DNA from: Ariolimax columbianus
Lineage: Eukaryota > Mollusca > Gastropoda > Stylommatophora > Arionidae
Direction: 5' to 3'
Length of the DNA: 64,000 nucleotides
Assembly: GCA_036924085.1 (NCBI GenBank)
Contig: JAVGWX010000003.1
Location: forward strand, 129,618,023 to 129,682,022
Below, piece after piece: positions 1 to 64,000 of the stretch. The translations under genes and the position numbers were made by a program. A model generated the notes under the pieces. It made no database searches, was not told the DNA's origin, and worked only from the letters and a program-made list of their open reading frames with translations. The stretch's first letter is position 1. Every line of letters begins with the position of its first letter.

Positions 1-590
1 CTTCTACCCTAAATGAATTACGGAGAGCATATAATAGAGTCGAAAAAACAGGGATCGCGTCTGCCTTCCGTGACGTTTCAGTCTACGCAGTTGTAAATGA
101 TGTAGCAGATGTAATACCATGGACACATGCACCATTTTTACATATACATGGGGTAGAGCTAGGATTTCTTTCTAACTGTGTTAAACATTAAAGCATTTAA
201 TACATAACGTTACGACATCAACAAAGAAAACTGTAAAGCTTGTGATGACAATAAAACAATATATTCATTTATTACAAATATATGGTTTACAACATGGTTA
301 AAACTAAACTACTAATTCAAAACCCAATGATTCTATCTCAGGGAATGTTAGCATGCGCTGGAATGAAATCTCTGGAACTATAAAACCCAGTTCGATAGTC
401 TACTCTGTTTGCTATGACATTCTATGCAAAACTAGTTTCACACTATTATATAGTCATGTGTGTCATGTAGCAGTTGGTGAAGAGTTTGATCTCTGCCGTC
501 GTCGATTCTGCGTTTCGCGGGGATAGTGTCTTGCTATTATTGCAGGGGTTGCTGCCTGGGGGTTCATATTACACATCTCTTTCGGTTAGA
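1..590. other. Non-coding stretch, nothing recognised
   Basis: AT-rich sequence with no long reading frame, no RNA-gene signature and no repeat that I can match elsewhere in the window. Confidence 0.4.
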
Positions 591-649
591 GTTCTATGGC
601 CGACCCACCTGACCTAATTCGTGCGTACGAACCGTTCGTTCTTGATCTC

Positions 650-770
650 AAAAAATGTCAAGAACTGATGCCTGCTGAACATGCCACTGAACGTATCCCC
701 TCAGTTTGTTCTCAACCAAAGCAGAACATCAAGAACCGACGCCTGCTGAACCTGCCCTCAGTTTGTGAAA
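650..770 (+). repeat. Imperfect two-copy direct repeat
   Basis: Two neighbouring segments share the words TCAAGAAC, GCCTGCTGAAC and CCTCAGTTTGT in the same order, about 65-70 bp apart. A 69-codon frame (596-805) runs through them but has no family resemblance. I read this as a local duplication, not a gene. Confidence 0.45.
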
Positions 771-805
771 CTGTAAGTGAACACATTTCCCGCCCCACTT
801 ACTGA

Positions 806-2270
806 TATTGGTTCACCAGCCCTTCCATTAGACGACAGTGCAATGCCCATGAATATCACAGTTGTTTGCCTCCTTCCAACTCTCGAATGTATTCTCTTTA
901 GAAGTCTCTAATTTATAGACTCTTTCAAATAAAGATAATGGTGGCACTAGGTACTCTGTATGTTCATTGCTGACTGGTCAGCCGTTAATCTTACTCGGCG
1001 ACTTCCCTTTAGAATTCTAGTGACTGTGAGGTTTATTTGTCCACCTGTCAATTCGATTGTGCCATCTTCGACGTCAAGTATCATGTCGATGTCTTCCCTA
1101 CCTGCATCTCTGACACACTAGTCCGATATAAAGAATGGGGTGGGTTTAAAGGCATTAGATTCACCTCAGACAAACCAGTCTTAACTCATAGTAAAAAATA
1201 CTGCCTCTATCTCCTTCTATCTTTTAAAATTCAACCCCCGACTTGACAATGACGTTGTGTAGACCCTAGTTTGACCTAACCTTGCCAATTACTTTATCAG
1301 CCAATTTGTATCTCTCAGAGAAAAAGTCTCCAGCCCAAATGTTATCTGTTTCACATGGATATGTTATAAAAGGTATTTGAATAATACATATTAACGATTG
1401 GTGGAGAAAAAGAGAACCAGTTAGATCACGAGAAAAATTAAAGAACTCAAACAGGAAGTACTTATCACTTTTTCCGGACTGAAGTGTCTTCTGTGGAACT
1501 ACCTCTACGTGACAGTACCTAGTTCAATTCTCTCAATGTCAGCTTACTGTCACATTTAATCATCATCAATTGTACCTAGAACAATGGAAGTACAACAGGG
1601 AGATCAATAGCGGTTCGATGCATTTTACATGCGCAACAAACGTCGTATTCTTAGTGTCCGATCTCAAAACCTAGTTATTAACATCGAGGACTCCCGATGG
1701 ACACAACTAATGAGCATTCACTCAACGCTTGATCAGCGACCACCTATTTATCCGACTATTCTGTGTGCCTGCTCGGGACGTTCCGGCTATACAGCTTCTG
1801 TATATGTCTCTGGAAATTAGGGACATGAAAAGACCGCATGAAATCATTCCCGAGTCCTCCGAGCAACACCCGAGACCCACTACTTCCACTCTAAATGTCC
1901 TGTATGTTGCCCGAAACTTTGTCATCAACCGTGGTCATGGACGGTCTGCGCTACCGGTTGCCTAGGTGAGCGGATCACTTGACTTGACTTTTTGTCTAGT
2001 CTTTCTGTCTATATATATATATTCTCATCAGCTCCCTAAAACACACCTGCAGGAGTAATAATGACGTGGCGCCTAGAGCTGCTGTAATTTACCTTCAGAA
2101 AAACCAGATTTTTTTTTAGTCGTAGTACGCCCACGTTTGCACAAAAGTAAAAATACACCGAGGAAAGGAAACGTTAACTCCCATTGAAATACTGGATACA
2201 TGTACAATAGAGTCTCTAGTACACCAATCTATACAGCAGTAACTCCTAGATTTCTACTTTATTTACCAGC
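806..2270. other. Non-coding stretch, nothing recognised
   Basis: Only short open frames on both strands, mutually overlapping, and small AT-rich runs. No tandem array, SINE head or coding motif that I can support. Confidence 0.4.
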
Positions 2271-2284
2271 CTCAGTATCGCAGC

Positions 2285-2372
2285 TAAATAGTAGAGTAGT
2301 TAGAGTGCTTAGAGTTAGATCGCCGTGGCGATCTCAGGTTCAATCACAAGTCTCGACAAGACCCCATTCGTT
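2285..2372 (+). mobile_element. Decayed tRNA-like SINE head
   Basis: An A-box-like stretch (TAGTTAGAGTG near 2296) and a B-box-like stretch (GGTTCAATC near 2338) are spaced as in a tRNA-derived RNA polymerase III promoter. There is no foldable acceptor stem, so it is not a functional tRNA gene. No SINE body follows; the 54 bp tandem array begins shortly downstream. Confidence 0.35.
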
Positions 2373-2390
2373 TCAGCTGTAAATGAACAG

Positions 2391-2820
2391 AGATTCGTTA
2401 TATATGAGAGGTAAGTCGTTCGTCTCTCATGGGAGGATAGCCAGGGATCCGTTATAGATGTAAGGTAAGGCGTTCGTCTCTCAAGAAATGATAGCCAGTG
2501 ATCCGTTATAGATGTAAGGTAAGGCGCTCGTCTCTCAAGAAAGCATAGCCAGGGATCCTTTATAGATGTAAGGTAAGGCGTTCGTCTCTCACGAAATAAT
2601 AGCCAGGGATCCTTTATAGATGAGAGGTAAGGCGTTCGTCTCTCAGGAAAGGAAAGCCAGGGATCCTTTATAAATGTAAGGTAATGCGTTCGTCTCTCAA
2701 GAAATGATAGCCAGGGATCCGTTGTATATGTCTGGTAAAGCGCTCGTCTCTCAGGAAAGGATATCCAGGGATCTGTTGCATATGTCTGGTAAGGCGCTCG
2801 TTTCTCAGGAAAGGATAGCG
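2391..2820 (+). repeat. Minisatellite, 54 bp unit, about 8 copies
   Basis: A head-to-tail array with a measured period of 54 bp (GATCCGTT recurs at 2446 and 2500). Each unit carries GGTAAGGCG, TTCGTCTCTCA and GATAGCCAGGGATCC, so BamHI sites recur through the array. Copies drift by a few substitutions each. Short frames on both strands (2668-2856 minus, 2704-2943 plus) follow from the repeat and are not genes. Confidence 0.9.
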
Positions 2821-2829
2821 CGAAACGAT

Positions 2830-3545
2830 GGCATGTTTGGTTCTAACAAGTTTCAAGCGTCTCCTAGCATCATGGGAGGTGAGATCCGACAGCTTGTCAT
2901 TTCTGAAACGGTGGATGGACTATTTCAAAAGTGCACTCTGTAGGCATATATGAATCAATGGCTATTGTAAAATAGAAAATGGCACGCTGTTAGCCGCTGT
3001 CCTGCAAAAATCATTAGGAAAAATAATGAAATAATTAGCCAATACGTCACATAATTTCCCACAGACCTTGGAAACTGGAGAAAGTTAATCGCAAAATAGA
3101 ACATGCATCAAATACCTTCGGCTACCTGGCAGTAGACCTACATACACAAAGTAGTCTAAATTAATGAATATCTGAATTCATGTTAAGACAAAGCAGAGAC
3201 CGAATATCTGGTCACAAGAACTTCACAACGTTTAATCAATCCTCTTACACTTCATCCTGACCAGCAGTTCTTCTTGCCGTATCGATTTTATTATTTGTTC
3301 AATGGTAAAAGTACGTAGACCACTGACCTTATGGTAAATACGTCTAACCTGTTTTATGCACACTTACTGTACCCAGTACATCTCCCGCAGAGCGAGAATT
3401 TTCAGAGAATTCCCTGCATGCTGACATTTCCTAGAACGTCTCCCACCTATTTACAGTTCTTGTCAATTTTCTAGTCGGCAACAGTAAGTAGCTAAACTCA
3501 AACATGTTTACAACAGACAGTGTATTGTCGTCACAATAGCAGCGC
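2830..3545. other. Non-coding stretch, nothing recognised
   Basis: No open frame of note and no repeat structure; ordinary AT-rich intergenic or intronic sequence. Confidence 0.35.
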
Positions 3546-3546
3546 C

Positions 3547-3620
3547 AATCATTCATAACAACAATCATTCATAACAACAATCATTGATAACAACAATCAT
3601 TCATAAAAACAATCATTCAT
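3547..3620 (+). repeat. Short minisatellite, 16 bp unit
   Basis: About 4.5 tandem copies of a unit reading CAATCATTCATAACAA, with one G and one A substitution among copies. Confidence 0.85.
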
Positions 3621-3989
3621 TCTTTTCCGCGATTTACTCCTTCATATGAGGAATAAGACTACAACTATTGTTCAGTAAATAAGAAGAATGTATTGTTGTA
3701 TTTGAAATGGCATTTTCTGCGAAATGGTTTCAGATGATGAGGTTGTTACAACCACGCAACTCCCACTACTTGCACGAATGTTAAGTAAAGTTGAAAGTGA
3801 CTTGTTATCGGTTTGTCAGGTAAACGAATGTTTGGCCTGTTGTACTATTACGTGGTGGAGGTTCTAGCTCCGTGAAGGCCAGCCTGTTCTGGTGCACAGC
3901 TGATTATTCGATGTTCTCGTTAATCTCCAAAAGAGAACGTCATTGAGATTGCCAATTCTCTGCTGACTCAAATGTTAGTAAGGTAAGTA

Positions 3990-4165
3990 AGTCTCATCTC
4001 TCATGTACTCATGTACTGTAAGTCTCCTCTATCATGTACTCATGTACTGTAAGTCTCCTCTATCATGTACTCATGTACTGTAAGTCTCATCTCTCATGTA
4101 CTGTAAGTCTCCTCTATCATGTACCCATGTACTGTAAGTTTCCTCTATCATGTACTCATGTACTG
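3990..4165 (+). repeat. Minisatellite, about 31 bp unit
   Basis: Five to six copies of a unit built from GTAAGTCTCCTCTATC followed by ATGTACTCATGTACT; one copy is shortened. Downstream, 4210-4430 has weaker recurrences of GTGAAGGTCA and TATATTTCA at about 55 bp spacing, probably an older and more decayed array. Confidence 0.8.
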
Positions 4166-4740
4166 CAAATGGCAACATTTTGAACTTCCGATCATTTTAC
4201 ATTACAATATCAAATCTATGAAGGTCAGGGCGTATTTGAAGGTACTACCGCAGTATATTTCATGATGTAGATTGTGAATGCCATCCTAAAGGTTTTTACA
4301 AGAAGCAGATTTGTGAAGGTCAAAGAACAATATATTTCAGCAGGTACAATTCTGAAGGTCAAATCAGGCAATGTAGTAAAATCTGACGTCAGACACAATC
4401 TCAATCTGAATATTAAATTAACAAACTTAAACCCCATCCTGGACTGATAGGTTTAAACTGCGAAGACTATCAGTTCAGGTAGCGAAAACATGATCTCGCA
4501 GCAAGGCGAACACTTGTGTAATCTTGAGAAGACGAAGTATGTTGATACGTATATATCCAAATTTGATTATTGATAAATGATACGTAGTATTGCTTTTTGT
4601 GAACTTGAAAAACGTGGGTGATCGAGACGTTTACCGTTATCATATCTGGAAATGACTTAACCCCTGGAAAGTGATAATGTCTTAATTTCCACTAGAATGT
4701 TCTCACCATGACATCCATCAACCAAACTCTCTCCATGCCT

Positions 4741-4785
4741 TTCTCTCTCTCTCTCTCTCTCTCACTCTCTCTCTCTCTCTCTAGC

Positions 4786-4850
<65 letters not shown>
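4741..4850. repeat. Compound microsatellite (TC)n-(TA)n
   Basis: A TC tract with one CA interruption passes through a short spacer into a long TA tract. The frame reading long Ser-Leu and Tyr-Ile runs here is an artefact of the dinucleotides. Confidence 0.97.
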
Positions 4851-4857
<7 letters not shown>

Positions 4858-6040
4858 CAACACTTGAGTGCATTGGTAACCATCTACCTTAGATGTGTTA
4901 AGAGACAAATAATCGCCCTTACTTTCATTACCTCACTGAGGCAGTGGACATTATCTTAGGCAAACCTATTTGCGTCATTTATATACGCAATCAGGAACGT
5001 AAAGGAGAATATTGCAATACATATTAACAATAATCAAACACATTTGCTTGTAGTAATAAGTGTAAACTCATTCTAAATACCAATGTATCAATAATAGTTG
5101 TTGATTTGCAGACCTGGTTTTCTTGGTTGCAGAAACTATACTCTATAAGCCAGCTTCAGCTTCGTACCACAGGGTCAGACAGTAGTGTACACACTAACAC
5201 GATGCATGAAAACATTAGCCTAACAGGTAAGAAGACATACGACACACATAAGTGGAATAATGAAAGGTACATATGTGTAGGATATACAGATATTGAAAAA
5301 AGAAAAGTACACAGATATAATCGACAAATACAAACATAAAACGATGAAATGTGTAAATGTGAGAATTTTGAAGCCACATGTAGAAGACACATCAACATCA
5401 AGATTAGTAACAAACACATGAATGACACACTTAATTGTGTAAATAGAACATGCACAACTAAAAGACAGATATAACAGATTTATCAAACAGTGCGCCCAGC
5501 GCCACATACCAATATAAGATTAATCCTGCAATCATTCAGAACGCACAGCTACACGCCACATATAAATATAAGAGTAATACTACTATAATTCAGAACGTCC
5601 AGTTTCATGGCACATACCATTATGAGATTAAAAAGCAAATGCACTTGCTTATGTACACGCCTGTTTGCGTAAACACAGACTATTCCCCACACAAATATGA
5701 ACATTCAATACAAATTAAGAAGACCCCCATGCTACTACGACTTATGTGACACAAATATACTGCAGAGACACCTGCATGTCACACATGTTTTGTCAGATAT
5801 TATTATCGCATTATAAATATCGATAATATAAATGTTCTGGATAATTATAGCACTTGGCATTCGCTGATCAAAATCAACACACATTGTCAATAACATATTT
5901 TAGTGTTCGCTAGTTCTCCAATAGTTGCTAGTAATTAGAGAACATTGGATTGTCCATACTACCAAGTTTCATAACTTCCATATGTTGTTCACCATGAAAT
6001 GTTTCCACGTGTATTCCACTTCAAAGTGGTTGGCAAGTGA
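4851..6040. other. Non-coding stretch, nothing recognised
   Basis: Overlapping short frames on both strands between 5106 and 5507 have no recognisable domain. Words such as CAGAACGTCCAG and GCCACATA recur around 5500-5620, hinting at a very old tandem array. No gene supported. Confidence 0.35.
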
Positions 6041-6044
6041 GTAC

Positions 6045-6362
6045 CATCTATGTTAGGGAGGAAGACTAACGTCTGGTCAGGCAAAACATACTGATCAGAC
6101 ATGTTAGTCAGGGTCAGGCAAAACATACTGGCCAAGACTCTAACCTCGACTTCCTAGCAGCCCTCCCAGGAAAATGGTTGTTTTCATGACAGTCCGGCTA
6201 ACGAGGTGGGGGATCCGCCTGATCCCCGCAATAGTGAGTGACACGCAGATGAGACCAAGCATAGCACAACCGCCTCTTGGACGCCGGTCCACCTTCATCA
6301 GCACGCTCTGGATGTTAGGAAAGCTAATGTAACCCGCCACTTGAAGTCCTATTCAGGGCACA
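6045..6362 (-). mobile_element. Unclassified interspersed repeat R1, copy 1
   Basis: On the minus strand this matches 38440-38765 over its length. Shared landmarks in order are GCGTGCTGATGAAGGTGGACC, GGTTGTGCTATGCTTGG, TGTGTCACTCACTA, CTCGTTAGCC and a terminal part with recurring AGTATGTTTTGCC words. Both copies give similar short translations, but stops and drift make a protein unlikely. I see no tRNA head, inverted termini or RT motif, so the class is open (SINE, MITE or 3' piece of a larger element). Confidence 0.75.
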
Positions 6363-6969
6363 CAAAAGAGTAACCTACTTATTATGGGCGTTCGCAGACA
6401 ACAACAACCGGCTATGATTCTCCGAGTGCTCTGTTAAATATGATTTCACTACCAGTGCTCTCCTAACTATTTCCTGATTACTTGCTAAAGGTACGTCTCT
6501 TACTTTCACAATATTTATGTCCATGTCATATAAAAGCACCAGTTTTAGCCTTCTACATTGAAGACTCAATCACAAATACTACTTTAGGATCCGCTCAACT
6601 GTATTTCATTACCATGCATTTCACCGCCATCCTATTCTCTGTTTACCCATATTCTGGCGCAATCTTCTGTCATCATTTTTATTTGCAGGGCCGTTGTCAT
6701 TTTAAATTGTATTTCTGCAATGTTTATTGAAAATCATGAAATAGAGCCGGGGCATCGCTTTAAGGATAGCCACATACAAGGTGACGTTGATGGATAGTGT
6801 TGGAGTTGTTGGTTATTAACTGTATTGTTAGTCATTAACCAAGAACCCGGCAGAAGAAGAGGAACATCGACTGCAGAAAATATGACAAAACCCGTCAACA
6901 CGCACACGTTCAGTTTGTTTCATTTGTGCCAAAGCACTTTAAATCATATATGTCTATGTAGTGAAGCTT

Positions 6970-7475
6970 AAGTCCAATACATTTTAACACGGTACACCTA
7001 TATTGTACATCTCACGTCCTATGTATCTTAACACTGTCCCACCAATATTGTACACATTCCCCACGCATTACAACATGGAAACGCCTATACTGTTCATATT
7101 TCACATGTAGTATAACACGGCCACGCTTATATTGCACACACACCTACAATGTATTATAACACGGTCACGCCTATATTGTGCGCCCTGCACACCTATGTCA
7201 TATTAACCTTGCCACGCCTATATGGTACACCTAACGTTCAACTTATTTTAACACTACCACTCCTGCATTATAGAAAGCACATCCTATTTATTTTAACGTT
7301 ACCAGGACTATATTGTTGTATACACGTCCCATTTATTGTAACACTACCCCGCCTATATTGTAGTAGGCACAATCACGTGTATATTGAAGAATACACATAC
7401 CATTAATTTTCATACTGCCACGCCTAAATTGTAGAAAGCACGTCTCATTTATTTTAACACTGCCACACCCTTATA
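6970..7475 (+). repeat. Degenerate tandem array, unit near 51 bp
   Basis: About nine to ten diverged copies of a unit containing ATTTTAACACTGCCACGCC, TATATTGTA and CACAC-rich words. Divergence between copies is high, so the array is old. Confidence 0.75.
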
Positions 7476-7479
7476 CCTT

Positions 7480-8750
7480 AAAAAACCCTTACCAGTCACT
7501 ACTAACTGGTCCAGTGATGATACATATATCTAGTCCAACAACTTCAAAACGGACTACCTTTTGCAATTAAGTACATGTATGCGTCATTCCATATATACTG
7601 AACACTTGTATTCATGCTGTGTGGAACACAAGAACCGATCGTCTTAATAGCGGCGACGTAATGTGCACCCATCACACGGAGAAGGTACTAATTTTAATCA
7701 CTGTTTTAGAGATGTTTCCAGTTAACTCAGTTGTAAATTTGTTCCTGTCTCACTTTCAGGTAAAGAAAGACAGAGAGGGAGGGAATTTGCGTATTTCCTT
7801 CTCATTAAAGCTGAGATTTAGTAGAATGACGCATCTACCACGCCTCCATCATTGACAGCAGTATCTCCGATGAGGCAACCTTCACCTTTACCAAGAACGA
7901 TGCAGTCAGTTAAAATTGGGCAATATATTATGTTTAAAAAACACAAATTCAAATGTCAAATTCCCAATTTCCACGTTGCACTATTAATAGGCGCACGTGA
8001 GAACACTTACAGCCACCCATCATCATACCACACCCCTACTTCCTCTGTATGAACAACCACTCAAAAACTGTACTACGTCTCTGCATGCAACCACGCCTGT
8101 CAACAATATGGACCACATTTCGATCGTATCATCAGCGATTGTGCACCCTAGCATACGGAAATATATATTCCAAACAAATAAGAGCAGACAATCTGTGAGA
8201 AAGCTAACAGTTTTTTGTAATTTCATAACAACGGGCTTTATGATGTTAGATAACAACTGCTTGTTAGATTTTGATACATCGTGGTGTGAAAACGCTTAAA
8301 TGTCTGTGTCTGCTAAGGTTCGCTTCAACATGCACCACTTGTATATGACATTAGAGAGAATGGTGCTTTAGAAGTCTTTAAAAAAACAGCTCCTGTTATA
8401 TGCTTGGGTTACAGCTATATATATAATTGTGTAAGGAATGATAATAAAATTGGGCATGAGGTCGGCGGTATCGTACAGCTTCTAAGCTAAAAGAGAAACA
8501 GAAAAAAAACTTGCCCCAAGGTAGAAGGGGACTACTTTGTCCAGTCAAGTCAAGTCATATAATAATATTAAAGAAATTAACGATCAAATGCAATTTTAAA
8601 GTATAGAAACTAATTGAGTTTTTATTAATGGATTAGTTTATTGTAATTATTATTTCGTGGCATAGTAATAGTAACAACATATTACAAGAGCATGTGGAAA
8701 AACAATGAAGATGTTGTTATAAATATGTATACACAACAATCAGAATACAT
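7480..8750. other. Non-coding stretch, nothing recognised
   Basis: Several short frames (7619-7855, 7852-8052, 7997-8299) overlap on both strands and show no family signature. No repeat array and no SINE head supported. Confidence 0.35.
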
Positions 8751-8753
8751 ACT

Positions 8754-8860
8754 ATTTGACTCAACACGGCCAAACACTGAAATGATTGACAGGCCGAGAG
8801 CACTTTCGCTGGGTCAAATATGGAACGGTTGCTGGAATTAGACCCGCGAAAATCTGGGGC
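8754..8860 (+). pseudogene. rRNA-derived chimeric unit 1: 18S piece fused to 28S piece
   Basis: The left part reads like 18S rRNA (GACTCAACACGG, then a decayed GGAATGATTGACAGACTGAGAGCACTTTC-type region). At the GGGTC near 8810 it passes into sequence like the 28S 3' domain (TAATAGTGAACG-type and TTAGACCCG). In a normal rDNA unit these regions are kilobases apart and belong to different subunits. Decay is strong. The sense strand is plus. It is the first of three units with the same junction. Confidence 0.7.
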
Positions 8861-8895
8861 TATGCTCTCGGTTGCTTGACTCTCTCGCATCCAGT

Positions 8896-9127
8896 GTTTG
8901 ATAAAAGGAATTGACGGAAGGGCACCGCCAGGAGTGGAGCCTGAGGCTTAATTTGACTCGACACGCCAATACTGTAGAATGACTGACAAATTGAGGGCAC
9001 TTTCGTTGGGTCTAATAGTGAACATGTGCTGGTATTAGACCCACGGAAGACAGGTCAGTTGTACCATCCTAATGAAAGAGCGTCTGCTACGGTAACCCTG
9101 CTTAACCCTACAGAAATTGCAGGTTCC
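8896..9127 (+). pseudogene. rRNA-derived chimeric unit 2: 18S piece fused to 28S piece
   Basis: It opens with the near-universal 18S stretch AAAGGAATTGACGG, AAGGGCACCGCCAGGAGTGG, AGCCTGAGGCTTAATTTGAC and TCGACACG, then ATTGACAAATTGAGGGCACTTTC. At 9005-9010 it switches to 28S (CTAATAGTGAAC, ATTAGACCC, GGAAGACAGGTCAGTT, CTACGGTAACCCTGCT). The 18S block is well preserved; the 28S block is decayed after GCTTAACCC. The junction matches units 1 and 3. Confidence 0.85.
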
Positions 9128-9660
9128 AGAATCTTGGTCATTGACTGACTAAAAAGCCCTCTATTGACTCGTTGGGTCTAATAGTGAACGGGTGCTGGTA
9201 TTAGACCCTCGGAAGACAGGTCAGTTTTAACCTACTAAAGACAGGGCGTTGCTACGGTAGTCCTGCTCAACTCGAGAGGAATCGCAAATCGCAGACATTT
9301 GGTCCACGTGTTAGGCTGATAAGCCAACGGCGCGGAGGCTACCATAGGAGGGATTACGGCCGAACGCCTCTAAGCCGGAATCCCGCCCTAAATCTCAGCA
9401 CCACTGCGATGGGAGGCTACGATAGGGTTGGGACCTGGGGCTCGTGTCCCTGCCCGACCCGGTCGAGCCGCAGAAAGAGGTCCCTGCCGTCCGCCGATCA
9501 AAGCGGGCGGGAAGCTGCCCAATATTCACCCCATACGGCGATGAGGTGTGAAACCACTAGTAGAAGACTTAGTTCTCGGCCGGGGTGTCGTAAGCAGAAG
9601 AGCAGCCACCTCACTTCGAACTGCATAGACAAAACCCCTTGATCATGAGATATGTCCGCA
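9128..9660 (+). pseudogene. rRNA-derived unit 3: 18S remnant plus 28S rRNA 3' end
   Basis: A short, very decayed 18S remnant (ATTGACTGACTAAAAAGCCCTC) meets the same junction at about 9170. It is followed by about 490 bp of 28S rRNA to the molecule's 3' end. Landmarks in order are CTAATAGTGAACGGG, GACAGGTCAGTTTTAACC, TGCTCAACTCGAGAGGAA, ACATTTGGTCCACGTG, GAAC­GCCTCTAAGCC-type sequence, AATCCCGCC and a closing GTCGTAAGCAGAAGAGCAGC, CCTTGATCATGAGATATGTC. Many substitutions at conserved positions mark it as a pseudogene. The frame at 9409-9642 is a by-product. Confidence 0.85.
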
Positions 9661-9716
9661 CACCACGCGAACAACATATCCGTGCTTTTACCAGGCCTGT
9701 CCCCTGGTTAAATGCA

Positions 9717-9935
9717 CTCCTTCGAGAGGAATCGCAGGTCGCTGACATTTGGTCCACGTGCTTGGCTGACAAGCCAATGGTGTGAAGCTACCACCTGAGG
9801 GACTACAGCCGAACGCCTCTAAGCCCGAATCCCGCCCTAAATCTCAGCACCGCTGTGATGGGAGGCCACGATATGGTTGGGACCTGGGGCTCGCGTCTCA
9901 GCCCGGCCCGGTCCAGCCACAGAAATGCACCTGGC
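9717..9935 (+). pseudogene. 28S rRNA 3' fragment, extra copy
   Basis: A second copy of the 28S segment starts at CTTCGAGAGGAATCGCAGG and runs through ACATTTGGTCCACGTGC, TTGGCTGACAAGCCAATGG, CGAACGCCTCTAAGC and AATCCCGCCCTAAATCTC, ending near CCAGCCACAGAAA. It is slightly closer to canonical 28S than the copy at 9.2-9.6 kb in this region. Its surroundings to 10.3 kb are not recognised. Overlapping plus-strand frames (9782-10102, 9855-10040) come from the rRNA sequence. Confidence 0.85.
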
Positions 9936-10309
9936 CAAATACATTCCTGTCTCGCTCTTTACCTATGTCTGCTATCAGCCATCCCAATGGACGCAGAAGA
10001 GATGCAGTCCAGCGGACATTGCACCTCTGCCCTATTGTGACAACGTCCCAGGTGGCGGGGAATGCTAAGCGTGTCATCACTGCAGATGAGCCGAGAACAT
10101 AAAGGGAGCAAAGAGATACCTCACTCACATGCATATGCTACGTTTCTGGCAGGACGTGACGATCCTGAGACACAGTCATACTGGACTGCCTCTCTTCCGG
10201 GATAGTACAAACTAGTACATAGTCCATCATATCATTGCCAAACTCTATAGACACGAGAGGGGAAGACTCGATAGTCCTGCAAGACAACTTCCCTAAGAGA
10301 GACAACTCT

Positions 10310-10486
10310 GACCAAAAATAGCTGCTGCCTTGCAGAAAGGCTGGGGACAGTCAAAGTCTAAGGAGGGCATCCCTACAGAAACGCCTGTTGAAATCGGATG
10401 CACTGAGCCACAGGCTTAACAAAAAAAAACAGTGCAACGTAAATATCGCTGTAAACAGCGTACGATGAAGAAGAAGAAGAAGAATA
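10310..10486 (+). mobile_element. SINE type C (core plus I-LINE-like 3' end)
   Basis: The segment contains the core shared by the SINEs of this window (TGAAATCGGATGCACTGAGCC, then CAGGCTTAAC), a CAGTGCAACG word also in type A, and the terminus CAGCGTACGATG followed by (AAG)n. That terminus matches the 3' end of the I-like LINE at 28.0-29.9 kb (CTGCGTACGATGAAGAAG). I infer the SINE is mobilised by that LINE. The 5' boundary is uncertain; no tRNA head is visible, so it may be truncated. Confidence 0.7.
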
Positions 10487-10489
10487 CAT

Positions 10490-11050
10490 ACTGCAACTCT
10501 GGAGGGTATATTGACTGATAAGAACTTAATCACGCTAAAAGCAACCTCACAAATTTCAAAGAAATTATTTTTTGTTTCATGTCTTTACGTGCAAACTTGC
10601 GTAAACGTCTTCTTATTGTTAGAAAACGATATAATCATTTTTAATTTAAGAGCTTGGCTGATACAATTCATTGTTCATGCTGGTAAGTTCTAACGTTGAT
10701 ACAATGCATCATAAACAGTTGAGTACACAGCTATATGTTTTCTGCTGTTGGCAGATTTCACAATTGATATGGTCATATAAGCTAAATGGAAATGCTGTTC
10801 AAACAATATTTCAGGGTAGAATGCCGAGAATTGGCTGCATGATCCAATGTAGCTAATGGATTACATTTAATAATGCATATCCCCATTTACTAGATATCTT
10901 GGATTAAAATAAAACACAGCCTAAATGAAGTTTTACACAAAGACAGCAACATAGGTTTGCATAACGTATGAGATTACTGACTCTATATGTCCTTTTGTAA
11001 AACTGTATTTTGAAATCGCTTTAGTTTTTTGTGTTTTACTTTATTCAGCC
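10490..11050. other. Non-coding stretch, nothing recognised
   Basis: Two short frames (10511-10693, 10671-10856) without recognisable features; no repeats. Confidence 0.35.
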
Positions 11051-11052
11051 AC

Positions 11053-11280
11053 ACATGGTCTCGAGTGGTCTAGAGATAAGGTGTTCGCCTCGTGTGCTGG
11101 AGGTCGCGGATTCAAATCACGGCGAAGGCCATGATTTTTTTCTCGTGGATCAGACGATAAAATTGTTCCCTGATCTCTAGTGTAGAGTGGCGTACACATT
11201 ATTAATCGCTTGGCATTTGGAAATGAAAAAGAGCAGGCTTAACGGCCGATGCTCGGGTAAAATTCAAGTTCAAAATCTAC
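11053..11280 (+). mobile_element. tRNA-derived SINE type E
   Basis: The 5' part is tRNA-like: an A-box-like TGGTCTAGAGATAAGG and a B-box-like GGATTCAAATC about 30 bp apart. The body follows with TCTCGTGGATCAGACG, GAGCAGGCTTAACGGCCG and CGGGTAAAATTCAAGTTC. The last words recur in reverse at 58.14-58.19 kb, which supports a repeated family. No long A tail or clear target duplication. Confidence 0.65.
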
Positions 11281-11752
11281 TTAAAATATTTTAGGGATTC
11301 TCGCCCACAAGATGATATGTCGCAAAAAAGAGATTGTCCGTCTCTAATATCAGGTTATGGTTAAGTGGTTAGGGAAGCGACATAGAAGATTAACAAACAT
11401 TTTTGGTTGGATGACAATGATCACAATCCTTTTAGGCCATCTGATGTTGATTTTTGACCATTTTGGTTTTCTGATGTTGATTATGACAGGCTGCGGGTCT
11501 ACCTTGCTCTAATCTACGCTTCCACTACCACCAGCCCTACAAGTAGGCGATCGTATATTCAATGGACTATTAACCTAACAGGGGGTAAAACATAATGGGA
11601 TTTACCTGGCAAGTCACCAGCGGATTTTCGTCTGCTAAACATATGGAAGAAAGGAGGTTAACCCCCTGCCCCCCTACTCTACTGTCTTACTACACAAGTG
11701 GACTGAAGATAGCCAGATAACCACACATATGTTATATATCATATACGTGAAC

Positions 11753-11990
11753 AAGGGGACGGCGTGGCCTAGTGGATAAGTGGCACGGCTCACAATCCGA
11801 AGGTGCTGGGTTCGATCCCCATCACAGCACCGGCCGTTACCCCGGGGAAGCAAACCCTTAGAAAATGCAGGAGGAAGCAGACCCTTACATAAAATGCATG
11901 CTGAAGTCGGATGCATTGGGCCGACAGGCGCAAAAATAAAAACCACAGTGCAACGCACACCGCCTTGGGGATTAGAGAAATAAGGCGAAC

Positions 11991-12020
<30 letters not shown>
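11753..12020 (+). mobile_element. Full-length tRNA-derived SINE type A with target duplication
   Basis: The element is bounded by the 12 bp duplication ATATACGTGAAC (11741-11752 and 12021-12032). It starts with a tRNA-like head (A box TGGCCTAGTGGATAAG, B box GGGTTCGATCCCC). A body with CCCCGGGGAAGC, the shared core GCTGAAGTCGGATGCATTGG, GCCGACAGGCGC and CCGCCTTGGGGATTAGAG follows, and it ends in a poly-A tract of about 27. It is an intact-looking retroposon that depends on LINE enzymes in trans. The frames 11674-12171 minus and 11780-11983 plus are by-products. Confidence 0.92.
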
Positions 12021-12025
<5 letters not shown>

Positions 12026-12050
12026 CGTGAACTGGCAGTTGTAGCCTCTA

Positions 12051-12090
12051 CCCAAATATATATATATATAAGTATATATATATTTATATA

Positions 12091-12145
<55 letters not shown>
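12051..12145. repeat. (TA)n microsatellite
   Basis: An interrupted then pure TA tract directly downstream of the SINE target duplication. Confidence 0.97.
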
Positions 12146-12149
<4 letters not shown>

Positions 12150-12535
12150 CAGCTGCTATGTAGATGCACATCTATTGTCATCCATTTACATATTATATAT
12201 TATTCAGGTGATCTGTCACGTTTTGGCAGCGTGGTCTATGAGGGAAATGTCCGTTCCACAATTTCAACGCAGCAGGTTCTAACCACCCCGTGTAGAGTTT
12301 GGCAAACACTAGTTTTTTTTATTAGTGCGATCGAGCGAGTGTCTGCATCCTGAGTCTGCATCAGTCGCCTCAGTTAATAGTCTTGTTACTGATTCAAGGT
12401 AGCTCATGATGAGAGAGTGAAATTGATGATCAGCGTAATTTCTTCCCCGCTTTAATCCAAATGCAGCGCAAGTTACATCACCAAGACAACAACAAAACAT
12501 ACGTGGCCATCATCCGATGCCATGTCTTTTTCGTT

Positions 12536-12573
12536 GTTTTTTTTTCTTCTTCTTCTTCTTCTTCTTCTTCCTT
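12536..12573. repeat. (TTC)n tract
   Basis: A run of T then about nine TTC triplets. Several LINEs and SINEs here end in (GAA)n, so this may be the reversed tail of a minus-strand insertion, but the following sequence matches none of the families I identified. Confidence 0.85.
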
Positions 12574-12639
12574 TCCTTATTCGATCAGCTGATGCTATGC
12601 ATCTAGTCATATGAGATACATCATTATGGATGATTTTCA

Positions 12640-12860
12640 AGATGTTTTTTATATGAATGTAAAATTAATTAGATCCAGTCTACAATTTTGGATAATTGAG
12701 TAGATAGATATCTTCTACACGTCAGATATTTGTGTATATGTTCTGCAATGTTGGATGATTGAGTAGATCCGTTCTGAAATGTTGGATGATTGTGTAGATC
12801 GGTTGTGCAAAGTTAAATAACTGTTTAGATCTCTCCCACAATTCTGGATTATCGTTCACA
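12640..12860 (+). repeat. Degenerate tandem array, unit near 40 bp
   Basis: Recurring words ATGTTGGATGATTG, GAGTAGATC and TTCTGCAATG give about five diverged copies. The decayed pattern continues weakly to about 13260, with recurring CAAATTGGTTTGGCTCAAA words. Confidence 0.6.
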
Positions 12861-13604
12861 TTGTTCTTCTAATTTCAGGTAATTTGTCGTACTGTTCCCA
12901 CAAATTGGTTTGGCTCAAATTTGGACTGGCACATTACTACATTGTTTGTTTCGATAATTTGGTGTAGCTCCACAGAATGCTGCTATATATATGTGCAGTT
13001 TATTCCGGCGGATCTGTTTGCATTAACAGTTTGTTGCCATATTTCTGTATGGATTCTTCCGTCGAGGTGTATTGTGAAAACAGCTTTCGGACATTTATGT
13101 CTGTCTTGCTTTCACAAAAAATAAACTTTTCCCATATTTCTTAGTTTTGCTTCAACAAATTTGTTTGGCTCAAAATGGATGCTTCAATATTTTTTTTTTG
13201 TTATTCCAACAAATTAGTTTCGCTAAATAAGGCTGCTTCCATATGTTTGCGTTGTTCAACAAACTGGATTGATTCTGTAGACAGCCGATACATTACTGCA
13301 TGTAGTGCTTCTACAATACTAGCCGCTGTTGTATCCGTCAAAACATTTTCTGATTAACACACCAATTACTTCTAGAAAAACGACAAGCGACTGTGACAGT
13401 GCAACCAGACTTGCATCTTCTATTAGACCAAATATCAAGCCCGACTTTCAGAAACAAGTTTCTATCCCACGCGACAATGGATTCCTCAAACATGAGGTCT
13501 GGCAGTCTAGTGCTAGACTGAAAACATGAGACGATCATTTCTTTGTTGCACTATTTGTGCTTGAAGCCCGCCTACTATTCCATCAATTAGTAGCCTTAAG
13601 TTGT

Positions 13605-13934
13605 TTTTTGTTCTTGTTGCTTAGAGGTTTGCCTCACTAGTTTCTACTGGCGGAGGCGTGCCACTTTCCACCCCAGACCATAGTCCATTGGGCGATATCA
13701 GGAAGCATAAACCAGTGCTTGGATGAATGTGTGCGTCTGTATGTACCTATGCTAGGTTTGTGTGCCCTCAGAAGCTAGCCCAACCAAAGTGCAGTGGAAG
13801 GGCCTCACCATGAGGGCGCGTGTGAAAGGTGTGCAAGAGTGTGACTGTAGGACAGAGTCAAATGAAACAGAGTGGGGTAAGAGGAGAGAGAAGGGGAAGA
13901 GTGGCCACCAGGGTGAGCCCCTCCTCCGAGTGTC
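13605..13934 (-). mobile_element. 330 bp insertion of unknown family with 14 bp target duplication
   Basis: The sequence TAGCCTTAAGTTGT occurs exactly at 13591-13604 and 13935-13948, framing a 330 bp segment. On the minus strand the segment ends in an A-rich AACAAGAACAAAAA, as expected of a retroposon tail, so I place it on the minus strand. I recognise no tRNA head, RT motif or core. A plus-strand frame (13762-13998) crosses the right boundary and is not a gene. It could be a truncated LINE 3' end or a novel SINE. Confidence 0.65.
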
Positions 13935-15044
13935 TAGCCTTAAGTTGTACGCTCTTGTTTGCTCACATAACTGCCCCTTAATTGGAGTCGCCCCGTGATG
14001 TATTCTTCTCTAGAGCCTGATACGGTATCTGTATATCTTTTCCCTGTTTAATTGTTATCAATGCGTGTCAATATCGCACCGATGATGAAGACGTATCGGT
14101 TTCAGGAATTCAGAACATGTGCGTTTGTGTTGCAATATACAGATTGTGTGGCCTTGTGGGTTACAATGTACAGAACATGTGCCATATGTGTTACTGTAAC
14201 ATTTTGGCAGAGAAATATGTTTTAGAAAGCACGCAATATTTAAATGGAATATATCACTGGTTCTTGGTCTGGTTTCTAACAGAAGTAATATAGTATCAAA
14301 CAAGTAACTACAGTTCTTGCTGAATGTATTTTACAATCTTTCAGATCTGTATATTTGAAGTGGTTACTCTAATTTCAACAGCCCGCAGCCAGAGTATATC
14401 ATACGGATGTCTCCAGTCCACAGGCAAAGGGGCGTCCTCGACGCGCAAGCCTCCCACAGCACAAGCCTCCGACAGCACACGCCTCCCACCTGGTAATAAC
14501 ACGACATCTAAGCAGCCCACATCTCTGCAACGCCTATTGGCAAGAGCAGTAGGACAAACACAGAAAATTAGAAGTTTCATTCCTCTCTACACTGCATTTC
14601 TTATCGTAGTCAGGTACCCATTTGCAACTGGTTAAACTAGAGTGTAAATTATAAATATATGGTCACGTGCAGTGAGAAACAAAATAATGTAGCCTCTACG
14701 CAACTCGCACCACAAAAAGTGAGCATGACATGCATAATGAATTAGCCGTAGGGCAGCAATACAGATTCTAACATCAATGTTAACGGTGACATTATGAAGT
14801 ACGTTATTTTGTATGATGTCCAAAAGCAGAGGACGTCTTTTATAATATGATCATGAGGAAGAAGATCTCTTTGTTACAACTAGAAAATTAGTTGTGATGG
14901 TGATGAAAGCACGATGAAATGAGATGATGACCCTAACAATAATGAATACAGCTATAGAAAAAAGGATTAAGGATATCATGTAGCCATAGACAATATATCA
15001 TCTCATCTCATTAGTCTAGTTTTGCCGTTTGACGACATTTGGGC

Positions 15045-15190
15045 AGTTGTAATCGTATTTCATGTACACCGTGTATGACATTTCTGATTCTATTTCATGT
15101 ACAACGTGTATGACATTTCTAATTCTATTTCATGTACAAAGTGTATAAAAGTTCTGATCTTAGTTCATGTATAATATGTACATGAATTGT
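15045..15190 (+). repeat. Short minisatellite, 35 bp unit
   Basis: About 3.5 copies of a unit containing TATTTCATGTACAACGTG and TATGACATTTCT. Later copies degrade into a TGTACA-rich stretch to about 15220. Confidence 0.75.
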
Positions 15191-15399
15191 ATTCATATGT
15201 GGTATACAATATGTACAGCAGCTGTAATGTTGTAATGTTTCTTTAACAAAACAAATCAACCTATTTTTGGTCTTCCATTTCTCCGAAGCCATTCTGTCAG
15301 GTATTATAGGATTTAGCGACCGGTTTAAAATTAGACGGTGCCATTAAAAAAAAAAATTACAAGACGTGCGCTGTATTGTAATTCACCATGGAAGGAAGC

Positions 15400-16260
15400 T
15401 GAATACCACCTTAGCGAGGATAATAAAAAAAAAAAGACGGCTGGGGGTTTATGGTCCAGACGCCAATTGGACGTTGCAAACTGAAATCCAAGTTCCAGAA
15501 CAACGGCAATGATCAGGTAACCATGGACGAGAAGTTGTGTTGAGATATGATCAGTCACCTCAGCCAGCTTGGCTCTTGATGAAGGCGCCCGTCTCCACCA
15601 TTATAGGCCTGATAGATTTATCGTGTTCGTGAACTTTATCACGGCAAGGGAAGGCAAGCCAGGAAGCCTGGTTGCGGAAAGTTTACGACACGAGTACGTG
15701 ATACAGAAGCATGGAGTCACATCACTGGAACCTCTGAGAAAACTCTCAATATCATGCGGCTTGCCGTGGGCGAATACCCGGATCAATGCTCCCAGTGGGC
15801 TGTGGCAAATTCGTTTCTTCGTCAAGATTCGCGTGATTTATGGGGCTCGACTGATCAATAGATGCTGACAATAACCAGGCTGTAACAAATAAAGAAGGAT
15901 GTGTGGTATCAAGTTATATCCATGTTATTAACAATAACTTTAATGCTTGCAGATCACAGCCGAAAAGAACACTAAAAAAAACAGCACGATTTGGCATAAC
16001 TGAATCTTGCTGCTTAGGGTTGAATAGGCTGTTCCACGAGAAGACACGGCAAAGTACAAAGAAATTGCTTTTAAATAAATGCAGACGTTTATACAGCTAG
16101 ACATAAGATAATTCTGCAGCTAGCAGTGAGGATGCATATAAAATATTCAATACAGCGTGTTCTCATTGCTGATGTACACATTGAGACTTTCACGGTTGAG
16201 GAATAAAAGCCGAATGTTGCTGACGTCATCACGCAGTGTAACGGATAATGTTGTTATTGT
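15400..16260. other. Stretch with open frames but no recognised gene
   Basis: The 15569-15868 plus and 15601-15825 minus frames overlap and are both open for 75-100 codons in a slightly GC-richer segment. I see no family motif in either. It may be an old transposon relic or chance. Nothing else is recognised to 16260. Confidence 0.3.
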
Positions 16261-16264
16261 TTTC

Positions 16265-16350
16265 TCAGATAAGAAAAAAAAAGAAATGTCTCGACGGGGA
16301 TTTGAAACCGTATCACCTTTGGTCAGAAGATTTCTATCACATCCTTAGAC
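16265..16350 (-). mobile_element. Decayed tRNA-like SINE head (minus strand)
   Basis: On the minus strand GGTTTCAAATCCCCGTCGAG resembles a B box and its flank in type E, and an A-rich tract follows. The A-box region is not convincing, so this is a relic rather than a tRNA gene. Confidence 0.35.
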
Positions 16351-16359
16351 CTAAAATAT

Positions 16360-16480
16360 TCTGATCGGTATGTTTCACCTGCCCCTGACTAACATAGTCG
16401 GATCGATATCGTTCACCTGACCCTGACCAACATAGACTGGTCAGTAAGATTCACATAACCATGACTAAAATAGTATAACC
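16360..16480 (+). repeat. R1-tail-like minisatellite, unit near 37 bp
   Basis: Three to four copies of a unit with TGATCGGTATGTTTCACC and TGACCCTGACCAACATAG. The same words (CAGTATGTTTTGCC, CTGACTAACATG) form the end of both R1 copies at 6.06-6.13 and 38.67-38.76 kb, so this is a third locus of that sequence without the R1 body. Confidence 0.6.
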
Positions 16481-16559
16481 ACATCCAGCACAAGACGAAG
16501 CGGACTGTAGTGCTCAGCCTTAAAACAGCTTAACATCAAACCAATGGTAATAAAGTTGT

Positions 16560-16660
16560 ACGAAAACAGGTCATTATATAACAGGTAGTCATGATATAGC
16601 AGGTAGTCATCATATAGCAGGTAGTAATCAAATAACGGGTAGTCATTATATAACAGTTAG
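16560..16660 (+). repeat. Short minisatellite, 18-19 bp unit
   Basis: About five copies of TATAGCAGGTAGTCATGA with small changes. Confidence 0.8.
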
Positions 16661-16699
16661 TCATTGAATTATTTCAACATGATCTATGCCCATTTCCAA

Positions 16700-16965
16700 A
16701 TGTTCTGACTAAATGTGTACAGCTGACCATGTGAAAACCATGCGTACAGCTAGCAACGTGATAAATATGTGTACAACTAGTCTTGTGATAATTGTGTGTT
16801 CATGTTAGTCACGTGATAAATATATGTGCAGCCAGTCACGTGATAGCATTTTGTGCTGATAGTCATGTGATAATTACGTGTGCAGCTAGTCATGTGATTC
16901 CTTCATGTACAAATTGTCATGAAATAACTGATATAGATAGTTATGAAATGACTATGTAAGTGCAT
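16700..16965 (+). repeat. Degenerate minisatellite, unit near 33 bp
   Basis: About seven to eight copies of a unit made of CATGTGATAA, TGTGTACAGCTAGT; spacing varies by a few bases and decay increases to the right. Confidence 0.75.
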
Positions 16966-17615
16966 AGCACAAATAACCAGTTCTCAAGTAAATCACTACA
17001 ATCAGAAAAACGATGTCATACACATGTGTCCTCTGGCATAAACGCTAACAACAGTCACATCTTTTGCCAGACATGTCATTAACTAGTACAATCGCAAGGG
17101 CTCTGATTACATGAACATATATTTATATTCAGTTAGGAGGATTTGAGAAAAAACAGACTATAACTTGTTCTTGCTCAATTTCTCTATTGACATATGCGTC
17201 ATCCACTTTGCCCTAGGAGCAAAGAGTATGTAGAAATGCTATGTGGTGTAATGTTGCAGAGGTGAAGAGAAAAAGAAGTGCACAACAAGGTTTGTGACAA
17301 ATAAATGATGATTAATACAAACATTTCGACACTCTTCGGAATATAAGATGTTATTCATTGATTCATATCTACAGCTTCGTTAGTATCCTCTTTTACCGTT
17401 CTTCGTTTGGCATCACCACTCTGATGTAAGTATGTGACATCCAATTCACTGCATATATAACTTTAGTGTTTTGTTTTTAACTGAGGATTTGTTCTTTCCA
17501 TCTCTACTTTATCTCCCACCGCTCTTGCACCACACTCAAAATCTAAAGGTGTTCTGGCTGTGTACGTGTGCATACATGCATGCACATACACAAATATGCA
17601 AACATAAATACATTC

Positions 17616-17616
<1 letters not shown>

Positions 17617-17695
<79 letters not shown>
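17617..17695. repeat. (TA)n microsatellite
   Basis: A pure TA tract of about 39 repeats directly abutting the mariner end at 17.70 kb. TA is the target of Tc1/mariner elements. The two plus-strand frames rich in Tyr-Ile are by-products. Confidence 0.97.
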
Positions 17696-17698
<3 letters not shown>

Positions 17699-18620
17699 CA
17701 AGAGGGCTTCAAATGAAAACCTTATACTTATGTTTTGGGTAAATGTATTCTAAAGAAGTGAAACACAGCGGTATCATTTTTCGATAGTCACCATTGTGTT
17801 CGCTGCAAGTTCCCCAGCGTATTTAACGTTCCTGTAGACAAAATGCGCTTGGTCGTGTATGTAACAAACCACTCATTCGGCATCTGCTGGGCCTCTTCAT
17901 TGGACCTATACGTTTTTCCTCCCAATGCCTCTTTTACTTGGGGATAGGTCTGGTGATTATGGCAGATGTGGTAGATGCTGAAAGTGGAGGTCCTCGATGG
18001 TTGAAGCCGCTGCACAGGCAGTAGGATGTTGAACATTGTAATGTTGCACAAGAACACCATTACTCATAAGTCCATCTCGTTTGAATTTGATTACGGATCG
18101 AAGATCATTCATGAGAAGATTTGCATACGTATCACTGGTAACAGTGTTCACCCTAAGCTTGTAGTGATCTCAATAAACGCCCCGTTCACCTCAAAAGAGA
18201 GTCAACATATCCTTCCAAACAGATTGATGAGTGTGAAACGTCTTCAGTTTCTGTGAGGAGGGATGTCGTCAACCCTTGCTCGCTCTCCTCGTTTTAGGCT
18301 TGCGGTAGAGAACCTTGGTTTCATTTTCAGTAACAATTCTTGCTAGGAAACCATAACATTCTGCTTCAACGCGCAGCAAAAGTTCATGACACGTATTAAC
18401 ACGTCATTGTTTCAAATCTGCCGATGAACGCATCATGCAGATACTATATGTACTGTCGCATATCATGGATGATGGGGTGTGCTGAACCATGACTGATGTC
18501 CAGGTGTGCGGCAATTTTATTTAACGATGATATCAACGGCTGCAACGACCCTTGGGTCAATCACTATTCGGTGTACATGACCCTGTCGTGAATAGTATGC
18601 CACATAACGTTTTGATTATA
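17699..18620 (-). pseudogene. Dead mariner-family transposase (SETMAR-like)
   Basis: Minus-strand translation in several frames gives mariner landmarks in order: an N-terminal helix-turn-helix piece (AAHLDISHGSAHPIIHD, near 18500), TVTSDTYANLL and VIKFKRDGLMSNGVLVQH (18150-18050), IEDLHFQHLPHLP and the C-terminal LKEALGGKTYRSNEEAQQ-type region (17930-17870). The catalytic HDN of the DD34D triad reads HYN here, and stops and frameshifts separate the blocks, so it cannot be active. The low-coordinate end (17701-17735, GGGCTTCAAATGAAAACCTT) resembles the end of the fragment at 44.6 kb and is probably the terminal inverted repeat; the other terminus is not visible. Confidence 0.85.
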
Positions 18621-18724
18621 TATATACATACATGTATATACACATATATAATATTTTAAATCATGGTCAGTGAGCCTACGATCATAGATCTAATGTTCAC
18701 TGACTTCATGTGAACAAAATATAG

Positions 18725-19555
18725 TTTTTTCTCGCAATCAACCCCAAAAAAGCTGAAGTGCGCTTCCACGCTGCTCTTTGAATCCGTACATTGAGCCACA
18801 TATTACCGTACAGAACCAGCGTTTCTAGGCAGTCGACAGCTTCAGCTGCCACGGCAATACCTTAACTAGAGAGGCGAATATCGGCTTTTATGTTACAAAC
18901 AGGATTGTAAAGGCGAACTCGGCGATTCGGAGGCTGCAAGCAAACATCTGGAGTGTCGAGGTGTCATTATCGCCACAAAGGCTAACATTTAACTAGCTCT
19001 AGTTTTAGTCACTTTGCTGCATGGCCATGAAACATGGGCAGCGTAGAGCAGCAGCTCCAGACAGTTAAATCATTTTCACTTGAGATGTCTGTGTAGGTGG
19101 CTCAGAACGTGTGGCAGAGAAAAGTGCATAACTTTGAAATTGTGAGTAAGACTAACATGTTGAAGATTTATACGCTTTTACAAAAAGCCCAACACGATGG
19201 ACGAGACATGCTGCTCGCCTGTCCGACGAAGAAATATTATAGAGACTCATTGAAAGTCTCTGACAGATTCAACATTTATGCCACTTCATGTAATTTGCTT
19301 CCACAGAACCATTCCACCTGGCGTGCTAGTATCACCAAAGGTGGTCAGATCGCAAAGTGAAACTCCATCGCAGAGAATAAGAGTAGGCGTAGCGCCCTAT
19401 AGAACAGAACACCCTACGTTACAACAGCCGACTCCTCTCTTAGTTCCCTGGATGCGACAAAGTCTGCCGTGCTAGGATTGGTCTATATACGAGAACACAT
19501 CTCGCAGCACAAGTCGGATGCTGTCGGGAACTTCGCTAGCCTCGAGCAACACTCA

Positions 19556-19556
<1 letters not shown>
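18725..19556 (+). mobile_element. Decayed RTE-like LINE, C-terminal part of RT
   Basis: Reading across frames gives, in order, sequence after the FADD box (SQSTPKKLK-type), EPHITVQNQRF and AVDSF, REANIGFYVTNRIVKANSA, IRRLQANIWS, QLNHFHLRCL, then one frame (19097-19360) reading WQRKVHNFEIVSKTNMLKIY, TLLQKAQ and TWRASITKG. This is the usual post-catalytic tail of an RTE-type non-LTR element. It ends in a Cys/His-containing stretch near 19.5 kb just before a TA tract. Many frameshifts and stops; no promoter or 5' part. It lies 100 bp from the mariner, on the opposite strand. Confidence 0.85.
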
Positions 19557-19559
<3 letters not shown>

Positions 19560-19611
<52 letters not shown>

Positions 19612-19850
19612 TTTCCTCCTTTTCTTTTGTCATACTGCTTTTTTTTTTTGCCATACGCGTCGCAGAGGTGGGATGCGTATATTTCTTGTTATTACCATGT
19701 GGGAAACTTGTGCCATTATTAGGTGTAACTGCATGAAGAGTGTCAGAGACATATATACATACACACACACACATATATACATATACATACACACATATAT
19801 ATATATAAATGTGTGTGTGTGTGTGTGGGGTGTGTGTATGTATGTATGCA
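19560..19850. repeat. (TA)n and (CA)n/(TG)n microsatellites
   Basis: A TA tract at 19560-19607 and a second cluster of CA, TA and TG tracts at 19755-19850. The plus- and minus-strand frames of 70-130 codons here are dinucleotide artefacts. Confidence 0.95.
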
Positions 19851-20219
19851 TGTGTCTGTGAGTTGTTGCTGTATTTACAAATGGCTACATAACGCATGTA
19901 AACAACGGTGACATTTAATTAGTGGCACTTCTAAAATTGCCGCTGGCCGTTGCTAGGCTGAACAGGGGAATATATGCACAGCGTACAATAATGAAGCTTA
20001 AAATAGGACATCGAAATATGGCTACATATTAGATTATGCTGTGTTCAAGACACACATATTTTCTACATTTCTTCTCTTATTTAAATAAACGGAAAAGTGA
20101 AAATTAGTCGAGAAATTAGAAGGATATGATTACATGGAAAGATTTCCCAAAATTATTTAAGACGAATACACAATAGAGACAGCAGAGACTACACAATTAT
20201 GACATGGGAGGAAACGATA

Positions 20220-20830
20220 CATGAATGTAGGTCACTACACCACCAGTGAATGTGATGTTTTGTCCATCCTGCCACAGAGGTTTGTGATTTTCCGCACATC
20301 CTGTCACTGATGTGTGTGTTGTTCCGCCTGATGTTTGTGATTTTTCGTCAAATTTGCCACTGATGTTTTTGATTGTTCTCCTATTTGTGATTTTTTGTCT
20401 ATAAAAACCACTGGTGTTTTTTTTATTTTTCGTCTGGTGATTTTGATTATTCGTCTGATGTTTTTGATGTCTCATCTGTTTGTGATTTCTCGTCCGCACT
20501 GTCACAGATTTTATGATTTTTCGCTAGATATTTGTGATTTTCCGCCCAATCTGGCACTGTTATTTGTGATGTTGCGCCTGATGTTTGTGATTTTTGGGCC
20601 TGAAATGTATGATATTTCGTCCATAATCCAATTACTCTTTGTGAGTTTTTGCTTGATATCTTTGATTCTTTTCCTTGATCATTTTTTAAAATTTGTCTGC
20701 TATTTGTGATTTTTTTTCTCAAAACTGTAACTGATGTTTTTGATTTTTCTAATGTGTTTGATGGTTCGACTGATGTTTGTAATTTTTGTTATGTTTTTTA
20801 TTTTTCGTCTGTAATGTCATTCTTGAATGC
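20220..20830 (+). repeat. Very degenerate T-rich array
   Basis: Words such as TTTGTGATTTTTCGTC and TGATGTTTGTGATTTTT recur about every 20-45 bp for 600 bp, without a fixed period. It is probably an old minisatellite. Frames 20395-20709 plus and 20197-20722 minus follow from the T/A bias. Confidence 0.6.
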
Positions 20831-20859
20831 ATTGTTCCTGCACAACTTACTATTTCACA

Positions 20860-21050
20860 ATTGTGTTTATCTGTGCATCCAATACTTGATGATGTTTGTC
20901 CGTGCATCCAACACTTCATGATAATGTTTGTCCGCGCATCAAACAATTGATAATTGTGTTTATCCATGAATTCAACAATAGATGATTATGTTTGTCCATG
21001 GATTCAACTATTGACGATTGTGATTGTCCGTAGATTGCAACACCTATAGT
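20860..21050 (+). repeat. Degenerate array, unit near 40 bp
   Basis: About five copies of a unit with TTTGTCCATGCATCCAACA followed by TTGATGATAATG. Confidence 0.65.
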
Positions 21051-21059
21051 TGTACCTGT

Positions 21060-22000
21060 ACGTCTATTCTGGTACTGTTGGTTGTTCTCGTTTGTTCATC
21101 GAACCAAAGTTGATTGTATATGTCCATGCATCCTTGAGCATTTTGTCTGAGATTATCCAAATATCCTTTGACTCAAAGCAGCGTTTGTCAATGCAGGCTT
21201 AGATTCAAGTTGTGTTTATCCATACAGATTGTCATTGAGGATTGTGTTTGTTAGTGCCATTATAGACTATCATTTTCTCATGTGACTGAAACGATGTGTG
21301 CCTGTGCATCCGTCGGCAATTCACCCAAATTGTTCGCGTGTCGTCCCATTGAAGAAAGTTTGTTGAAGCATCATGCACGATATTTGTCGTGCCTGGTAGC
21401 TAACATTTGGAACAAACATTAACTGATATAAACCTTCCCCTGCACTCTCGTGGCCTCCCCTGGAGTTGGCAAAGATGGTAGGCAGGTAAGACTAACTCTA
21501 TAAATAAGTATTTGTATACCTGGCTGCAATACGCCCACGTAGAGCACGTGCGTTCTACATTGTCTCACTTGTGACGTAGACCTCACTTCTGCAGGAACTA
21601 TTTTCATAGACTAGGGAGGGTCATAACGGTGTGATTTTTACACACAAGTGTCAGTTATTATTATTTATTATTGTTATGGTTATGCTAAGGTTGCCATAAT
21701 TGCCAGCGTTCCCAGTATTTCTGTACCTGGCTTGTGTTTATCCTCTATATTCTCATATAATCTTTCCTTTTCGTGCACTTTTTTCTACGTTCATTGTTTT
21801 TATCACTTGTATTCCTAAAGAGAGTATTAGTTGATGAGCAGTAGCATCCATTGCCTCATACATTGAAGGGAAATAATTGCGGCACTTTCCAGTCTTCGTC
21901 TTATTAATGTGGCTTCTAACGAAGCAGGAGGAGGGGGCTGGGTAACAACCACTATATATGCTTTCAAGCAGGAAACTACGGTTTAAGCACTTTGTGTGTT
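21060..22000. other. Non-coding stretch, nothing recognised
   Basis: Apart from faint continuation of the upstream array to about 21300, no repeat or coding motif is seen. Confidence 0.35.
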
Positions 22001-22004
22001 TTGA

Positions 22005-22268
22005 GGATTTTGTGGCGAAGTGGTTAAGCCGTCGGCCTCGTGATCAGGTGGTGTGGGTTCGACTCCGGACTCCGCCGTCTTTATCACGCGTGATTAATGC
22101 GGAGTCACCTGCATCTCGTTTTCGCCTCCTAGTCGTCTTGCCCTTGACTTTCCATTGGAGTAGGGAGTCTCGTGACGAGAGAGGGAGGATATAAAGTAGC
22201 GCAATTAATCATTACTAAAATTAACGCTAGCAAATACATTACGCCATCATCGTCTACGATGGACAGCG
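22005..22268 (+). mobile_element. tRNA-derived SINE type D, copy 1
   Basis: The head carries an A-box-like GTGGCGAAGTGGTTAAGCCG and a B-box-like GGGTTCGACTCCGGACTCC. The body follows with CGGAGTCACCTGCATCTCG, CTCCTAGTCGTCTTGCC, CGACGAGAGAG-type sequence and a 3' part AACGCTAGCAAA, ACGCCATCATCGTCTACGA. The whole layout recurs in reverse at 63.73-64.00 kb. No clean target duplication; a TG tract follows. Confidence 0.85.
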
Positions 22269-22349
22269 GCCTTTACCTGTGTGTGTGTGTGCTTCAACAA
22301 TGGTAGTTCATGTAGCAATTATTATTCTCCCTCCCATTTCCTCTAACAG

Positions 22350-22720
22350 GCAATTGCTCTCAAATGATATTATGGTTTCAAATGATATTATTACTCTCAA
22401 ATGATACTATTGCTCTCAAATGATATTATTACTCTCAAAGGATACTATTGCTCTCAAATGATATTATTACTCTCAAAGGATACTATTGCTCTCAAATGTT
22501 ATTATTACTCTCAAAGGATACTATTGCTCTCAAATGATATTATTGCTCTCAAATGATATTATTGCACGTACATTAACAAGGAATTACCATTATTACTACA
22601 CTCTAACAAGCAATTACTTAAGTGAGAATGCTCACTCTAACAAGCAATTACTTTCAAATGTCATTATTGCTCGCCCTCTAACAAACAATTGCTCTCCAAT
22701 ATAATTATTCCTCTTTCTCG
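22350..22720 (+). repeat. Minisatellite, 19 bp unit (38 bp dimers)
   Basis: CTCTCAAATGATATTATTG-type units repeat about ten times to 22580, alternating with a CTCTCAAAGGATACTATTG variant so that a 38 bp higher-order period appears. A looser region with CTAACAAGCAATTACT words follows to 22720. Confidence 0.85.
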
Positions 22721-22869
22721 TTCTTTCTATCTCTCTCTTACACCAACAATCAGTTGATCTCAGATAGCATTTTTCTTTACACTGAAACAATTGATTGTTA
22801 TCATATATCAGCATTTCTGTCGCTCAAACAATCATATGCTATCTTTATTTCCCTCTATCTCAAACATTT

Positions 22870-23935
22870 GTATGCTTCAAATGTCGGTATCCTAATTACT
22901 GACTCAAACAATCATTTTCTCTCAAATGTCAGTACCATTCTTACTGACTTAAACAATCATTTGCTCTCAAATGTCAGTATCCTTCTTACTGACTCAAACA
23001 ATCATTTTCTCTCAAATGTCGGTATCCCTCCTTTTCAGTAAAACAATAATTTGCTTTCAAATGTCGTTACCTTTCCCTCTCTCTCAAACATGTGTATGCT
23101 CTCAAATGTCAGTATCCTTCTTACTGACTCAAACAATCATTTGCTCTCAAATGTCAGTACCATTCTTACTGACTTAAACAATCATTTGCTCTCAAATGTC
23201 AGTATCCTTCTTTCTGACTCAAACAATCATTTGCTCTCAAATGTCAGTATCCTTCTTACTGGCTCAAACAATCATTTGCTCTCAAATGTCAGTATCCTTC
23301 TTACTGACTCAAACAATCATTTGCTCTCAAATGTCAGTATCCTTCTTACTGACTCAAACAATCATTTGCTCTCAAATATCAGTATCCTTCTTACTGACTC
23401 AAACAATCATTTTCTCTAAAATGTCAGTATCCTTCTTACTGACTCAAACAATCATTTGCTCTCAAATGTCAGTATCCTTCTTACTGACTCAAACAATCAT
23501 TTGCTCTCAAATGTCAGTATCCTTCTTACTGACTCAAACAATCATTTGCTCTCAAATGGCAGTATCCTTCTTACTGACTCAAACAATCATTTGCTCTCAA
23601 ATGTCAGTATCCTTCTTACTGACTCAAACAATCATTTGCTCTCAAATGTCAGTATCCTTCTTACTGACTCAAACAATCATTTGCTCTCAAATGTCAGTGT
23701 CCTTCTTACTGACTCAAACAATCATGTGCTCTCAAATGTCAGTATCCTTCTTACTGACTCAAACAATCATATGCTCTCAAATGTCAGTATCCTTCTTACT
23801 GACTCAAACAATCATTTGCTCTCAAATGTCAGTATCCTTCTTACTGACTCAAACAATCATGTGCTCTCAAATGTCAGTATCCTTCTTACTGACTCAAACA
23901 ATCATATGCTCTCAAATGTCGATATCCTTTCCTCT
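22870..23935 (+). repeat. Minisatellite, 45 bp unit, about 22 copies
   Basis: A measured period of 45 bp. Each unit holds TCAAACAATCATTTGCTCTC, AAATGTCAGTATCC and TTCTTACTGAC; the core copies from 23100 to 23900 are nearly identical. As 45 is a multiple of three and the unit has no stop in two plus frames, long frames appear (23196-23996, 266 codons, 15-residue repeat; 23456-24040). They have no start context, no non-repeat domain and the same satellite base pattern, so I treat them as non-genic. The array grades into the 19 bp array on its left, which shares CTCTCAAATG. Confidence 0.95.
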
Positions 23936-24347
23936 CATGCAAACAATCGTTTTTTTCTCAAAAGTCATTCCCTTTCACACTTTAAAACTCAATTGATCTC
24001 ATATATTACTATCTGTTCCTCAAACGTTAACAATTATTGACTTTTCAATGTCATTGTCATTCATTGTCCCTCAAATAGTCATGTATTCTCAAATGCCATT
24101 CTCCTTCACACTTTAACAATTACATGCTATAAAATATCATTATATTTCTCTAGAACTCCATTAATGAAATGTCATTCCCCATCCTACTCAGACTACCAAT
24201 CAATGACTATTGTTCCCAATGACTATAGTTCCAGCAAATTTTCATATTTAGACAAAGGAAGCATGAACGTGGGGATTTGATCTTGAATCAGACGACCATT
24301 ATGTACGAAGACTGCTGACCAACCATATGCTGTCTAAATAAAAACTC

Positions 24348-24910
24348 GAAGCAGGCCACCAGAGAAGGTTGTGATGGGTTTGCTCGACACAGGTGCCCTG
24401 GAAAGGTTGTGATGGGTTTGCTCAACACAGGCGTCCAGGGAAGGTTGAGATGGGTTTGCTCGACACAGGCGACCAGTGAAGGTTGTGATGGGTTTGCTCG
24501 ACACAGGCGACCAGATAAGGTTGTGATGGGTTTGCTCGACACAGGCGACCAGGGAAGGTTGTGATGGGTTTGCTCGACACAGGCGACCAGGGAAGGTTGA
24601 GATGGGTTTGCACGACACAGGCGACCAGTGAAGGTTGTGATGGGTTTGCTCGACACAGGCGTCCAGGGAAGGTTGAGATGGGTTTGCTCGACACAGGCGA
24701 CCAGTGAAGGTTGTGATGGGTTTGCTCGACACAGACGGCCAGATAAGGTTGTGATGGGTTTGCTCGACACAGGTGACCAGGGAAGGTTGTGATGGGTTTG
24801 CTCGACACAGGCGACCAGGGAAGGTTGTGATGGGTTTGCTCGACACAGGCGACCAGATAAGGTTGTGATGGGTTTGCTCGACACAGGCGACCAGATAATG
24901 TTGTGATGGG
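24348..24910 (+). repeat. Minisatellite, 38 bp unit, about 15 copies
   Basis: A measured period of 38 bp (GGTTGTGATGG recurs at 24367 and 24405). The unit contains GGTTGTGATGGGTTTGCTCG, ACACAGGCGACCAG and a GGGAA/ATAA/TGAA variant end. 38 is not a multiple of three, so each minus frame cycles through all phases; all three stay open for 128-214 codons only because the unit lacks minus-strand stops. Confidence 0.95.
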
Positions 24911-24964
24911 ATTGGCAACCTCAGAAACGACAAATTCATAATCAGTGGAACCATACTACAAACA

Positions 24965-25065
24965 TGTAGTCTAAACACGTGTCAGTCTAAACACGTGTCA
25001 GTCTAAACACGTGTTAATCTAAACACGTGTCAGTCTAAACACGTGTCAGTCTAAACACTGCGTCA
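24965..25065 (+). repeat. Short minisatellite, 16 bp unit
   Basis: Six copies of GTCTAAACACGTGTCA; each holds the palindrome ACACGTGT. Confidence 0.9.
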
Positions 25066-25074
25066 TCCTACACA

Positions 25075-25830
25075 GTCATGCACCCTCCCCCCAACTTTAC
25101 TATTACATGATATATTCTCACTTCCTCCCTTTCCTAAGAGGAGCCTGAACTTCCACTAACTCTTACAATCATACCACTCTCTCCCCCGCCCTTTCCACTT
25201 TACTATTACAGGGTATAGTCTCGCCCCCTCTCTACTAAGGGAGAGTCTGAACTTTCACTCTCCCACTTACTCTCAGAATCAAACTCCCCCTCTCCACCTC
25301 TCACGCCCCTCCCCCCCCTCCCCATTTCTACTTCAATCTTACAAGATAAAGTCTCGCTCCCTCTCTACTAACGCATATTCTGAACTTTCACTCTCCCATT
25401 AAATAACTCTCACAATCAAAACTCCCTCGTTCCCCTCTCTCACCCCACCCCCATCCAACCCTCTTCGACTTTACTCTTACAAGATATAATATCGCTCCCC
25501 TCCCCCTCCTCTTCGACTATATTTTTACAAAATATAGTCTCGCTCCGTCTTTACTAACGCAGTCTGAACTTTCACTCTCCAATTAACTCTCACAATCATG
25601 CACCCCCTCCTTCTACCTTCCCTTTTACTCTTACAAGATATAGTCTCACTCCCTCTCTACTAACGTAGAGTCTGAACTTTAACTCTCCAGCTCACTCTCA
25701 CCAATCAAACACTTAATTTTTCTATGTCGACCTTACTCGCCAAATTCACTCAAACAAACCCCCGAACAACATCCCACTTCCCTCTCTCTCTCCAATCTCT
25801 CACTCACACCCTCCTACCCCTTTCCACCCC
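25075..25830 (+). repeat. Polypyrimidine-rich degenerate array
   Basis: About five to six diverged copies of a 110-140 bp unit with TTTACTCTTACAAGATATAG, TCTCGCTCCCTCTCTACTAA, CTGAACTTTCACTCTCC and AACTCTCACAATCA. The plus strand is strongly C+T rich over 700 bp, with long C runs. Confidence 0.8.
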
Positions 25831-25839
25831 CACCCCCAT

Positions 25840-26260
25840 GTTTGGTTTGCTAATGCAACACAGGACGCTTGCCCGGGATCGTATCAAACATTGAAGGTCA
25901 CAATCATTTTGATTGATTCGATACACGTGGCATTTTTCACATGATCGTGCCTACAACCTTTGTGAAGTTGAATTATCAATCAATGCTACAAGGGTACTTA
26001 TCCAGGATGTATCACTGCAGGGTTTCACAAAACATGTAGCAGCGTTGTTCAAGTATACAAACTTGCGTCTGCCTGTCCATATTACGACATTAGCGGAATC
26101 GTCAGTCAAATTTTAAAATAAAACGTAAAGTTTGAATCATCAATCAGGACCTTTCTGCTTCCTGTAGAAGAACGGTCTTCAACAGATATACGTCAGGTCC
26201 TTAAGTCGTCAGCCATCTGTCCCAGTTCTTTCCATTTACAAATGGAGTATTGCATTTCTG
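25840..26260. other. Non-coding stretch, nothing recognised
   Basis: One short frame (25913-26116) with no family resemblance; no repeats. Confidence 0.35.
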
Positions 26261-26264
26261 TTGA

Positions 26265-26345
26265 TAAGCGAGTTGGCAGAGTGATTTGGATACCAGGGTT
26301 CTAAACGGGTTCAAAACTCAATTGAAAATAAAAATAAAGCTCGTC
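26265..26345 (+). mobile_element. Decayed tRNA-like SINE head
   Basis: GCGAGTTGGCAGAGTG resembles an A box and GGGTTCAAAACTC a B box, about 35 bp apart, followed by an A-rich stretch. A relic; no body recognised. Confidence 0.4.
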
Positions 26346-26349
26346 TACA

Positions 26350-27285
26350 CACTAAGCGGCGATTACATGGGCAATGATTATATATCTGAAAACCGTCTAT
26401 ATCCCCAAGGTAAATGCCAGCTACGTGAACAAACGTGACAATGATAATTGTGTTTTGTCTCCATTGAACTCTCTTATCTATGTATGTTTGGTCTCCATCT
26501 CTCTTACCCTTGGGATTCCTGAATATCGACTATCTTGTAACGACATCGGCTAGTTTCCTTAATATGTGTCCTATCCAACTAGCGTCTTCCTTTCACATCA
26601 CGTTCAACTAACGAAGTCGATCAAGGATCTTACCAGTCTCATCTGAATCTTTATGTGTATTTTTTCTGGTGCTGACTACGTTGATGCTCAACCGTCAAAT
26701 ATCTTCCCCGTTTGTTGTCTACACTATTGTATCTAGAGTTTAAAAATGTTGTCACAGTGTTCCATAACAAGTCTTATCATATTATATGTGAGTGCTGCTT
26801 TCTGATGCGATAAACGTTGCCTTTATGTGTAAGCCCGTCCGCATTTGTGTTTTTTTTTCTTTTAACTGTGAATACGATCATCATAATTCTGATGGAAACG
26901 CCATGTCAGTGGCTACAAGTGATCTTTTTGTATGTATACTAACTGATCACTATAGACTCCCTTATGACAGGATTGTAAGTTACAAATAGATCAGTCGGGT
27001 CAGCGGGAGTACTGATAACAATAATAACAATAATAACACCACGATGAAGTATGCTTCATATACCGAGTTGGAACAGTAATATGAACGAAACACAAGTTTC
27101 CGTGAAAAGGATATAACAAAGACAAAAACATAACAAATACAAACTGCAGAGACACTACAACACCACAAACCAACACAGGTTGGTACCTTCATGTTGAAGA
27201 ACATTTATGGAATCAAAGTGCATATTCTATTGACGCAAAAAAAGGTATACATTCATATTAATACCATCGACTAGAAGCACATTCA
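26350..27285. other. Non-coding stretch, nothing recognised
   Basis: Frames 26792-26989 plus and 26980-27204 minus show no domain. No array. Confidence 0.35.
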
Positions 27286-27288
27286 TAC

Positions 27289-27319
27289 TCGCGCGCGCGC
27301 ACGCACGCTCCCGAGCACG

Positions 27320-27356
<37 letters not shown>
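27289..27356. repeat. Alternating (CG)n-(CA)n tract
   Basis: GC dinucleotides, then CGCACGCACGC words, then a CA tract of about 16 repeats: a long alternating purine-pyrimidine stretch. Confidence 0.95.
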
Positions 27357-27889
27357 CCACACAGGATATCAGAAAAGAAATAAGTATACAAATTATAACG
27401 AACAGGTTATTAGTTAAGAAAACGCAATGACAAGTTCTGCAGAACATGGTATCTGTAGTTCAAACTAGGTCATATGCAGAAGTAGTTGTTTTCTTCTTTG
27501 TGAATTACCCATGTTCGACATATTTTTTGGATGACATGACATGATAAGAGAACATGCGTAATTGGGTAAGTAAAACAAAATATTAGTTCGAGACTATTTT
27601 TGTAATCAATTTGCAGACAGGGGTTAGAGCATGACCTACTTTATGTTTCAGTTGGCCATAGTTAGATTATTGGTGGTTTGGACAAACTTTTGCTCAGAGT
27701 TTAGAAAACTGGTTCCATTAAACGCCGTGCCAGGAGTGGGATGCCGATACATGTATGCACTAACCAGTGTACTGTCGATGTCCAACAACTGGCATAAAGC
27801 CATACAAATCAACTTCAAACTTGTCAAACTCAAAGAAAATTTCAAAATATTTAAACATTTCATAGTCATCGACACAATGTATTTTCAAG

Positions 27890-28046
27890 AAAGATATTCT
27901 TTGTCTTCGGCGTTCGTTCTCAAACTCCCGCTACCAAGTCATAAAAAGGGCTTTGCAAGTAGCAGGATGTAGTCCGGAGAATGGGATGCGCCGTGTCGTA
28001 GTTTACAACTTGACTTCTATATGTGCACCTTTGGTCCGACACATTC
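27890..28046 (-). mobile_element. SINE type B, truncated copy, target of a LINE
   Basis: In reverse this matches the 3' half of type B at 38.2-38.4 kb and 34.9-35.05 kb: GTCGGACC, AAAGGTGCA, TTGTAAACTACGACAC, CATCCTGCTACTTGC-like and GGGAGTTTGAGAACGAACG. Its core-proximal end is the 14 bp GGTCCGACACATTC, which was duplicated when the LINE inserted. Past the LINE no further SINE sequence is recognised, so the copy was already truncated there. Confidence 0.8.
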
Positions 28047-29911
28047 GTACACGTGGATCAACCACTACCTCAAAAAAAGAACGGCGAGAGTCCAAGTACA
28101 AGGGCAGATAAGCAAAAAGGTGACACTCGAGCAGGGAGTACCCCAAGAGGGAGTACTGCCACCTACACTCTTCCTGGTGTATATAAACGACACTACAGAG
28201 AATATACCAAGAAGAGTCCATAGCTCAATGTTTGCAGACGATCTGGCTATGTTGACCTCTGAAAAGAATCTCACCATAGCAAGAAATCGGATGCAGCAGG
28301 CCCTAACATCGCTGGAAGAGTTGGCTAACTCATGGCTGGTCAAAATAAACGAGGAGAAAACCACATGTACAAAATTCTTGCTCTCATTAAAACCCCAAAG
28401 TACCAAATTAAGTCTAAATGGCAAAATCCTTCAGCCAAACGACAACCCAACCGATCTGGGAGTCACATTTGATCGGCGCATGACATGGAAAAGTCAGATC
28501 GAGAGAAACCGAATGAGAGCCAGAGAAAGAATGGCAATCATGAGGAAACGTGCTGGCACAAGCTGGGGAGCAGACGAAAGTATACTAAAGAAACTGTACA
28601 CTGGAAGAGTGAGACCAGTTCTCGAGTATGGCATTGCGGCATGGACAACAGCAGCAAAGGCGAACTTCGATAAAGTTAGCAAACTTCAAAACCAAGCCAT
28701 GAGAGTTATAACAGGAGGCATGAAGTCAACGCCAATTGTAGAACTTGAAAAGATTACAAAACTGCAATCCATGACCGATAGAAGAGACTGCAGAGCCCAG
28801 CTGCAGTCAGAGAAACTCCGAAGACTGACTGACCATCCAATGCACCAGAGACTAAACAATTTGGGAAATGGGAAACTAAAGCGGAGAAACTTTGCAGAAA
28901 TAGCCAAAGCAAAGATGCACGAAGATCCCATAACCGCACTAACAACACCAAAGTCCATCACTACTGTACGAAAACGTACCTGGAGGCAGGATATATTTCC
29001 AGAGGTGGTAGAAAATATACCAGGTATTGGAAACAAAAACTGCCAGACTGAAAAAGAAAAGAGAGATACTACCCTAAGCTTTATATCGAAAAACTACCCA
29101 AGCATGGACTGGACCCATGCATACACCGACGGTTCTGTAACAAACACTACACATAACGGAGGGGCAGGAGCATTCCTGAACCTACCAAATGGCAGAAAAA
29201 TAACACTGTCATTCTCTACTAGTAAGTACACAAGCAATTTCAGAGCGGAGGCAGAAGCACTGAGGGCGGCAGTGGAAGAAATGGTGACACATAGAGAAAA
29301 TGAAAGCATACAGTCCTGCTTACAGATGCTCTCGCCGTAGTCACAGCTCTAAAAAGCCAGAAAAACACTGAGCTTAATGACTTAAGAGCAGAACTCTGTC
29401 AACTATGCCAGCAGTCCGCACCAAAAAGGTAGGGGTACAGTGGGTCCCATCACACTGCAACATCCAAGGCAACGAGGAGGCAGACAGACTGGCAAAAGAA
29501 GGTGCAAGACTACCACAAACAGATACCAGTATGACGTACGAAGAGTCAAAACGGCTTATCAAAGCCAGATACATGACCAAATGGGAAACTGAACATACCG
29601 GCTACACCAAAAACGATGCCTATTACCAGTTGAACAGAAGAGAGAAGGTCGTTGTCTTCAGACTTCGCACTGGCCACAATAGACTGAGGTACCACCTATT
29701 CAACAAATTGAAGATAGGTGGTACCGACGAATGCCCGTGTGGTACCGAGAAAATGACCGCTGAGCATCTGCTGCAGAACTACCCGACATACGAGGATCAG
29801 AGAGAGCAGATGTGGCGATCACCAGTAGAACCACAAGACAAGCTCTATGGCAGTGTCGATAGCCTCAGGATGACCGCCGCTTTTTTCGAAAAAATAATGG
29901 TTACTGTCTGA
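28047..29911 (+). pseudogene. Reverse transcriptase-RNase H polyprotein, broken by two frameshifts
   Basis: RT palm features: GVPQEGVLPPTLF (the usual GVPQGGVLSPTLF with changes), MFADDLAML with the catalytic aspartates, then a thumb-like region with LKKLYTGRVRPVLEYGIAAW. RNase H follows: AYTDGSV (first Asp), RAEAEALRAAVEEM (Glu), LTDALAVV (Asp) and WVPSHCNIQGNEEADRLAK (His and last Asp), so all acidic residues are present. The C-terminal tail has CPCG, then AEHLLQNYPTY, where a Tyr replaces the Cys of the copy at 52.6 kb. Frame changes occur near 29310 and near 29425 (an A5 run); otherwise the frame is open for 439 codons, implying recent insertion. The first ATG of the frame lies in SINE sequence upstream of the LINE and is not a native start. 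Confidence 0.9.
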
Positions 29912-29943
29912 CTGCGTACGATGAAGAAGAAGAAGAAGAAGAA
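28047..29943 (+). mobile_element. 5'-truncated I-like LINE with RT and RNase H, 14 bp target duplication
   Basis: The element is framed by exact GGTCCGACACATTC copies at 28033-28046 and 29944-29957. It holds the C-terminal part of reverse transcriptase, an RNase H domain and a Cys/His-rich tail, then a short 3' untranslated part ending CTGCGTACGATG plus (AAG)n. The missing 5' half (ORF1, endonuclease, RT fingers) fits incomplete target-primed reverse transcription. Presence of RNase H and the GAA tail point to the I group (I, Nimb or Ingi-like). It sits in a minus-strand SINE type B, and two shorter relatives occur at 49.7 and 52.6 kb. Confidence 0.93.
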
Positions 29944-29959
29944 GGTCCGACACATTCTA

Positions 29960-30430
29960 TTCCACATGACGAAAGATCTAAAACTGAAATGTTTCAAAAC
30001 ATCGAGAGCGACTCAACTAACGGAAGTAAAGAAAAGCGACAAAACTGCAGCGTTGTTTTAGCTGCTAAACAAATATTCAGCGAACATAGTAAACTTTATT
30101 TGGTCACTTCAGCTACACAACAGAACTATAAAAATGACTGCTTATGCTCTAAAATCTAAACTTTGCAAACTCGAAAGATAAAAGAATATTGCTTCTATGC
30201 AACTCATTTTCCGGAAATCGATTGTGGTCACTGTCTGCGCGTCTAACGTGTGACAAACTTCTGCTAAAATCATCCAGCCAAGTTTGAAAATAAACGTTAC
30301 CAACTGCCAGAATGTTCTGCTAGAGCAACATCTTCAACCAGGTTTTTGAGCATTTTCTCACTTGTTTAACTGCCAGAAAAGCAGTAAGCCAGCTTAACGT
30401 GCTCAAGAAACCCGTTCCAATTACTCAACG
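29960..30430. other. Non-coding stretch, nothing recognised
   Basis: AT-rich flank between the LINE and the next SINE; no features. Confidence 0.35.
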
Positions 30431-30433
30431 TAA

Positions 30434-30604
30434 AATGTCCCCGGGGAAGCCAACCCTTAGAAAAATGCAGGAGGAAGCAGACCCTTACATAAAATGCATG
30501 CTGAAGTCGGATGCACTGGGCCGACAGGCGCAAAATAAAAACGCAGTGCAATGCACACCGCCTTGGGGATTAGAGAAATAAGGCGAACACCAAAAAAAAA
30601 AAAA
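30434..30604 (+). mobile_element. SINE type A, copy lacking the tRNA head
   Basis: Matches the body of the full copy at 11.84-12.02 kb almost base for base: CCCCGGGGAAGCC, AGGAGGAAGCAGACCC, GCTGAAGTCGGATGCACTGG, GCCGACAGGCGC and CCGCCTTGGGGATTAGAG, ending in an A tract. The tRNA-derived 5' part is missing, so it could not be transcribed from its own promoter. Frames on both strands (30366-30581) are by-products. Confidence 0.92.
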
Positions 30605-30609
30605 TATGT

Positions 30610-31598
30610 CCACCATTTTAACCATCAAATAACCCCACATAAATGCTGTTGTTTATATAATGTGGGACCCAGTAGTTCAAAAAGTGTATCGCTCGAAGAT
30701 AACAGACATGAATGAGTTGAAACATCAAATTTAGTAAGCTTGGAAAGCGCTCAGTCATATCACAGTCGGATGGACAGATTTCGTCAACTAAGGATTATGT
30801 TATGATAAATGTGTATTTGATCCTGTGTTCCAAACTCTTTGTGTTAATATGTTAATGTTTGAAATCATATTTAGGTCAAGTAGCGAGGGCACCCTGGAAG
30901 ACGGAGCACACGTGTTCGTAACGAACGAACTCCACAGACAGCATCAGTATCGATAACCATCGTCATCTACTGAAATAGAAGCCGTACTTTTAGATCTACA
31001 CGAAGTGTAATGATGTTATTTTCTGCCTAACATAAAAAATATAACATAAACTGTTGTTCATTCAAAACAGCGCATTAACCTACTACTATATAATTCATAC
31101 CGCATTTGAGTTCATACATTTATTTTAGGTGATACTCTTTGTTATAACACACACTTCAAATGCATATGTTCATTCATTCGATCAAACATTCGTGTCTCGT
31201 TGCGCTATCGCATCATTGGATGAAACATAGGTCCAACAATATGGCTTATCTGCATTTGCAGTGCCGTTTCATGGCAATGGATTTTACATGACTAGGTTGC
31301 CAGCCTCATGCACAACTTCCTGTAAGGAATTCATACGGTATGTAAGGAATGACACAGTTGCCGCATTCCTTTTACCACGAGAAACACTGTCGTGAAAATG
31401 TATAGTTGCTACTAAATGTATTGTTATAAGTGTCATTGTATTCATGTCACTTATCACATTGCCCAAACATCTAAACATTTTCTGAATCGTTCACCTTGTC
31501 TACAAATAACATAATTGATTTTGTTAGTTATTTGCTTTACTGTCATATTACACGCATAAATATTTCAGTTCATAATTTGTATTATCACATTATTATGA

Positions 31599-31600
<2 letters not shown>
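30610..31600. other. Non-coding stretch, nothing recognised
   Basis: AT-rich; one short minus frame (31284-31478) with no recognisable feature. Confidence 0.35.

Positions 31601-31602
<2 letters not shown>

Positions 31603-31642
<40 letters not shown>
31603..31642. repeat. (TA)n microsatellite
   Basis: A pure TA tract of about 20 repeats. Confidence 0.97.
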
Positions 31643-31644
<2 letters not shown>

Positions 31645-31798
31645 TTCTTAGTTCTTAGTGGACGTGAACTTCTACAGGAGCCAATGCACCTGTGCAGGTT
31701 CCAGATATGCAGCTGGATATAGCCGGACGGAGGATTTTCTGCTTAGCGGGCTAGACACGAGCAGCTTATTACTCCGTCGTGTTGGGACATCTGCTGGG

Positions 31799-31800
<2 letters not shown>

Positions 31801-31839
<39 letters not shown>

Positions 31840-31875
31840 CTGTGTGTGCATGTATGTATGTGTATGTAAGTATAT
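31801..31875. repeat. (GT)n microsatellite
   Basis: A pure GT tract decaying into GTAT words; the frame 31658-31936 with Cys-Val runs is a by-product. Confidence 0.97.
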
Positions 31876-32474
31876 GTATATTCTAGTTTTACTTACCGGC
31901 TCCGCAATGAATTCAAAAGTTCTTCACCAGCATTAACAATAAATGAGGCATACTGAACAAAAGTGGACACTCGTAATGAAGCACTTCGTTTGAGCTCTTT
32001 TACTCAAGTGTTTCATTGAGATAGCACTATCGTTAAGAATTGCCTTATTTTATCGTTATATAATCTGGAACGCACAGAAACACAGTGAGCAGAACACAGT
32101 TCGTTCACTTTGAAATTAGAAGAACAAATCTTTGCACAATTTCCATGTTCAATAGCTCACCGTTGGATGGCTTAAATTAATAAATAACTAACTAATGGAA
32201 AGTCGCAGAGAGCCTAAAATAGTAGCGTTGCTCTGGGAATTCCAGACATAACTATATGTGAATATTTCACGTCGCTAGAACTTTCCATCGCTTAGTTTTT
32301 AGCAAGATAGACCACCAAATAGATGTATTGTTATTCTTGTAATTCTTTATATGAAATGTGTGTGTGTCTGTGTTTACAGTTGGTACATTTTTAGGACATC
32401 CTGAAATCTTTACATTACCATGAATCTATATTACTGATGTAGTGTTGGTATAGTGCAGTGAGTCCATACTAACA

Positions 32475-32765
32475 ACATCACCACCATTACTTTTAACAAT
32501 ATATAACTATTGTCATTACTACTACTATCGCCATCATTAACAAAAGTAACATCACTAATATCAACATTACTGCTACTACAAACTTCACCACTTACATCAG
32601 CAGCGCAAAAAGCATCACCACCATCACCGTTATTACAACCACCACCATTATATACGCTACAACACGACGACGTCTTCCAACATTCCCACCGTTATTATTA
32701 CACCCACTACTATCACCGCCACTTACCGACATCACGACGTCTGCCAACATAATACGAGTACACGT
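32475..32765 (+). repeat. Degenerate trinucleotide-like tract
   Basis: ACC, ACT and ATT triplets dominate (CACCACCATTACT and similar) for nearly 300 bp without exact periodicity. The Ser/Leu/Pro-rich frame 32510-32752 follows from this. Confidence 0.65.
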
Positions 32766-33305
32766 CACTATTATTACCCCTAACCAAAACGCATTCTTTA
32801 AGCTAAACCGTCAACATCCCCAAGAGACGCATTAGCAATTGTAAGATATCACAAGAACAATAACCTATACGCCTACATCTAAGACAAACAATGTGCATAA
32901 TAACATCTGTCAGAGACAGTGACACTTGACATATGCAGTGACACATGTCGGACACATTGACATATGATGTCTTGTGAATTGGCATGGAATATGACATATG
33001 TCCCAAATATACTACATTCACCTCACTTCCCGGCATACAACTTATGCAACTCTCTTGTGTGAGCTTACTGTCTAGGTGTGTCACTTCTAAATTGACAATA
33101 GCCTCGTCACTATTATTATCATACCATGGCTATATTATCATCAACTTGTCCTCTCTTTGTGCTAATGTATCATCCATTGGTCTCGTGCTCTTATTCATTT
33201 ATATTTTCTCGTTCATTGGTCTCCTTCTTCGATTTTCCTCTTCCATATCCTTCATGTGCGTGACTTGTAACAAATCAATGTGCATTTTGCGAGCTGCAGT
33301 ATTTC

Positions 33306-33610
33306 TAACAAAGACAGGTGGAACAGGAAATATTGGGGAAATGTGCAGTTGAATAGATCACTTACTTGGAAACCCCCAAACCAGTATCACAAAGCAATAT
33401 CTGTCATGGAGCCCACACAGTAATAGAGACAATGGAAGGCCAAAGGCACATGGATGAGAGACCTGGAGGTCAATGTTTTTTTTAAAACCGGAAAACGGCG
33501 AAGACCTCGAGAAAATAGTACAGGACCGGTTTGCTTGGAGACGGCTGGTTGATGCACCGGAATAGGATAAAGACGAAGAAGAAGAAGCATTAGAAGATGA
33601 AGAAGAAGAA
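33306..33610 (+). mobile_element. 5'-truncated LINE 3' end with 15 bp target duplication
   Basis: GAGCTGCAGTATTTC occurs exactly at 33291-33305 and 33611-33625. Between them, frames read IGEMCS, TSITKQYLSWSP, RDNGRPK, TWMRDLEVNV and DLEKIVQDRFAWRRLVDAPE, the usual last 80-90 residues of a LINE RT protein, followed by (GAAGAA)n. At least two frameshifts and a stop are present. It differs from the I-like LINE but has the same kind of tail. Minus frames at 33358-33627 are by-products. Confidence 0.9.
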
Positions 33611-33629
33611 GAGCTGCAGTATTTCAAAC

Positions 33630-34860
33630 TGATCGACTAAGCTGTAGATAGTGTGAGCAAATGTCTATCACAGTAGCTCTAAACTAGTAAATAGCATGGT
33701 GATGTGACGCTTAGGTTTACCCAACTGTAAATAGCTAAATGCATCGGTTAATGGTAGATGAAAGGCAGACAAGTACATTACCTCAACAAACCCCGTTGTA
33801 AAGTAGTATAAATCGTATCACACTTCATCCCTAACACCAATACTGAGAAATGGGACTAAATCTACTCGAGTCGTATTACTCTACTTCTCTGATCTTCGCC
33901 TTGTCCCTTTTTCCTTCTAGTTGGGGCATAGGGACACCACTATAATGTATATCCAATAGGAAGACTACTCCAAAACACGTTGTTGTAATTGTTGGTTTCT
34001 GTAGCAATGTGTTTTACATGAAGAGATCGGTATACCCATGTACAACTCTATTCAGTCGCACTTTACGACATCAGTGGAGATGCGGTATGTCTTATCTTTC
34101 TTTTACCTCCAGTTAGAGAGCTCCTGTTGTTAGTGACCTGTTCCATTTCATGTGTTCTACAATTATTAGCCGTTTGTCTTCGTTTGTTATCAGGCTCTGA
34201 ACTAGAGCAAAGAAAAGTCACATTCCAAATTACACCAGTTTTGTAAGATTCGACTAAATGGGTTGGGGCATAGGGCTAAATGTCCTTTTCAGCAATAGCT
34301 GAATATAATAATAAACCATATGTCGGAACAATGCCCGTCGAACGGACTTCAAACAACAAACCGAAATTAATAGGCGGCTGTGACTTTTTTTAATTTTTCA
34401 TAATTTTCCGATTGTACAACTTGGTTGTTAAAAGATTTGAACGAGCTGGCGAAAACTACACTAGTGCTTGAAGATATGACCGACTATACAGTTTATATCC
34501 TGGGTCTAGAGCTCGAGAGAGACATACACTGGGTAAGAAAGTTCAATAAGAAGTTGGAAAACATACAAGAATAGACAGTTTGTTGTTAAAACTTAGTTCC
34601 AAGGGTAGCTTACACGTTTTCACCAACTGATTGATTGATTCATTTAGTAAAATCGATTGAGATATCTTTTATTCGATTCTTTGCATCTCTTATAATGATT
34701 CGTATAGTTTCTTATATACCGTTAATAAATTGGGAATAGTTAACCGTCAGCTTGCAACACAACGTAATGTCTGCTGGTGACGTACACGATCTACGTACCA
34801 GAGTGGTACGGATACAAATGAGACACAATATACAGATGACAGATTAATTGACGAATGGTA
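33630..34860. other. Non-coding stretch, nothing recognised
   Basis: No frames of note, no arrays, no recognised element. Confidence 0.35.
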
Positions 34861-34867
34861 GATGTAA

Positions 34868-35245
34868 TATATATTATTCTTCTTCTTCTTCGTCCTCGTT
34901 CGTTCTCGAACTCCCGCTCTCAAGCCTAGAAAATGGTTTTGAAAATAGCAGGATGTTGTCCGAAGAACGGAATGCGCTGTGTCGTAGTTTACAGCCTGTC
35001 TGCGATATTTGCACCTTTTGATCCGACAAATCTGACTTCAGCATAACAATTTTAAGTCCCGGTGTGGCTTCCCTCTTCGATCTCTTCTCCTTAGCCAACC
35101 TGCTTTGTTGCAGCTTCTTATCGAAGAACACCACGTAGAGATTAAGACGGGGTCGCTGGCCCTGAAGCTAGAAGTCAGGTATGGGTCTCTGACCACTGCA
35201 GCTCATGCACTGTTCGGCATCTTGATCACAGATGCAACATATGAA
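34868..35245 (-). mobile_element. SINE type B, near full-length, minus strand
   Basis: In reverse it matches 38005-38371 throughout: CATGAGCTGCAGTGGTCAG, AGGGCCAGCGACC, AAGGAGAAGAGATCGAAGAGG, the core TGCTGAAGTCAGATTTGTCG, AAAGGTGCAAATATCGCAG, TGTAAACTACGACAC, GAGAACGAACGAGG and a (GAA)n tail. A minus-strand frame (34874-35134) is open through the tail, giving a Glu-rich end, but type B copies elsewhere are not open, so I do not call a gene. No clear tRNA head in the first 60 bp. Confidence 0.85.
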
Positions 35246-35249
35246 AGAA

Positions 35250-35590
35250 AACATGATAAAACATGAAACATGCAAGCGAGAAATATGAGCACAAACAGAG
35301 TGAAAACTGGTAAAGGTTAATACAGATAAACATGTTCCATCCGATTCTCAGGAAAACCAGTTCTGAATCGCTTTGATCTTCGTGTATTGTACACGAGTAC
35401 TGTTTCTAGCGATCTTTTTCTATCGCCAAACCCCACTTCTCTTAAAGGTTGTGTACATGGCAGAATTTTGAATGTTTTGAGTCTGCTACCATAAAATGGC
35501 TTTGCCTCAGTGATAGTCGTCTTTAACGATGTTTTCCCAGTGTAGCGGGGACCATATTCATCTTTAGGACATACACATGTTTCTCTTCAA
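35250..35590. other. Non-coding stretch, nothing recognised
   Basis: No frame, repeat or motif to support. Confidence 0.3.
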
Positions 35591-35594
35591 GGAA

Positions 35595-36310
35595 TCAATT
35601 GAGTATAATGTGGGGAAATATGGTGTGGATCAACGATGGTACGAGATAGCGGTCAAACAAGAGAGGCGTGATAACAGCAAACACCGAGATACAAGATAAA
35701 TGCAAGCATTGTGAAATAGGTGGAAAATATGCAAAGTGCAATGACGAAAGTGAACATAGAGTAACTTGGCGAACGTAAACACATTGACATAATATGAAAA
35801 CAGACATTGTGAATGAAAATTTAATAAAATACAATACAATGAGGTGAAAGTAAGCATTAATAACCACAAACCAAACAAAGAGAAACATAAGAAAAAATTA
35901 CCATACAGACAAAATGACGAAAATTAAACAGTGTAATTTTGATAAAATTAAGCACATCGAATCAAGTTGCAAGATAACGTAGTGAAATAAGTTAGAAGTA
36001 ATCATTATGAAAACAGATGATGTTAAATACATTGCAATATACTGATAGTAAACATTATGAAAAAGCGGGAGGTAAACAGTTTGAAACACAACTGAAGCAA
36101 AAATAGTGGAATGTGATGAAAATAAAAGTAGTTAACTATGATTCAAGTAGAAGATATAATAAAACAGCATTTCTTTAAATACAGTGACAGAATAAAAACA
36201 AATTAAGAAAAGCAAATTTTACAAAAATAAACACAGCAAAACATGCAAAAAGCAGAGTATCGTAAATGATAAATGTTCAAAACTAAGACAACAAGATAGT
36301 CACAATTCGC
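35595..36310 (+). repeat. A-rich degenerate array
   Basis: Words of the type ATTGTGAAAATAAG and GTGAAATAAGTTAGAAGT recur at about 40-50 bp for 700 bp without a fixed unit. T-rich minus-strand frames (35595-36089) are compositional. Confidence 0.5.
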
Positions 36311-36739
36311 TCTGATCACAGACATTGTTTTCCAACGGAAGGAAATTGTACGCGTTACACATGAGCAACTTGAAATATTTGCAGAGGAACAATGTGCACA
36401 TCCGCGACAGGAACGAGGGGAGAGTATTCCAATGTCTGCTTTTCCCTGCTTAACATAAACATATCAACGTTTTTATAGAAAACAGGCATCTAGACGCCAT
36501 TGCAGTGAGAAGGCAGTTATCAATAACTTAAGGTATGTAAGTAATTACTGGATGTTCGCAGAAACAAACAAAACAATTGAAGAAATCAGAAAGGAGAGCA
36601 CAGGAATAGCAAACCTGCAGGATGTCCCAAAGATCTCTTACCATTCAGAGAAATACAGGATTACTTTAATATTTTGGAAGCGTCATTTCTTTCATACGTT
36701 CGTGCTGTTCTTTCTGGATCGTGTCATATAATAATGATT

Positions 36740-37270
36740 ATTTCAGGATTACAGAAAAATAAATTGTGAAGCTACTTCTGAATCATAAACTATAGTTTCG
36801 GTGTTATTTCTGGTTCGAGAGAAAATAATCATGTTGTTATATCTGATTTATGTAAAAGAATACCACGGTGTTATTTCTAGGTTGCATTTAATAATCGACG
36901 TGTTGTTTCTAGTTTGTACACAATATAGTATCATTTTCCAATTCGGATTTTTAAAAATATGGTTTAATGTATGTTCCTGTAAAATGAATCATGGTGTTAT
37001 TTATATGCCACATCTGAAAATCGTGTTGCTTTTTCTGGTTCCTGAAAAAAGTCATCGTATTATTTCTGCTCGCCAAACTGAATCAGGCCATTAATTTCTT
37101 TCACATCCAACAATCGTCATTTTTAGTCCATGTAAAAAATGTTTGTATTATTTCTAATACACAATAAATAATAGTGCAGTTATTCTGGTTTGTGTAAACA
37201 GATTTGTGGTGTTATTTCTGGTTCGCGCAAACAAAGTGGCCGTGTTATGTATGTGAACATCAATAGCAGG
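36740..37270 (+). repeat. Degenerate array, unit near 45 bp
   Basis: GTGTTATTTCTGGTTCGTG-like words recur about ten times with A-rich spacers (AAAAAATCATC-like). The plus frame 36801-37094 is a by-product. Confidence 0.6.
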
Positions 37271-37274
37271 AAAA

Positions 37275-38000
37275 CATACCGTAATGATTCACATTTTATT
37301 TTGAAAATGAGACATTTTAAAGATGAATCCAAATTCCAAACTGATATAGTGTCCTCATGCTGTTCAATGAATGTTCCCTAATATAGGCGTTCGGTTAAAA
37401 ATATCATTTGAGATCTCTAACACCAACTCTCAGTCCATTCTCTACAACCGTGATAACATGGTTGGAAAATATTATTTACTTTTATGTTGCGTGACATTTG
37501 TGGATATCCTGAATGTCTGAAAGTTAATATATTGAGCAAATGCACAAGATAGTTGAAAGTATTGGTAAGAAGACACCTAAAATAGCTGCAATTGGAGGGT
37601 AAATATGATAACAAGTTGACAAATACAATTATCTTTCGCTTGAAATCACTGAGATGTGATTGATCAATTGTAGAAAAACAAAGATGACGTTGTTTTCAAC
37701 ATTATTGATTGATATAAGAAAATCTGTAGTTTAGATTAGTTTATATTTTTTCGCGAGCTTTAGAACTTTACCTACTTGTCTGTCCATTAAATAGATCGTG
37801 TATCTGACATCGCGTCTATTATGTACCGCTTATATTCAAGGATATGGAAGATGTATGAATACCATTTTGCTGGTGAATACTTTTGCATATTATTTAACTA
37901 CAATTAATATAAACAAGATTGGTCTTATCAACTCTTACAATAACTTCTAATGGATCATCGTCATGGGCCTTCACAATCTTATCATTTCTCTTTAGTCTTT
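37275..38000. other. Non-coding stretch, nothing recognised
   Basis: Two short frames only (37190-37381 and 37417-37614); nothing recognised. Confidence 0.35.
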
Positions 38001-38004
38001 AAGG

Positions 38005-38371
38005 AGGATCAAGATGCTGAGCAGCGCATGAGCTGCAGTGGTCAGCGACCCATAGCTGACTGCTAGCGTCAGGGCCAGCGAACCATAGCTGCAAAGACCT
38101 TTCTACATCTCCACGAGGCGATTCTGGATAACAGGCTGCAGCAGGGCAGACTGGATAAGGAGAAGGGACCGAAGAGGGAATGCTAACCCGATACTCAAAA
38201 AATGCTTGCTGAAGTCGGATGTGTTGGACCGAAAGGTGCAAATATCGCAGCCAAGCTGTAAACTACGACACGACGCATTGAGTTCTCTGGACTATATTCT
38301 GCTACTTAAGCCCTTTCAGGGTTTGGTAGTGGGAGATTGAGAATGAACGAAGAAGAAGAAGAACAGGTCTT
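38005..38371 (+). mobile_element. SINE type B, near full-length, plus strand
   Basis: Begins near GCTGAGCAGCGCATGAGCTG and runs through AGGGCCAGCGAACC, GAAGGGACCGAAGAGG, the core GCTGAAGTCGGATGTGTTGG, AAGGTGCAAATATCGCAG, TGTAAACTACGACACG and GAGATTGAGAATGAACG to (AAG)n. Flanks GTCTTTAAGGAGGAT (about 37996) and GTCTTGAAGGAAGAC (about 38375) may be a decayed target duplication. The internal core is shared with types A and C, but the 3' half is different. Confidence 0.85.
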
Positions 38372-38439
38372 GAAGGAAGACAGAGACAAGATGGCAAGTA
38401 GGATGATATTATTGTTTGCGAATGGCCACAATGAGTAAA

Positions 38440-38765
38440 TTACTCTAGTGTACGCCCTGGAAAGAACATAAAGTGGCAGGTTGCAGTAGATTTCCTCACA
38501 TCCCGAGCGTGCTGATGAAGGTGGACCAAGGTCAACCGGGCGGTTGTGCTATGCTTGGCGTCATCTGTGTGTCACTCACTACTACATGGATCACGCAGAT
38601 CTCTCACCTCGTTAGCCAGGCTGCACGAAAACAGTCTGTTTCAAGGGAGAGCTACTGGGAAGCTGAGGTGAGGTTCTTGGCCAGTATGTTTTGCTTGACC
38701 ATGATTAACATGTTCGATCAGTATATTTTGCCAGACCAGACGTTAGTATTCCTCCTCTAAGTAAG
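38440..38765 (+). mobile_element. Unclassified interspersed repeat R1, copy 2
   Basis: Plus-strand partner of 6045-6362. Homology begins around GAGTAAATTACTC and ends near TAGTATTCCTCC. The 95-codon frame 38473-38760 has a counterpart in copy 1, but their translations diverge after about 50 residues through frame drift, so coding is doubtful. The last 90 bp contain the GTATGTTTTGC words shared with the 16.4 kb array. Confidence 0.75.
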
Positions 38766-38769
38766 ACGA

Positions 38770-39980
38770 TGTTTCGGAAATCACTTAGAATCATGAACTG
38801 TTGCATCTTGTATCGCACGTGTAGATATCTTCTCGCAAGAAGATATAAAAACACTATCAAAGTACTAGTAGAAGTAATCCGCCTATGCAACAAGGGTCCC
38901 CCTTACCAATAGACAGTGTCCACAAGGAATAGCTGTAGTCCAGGCTGCACGCAGTGAGGGTAAAGTTATTCCTGTTTGGCTCAGCTAGTCGGAGCGAGGG
39001 CGGCCGCGGGGGCGAAACCGCGGAGCCGCTTACTACTAAAAATGTTCATGACCTGATTCAGAGCTGGCGTGTAGGGATGTTCTTAGGAAGGCGGGCCATG
39101 TGTACGAATAAGGTCAAGAGGGTGTAGCGTGCTGCCAATGCTGTCCACCCATGTGCATCGTGTGACTTCAACAGCTTGGAACTTAATTTTACCAGTAAAT
39201 GCCGAGGACGTGCTTCTGGCTGCGCGTGTGGATAGTCTCGATGCACTTCTGGTTGTGATGTCAGAAAGTCAGATCTCCGTGTCATACAGCATATAGAAAC
39301 GAGACTGGTTTTGTAGATGCACTTCCTGGTTACCAGGGCGAGCCTCAACTGAATCCAGACTCGGTGCAGGACATTCACGACAAAGAAGAAAAACACTGTA
39401 AGGAAGCACAACACTATAATGCGTACGGAAACTGCTCGACAATCTCTACACCTGTCTCTAAAAATCAGAGGCGGAGAAAGACCGCACCCCTCACGAGTCG
39501 TCCCGAGGGGCGATCCACGCATCACTTGACAGAGATACATCGCCTCCACTCAATTGTCCTACATGATGCCTGTGTCTATGTCATTAACCAGGTCATAAAC
39601 GGATATTAAGATGATTCCTGGTTGCTAGGCACAGTGTTTGACTTGATACGGCAGTTCTAATACAATTGTAATCGTTGTTTAATCCAAACTGCCGAAATCT
39701 GATTATTTGATGACCCGTTCTGCAGCTGGATTGCACATTTGGGTACCCCAACTTTTTTTTTCCTTGGATTAAAAAAAAAAAGAAGGGCGCAGTCTCCGAT
39801 CCCAGCAACTTTCAGGACTGTCTGGGTGGATGAACAGGCAGCCCAGCTCGCGCGATCACACCTTGTTGATTCTGATTCTAAATCATTTTGCATGCATCCA
39901 ACATAGCAGCGTTCCTGAACGTCTTTAAAGCTTTTCCCCATCGAAGATAACTCGGGCACGAAGCAATTTCTCATGACATT
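38770..39980. other. Stretch with a GC-rich patch and an unrecognised minus-strand frame
   Basis: 38985-39045 is markedly GC-rich and contains the NotI site GCGGCCGC. A minus frame of 163 codons (39058-39549) has hydrophobic and basic patches but no motif that I recognise; LINE residue is possible. At 39750-39782 a T9 run faces an A11 run, forming an imperfect palindrome. No gene supported. Confidence 0.3.
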
Positions 39981-39984
39981 GGTC

Positions 39985-40225
39985 TTGGAAGCCTGCACTA
40001 TTTCATGACATTGGTCTTGGAGCCCTGCACTATTTCATGACATTGGTCATGGAGGCCTGAACTATCTCATGGCATTGGTCTTGGAGCCCTGCTCTTTCTC
40101 ATGGCATTGGTCTTGGAAACCTGCACTATTTCATCACATTGGTCTTGGAGGCCTGCTCTATCTCGTGGCATTCGTCTTGGAGGCCTACACTATCTCATGA
40201 CATTCGTCTTGGAGCCCTGCTCTTT
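39985..40225 (+). repeat. Minisatellite, 33 bp unit, about 7 copies
   Basis: Units of TCATGACATTGGTCTTGGAG plus CCTGCACTATT, with moderate divergence. The period keeps one frame open but no protein is proposed. Confidence 0.9.
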
Positions 40226-40229
40226 TTTC

Positions 40230-41285
40230 CTTCTTGTCGAGCATCTCTAGCGTATCTTATTACACACGTTTAGTTTTTCGTGAAATCAGTGTGAATACAT
40301 GTATCCCGATGAAACTGACTCAGAAACTCGGTTCTAAAAATAAATTGAGAAAACTTAAACTTCTCCAAGACACTACAGTTACTTGGCAAATCAAGAAATC
40401 TTTACACATAGCATGTCACTCATTGTGCAGCAATAAACACAACATCCAACGAAATTATAAAGAAGAGCTCTGCAATGTTTACTGATATGTGAACCTATGA
40501 CACAAGTCATATGTCAGCTGAAAACGTATCACTGACCTGTCAAGTATTTAATGGTGGAAAGGAATGCACGTCGTGGCTTTATGTATACATGCACGAGCAG
40601 ATGTACGGCAGTGTCAGAATCTTTGATCTGACTGTTGCATTTGTTGGTGAATATTGGCGTGGAAGGATAATGGCAAGCAAGGACAAAGAAATCGGTGAAT
40701 AGTTGGCCTAATAAAGAAATAACTTCCAACAGCGTAAAATATAGAAAGCAAAAAATTAACACAGAATATAGATAAAGCAGACCTAGGATAGCGTGAGAAT
40801 GTTATGAAATAAAAACGAATGTCTAACGTGATTGCATGTATTATACATGGGAAGATATGGCATTGGCTCACCGTCAACGTTATTAGCTAAGACACATAAT
40901 GATGCTGCCCCGTTTTGCATCTGCTAATTCAAAGTAGATTATAGAAAATGTTCGCAGTGGAACAGATTCTACAGTAAAAGAAGCTACATAAATTTCACGT
41001 ACAGAAATGATTGACAAAACTAATGTATTGTTAAACTGCTATAGTGGAATACATAACAAACATGAGCACCCTTATAATGACCATGCGCCTTGATATAACA
41101 TAATAAGGACTACCATTTAGCATTGAAAGCGGTGTCCGTTTGCCAGAATACAGACACGCAAACCTTTCAACAAACCAACAAGAAGAACATGTGTGACACT
41201 CTAACTGAGGAAGGCCTTCGAGGTTCTCCAAAATATTCATTCACCGGTGATGGTTTTCGATTTTGATTCCTGATTTGCTGGGGTT
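40230..41285. other. Non-coding stretch, nothing recognised
   Basis: Short overlapping frames on both strands (40511-40877, 41031-41240) without recognisable domains. Confidence 0.35.
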
Positions 41286-41289
41286 ATCA

Positions 41290-41588
41290 TATATAGGTAG
41301 GTTGTCTTGACGTGACATTAGATAGTTTATCTAGTTATGATATAATTACATAAGCTGTCCAGGCGTGACGTCATTCGATAGTTGGTCTAGATGTGGCGTC
41401 AATAGATAGTTTGTCTAATATGCAGTACCATTAACATGTTGTATGTCTAGATCTGACATTATACATTTAGTCTAAGCTTAACATAAACAGATAGTGTGTC
41501 TAGTTGTAAAATTATATATTTATTCTACGTGTGACATAAACATATGGTGTGTCAACATGTGACATTAGATAGTTAGTCTACGTGTACA
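41290..41588 (+). repeat. Satellite array, left half (unit about 30-35 bp)
   Basis: Recurring words GTGTGACATTAGATAGTT, TTGTCTAG and TAACATAAACATATGG, diverged. The array resumes at 43188 after the LINE, so this is one array split by an insertion. Confidence 0.8.
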
Positions 41589-43187
41589 AACAAACCTGAG
41601 AAAATATTCCACTCAACACCAACAAATATAGAGGATAACCAACTGATAACGAAGGAAGAGGTAATTGCAGCGGTAAAGACATTGAGAAGAAGGAAGGCGG
41701 CCGGCGTGGACAATATACCAGCAGAGCTCTTACAAGCAGGTGGAGAGGTAGTGGTGGAATTCCTGACACACATCTGTAACAAAATATGGGCGACAGGAAA
41801 CTGGCCGGACTTATGGACGAAATTAATAGTTATACCGTTACATAAGTCTGGAAACCTAAAGATGTTCCACAATTACAGAACAATAAGCCTCATTAGCCAC
41901 CCTAGCAAGGTCATGCTTAGATTAATCCTAGACCGATTGAAACCCCAAGCAGAGAACATTATTGCCGAGGAGCAATCAGGGTTCAGACAGGGAAGAAGCA
42001 CTACAGAACAGATATTTAATTTAAGGCTGCTAAGCGAGAAATATCTAGAACAGTAGCAAACACTGTATCATGTGTTTGTGGATTTTAAGAAGGCGTTTGA
42101 TAGGGTATGGCATAAAGCGCTTTGGGCAACCATGAGGATGTATAATATCAACGGAAATATTATGACGGTCCTTGAACACCTGTATAACAAGGCGTCTAGC
42201 GCAGTTCTTGTGAATGGGAGGCGAGGAGACTGGTTTCGCACATAAGTTGGTGTGAGACAGGGGTGTACACTCTCTCCAACTCTTTTCAATATATTCATTG
42301 AGGGAATAATGAGTGAGGCACTTGAAGGTCACGTTGGTACTGTCAAGATAGGGGACCGAACGATTACCAACCTTCGTTTTGCAGATGATATCGAATGGGT
42401 TGGCGGGTTCAGAAGCAGAACTCCAGGAATGGGTCAGAAGGCTCGATGAAACAGCTATTGACTATGGTATGGAGATAAACGCTGGAAAGACAAAATTAAT
42501 GACCAACAACGCTACGGGCTTCAACAACAAGATAAAAGCTAACGGTCAGGAACTCGAAGTGGTTGACCGTTTTAAATATCTAGGGTCGATTGTCAGTGAT
42601 GAAGGATCAACATGTGAGGTGTTGGCCAGAAAAGCACAGACAATAGCGGCGCTTGCACGGCTTAACAAAATATGGCAAGATAAACGGTTAGCACTAAGCA
42701 CGAAAATCAGATTAATGCATACACTGGTTCTGTCAATATTCCTCTATGCGTGTGAGACATGGACAGTTACAGCTGACCTTCAACGAAGGATACAGGCCTT
42801 GGAGATGAGATGTTTCCGAAAACTTTTAAACGCCACGTACAAAGATCGAGTTACAAACGAGGAAATACGAGATAGAATTACAAAAGCAATAGGGCCTTTC
42901 GAAGATCTCTTGGCAACTGTCAAAAGAAGGAAACTCACTTGGTACGGTCACATATCGAGATCAAGTGGTCTTGCAAACACAATCCTCCACGGGAAGGTGC
43001 ATGGCAGACGACGAAGAGGCCTCCCAAAAAGAGATAGGAGGACAACATAAAAGAATGGACCAGTCTCCGACCAGAAGAGTCACAGCCAGCGGCATCTGAC
43101 AGAGAGGGATGGCGTGGAGTTGTGAGGATGTCTTCATGTGTGCCCCAACGACCTCACGGTTACGGGATGACCTGACCTGACCTGACC
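41589..43187 (+). mobile_element. 5'-truncated LINE (RT only) inserted in a satellite array
   Basis: The RT reads through several frames: KAAGVDNIPAELLQAGGEV, NYRTISLISHPSKVMLRLIL, EEQSGFRQGRSTTEQIF, VDFKKAFDRVWH, VGVRQGCTLSPTLFNIF, LRFADDI (catalytic), KTKLMTNN, FKYLGSIVSDEGS, LYACETWTV, MRCFRKLLNATYKDRVTNEE and RRKLTWYGHISRSSG. Two in-frame stops (near 42055 and 42243) and frameshifts near 42400 and 43030 disable it. The 3' end is (CCTGA)n. CTACGTGTA on both sides may be the target duplication, although the array itself repeats this word. Endonuclease is absent. The family belongs to the APE-type LINEs; I do not assign a clade. Confidence 0.92.
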
Positions 43188-43520
43188 TACGTGTAACATA
43201 AACATATGATGTGTATAGGTGTGACATATAGTTAGTCTACGTGTAACAAAAACATACAGTTTGTATAGATGTAATATTATACATTTAGTCTACGTGTAAC
43301 ATAAACCTTTGGTTTTTCAAAATGTGACATTAGATAGTATACGTGTAGCATAAAAGTAGAATGTGTCTGGATGTCGTGACATATAGTTAGTCTAGGTGTA
43401 ACATTAACATACAGTTTGTCTAGGTGTAACATAAGCAGATGGTGTGTCTAGATGTGACTTTAGATAGTTAGTCTACGTATAACATAAACAGACGATGTGG
43501 CTAGATGTGACAATATTAGC
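43188..43520 (+). repeat. Satellite array, right half
   Basis: Continuation of the 41.29 kb array: TCTACGTGTAACATAAAC, GTGTGACATATAGTTAG and related words, about ten diverged units. Confidence 0.8.
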
Positions 43521-43865
43521 GTTGTTCTTTAGACAAGCCATGTCAAGACATCCCAGTCTGCCAGTGGTGTTCGCAATGAAGCCGGCCTTAATGCGGTACC
43601 ATGGAGACCACAGATCACGTGATTGGACTCATTTAAGAAGTCACGATTTCTCGTCCTTAAATTCTGACTTGATTTTATTTTTATTTCACGAAGAACTACC
43701 ATCTAGGCCTTTTTTTCTTTTCCTTACACGGTCCACATACAGACATTCCTGTTCACTCTTTTCTTAGCTTTTTTTCGACTATTTACTTTTGACTGCATAC
43801 TTGGTAACATTCTAGATGTACAACGGTTGCTGAAGATATGATATTGTCTTGTATGTCATTACAAC
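43521..43865. other. Non-coding stretch, nothing recognised
   Basis: One short frame (43495-43767) that starts in the satellite; nothing recognised. Confidence 0.3.
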
Positions 43866-43867
43866 AT

Positions 43868-44473
43868 AAATATAGATCAGGTCACACATTTTGAATATCT
43901 GGGCTCAAGAATTACCAAAAATGGCGACTGCTCGAAAGAAATCAGAACAAGACTAGCCATGGCAATGCAGAGACTGAACAGCCTGTAGAAATTATGGCAG
44001 AGCACTAACAAAAAGATAAAAGTAAAAATCTTTAGAGCCTGTGTTTTCATGTGGCAGCTAATGGCTGCGAATCATGGACGATTACCAAAACTTGCAGACA
44101 AATAATCGAATCCTTCGAGTCAAAATGTTACAGAAAGATCCTCAGAATACCATGGACAGAGAAAAAAAAATGTAGACATTCGGCAAGAGTTCAGCATTGA
44201 TGGGAACTGGTTTATCAATTCCATTTGGCTAGAAAATGCAAATACTTTGTTCACATCAAGAGACACAACGGTTTCGAGAGAACAGTGATGGAATGTATGG
44301 TGCCAGGCAAAAGAGGAAGGGGTAGACCAAGAAGACGATGGCACCAATATATCCAGGAATGCCTGAGCATGACTGTGGCGGAGGCTGGAGTTTTGGCAAT
44401 GGAACGAGTTTCTTTCAGACAGACTGTGACGGGAGCGACGTTCTATAAAGGGCATGCTACATGATGATGATGA

Positions 44474-44475
<2 letters not shown>
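43868..44475 (+). mobile_element. 5'-truncated RTE-like LINE 3' end with (ATG)n tail
   Basis: Frames read THFEYLGSRITKNGDCSKEI and RTRLAMAMQRLNSL, then KLWQSTNKKIKVKIFRAC, a decayed middle, and one open frame (44225-44464) with RKCKYFVHIKRHNG, MVPGKRGRGRPRRRWHQYI, MTVAEAGVLAMERVSFRQ, ending [10 protein letters not shown]. This is the terminal part of an RTE-type RT protein. The stop is followed by (ATG)n, the tail typical of RTE elements. Stops at about 43990 and in the middle show decay. Confidence 0.9.
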
Positions 44476-44970
<495 letters not shown>

Positions 44971-45156
44971 CTCTATACTCTATCCATACATTGCTAGAGT
45001 AAACGATTGTTATGAGAGTGGATAGCGTTTTCGCTTGCTGCTTCAGTCTACAAAGTTGCAAATGGGTACCTGGTTCACAATTAGGAAACACAAATCGAGA
45101 AAGGAAAGTGGTCAATCCACTACATTAATGGCATTGATATATATATATATATAAAG

Positions 45157-46985
45157 TCATATCTCTTACACTCCATTGTTGACAGCAGTGTCATCTATGC
45201 GATAATAGATGTCCATCGTTGTTGATGTGGTCTGCCGGCATCATCTTTGTCACAGCTTTCCTTGATGGGTGTGGGTGTGCATGTGGCTGAACAGGCAAAT
45301 GCGGGCACGGAAACATATGTTGCATAACGTACACACAAGATTTGTAGAATTTGATGGTGTTCCCTCTGTGCGTGATTTCCGGGTCTCGCGTCTGCTCCAG
45401 GCATTCACAACACGGTGGTCTTCATTGCTAGCTACACCCGCTTTGACTGCGCTTCTGCAGTCAGATCTTTATTGTGCAAGAAATTCCCAGGTGGTGATAT
45501 CTATCTGTCAAACTTTTCAGTTAGTCAATCAGACTGTCTTTAAAACGTTTCTTTGGGCGCTGTTTATCGCGACATCCCTCTCTCAGCTCGCCGTAGATGA
45601 GCTTCTTTGGAGCCGTTTGTTTGTCATACGGACGAGGTCTCCGGCGCATCCTAGTCGTGCTTTTTCTATCAGTGCATGGATGCTGGGCATGTCAGCCCTC
45701 GAGAGAACCTCGATGTCAGTGACACGAACTTGCTATCGGATGTGGAATATTCGTTTCAGGTAACCTGTGTTGAAGGGGTTTAACCTCCTTGCACGTCCAG
45801 TGTATACAGTCGCGCTTTCACAGGCGCGGAGTTGGGTTGAAATGCTGGTGGCACGGTAGACTTTGAGTTTGGTCTTGACGCTGATACCACGACGTTCCCA
45901 TACAATCGAGCGCATCCTACCAAAGGCTATGCTGGCCCGTACTATTCTGCTTGCCACTTCCTCATCGAGACTGACAGATTTCGACAACATGCTGCAAAAT
46001 ACGTGAATTTATCTACGACATTCAACGTCTGCCCGCTAACTGTAGTCTTTGGTTTTGTGTACGGCATGCCTGATGTTGGTTGGTACATGAACTCACTTGT
46101 CTTGATATTTATGGTCAGACCAAAAGTTTGCCATGCGAGAGAGAACCGGTTTGTTCCCAGCTGCATGTTCAGTTCTGAGTTGCTGTTAAGAGCGCAGTCG
46201 TCAGCAAATATAAGTTCTCTGATTATGTCGCCAGCTACTTTGGTTTTGGCTTCCATACTTCTTGGATTGAGTAGCTTGCCATCAGTGCGGTACTTTTTGG
46301 GTATGCCAAGCTCCAGCGATCATCCGCGCGATCCCTACGTCTGATGATAATGTAGTCAATGAGGTGTCAGTAGCAGGCCATTTGGTACATCCATGTGAAT
46401 CTATTTCGGACCAGAAGTCGGAAGGCTGTGTTTGTAATGAGAAGTCTAATTGGGGCACGTGTCTTCAGAAGGAGCAGTCAGTTGCTGTTGCATTTTCCTA
46501 TACCATGTCTGCCAATGGCCTCCTCCCAGGATGTATGGTCTGTTCCGACCATGAAAATTAAAATTACCGAGGAAGACCAATGTGTCAGATGTGGGGACTG
46601 TAACGATGAGCGCATTAAGGTCCTCATACAACTCTCGCTGGGGATTGTCATGGCGGGAGTGTATGCACTGACAAGTGTGGCATGGCGCCTTCCTATTAGA
46701 GGGAGAAGCAGTGTAATGAGACGGTCATTGATTCCCTTGGGCATGATTGTGAGCTTGACGACCATGTTGGTCTTGATGTAAAAGCCAGCTCCAGCTTCAC
46801 GATGTTCTTCTGTGCTTTGGCCGCTCCAGAAAGAAATATACCCAGCGCCTTCCTTTGTAATCTGCCCTTCCTTTGTCAGTCGTGTCTTACTCAGGTCGGA
46901 TATCCAGATGGTCTATCTATCCAGTTACCTGGCTATCAGTGTTGTCCGTCGTTCGAGTCTGTTCGCTTTGATGATGAGCGATAAC
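45157..46985 (-). mobile_element. RTE-like LINE with endonuclease, most of RT deleted
   Basis: Minus strand, 5' to 3'. First comes an APE-type endonuclease, where the reading near 46900-46440 includes LTKEGQIT, MVVKLTIMPKGINDRLITLL, ATLVSAYTPAMT, TLVFLGNFNFHGR (normally GDFN) and RNRFTWMYQ, ending in HLIDYIIIRRRDR. At about 46330 it jumps to the late RT: KYRTDGKLLNPR, ELIFADDCALNS (catalytic FADD), LTINIKTSEFMYQP, ASIAFGRMRSIVWERRGIS and a C-terminal CTLCNICFRARICLFSHMH Cys/His motif. The fingers and most of the palm are missing. Several frameshifts. It is in opposite orientation to the 43.9 kb LINE. Confidence 0.9.
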
Positions 46986-46992
46986 TTACATA

Positions 46993-47050
46993 CAGACACA
47001 CACACACACACACACACACAAACATATATATATATATATATATATATACA
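46993..47050. repeat. (CA)n-(TA)n microsatellite
   Basis: A CA tract followed by a TA tract beside the 5' end of the inverted LINE. Confidence 0.96.
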
Positions 47051-47054
47051 TATG

Positions 47055-49730
47055 CACATCATCCAAGGTCACTACTTTAAACGTGCCCTTTACCTACTTA
47101 CACATCCTTTTTCTAATAAAGGTTTATGAATTCATGTATTCATAAACAGCTACTTTTTCTCCTCGGCTACGTCTTGCAGAACCACCTCCAACATGTATCG
47201 ATTGTAGAAATGTGAACTGGAGATATGGTAACGCGGTTCCTCAAGAGAAAAAAAATTACGAGACTGGAGGAATCGCATGACAGTTTGAACCAAGGACGTT
47301 AGGGAGGATGAGGTATTGATCTGGCGCAAGCAGGTTAACGGATTAGTCTTCTCTATTTCTGTGCTAATCTTCATCGACTTTTTACGTCTTTCTTACATTC
47401 CCTCCGGCTTTAACTCGTATAATCCCTTCGGTGTTCACTCTTACATAAAGCGGTTTTGGCGTAATCCATTATTTACAGCTTTTAGTTGACGATTTGTCTG
47501 CACCAAAAAGGCCCAAGTCAACATTACCACCAAACGGAGTTTGTCATTGAAAGTGGGCTTTAATGTGCAGAGCAAAACTTCTTGCAGAGAGGCTAGAAGT
47601 TGGGTCTCTTGTAAGCGTTGGATGATCTTTCTCACGATCAGATATTCTACAACGTCTGCATCTAGGCAACACTCAGAGAACAGTTTAAACAAGTAACAGC
47701 AAGTGTAAATAATGCATGAAGCGAATATAAGTTAGTTTTGATAGACTGATGTGATTTAGCGTGACGTCATTTCTGTAACAATATCCATAAAAAAATCGTT
47801 TATATGTGTTACTGACATTTATCTCGGCTGCCTTATGTTACTGAAGATAAACTTTTAGTAGTTACGTAGGTTTTATGCCCTTTTCTTGTTGTTGATCCCT
47901 TTTATCTGTGCACACTTAAAATCAATTCATAATTGTCATTCCAAGCGTGTGTCAACACACAAATTGTGCTGCTTCCGACCAGACAATATATTAATCCCAT
48001 CTAAAGTACATAAAATGTCGCTAAAACGATAAATAGACTATGTATGTCGTTAGACTCACACGATATGCATTATTCTCTTGTCGCCCTGTTGAGTCTGCTT
48101 GTCGCTACAACAGAGTATCTATATTTTGGAAGAACATGTTCTGTTCTATTATGTTGGACATCAATATACTCCGTGGATACCCATATGCGCTCAGTCTTGC
48201 TCAATAAATGAAGAAAAGTGTGGTTACTGATGGTTCCAGTTGCATACTGGTTGTACATACTCCTGCCCCTTCATGTCAGTCGCCCCTCACTGCTCGACCA
48301 ATGATTCATTTCAAAATGCTACTATGGACAGATTGTTCATCGATATTGTGTTATCATTCAAGAAGCGGTCGTTGATCGACCTAGGAATCGCATCCATATT
48401 CAAAGTTAAAAATGTATGCTTAAAACGTTCACTATAAAACTAGGCTAGAGTTCCCTTGGTTCGCTTTTTATATCATGCTTGCAATGTTGCAGTCTCTTAT
48501 CCTCTGTCATTAAAAACCCACACAATGGTATTCTTTGTTGATATTAAACATGACAGAAAGAACAGAAGCATGGCGTATGTGATCATCAGAATAAGTAGCC
48601 TCCTGGTGAAGTTATTCCGGCCCTGTTGTCTCATTGAAATCCAGAGGGCTGAACGAAGCCATGCGGGTTACATCTTGCAAGTTTTCTCTTTTGTTGACTG
48701 CAGGACACGCCTCTGCGATTTGCACACGCTATGCTTAAATGAACTGCTTCGTTCTAGCCTAGCCTTGTGGCGCCAATCTAAGCCAGTATGGAAAGTAATG
48801 AAACTAATTATTCGATATGTAGTTGGGTGATATTACTACCTACTCCACAGCAGTCACGATTCATCAATTTAGCGAAGTCTTTTAACTTTCATGACTGCCA
48901 TATCAAGCCAATCATCATCAAGTGTCATACTAAGTGGCGCTGGTAATCAATTTTCTTCACAGCCAATTATGCTTTGAGTATATGAGCACTTCAGATGTTC
49001 TCTGTTTTCTCAGCCAGCCTATTTTGCAATCCTAGACCATCTATTTCTTTCTTGTACTGCGTCTTTTACCTTCATACTTTCCCTTTGTCATATTTCTTTG
49101 AAGGCTCTCTTTCTGTTTATGTGTTAAATGGATTGTGTAGGTCTTTTTTTTAAAATTTGCTAGTGATGATAGTTTCTTATTATGTACTCATTCATTATAT
49201 TTCCCAGCTGTCCATGCTATACTTAGAATCATTATGTAGAACTGAAAATTGATGCAATGGATTTCTCTGTCTGTGCATTCAATTTCAAGTATTCACGTTC
49301 ATAAAATAATATTAGATTTTGACAGAACTCTGGAAGGTTACAAGTGTACCTCACACTGTCACTGTCAGGAACTGGTTTATTCCAGATTCAACTGTATCAA
49401 AAGATAATACACACATCTGTAGCCTAAAGCATATTTACTTTACCCTTACAGTTGTAACTTTTGCGACCACAACGACTCTCGTCTCAAACTAATCGTTAGA
49501 TTCTGTGACTATTCTAGTAACATTTGAAAATATGCTACGCTTGCAATTTAGATCCAGATGGCATTGTCAGTTTATTTCACTATATACTTGTGCAATGATG
49601 GTACATGCGTTAACATATCAGGGGATCCTTGAAACTTCGTGATCATTCCGGGTAACGATCCAGGTCGAGATAGGTCTAGTACTAGTTATCTGCCATTTGT
49701 TTAGACAACACGTTTGCACATCAATTTCTT
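47055..49730. other. Stretch with two weak minus-strand frames, no gene supported
   Basis: On the minus strand 47441-47692 reads a Leu-rich, helix-like 83-codon frame (ADVVEYLIVRKIIQRLQETQ and following) resembling armadillo/HEAT-type helices in composition only. 47150-47374 is open nearby. I see no acceptor site directly before the first frame. It may be a decayed exon or chance. The 48456-48830 plus frame (124 codons) is not recognised. Nothing else to 49730. Confidence 0.25.
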
Positions 49731-49734
49731 ATTA

Positions 49735-49957
49735 ATAAACTGAAGATAGGTGGTACTGACGAATGCACTTGTGGTACAGGGAAAATGACCGCTGAACGTC
49801 TGCTGCAAAATTGCCCGACATACGAGGACCAGAGAAAGCACATGTGGCCAACACTAGACAAGCTCTATGGCAGTGTCGACAGCCTCAGAATGACAGCTGC
49901 TTTCTTCGAACAAATTTAAGTTGACGTCTGACAGCGTACGAAGAAGAAGAAGAAGAA
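49735..49957 (+). mobile_element. I-like LINE 3' fragment, copy 2
   Basis: Matches the 3' end of the 28-29.9 kb element: AAACTGAAGATAGGTGGTAC, ECTCGTGKMTAERLLQNCPT in translation, GACAAGCTCTATGGCAGTGT, TCTGACAGCGTACG and (AAG)n. Flanks AATTTCTTATTAATA (left) and AATTGCTTATTATAC (right) look like a target duplication with substitutions. Only about 50 codons of protein remain. Confidence 0.88.
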
Positions 49958-49959
49958 AT

Positions 49960-50630
49960 TGCTTATTATACCAAAACCTCCATTATTGCTTTCACTATGT
50001 ACAACAATAATATATGTATCTCAGACGTATCAAGGTGCAATGCTGTGTTGTTAAAATAACTGACAATGTTATGTTGTACCCTGTGACTGGTTATCCTAAC
50101 AAATGATCTAGGAAAAGCATTGTTTTCTGTCTACAGATAGAACAGATCGACTACAGATTTGTCAAACACCAACACGTCTTACAACGCAACGATGGCGCAC
50201 CGACTAATACTGGCCTCCAACCTCCCCAGAGACATTTCTTTTTCTTTCTTTCTTTTTGACTAGGTGTACGTGTGTCAACGCATTTTTGCTTAATACCAGT
50301 TATATCCTTGTTTGTTGACGATAAGTTCGCATATTTATAACGTCTCTTCGATCGACAATGAAAAGTTGAAGTATTATTCTAATTAACCTGTACCTGTACA
50401 CTGATCACTTTCTGGAAGTAATTCGCTTTCGTCAGTGTTAATTTTCAAAGTATCTATTACTTCGATTTCTTGTCTGATGTTTAGAGTATATGTTTTACAT
50501 AGTAATTTGGGAATATATGTTTGCGATACACGTCGTTACTAAGTTAAATCAGGTATGTGTTACCAGTTATATTATACCTTATTGAATGTTTCAAAAATGT
50601 CTATAAAACAAGTGTTTAAAGCCAGCAAGG
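49960..50630. other. Non-coding stretch, nothing recognised
   Basis: AT-rich, no frames or repeats of note. Confidence 0.35.
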
Positions 50631-50634
50631 CTAT

Positions 50635-50678
50635 CTCTCTCTCTCACCCTCACTCGCTCTCTATTCTATCTCTCTCTC

Positions 50679-50713
<35 letters not shown>

Positions 50714-50728
50714 ATGATATATCATACA

Positions 50729-50761
<33 letters not shown>

Positions 50762-50800
50762 GTATATATATATATATATACATGTTTATATATAAACATT
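50635..50800. repeat. (CT)n and (TA)n microsatellites
   Basis: CT tract with interruptions (50635-50711), then TA tracts (50735-50795). Confidence 0.96.
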
Positions 50801-50814
50801 CATAAATATGTACG

Positions 50815-51035
50815 ATATACGTACGTACATACATGCATAAATGATGCCTGATTGTATGCGTACGTACGTACGTACGTACGTACGTACCTGCCTGCCTGCA
50901 TGCATGCATGGATGGATGGACGGATGGATGGATAAATGCATGCATACGTTTTGCGTATGTATATATGTCTGTATGTATGTATGTGTGTATGTATGTGTGC
51001 GTGCGTGCGTACGTGTATATATGTATGTAAGTAAA
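50815..51035. repeat. Compound tetranucleotide array
   Basis: Successive blocks of GTAC (CGTA), CCTG, CATG, GATG and GTAT units, so the motif changes stepwise along 200 bp. The ACGT-type block is self-complementary. The His/Thr/Tyr-rich frames on both strands are by-products. Confidence 0.93.
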
Positions 51036-51476
51036 CAAACACCAGATGTAGATCTCAGCGGTGCATGGGAAAGTCTCCACATTCAGTGTCCCTTATCCTG
51101 CACTACTCATCACCTGAACATCCCCTCTGTAGTTGCACCCAGCCCCCCCCCCCCTAAGATATGCATTTATCACGATACGTCAGCTCTTTCTGAGACACGT
51201 CTGCTCCTAACCATCTCGTCGCTCCTCAACCCACCCGTAATTACCCCTCTTACACCTCCCCCAGGGTTCATCTTCTCAACTATCCAAATCAGAAGCAGAT
51301 CCTCTGTGTCAAGAGGGCAAATGACGAGATTGAGATAAATCCCCAATGAATTTCGCACGCAGATAAACTGCGTATTACACCTTCAGCCAAGCAAATTGGG
51401 TGATTGGGTCACAGTTTACATTATAAAGTTGTAAACAATTTCCCGTTGTGATCCGGGGATAGAGATGGGGGAGGGC

Positions 51477-51494
51477 GGGGGGGGGGGGGGGGGG
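51477..51494 (+). repeat. Poly-G run of 18
   Basis: Eighteen consecutive G within a G-rich context (GATGGGGGAGGGCG precedes it); potential quadruplex and a likely site of read-length error. Confidence 0.95.
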
Positions 51495-51886
51495 AGTCAA
51501 AATACCATATAGCTAGTAGTATGCTCAGGGTCACAAAATGTCAAAATGCGTTTGACATCGGTGGAACAGTTTATAAATTGTGTAAGGAACAAATAAATCG
51601 ACTTGCGCTCAGTTGTATATACATATATACTTAACTTCACCCACAGACACAGACACACACACACACACTAACAAACATACACATACATTTCCTTCATAAC
51701 TATACACACAGAGACTCACACATAAACCCACATACACAAACATCCATTCTTTAACTGTCCAACAGTAGCCAAGTTCAAAACTAGTTTCTGATTTAATTTT
51801 GCCCAGGTAACTGTTGTAAGTCTTATAATAAATTAGTTTTTGGAATTTTCAATCTAATTGTACAAGGAATTATACAAGGATCTACG

Positions 51887-52062
51887 TTGTTCGTCCATCA
51901 ATTGTGACTAAGACAGCTGTGCAATGTTCTATCTTGTTCGTCCATTATGGGTGACTAAGACAACTGTGCAATGTTCCATGCTGTTCGTCCATTACATGTG
52001 ACTAAGATAACTGTACAATGTCCCATCTTGTTCGTCCATCACCTGTGATTAAGACAAATCTT
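51887..52062 (+). repeat. Minisatellite, 47 bp unit, about 4 copies
   Basis: Units of TTGTTCGTCCATTA, GTGACTAAGACAACTGTG and CAATGTTCCATC with few changes. Confidence 0.88.
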
Positions 52063-52064
52063 TA

Positions 52065-52620
52065 TGTTCATCTTTTTAGAATACACTTGGTCAGTGGAAA
52101 TGTTTGAAGGTGGTTGAGGAGTTTCATGTGGGTCTGGTACCACCTTAAATGGTGCTACATTTACCTTTGTAAAACTGCGATTTAAATGTTTTATTATATT
52201 TTATAAATCAAGTCTGTGACTGTCAGTTACCACTGGTATACAATGGTGGTTATATGTATTGCTGTGTTATTAGTGCCCACACTTTTATCAATTATATTTC
52301 ACGTCCCTTACAGTAACCTACATATATCACGCGTGGCCCTTATCCATTTCTGCGATTGCAATTTGTATAATGTTTTTGTGGACGACCCACTGCTATTACT
52401 GTTAGATACAACGTATTGCGTATATCCTATAATGTATCATAATATATACGGATACTAATGCAAGTGCCATCACTTTTTAAATGCCAAGTATGACGATATC
52501 AATGTATGCACTATACGTAACCCTTGCAATTTCCTAGCACAATTGCATTTCAATATATGTAACCGCTGTACGTAGCCCTTGAAATGCCTTGAAATGCCAT
52601 AGTACACTTACATTTGAATG
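52065..52620. other. Non-coding stretch, nothing recognised
   Basis: One 80-codon frame (52216-52458), hydrophobic, no family resemblance. Faint repeats of CGTAACCCTTG words at 52510-52610. Confidence 0.35.
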
Positions 52621-52632
52621 TATGTAGCCATT

Positions 52633-53048
52633 TGCAAGACTACCACAAACAGATACCAGTATGACGTACGAAGAGTCAAAACGGCTTATCAAAGCCAGAT
52701 ACATGACCAAATGGGAAACCGAACATACTGGTTACACCAAAAACGATGCCTATTACCAGTTGAACCGAAGAGAGCAGGTCGTTGTCTTCAGACTTCGCAC
52801 TGGCCACAACAGACTGAGGTACCACCTTTTCAACAAATTGAAGATAGGGTGTACCGACGAATGCCCGTGCGGTACTGGTAAAATGACCGCTGAACATCTG
52901 CTGCAGAACTGCCCGACATACGAGGATCAGAGAGAGCAGATGTGGCCATCACCAGTGGAACTGCAAGACAAGCCTCAGGATGACCGCCGCTTTTTTCGAA
53001 AAAATAATGGTTACTGTCTGACTGTGTACGCAGAAGAAGAAGAAGAAG
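52633..53048 (+). mobile_element. I-like LINE 3' fragment, copy 3, with 12 bp target duplication
   Basis: Framed by exact TATGTAGCCATT at 52621-52632 and 53049-53060. Nearly identical to 29505-29943 and open for 120 codons (MTYEESKRLIKARYMTKWET to CPCGTGKMTAEHLLQNCPTY, here with the Cys kept). A deletion of about 20 bp near 52975 removes the CTCTATGGCAGTGTCGATAG segment and shifts frame. 3' end CTGTGTACGCAG plus (AAG)n. High identity and an exact duplication mark a recent, strongly 5'-truncated insertion. Confidence 0.95.
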
Positions 53049-53064
53049 TATGTAGCCATTGTAC

Positions 53065-55350
53065 TATAGCAGGTCTATCAATACCTTACTTTTCATTATT
53101 GTAGGTCACGGTATCATTTAATATAATATGTAGCAGGGTTAACGTATTCTCTATCCTATCTTCATTACCACTATCACTCCTTAACTCTCTAAATTAAATA
53201 CCAACAATTCTTTTAACACAGGTAAAACACAGCAGGTATTTTTCACACAAGTTAAAAACAATATGCACATCAATCATTTTCACTAGGCTCATTGATCACA
53301 TTATCATGTTGATCAATTATTAATGAATTCTAATGTCTCTGAAAAGGTTGGTTTTCATCGCTTCTCTAACTGACTAAGATTACTTCTAAAGGTTCGTGCA
53401 AGTAGCACAGGTCTTACTCTAGTACTAAACTCGACCCAGGGTTCTCATCACGTGGTCGGAATCTAGCAATTGTTCTATTCACTGTCTATCTCTGTGCGTT
53501 GATATAATGGATGTCTATCTACAATTTCTCAGTCCTCATCTATCTGTCCTCTCCGCTTTCTAAAAATGAATGTCTGCTGGACCTCTTGTCTCGTCTCACG
53601 TAAGGCAGTCGGTGACTGCATCTGTGCTCTGTCTGCAGCTGTGCTCGTGTATATGACAAACGACAGTGGTTGGGGTACAGTGGTTGTCAGGACAGGAAAC
53701 TCATAAATCACAACGGTCGTCTTAGGACGACAACTTCGTGTTGCAGCAACACGTCTCCGTCGGACGAGAATGAAGTCAGGTCACTCGAGCAAGATGTTAG
53801 CGACGACGACTTAAACATAACATCACATACAGAAATATTCTTACATGTGTGTGGTCTCTCGTTGCCTTTCCGTGTTGGTCTGCTTCGGTGGCTTATAACT
53901 CTACTATTTTCACTCACTGGCTAAGTTTCTGTAGCGTTTAACTATCTACATGTTCTAGACTAAGTGCTACTCACTATACTGCCCTATGGTCACCCTTGTC
54001 TGCTGTTCCTGATCTCTTTTCTATTCTGTCTCACTCCAGCTTATATGCTAAGTTTCCCCCGCTTTAGATAATGACTTCTGCTTTCTTGAGTTCATTTCAC
54101 ATCAACTTTATTTGAACTCGCGTGCCCAAAAGAAAGGCTGCCTTATTTTCCAAACACTGACTGACCGCTTGTTGACGGGGATTCCCATTTCAAACCGTGA
54201 GAACAGAAGGCCGACCTATTTTGGCCAGCCCCAACTTGCATTGTTTGATAGTTGAGGACCATGCCTCGTTCAATGAACTGAAACTCTCGGGCCGGGTTCT
54301 CAAGTTATGTTTGGGTACCACGAACGGTAATTTCAGGGCTTCCCTGGCTTTGGCTCCTTGTACCCCTGTAATTCTGTTACAGTATGTTGACCTTGCAATG
54401 TCCAAGTAGAAATAATTCCAAACGTTATGTGTATAATTAGTTTTTGAAAAGCTGTTGCTGTATTCTATATATTGGGCTTATTAATTCTCTCTATGCACTT
54501 TCTATTCTTTCTATTTGAAACATTTAATGTGTATGAAGATTTTATTTTCATGTTAGTGTATTTTTATCTTATGTTCGTTTCACACATTTAGCTTTATTAC
54601 TTCTTATTTTCTGCTGGTCACGCTTCAAACAAATGCCTTAACCCTGTTTCCATGCTGATGCTTTTTTTAAATGTGTCTAGTCATTATGTTATTTCTTGTT
54701 AACGGTTAAATCTTTATTTCCCCCTTGTGCTGCACACAGACGATCCTGGAATATGGAACAGAATTGTGTACATTCAGTAAACAAGAAACCAATGGAGGCT
54801 ACAGAGATAGAGTTTTATTGATCAGAACCGTTTCCATCTCCACATCGAAGGTTGGCAGCGATGGATATTCAGTGTTGTGCATTCCTTGCCTTAATGGTGT
54901 AATCAGACAGGCTTTTACCTGTTCATCGCCTAATGTTATTTTCCAATTCATAACGTTGTCTCTACTCGGTACAATTGCGTTACATGTTTTCTTTCTGTAT
55001 TTTAGGTACTGGTGTCGGTTTATGCGATATGGTAACAAAAATAGGTTAGAGGGCAGGTGAGAAAAGAGGGCAGATGGGAAAAAAGTACAAATGAGGATGT
55101 CCCAAAATTCGTGCTTGGGAAAGACGCTTTGTTCTTTCAAATTGTCTTTTATCTCAGTACCATTCTTTTATAGAACAGAGTGATATGTACTGTCTTTTGC
55201 ATCTTAATGTCAAGTGCTGCGGATTTCAAAGCGAATTTTAATATAAATTGGTTTACTTCCAATATGGGTGCAACTTTGCTTTTCATGAATATGAACACAT
55301 ACAAGTTCAAGTTTAAAGTCGTACCGCTAACGAGTTCGCCAAGACGCCTC
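53065..55350. other. Stretch with several unrecognised frames
   Basis: Overlapping plus/minus frames at 53529-53924, 54190-54409 and 54725-55140 (up to 113 codons) show no known domain and compete on both strands. No arrays. No gene supported; old transposon relics cannot be excluded. Confidence 0.3.
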
Positions 55351-55354
55351 TTTA

Positions 55355-55635
55355 AGCAACCTTATAAGACTCATCAAACGGAAGCTATCCCGCCATCCGG
55401 CGACGATCTCTTAATCAACCTTACAAGATCCATCAGGTGGAAGCTGTCCCATCATCTGACGACGCCCATTTTAGCTGCCCTGTGAGAACAATCATATGGG
55501 AGCTGTCCCACCATCTGACGACGCCCCCATAATCAATCTTATGAGATCAATCACATGGAAGCAGTCACGTCATCTGACGACGCTCTCTTAATGAACGTTA
55601 TGAGACCCATCAACTGGAAGCTGGCCTGCCATTTG
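55355..55635 (+). repeat. Minisatellite, unit near 59 bp, about 5 copies
   Basis: Units of CATCTGACGACGCCC, ATCAACCTTATGAGA and CATCAGGTGGAAGCTGTCCC with moderate drift. Confidence 0.85.
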
Positions 55636-55639
55636 GACA

Positions 55640-56620
55640 TGTCATGAGAAGAGAAATGATATCAAATCCAGTGACACTTTATCCTTGTTGTGTAACCTGC
55701 CTTTATCGAGGTGGACATCGTTCAACAACGGACCTAATCATGTTGGTTTTATCAGAGATAACGAGCAGTATGGAAGTAGTCGTCACCGAACCCGACACTC
55801 GTAAGCAGCAGTGAAATCTCTAATCCGAAGAAGAGATGTAGTCCTAGCAAACTTTCGGTGACGACTTACATTACTACCAGTAACAGGATTATAGGACAAT
55901 AAATAAACAATCCAACAAATGGGCAACATAAAGAGCACATTGAGTATGACTATGTGCAGTGGGTTGTGCAGAGACGATGTGCAGTGGGTTGTGCAGAGAC
56001 AATGTGCAGAGACAATGTGGGTTGTGTAGAGACGTAAAGATCAATTTCAGTATTGTCCTAAAATCAGCTGATATGTATGTCACTGTGCAGTCCGCTTGCC
56101 GGGATCTATGTGTATGATAACAACAAGAATAGCACCACTGCCCTACAGAGATCATGTCGTAGGAGGCGAATAACTGTGTGACATGGCATAACGCGGCCAT
56201 GTTTAAGTGGTTTGTTAAGAGCAGCATATATGGCGTCAAACAGGATGCGGGTCTACGTTTCTCTAGTGTTTGAGTCTATTAAGATGGGACTCGCACATCA
56301 GTTAACCACCCTCCATAGTAGAGTAATAAGTTGCTCGAGCCTAGCCCGCTAAGCAGAAAAGCATCCCCCTGGCTACATCCAGCTATAATCAGAGATGGGA
56401 CCTGCACAGGAGCGTATGCTCCTATAGTAGTACAGGTCTAGTAAAACGAAGACTAAGACTGTGTAGTCGTCTTTATTTATAACTGCAGTTTTTGTTTATG
56501 TGGCGCATATATGTGGGTGTCTAGACACAATTAATTTCACTAACATTTGATTCACTCATAATTGTTTAATTTGGCTATTTTGTAGCATGGTTTTATTTAC
56601 ATTATTTCTTAAACAAATGT
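55640..56620. other. Mostly unrecognised; small duplicated segment
   Basis: At 55950-56035 AGAGACAATGTGCAGTGGG and GTTGTGCAGAGAC recur three times. Nothing else is recognised. Confidence 0.4.
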
Positions 56621-56624
56621 TCCA

Positions 56625-56885
56625 GTACGATTCTGTCAGCGCATTCGTTAGCGAGCTGGCTTCGCATTTGTGTTCATTCCCCAGTAGAGACAGAGATGAT
56701 TTTTTTAGACCGCGACGGTGTGCGGGTTGAGCCAGCCTTATATGGGTGCCGGTTCACTCCATGAATTTAAAAGCAACGAGGGAGAGGAGATGGCTACCGC
56801 CCTCATATAGCCGCGCCTTTGAAATGTGAGATCGCTAACACCTCACACCCCTACGGCAGTAATGCTATGGGTTACTTTACTTTAC
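56625..56885 (+). mobile_element. Possible SINE relic
   Basis: GCGCATTCGTTAGCGAGCTG and TGTTCATTCCCC at tRNA-like spacing, followed by a T-rich stretch, GGTGTGCGGGTTGAGCCAGC and GGGTGCCGGTTCACTCC. The layout resembles a tRNA-headed SINE, but I found no second copy in the window. Confidence 0.35.
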
Positions 56886-56887
56886 GA

Positions 56888-57430
56888 TTCTGTCACATTA
56901 CGACGGTATTTCACGAACATTATGATCCAGTACGATTCTGTGACATTACGACCTGATATCACAAACATTGTGTTTCGGTACCATTTTGTCACATTAAAAT
57001 CTTGAATCTCGTTGTTTCTGTTCCAGTATAATTTTATGATAATACGACATTATTTCACACATATTATTTTTAGGACTATTAAAAGTGTTACTAGTTACGG
57101 CACTGATTTCAATAAAAGTATGTCCCATTAAAACTGTATCACATTACAACTTTGGTCTCATCGAGGTTATGTTCCATGAAAACTTTGTTACATTACAACT
57201 ATGGTTTCACCAAAGTTATGATCCTTTAAGAATATGTCACATTACAACTTTGGTCTCACAAAGGTTAGGTTTCATTTAGAATATGTCACATCACATGTTT
57301 GGTCTCACCAAGGTTATGTTACATTAAGACTTTGTCACATAACAACTTTGGTCTCACCAAGGCTAGGTTCCATTAAAATTGTTCCACATTACGACTTTAG
57401 TTTCACCAAGGCTTTGTTATTAGATCCCAG
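56888..57430 (+). repeat. Degenerate array, unit about 46-50 bp
   Basis: About eleven copies of TGTCACATTACAACTTTGG, TCTCACCAAGGTTATG and CCATTAAAACT words; the left copies are more diverged than the right ones. Plus frames 57085-57557 are by-products. Confidence 0.8.
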
Positions 57431-57434
57431 CCAG

Positions 57435-58135
57435 AATTCAATCAACAGTACTGATACTATTCAGATTGATCTGCGTGTTCAAGAACTTCTTAGTCTCACG
57501 ACGGACGAAATTGATCAACCGTGGAGGATCAGGTTTCTTCTATCTAATGCTGGGTAGTTCGCAGCCAAACCTTGTTCAGAGAATGAAACAAGCACTCGCC
57601 GTAAATGTGGAAATGTCTGAACCATGTCTCAGTTTGGCTAAAGAGCTTTCAGTGCAATGGAGAGGACGAAATCGAGACAAAATCAGAATAATTACGAAGG
57701 TTTTTAATCCGGCTCAAATATAGAAAATGAAAAAAGAGATAAAACCCTTAGAAAGTCATGACCTAAATGGGTCCGACCACTCTTTAAATGTCAATTCTCT
57801 AAGGAACCCAAACATTTTTCTGACGAAGAAGAATACATTTAGCGATGAAGCTGTCGCATCACTCTCCACAAAGATTATTTAAAGAGTTTTCTATAGACGT
57901 TCGGGAACCATAATAAAGTGTTGACCATAGTCGCCGCTGAATAGCTCAGTTATACAGACTTTACTTAGACCTGTCTGTCTATCAAATTGCAACCGGAACC
58001 ACATAATTACAAATCGATAAGTAAATCTAAGTGGGCTTGGAATACGAAATGTCTATTCTTGCACTTTCTTTTCAGCTATGCGGTATATGTTGTCCGAGTG
58101 ATAAAAAACTGGTCTGTACGAAAGTTTACGCCGCT
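57435..58135. other. Unrecognised segment with short frames
   Basis: Frames 57234-57557 and 57466-57723 extend from the array into unique sequence; no domain recognised. Confidence 0.3.
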
Positions 58136-58139
58136 CTGT

Positions 58140-58400
58140 TTAAATGGATAACACCAGTGACGGGTTTGAGTTGACTTTACCCAAAATATTTGGCTGTGCT
58201 CGCCTTGTTTTCTTAGATGGAGTGCCTGGTATTGTATTTTATGCCTTACGGTTCAGCGCAATCGACTTAAGCACGCATTATTAAAAATGGGTTCACTTGC
58301 TGGTTCATCAATCCGAACACGCGCAAGTTCGGTTTGCAAGTCGTGTCACTTACTACTGCGCTACACTAAACACCGTCTCGATAATATAACTCTCAGGCTT
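58140..58400 (-). mobile_element. SINE type E relative, minus strand
   Basis: In reverse the left part corresponds to the type E end (CGGGTAAAATTCAAGTTC-like, here TTGGGTAAAGTCAACTCAAA). The right part has a tRNA-like head with GTAGCGCAGTAGTAAG (A box) and GTTCGGATTGATGAACC (B-box-like). Decayed throughout. Confidence 0.45.
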
Positions 58401-58404
58401 TATG

Positions 58405-60215
58405 TTGTCCTTAAAGCACTACCTCTTCATTCCTGTCACAGCATATTTAACAAAAAAGACAAAGCAATGTAAATAGAGATGGATGTATTAACTGTTTACC
58501 CACAATAAACCTTCAACTATCATTAATCGTAACCCTCCATCACACATCATGACCAAATGCCTTAAATGTACATCACCAATCATCAATCTCTATAAGCAAT
58601 GTCCATCATTGACATGCACCGACAATCATTAATCCCCATCACCATCACATGTGTTCATGCGCGCCGTTAAACATTCGGGGAATATGCAATTGTTTTGCGT
58701 GTGTCATCTGCCAGTCCGGCGTTATCTTCTCCCCATGTTTGTTGTGTGTTTTTTCAACGGTGTAGATTCATCTGCTCATTTCTGGGCTATCGTCTCGCTC
58801 TGCAATTCTAGTGTTATAGGTTCATGGATCGAGCTAGTCTGAGAGGAATTCTTCTTTGTCTATATATGTCATACACATCAAATTTCTTCTAGTGACCACT
58901 TTTTTCAAGCATTCCATTTTACATATTGCGATCCATCATTTGACACTTAATCAGAGTCCATGTTTGACATTGGTAACAGAGAGCTAGTATGAACATGCAC
59001 TCATCTCAACAGCCATGAATATTCATTGGTATTATACATCATCCATCATTAATCTACATCCTCTATCACTAATATATATATCATAATTTATCAGCATCAT
59101 CCATAATTAATTTCCAGCTTACATCATTAATCTTCATTCTCAATTATTTTCTACATAAATGGCTGGAAAATGGATCATAAAACCGACTACATTATACATA
59201 CGCGTCTCCATTTGCGTGCAGTGCATTTCGTTGTCAAAACTGCAGAGGACAAAACACGAAATCTGTATCTACCGTTGCGATTACGACTTTTCTCTGACTT
59301 CGTCGGGTACCAATTTACGACTGGATCGACTGGGAAAAACGGTCACACCATGAACAATCCCACCACGTGCCCGACCCATCAAACCGAGAGCGACCAGATT
59401 TGTAAATGATATGTTGTATTTGCAAACCAAGCGCACAACCATTGGTAAACACATATCCATCATCAATGTCCATTATCCATAATAAATCTATATCACTATA
59501 TAATTAATGTTCGCTATCCACATTAATCTCAATCACTCATCTTTGAGTATTAATCTCTAACATATCTAATTAAACTATAACACTCATCGTTAGTCTACAA
59601 TATTCAACATTATGTTATAGACTATTAGCTATTACATATTATCAGATACTTCCAAATGTATCACATTACCCACTGCTCACACATTACATTATTATATCAC
59701 ATGACACTACGTATTAAACTCACGTGCACTGTTACATGTCACAAGACATGCAATGTGACATGCAATGCAACAGCTACTGAGACATACATTTGGCGATAAT
59801 GTTATGGTTTCTCATATTTCATTCCCTATGCACGGCAAATCTATGCTGGAAGCATGTGTGGTGAATTTCTTTCCTATCCAGCTTACGTTATTGGCATATG
59901 TCGAGTTACACATTAAATTGTGACATGTATGACACATAAACAGGGCATTAGATGTTCACTACTGTCAGTAGGTCTTTATATGGTCGAGATCTATCAGATT
60001 GTTTGCATATGTTGACATCTGAGATTGTAGCATGATTGTAAGATATCTGCATTAAAGCACCTCATGTTCCTTGCTACAATTGTTCGTTCAAATTAAGCGA
60101 TGGATTTCAAATTTTGAGATCGTCTGTTAGTGGCTTATTTCTTAAGTGTTATACTTGGCAGTTTGTCAAACACAATCAGTCACTTTTGAATACCAAATAA
60201 ATGACGGGGTTATTT
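58405..60215. other. AT-rich stretch with loose CATCATTAATC-type repetition
   Basis: CATCACCAATC, CATCATTAATCT and TCCATAATTAATC words recur loosely at 58500-58640, 59030-59150 and 59440-59600. At 59300-59410 a GGGTACCAATTTACGACTGG segment, similar to ones at 14612 and 45060, may be a SINE body relic. No gene supported. Confidence 0.35.
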
Positions 60216-60221
60216 GTGATG

Positions 60222-60838
60222 ATTAGCATCATAGCAGTCTCGATAGACAGTAGACTTCAAGCTAGAGAGGGGTCTTAGTCAGTTGTTGTCCTTGCTTTTG
60301 TGCACAGGTTTAGAGTTCACATCTTGACACATCGTGGCTTTTCCTGCCTGCAGGCTAGCACACATAGCCTGCCTCCAGCTGGGTCTGTCTTTGGAAAGTT
60401 CCTCCCAGTTACAAGTGTTCGTATCCAGCTCCCTTAGGTCACGCTTTCAAACATCTTTGTAGTGAAGGAAGGAGCTACCTTTGTTACGGTTGCCCGTGGC
60501 CAACTCTCCGTAAAGGATATCTTTTGGAATTCACCCGTTCTCCATTGTGCACAAGTGACCAAGCCACGGCAAGTAGCGCTGACGGAGGATCCTAACAAGA
60601 CTGACAATCGTTACACGGTGCAACACGTCCTAGTTTGCCACTCTGTCGCTAAAAGACATTCTAAGTACGAGGCTCAAGCAACACGTATGTACATCCTCGT
60701 GTGACGCGTACACGGTCCGCATTTCGCTGGAGTAGAGCAGTGTACTAAACACACAAGAACTGTACACAGCAGCCTTTGTAGAGATGGTCAGCATCTTGTT
60801 ATTTCACGCTGTCTGTAAGATACTGGCAAGTGCTGTTG
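60222..60838 (-). mobile_element. LINE RT C-terminal part (3' half of a twin-primed copy)
   Basis: Minus strand, frame to frame: NNKMLTISTKAAVYSSCVFS, TLLYSSEM, RMSFSDRVAN, RILRQRYLPWLGHLCTMENG, IPKDILYGELATGN, HYKDV, KRDLRELDTNTCNWEEL, KDRPSWRQAMCASLQAGKA. This is the C-terminal region of an RTE-like RT protein, with stops and frameshifts. The 3' untranslated end lies near 60222. The upstream coding continues on the far side of the 12 bp minisatellite. Confidence 0.9.
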
Positions 60839-62002
60839 AGGCCATTTGTAAGGCCATTTGTAAGACCATTTGTAAGGCCATTTGTAAGGCCAAGGCCATT
60901 TGTAAGGCCATTTGTAAGGCCATTTGTAAGGTCATTTGTAAGGCCATTTGTAAGGCCATTTGTAAGGCCATTTGTAAGGCCATTTGTAAGGCCATTTGTA
61001 AGGCCATTTGTAAGGCCAACGCCATTTGTAAGGCCAATTGTAGGGCCATTTGTAAGGCCATTTGTAAGGCCATTTGTAAGGCCAAGGCCATTTGTAAGGC
61101 CATTTGTAAGGCCAAGGCAATTTGTAAGGCCATTTGTAAGGCCAAGGCCATTTGTAAGGCCATTTGTAAGGCCATTTGTAAGGCCAAGGCCATTTGTAAG
61201 GCCATTTGTAAGGCCATTTGTAAGGCCATTTGTAAGGCCATTTGTAAGGCCATTTTTAAGGCCATTTGTAAGGCCAAGGCCATTTGTAAGGCCATTTGTA
61301 AGGCCATTTGTAAGGCCATTTCTAAGGCCAAGGCCATTTGTAAGGCCATTTGTAAGGCCATTTGTAAGGCCATTTGTAAGGCCATTTGTAAGGCCATTTG
61401 TAAGGCCATTTGTAAAGCCAAGGCCATTTGTAAGGCCATTTGTAAGGCCATTTGTAAGGCCATTTGTAAGGCCATTTGTAAGGCCATTTGTAAGGCCATT
61501 TTTATAAGGCCATTTGTAAGGCCATTTGTAAGGCCATTTGTAAGGCCATTTGTAAGGCCATTTGTAAGGCCATTTATAAGGCCATTTGTAAGGCCATTTG
61601 TAAGGCCATTTGTAAGGCCATTTGTAAGGCCATTTGTAAGGCCATTTGTAAGGCCATTTGTAAGGCCATTTGTAAGGCCATTTTTATAAGGCCATTTGTA
61701 AGGCCATTTGTAAGGCCATTTGTAAGGCCATTTGTAAGGCCATTTTTATAAGGCCATTTGTAAGGCCATTTGTAAGGCCATTTGTAAGGCCATTTGTAAG
61801 GCCATTTATAAGGCCATTAATAAGGCCATTTGTAAGGCCATTTGTAAGGCCATTTGTAAGGCCATTTGTAAGGCCATTTGTAAGACCATTTGTAAGGCCA
61901 TTTGTAAGGCCATTTATAAGGCCATTTGTAAGGCCATTTGTAAGGCCATTTGTAAGGCCATTTGTAAGGCCAGTTGTAAGGCCATTTGTAAGGCCATTTG
62001 TA
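60839..62002. repeat. 12 bp minisatellite within the LINE RT codons, about 97 units
   Basis: Unit GGCCATTTGTAA on plus, TTACAAATGGCC on minus, i.e. Leu-Gln-Met-Ala in the LINE frame. Variants include 18 bp units (extra AAGGCC) and 15-16 bp units (CATTTTTATAAGG) that shift phase near 61500, 61680 and 61745. The flanks on the minus strand are SLDAELQK before and STALASILQTA after, which are consecutive in the RT family, so the array expanded inside the coding sequence. Long frames on both strands (60784-61689, 60804-61499, 60830-61507) are repeats only. Confidence 0.97.
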
Positions 62003-62097
62003 ATGTCTTTTGTAGCTCTGCGTCCAGTGAGAAGTTGTCGGTGATGATAGATCCGAGGTAGTTACAATTTTTTATCACATTCAGATCCTGAGAGATG
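62003..62097 (-). mobile_element. LINE RT segment upstream of the minisatellite
   Basis: Minus strand reads VDISQDLNVIKNCNYLGSII and TDNFSLDAELQK. The segment continues directly into the minisatellite and then into 60838-60222. It ends at the inversion joint at about 62098. Confidence 0.88.
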
Positions 62098-62880
62098 TCA
62101 ACATATTCACTCTGTACAAAAAAGGGTAATAGGGGAGAGGTTCAACAACAATTACATTGGAATATCGTTCCTCATCATTTTAGGCAAAGTGTATGCTCGT
62201 GTCATCCTGAGCTAGCTGCGGAAGCTAGTCGATAGTGTGTATCCGAGGTCTCAGCGTGGTTTTCGCGTAGAGCGGTTCACCTTCGACATGGTCTTTTCAC
62301 TGATGTAACTGCAAGAGCAACGCAGAGAACAACAGAAACCCCTTTTTCTTGCCTTCTTCTACCTCACCAAGACATTCAACCTCGTAAATAAAGAGGGTCC
62401 ATTCAAAAAAGTGTAAAACATTGACTGCCCATCTAAACTATTGAGCATGGTTAGGTCTTTTAACGTGGGCACGAACGGTACAGTGCTGCACGACGGTCTT
62501 GAATCTGAGGCCTTTGGCATTAATAGCGGGGTCAAACAAGGTTGTGCCCTGGCTCCTACTCTTTTTTGCATTGTCTTTGCCATCGTGCTAAAACACCCTT
62601 TGGAACTGCTTTCTACAGAAGGAATCTTCCTGTATACTAAGTCAGATGGGTGTTTATTCAATCTGACCAGACTGCGTCCAAAAGTAAGAGAAGTGAGACT
62701 GTCGTTCGGGATATGGTCTTCGCAAACTGTGCAGCCCTGGTCGCCCACACGGTAGCCGAGTCACAAATCCTCATTAATAGCTTAGCGAAACCTGTGACTC
62801 ACCATCAGTTTACACAAGACGAAAGTGATGGCTCAGGGCACAGATCCTCCAGGCATTGTCTTAAGCGATATTTGTGATAC
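62098..62880 (+). mobile_element. Inverted 5' half of the same LINE copy
   Basis: Plus strand reads NIFTLYKK, NNYIGISFLIILGKVYARVI, VYPRSQRGF-type, FTFDMVFSL, FYLTKTFNLVNKEG-type, MVRSFNVGTNGTVLHDGL, FGINSGVKQGCALAPTLFCI, LYTKSDGCLFNLTRLRPKV, RDMVFANCAAL (catalytic FADD replaced by FANC), ILINSLAK and KVMAQGTDPPGIVLSDI. It stops where the minus-strand segment at 62097 begins in the protein order, so the two halves are consecutive parts of one element facing opposite ways. Frameshifts and the lost aspartates make it inactive. Confidence 0.9.
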
Positions 62881-62884
62881 AAGC

Positions 62885-63520
62885 CGTTTTATACATGCCA
62901 CAGTTTTATATAGGATCAATTTAAGCTGTCCGTCGTAGACAGGTTTAACTAAGCATGAACTTCGTATTAACGTTTAAGTGAGGCTGACCGTCGTATACAG
63001 GTTTACTATAGACTGACCGTCATGTAAAGGGTTAACTTATTCTATTTGTGCTATTGTCTTATACAAATTCAACTTATTCCGGTAGTCGTATTTCAGATCA
63101 ATTGAACATACCCTCTGCACAGAAGGTTCAACAGACTCAACTTCAACTGACTGCCAAATGTAGGATAGATTGAACATAATTGAATGTAGGTTCGACTAGT
63201 ATTCTCAATTCAACTTATATATTTTCATCTAGAAATACGGACAAACAATTGTTAGACTCGACGAAGAAGAAGACGAAGACTCGACGGGATTATAAAATGC
63301 TAATTATACAAACTATAGAACATTTAAAATTAATTTTCGATTCACAAAACTTAAACGCTCTGTTTGTGTTGTATGGCATTTCATATAACAAATTTTGAAC
63401 ACAATCACTAGTCCTATTTTAAAATAAAATTAGGTATAGAATGAATACTGACATCTATATGTGGTGTCAGTCAATTGAAAATCTTTAAATAAAGCTAAGC
63501 AGCAACAAGCAGCGGCTCAA
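62885..63520. other. Non-coding flank with faint repetition
   Basis: GACCGTCGTATACAGGTTTA-type words recur three to four times at 62930-63060; otherwise nothing recognised. Confidence 0.4.
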
Positions 63521-63529
63521 ATATTTGGA

Positions 63530-63685
63530 TAATGTTCTCAACTTGGATAAGACCCGTCTACCTGGAAAATACACTTGTACTTGGATGAGACCGCTCTACT
63601 TAGATAAGATCAATGTACTTGGAAAAGACCCCTGTACTTGGATAAAACGCTTCTACTTCGATAAGACTCTGCTTAGATGTACCAT
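63530..63685 (+). repeat. Short minisatellite, 19 bp unit, about 8 copies
   Basis: Units of ACTTGGATAAGACCCGTCT with substitutions, exact 19 bp spacing. Confidence 0.9.
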
Positions 63686-63734
63686 CTGCTTATCAATAAA
63701 TATCGAAGCAAATTTGTATAACTAAAACTAACAT

Positions 63735-64000
63735 GGCCAAAAGGCAAAGGCCGCCGTCCCTCGTAGACGATGATGGCGTAATTAAGTTTGCTAGCGTAAT
63801 TTGTAGTAAGGATTTACTGCGCTACTTTTTATCAACACTCGCTCGTCTCGAGCCGCCCGATCCCAGTGGCAAGTCAAGGCCAAGACGACTAGGGGGCGAC
63901 TACGAGTTGCAGGGACTCCGCATCAAGCACCCGTGAAAAAGACGGTGGAGTCCGGAGTCGAACAAACACCACCTGATCACGAGGCCGACGGTTTAACCCC
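63735..64000 (-). mobile_element. tRNA-derived SINE type D, copy 2, cut by the window end
   Basis: Reverse complement matches 22005-22268: a head with GGTTAAACCGTCGGCCTCG and GTTCGACTCCGGACTCC near the window edge, GGAGTCCCTGCAACTCG, CCCCTAGTCGTCTTGGCC, then AATTACGCTAGCAAA and ACGCCATCATCGTCTACGA. The first few head bases lie beyond 64000. The frame 63733-63936 is a by-product. Confidence 0.88.

Follow-up and report, generated by a model that had tools for sequence, protein, structure and literature searches.

The element described here occupies positions 8754 to 10480 of the window, by which is meant the whole 64-kb stretch of DNA analysed, on contig C3 of the genome searched (2.29 Gb in 401 contigs). 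Its parts are listed in Table 1. The original prediction had delimited the feature as 8754 to 9935; the start stands, and the true extent is longer, with a perfect 12-bp target duplication on each side and a (GAA)n tail at the end. The + strand of the window contains the 12-mer AGAATACATACT exactly twice, once at 8742, adjoining the first 18S base, and once at 10481, where the tail ends; in a chance control 19 of 20000 random position pairs reached 12 nt or more. The tail resembles that of LINEs elsewhere in the window. The match to the LINE ends at 29911 and 49931 is 96% over 26-30 nt, about half of it GAA repeat, and the non-repeat part of this LINE-derived tail is short. The scores for the segment held in common with a tRNA-derived SINE compare with a shuffle maximum of 53 (500 shuffles) in each case.

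Table 1. Parts of the element and associated features. Positions are those of the window.
Feature	Position	Strand	Basis
Target-site duplication AGAATACATACT, 5' copy	8742..8753	.	exact 12-mer
Last nucleotides of fresh 18S segment ATTTGACTCAACAC; 5' truncation point of window copy	8754..8767	+	18S identity break at CTCAACACG/CCAACACTG in longer copies
Unit 1: diverged 18S (to ~8807), joint 8808-8814, then first 40 nt of 28S 3' domain	8768..8851	+	
Spacer between units 1 and 2	8852..8903	+	
Unit 2: 18S block (nt ~1137-1198, then diverged to GCACTTTC), joint 9007-9013, 28S 3' domain	8904..9157	+	Rfam SSU, 28S alignments
Unit 3: 28S 3' domain up to 28S terminus, without detectable 18S ahead	9170..9655	+	Rfam LSU
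Spacer between units 3 and 4	9656..9721	+	
Unit 4: 28S 3' domain only	9722..9925	+	LSU_rRNA_eukarya; 87% to unit 3
Unique segment of LINE-type 5' UTR	9926..10342	+	common to family; 84% to young LINE-bearing copies A and B
Segment also in body of tRNA-derived SINE (11753-12020; second copy near 30483)	10343..10439	+	alignment scores 85 and 81
LINE 3' tail (GCGTACGATG + GAA repeats)	10455..10480	+	match to LINE ends at 29911 and 49931
Target-site duplication AGAATACATACT, 3' copy	10481..10492	.	exact 12-mer
5'-truncated LINE with reverse transcriptase and RNase H, same tail type	28047..29943	+	Pfam RVT_1 and RNase_H

The window copy contains no protein frame with known relatives; searches with two of its open frames returned nothing at E 1 or better (2 and 33 candidates). 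The RNA fold of 9926-10475 had a z-score of -1.27. Matches to U7, snR67, SNORD58 and rydB in the window were below the gathering score and were taken as chance. Among viral contigs there were no matches for the joint described below, for two other element patterns or for an 18S string, and a 28S string found one contig, with a short 28S end.

Other repeats in the window

The LINE at 28047 has its own 14-nt target duplication, GGTCCGACACATTC, at 28033 and 29944. The RNase H frame of a LINE in the window has 22 protein relatives, the best organism-named one being from the snail Littorina saxatilis (51% identity), which makes the host probably a gastropod. Two more 3' ends of the LINE with the GAA tail lie at 49931 and 53021, and a LINE remnant frame at 41577-43050 matches RVT_1 over 41577-42056. 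A further remnant, at 62417-62755, has a frame recognised as reverse transcriptase-like by eye only. The tRNA-derived SINE has A and B boxes at 11765-11818 and its own 12-nt duplication, ATATACGTGAAC, at 11741 and 12021. An apparent 5'-truncated second copy lies at about 30438-30600, and the SINE body is common to the LINE 5' UTR. A tRNA scan of the window found none, though the tRNA-like head of the SINE is visible. There are minisatellites at 60839-62014 (period 12, 102 copies), 22859-23929 (period 45, 24 copies) and 24345-24914 (period 38, 15 copies).

The 18S-28S units

Three successive units had been predicted to pass from 18S into 28S sequence at one joint, and this holds for the first two. 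The 18S part of unit 1 (8754-8807) had a score against each of three eukaryotic 18S references that none of 300 shuffles reached, with no SSU match listed for it by Rfam. That of unit 2 (8904-9010) matched SSU_rRNA_eukarya at 57.7 bits (gathering score 50, E 3.5e-15), and 62 nt of it are 95% identical to two of the three references (whole-window E 9e-17). Taken alone, the diverged end of that unit (8966-9010) is weaker, with a score reached by 0, 3 and 79 of 300 shuffles against the three references. The 18S of units 1 and 2 was confirmed. Unit 3 fails the same test, as 8, 21 and 119 of 300 shuffles reached the score of the sequence ahead of its joint, and the description of three units with 18S was dropped. 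Unit 3 does possess the 28S side, and in common with the joint it has only TCGTTGGGTCTAATAGTGAAC.

The 28S 3' domain occurs four times, at 9014-9157, 9180-9655 and 9722-9925 and as approximately 40 nt in unit 1. Unit 3 matched LSU_rRNA_eukarya at 97.9 bits over 9243-9653 and, as predicted, extends to the 28S terminus, with model position 3401 at 9655 and an E value of 1.4e-06 for the end alone; a simple alignment of 9530-9660 with the 28S ends of two distant eukaryotes was not significant (21 and 458 of 500 shuffles). The fourth, 28S-only copy was also confirmed (55.1 bits, E 4.2e-12, at 9711-9842). For the spacer between units 1 and 2, every score against the 18S and 28S references was reached by at least 30 of 500 shuffles. 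The spacer between units 3 and 4, possibly a candidate 3' ETS, had no significant match to either of two 28S references, its scores being reached by 362 and 119 of 500 shuffles, and neither 9654-9721 nor 9926-10342 gave a score against 28S that fewer than 30 of 500 shuffles reached. A hairpin is predicted to span the joint in all three units (8806-8853, 9000-9051 and 9168-9217; -14.1, -22.2 and -15.4 kcal/mol), and inspection by eye shows one compensated pair when units 1 and 2 are compared.

Units 2 and 3 share 14 identical derived bases (2.1 expected) and units 3 and 4 share nine (0.7 expected), counted only in columns where two distant eukaryotic references and the Rfam consensus agree; these references are not molluscan, so that a few of the shared changes may be changes of the host lineage. 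The shared changes indicate that the units stem from one fused, already diverged ancestor.

Dispersal and target duplications

The joint had 5,267 matches in the genome with up to three mismatches, while the reversed control had none; this figure, like those given below for the start and promoter strings, counts matches and not elements. We found no point in support of an assembly artefact at the joint, and such an origin is very unlikely given thousands of dispersed matches and fetched copies with different flanks.

A first look in the host's own genome produced 7,224 candidates. Scoring 40 of these yielded 44 matches; apart from the match of the window itself, the main ones are 90-95% identical. 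Forty copies were compared, namely 39 fetched copies (L014-L052) and the window copy; the fetched ones were top-scoring and not random, so that long and young copies are over-represented. They lie on many chromosome-size contigs with differing flanks. All 39 stop at element position 1722-1727 and the 5' ends are variable, ranging in 24 copies from FL 1 to FL 2079. Direct repeats of at least 8 nt flank 20 of the 24 copies with both ends usable, and repeats of at least 11 nt flank 12 of them, whereas among 552 mismatched flank pairs the corresponding numbers were 22 and three. The remaining 16 of the 40 copies were not usable here, as the fetched stretch missed an end or the hit chain was broken. 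Individual duplications and a common 3' end with variable 5' truncation are the marks of LINE-type mobilisation by target-primed reverse transcription. The suggestion of an rRNA-derived retroposon was thereby borne out, as was the view that the fusion preceded amplification, since the dispersed copies have the same joint and a common GAA tail. The copies diverge from their majority by 1.8-5.5%, far less than the units diverge from each other, and the units are therefore older than the spread.

The 5' truncation points of the 24 copies recur at element positions of about 1843-1866, 1993-1997 and 2057-2058, which are homologous spots of the repeated units. Reverse transcriptase pauses, RNA cleavage or microhomology are candidate causes. 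Stops at helix h31 of 18S, which we take to be the site of a hypermodified nucleotide, were rejected because the ends at FL 2057-2058 are about 7 nt away. An older, separate family of short SINEs was likewise rejected, since no diagnostic column separates 16 long copies from 16 short ones, and so was a 10-nt deletion in the 18S as a founder mark, as it was present in one of 20 copies scored at the site.

The 5' end of full-length copies

The longest copy read (L053 joined to L026) is an element of 3,572 nt, in which the 18S begins at 18S nt 1 and is preceded by a GC-rich leader of 634 nt; two other copies have the same 5' end. SSU_rRNA_eukarya was matched at 882-969 bits, with the whole model covered, in six of the seven loci scanned, the seventh being a piece upstream of one of these. 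The reference for host rDNA was one unit of the same genome, read in part, with other parts reading N. Element positions 1-1869 aligned without a break to its ETS and 18S (92%), and by this alignment the leader is the host's own rDNA 5' ETS. Full-length members thus hold the 5' ETS and 18S nt 1 to about 1236 as the head, and the 28S 3' domain is internal.

The majority of the copies differs from the host's own 18S in three of 1,223 columns (99.75% identical), and from its ETS in 22 of 285 columns at FL 346-634 (at least 10 copies) and 52 of 326 columns at FL 1-345 (about three copies). Within the window's subfamily the ETS matches that of the host at 84-92%. At one site the host's 18S reads GGGAAAACTC, where a different variant string gave no matches. 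No intact 28S of the host was found, and much of the fetched rDNA coding region reads N. In the window family and in three copies described below (A, B and C) the identity with 18S stops at CTCAACACG/CCAACACTG, which places the boundary between the fresh 18S and the older block about 50 nt before the joint originally described.

At 25 columns where the majority differs from host rDNA the copies have the shared base in 355 of 392 cells, which indicates one shared lineage. This bears on the possibility that each copy is an independent template switch between LINE RNA and available pre-rRNA, with no heritable rRNA-headed lineage. Such switches could account for an element 18S that is as good as new, and a recent pre-rRNA copy, L057, shows that direct junctions between 18S and pre-rRNA do form. 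However, of 29 ETS columns of the same kind, L057 agrees with rDNA in 22 and with the element in six, and the shared bases, the derived changes common to units 2 and 3 and a joint found at thousands of places speak against independent events. We consider independent switching unlikely and favour a heritable lineage.

Further rRNA chimeras (L054, L055, L056, L060, L061 and L062) belong to related lineages with other junctions. They include 18S 3' ends that carry the beginning of ITS1 and lie near element units, and 28S pieces with large deletions.

Start of the element in host rDNA

In host rDNA the element begins at TATATT/ATCTGGGG, CCCCGGAATGTATATT directly preceding its first base. A start-only string, ATCTGGGRTAGTTGTCTCGC, had 4,900 matches (2,431 and 2,469; control 4), and a promoter-spanning string had 128 (90 and 38) with up to two mismatches (reversed control 0), so that the start string is 38 times as frequent. 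Among the promoter matches listed, three are on C10, C12 and C13; the others are on contigs such as C50, C67, C86 and C222, where many of them are spaced about 12.3 kb apart. The same first nucleotide was found in all eight starts examined (the first eight listed, all on C1 and without mismatch), with preceding flanks that do not match rDNA and 93.8-99.6% identity to the host's ETS-18S. In L057 an 18S end is joined directly to this same start. The common 5' end of the DNA copies and the TATATT preceding it in rDNA make the element start the probable Pol I start, and the DNA 5' ends suggest that the family may be transcribed by Pol I.

Three loci outside the rDNA contigs (L063-L065) have the promoter string together with 17 nt, 0.6 kb and 1.5 kb of diverged upstream rDNA similarity. 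They are candidates for promoter-bearing sources or orphan rDNA, so the simple picture may not hold for a few copies.

The tandem units and the 28S terminus resemble rDNA remnants, and the whole could be read as an ordinary degenerate pseudogene array or orphan rDNA that was never retroposed. The excess of the start string over the promoter-spanning string, the dispersal over many chromosome-size contigs, the individual target duplications and the single common GAA tail make this reading very improbable.

Copies continuing into a LINE frame

Three start-bearing copies (A, B and C) were followed downstream. C is a complete copy of the short form; it ends in a GAA tail and is flanked on each side by the duplication ATATTCAGGTTTC. 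A and B, which are 99.3% identical over 4,460 nt, reach an endonuclease stretch. Their ETS is 99.7% and 99.4% and their 18S 99.8% and 99.9% identical to the host's rDNA. The short form goes straight to the tail after AACGTAAAT, where A continues in a frame that stays open for 344 residues, as far as the DNA was fetched, and matches Exo_endo_phos_2 (E 4.2e-19) and 10 sequences of LINE endonucleases of solved structure (best E 7.9e-08). The 3' part of A differs by approximately 16-22% from that of the window family, yet its ETS is close to present rDNA, which indicates that the head tracks the rDNA of the host. Since an open endonuclease frame follows it in A, the best reading of the rRNA block is as a LINE 5' UTR; the window element would then be a non-autonomous derivative that has lost the coding part by internal deletion. 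The LINE sequence read in A and B ends before the expected reverse transcriptase, and so its identity with the LINEs of the window depends on the short tail.

The original prediction had thought of SINEs derived from 28S. The full-length members do not look like free-standing SINEs of that type, having a head of 5' ETS and 18S and, in two of the three followed, a LINE endonuclease frame. A related reading is a free-standing SINE with an 18S/28S head and a LINE tail, parasitic on a LINE, the LINE-bearing copies being chance chimeras. The very numerous joint, the body segment in common with a tRNA SINE and the lack of a recognisable protein frame in the window copy would suit such a SINE, and just two LINE-bearing copies, nearly identical, were seen. 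Against it, the same rRNA block, 18S breakpoint and 5' start lie directly upstream of the open APE frame in A and B, and the short form departs from them where they enter that frame. Nor was the pair of Pol III A and B boxes of a SINE found in the head. In the full-length copies no box pair was found, a strict B-box string occurring only inside the 18S (in A and C, not in FL) without an upstream A box. A scan of the window copy gave seven loose A matches and one loose B match but no strict B box. We think it improbable that the family is a free-standing SINE, and prefer the LINE derivative.

Discussion

The feature in the window quite probably belongs to a LINE-mobilised family whose RNA has host pre-rRNA at its head, and is a non-autonomous member truncated at the 5' end. 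The full-length RNA would start at the rDNA (Pol I) start and contain the 5' ETS and 18S nt 1 to about 1236, and would then enter the older, degenerate array of fused 18S-28S units, including the 28S terminus, as part of the LINE 5' UTR. After the array would come the unique segment, the segment shared with the SINE, and either the APE endonuclease frame, in members of the autonomous type, or directly the LINE GAA tail, in short members such as that of the window. The LINE enzyme would prime on the target at the tail and copy toward the 5' end, often stopping early, which would produce both target duplications and 5' truncation.

We infer that the LINE is autonomous and that functional rDNA supplies the ETS-18S head by one of two routes. 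In the first, source copies would lie inside 18S genes and be co-transcribed from the rDNA promoter by Pol I. A pattern in which the GAA tail is joined to downstream 18S had no matches in the genome, where the fetched rDNA coding stretches are largely N. In the second, the reverse transcriptase would jump from LINE RNA to pre-rRNA at a CAACAC microhomology. Both routes fit the pattern and are not separated by the present data.

A broader proposition, to which we give an even chance, is that this is a dispersed and recently active LINE family with the Pol I start of its host, its 5' UTR being pre-rRNA from +1 through the ETS to 18S nt ~1236, renewed from functional rDNA, with young members matching the current ETS as the rest diverges. 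LINEs need a promoter that travels with their RNA. If the proposition is true, here is a LINE with the promoter and leader of ribosomal RNA and thousands of start-bearing progeny, and the data suggest that a family of thousands borrows the most active transcription machinery of its host. Copies beginning at the pre-rRNA start would show pre-rRNA serving as a LINE leader on a massive scale, and the family bears on the ways in which rDNA-linked elements escape from rDNA. With it one could directly test whether Pol I transcripts feed retrotransposition and whether 18S sequence aids translation or ribosome association of LINE RNA, and see how template switching renews the 5' end of an element. On the practical side, 18S barcoding, rDNA copy counts and the filtering of rRNA reads in this group could be confounded by the many near-perfect 18S copies that lie outside rDNA.

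Comparison with known systems

No description of an 18S- or ETS-headed LINE was found among the titles and abstract openings listed by literature searches, which predated the ETS and LINE findings and did not use Pol I or ETS as terms. The rDNA-specific LINEs R1, R2, R7 and R8 insert at a fixed site inside rRNA genes. Like them, the present family would be co-transcribed with pre-rRNA by Pol I; unlike them, it has dispersed copies that carry the pre-rRNA head, and none was found in rDNA, the fetched coding stretches of which are largely N.

SINE28 of mammals and MeloSINE of the budgerigar have 28S 3'-end sequence in a LINE-mobilised chimeric element (PMC8010984, PMC7245038). The present family is also a LINE-mobilised chimera with 28S 3'-end sequence, but it differs in having 18S and the 5' ETS from the probable start, repeated 18S-28S fusion units, a full length of 3.6 kb and two members that continue into a LINE frame. 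Chimeric LINE-1 insertions with 28S rRNA, of which 18 are reported, contain mostly sense 28S pieces and are attributed there to template switching or RNA ligation (PMC13174262). They resemble our copies in having rRNA pieces joined to a LINE, mostly in sense orientation, whereas here, instead of 18 insertions, there is a family with thousands of matches in which joint and start are constant. Chimeras of 5S rRNA and tRNA SINEs such as HaSE3 have a head of Pol III 5S rRNA (PMC3272025). HaSE3 and the present family have in common a head of rRNA origin, a body common to another SINE and a LINE tail, and differ in that the head is Pol III 5S rRNA in HaSE3 and the Pol I precursor here.
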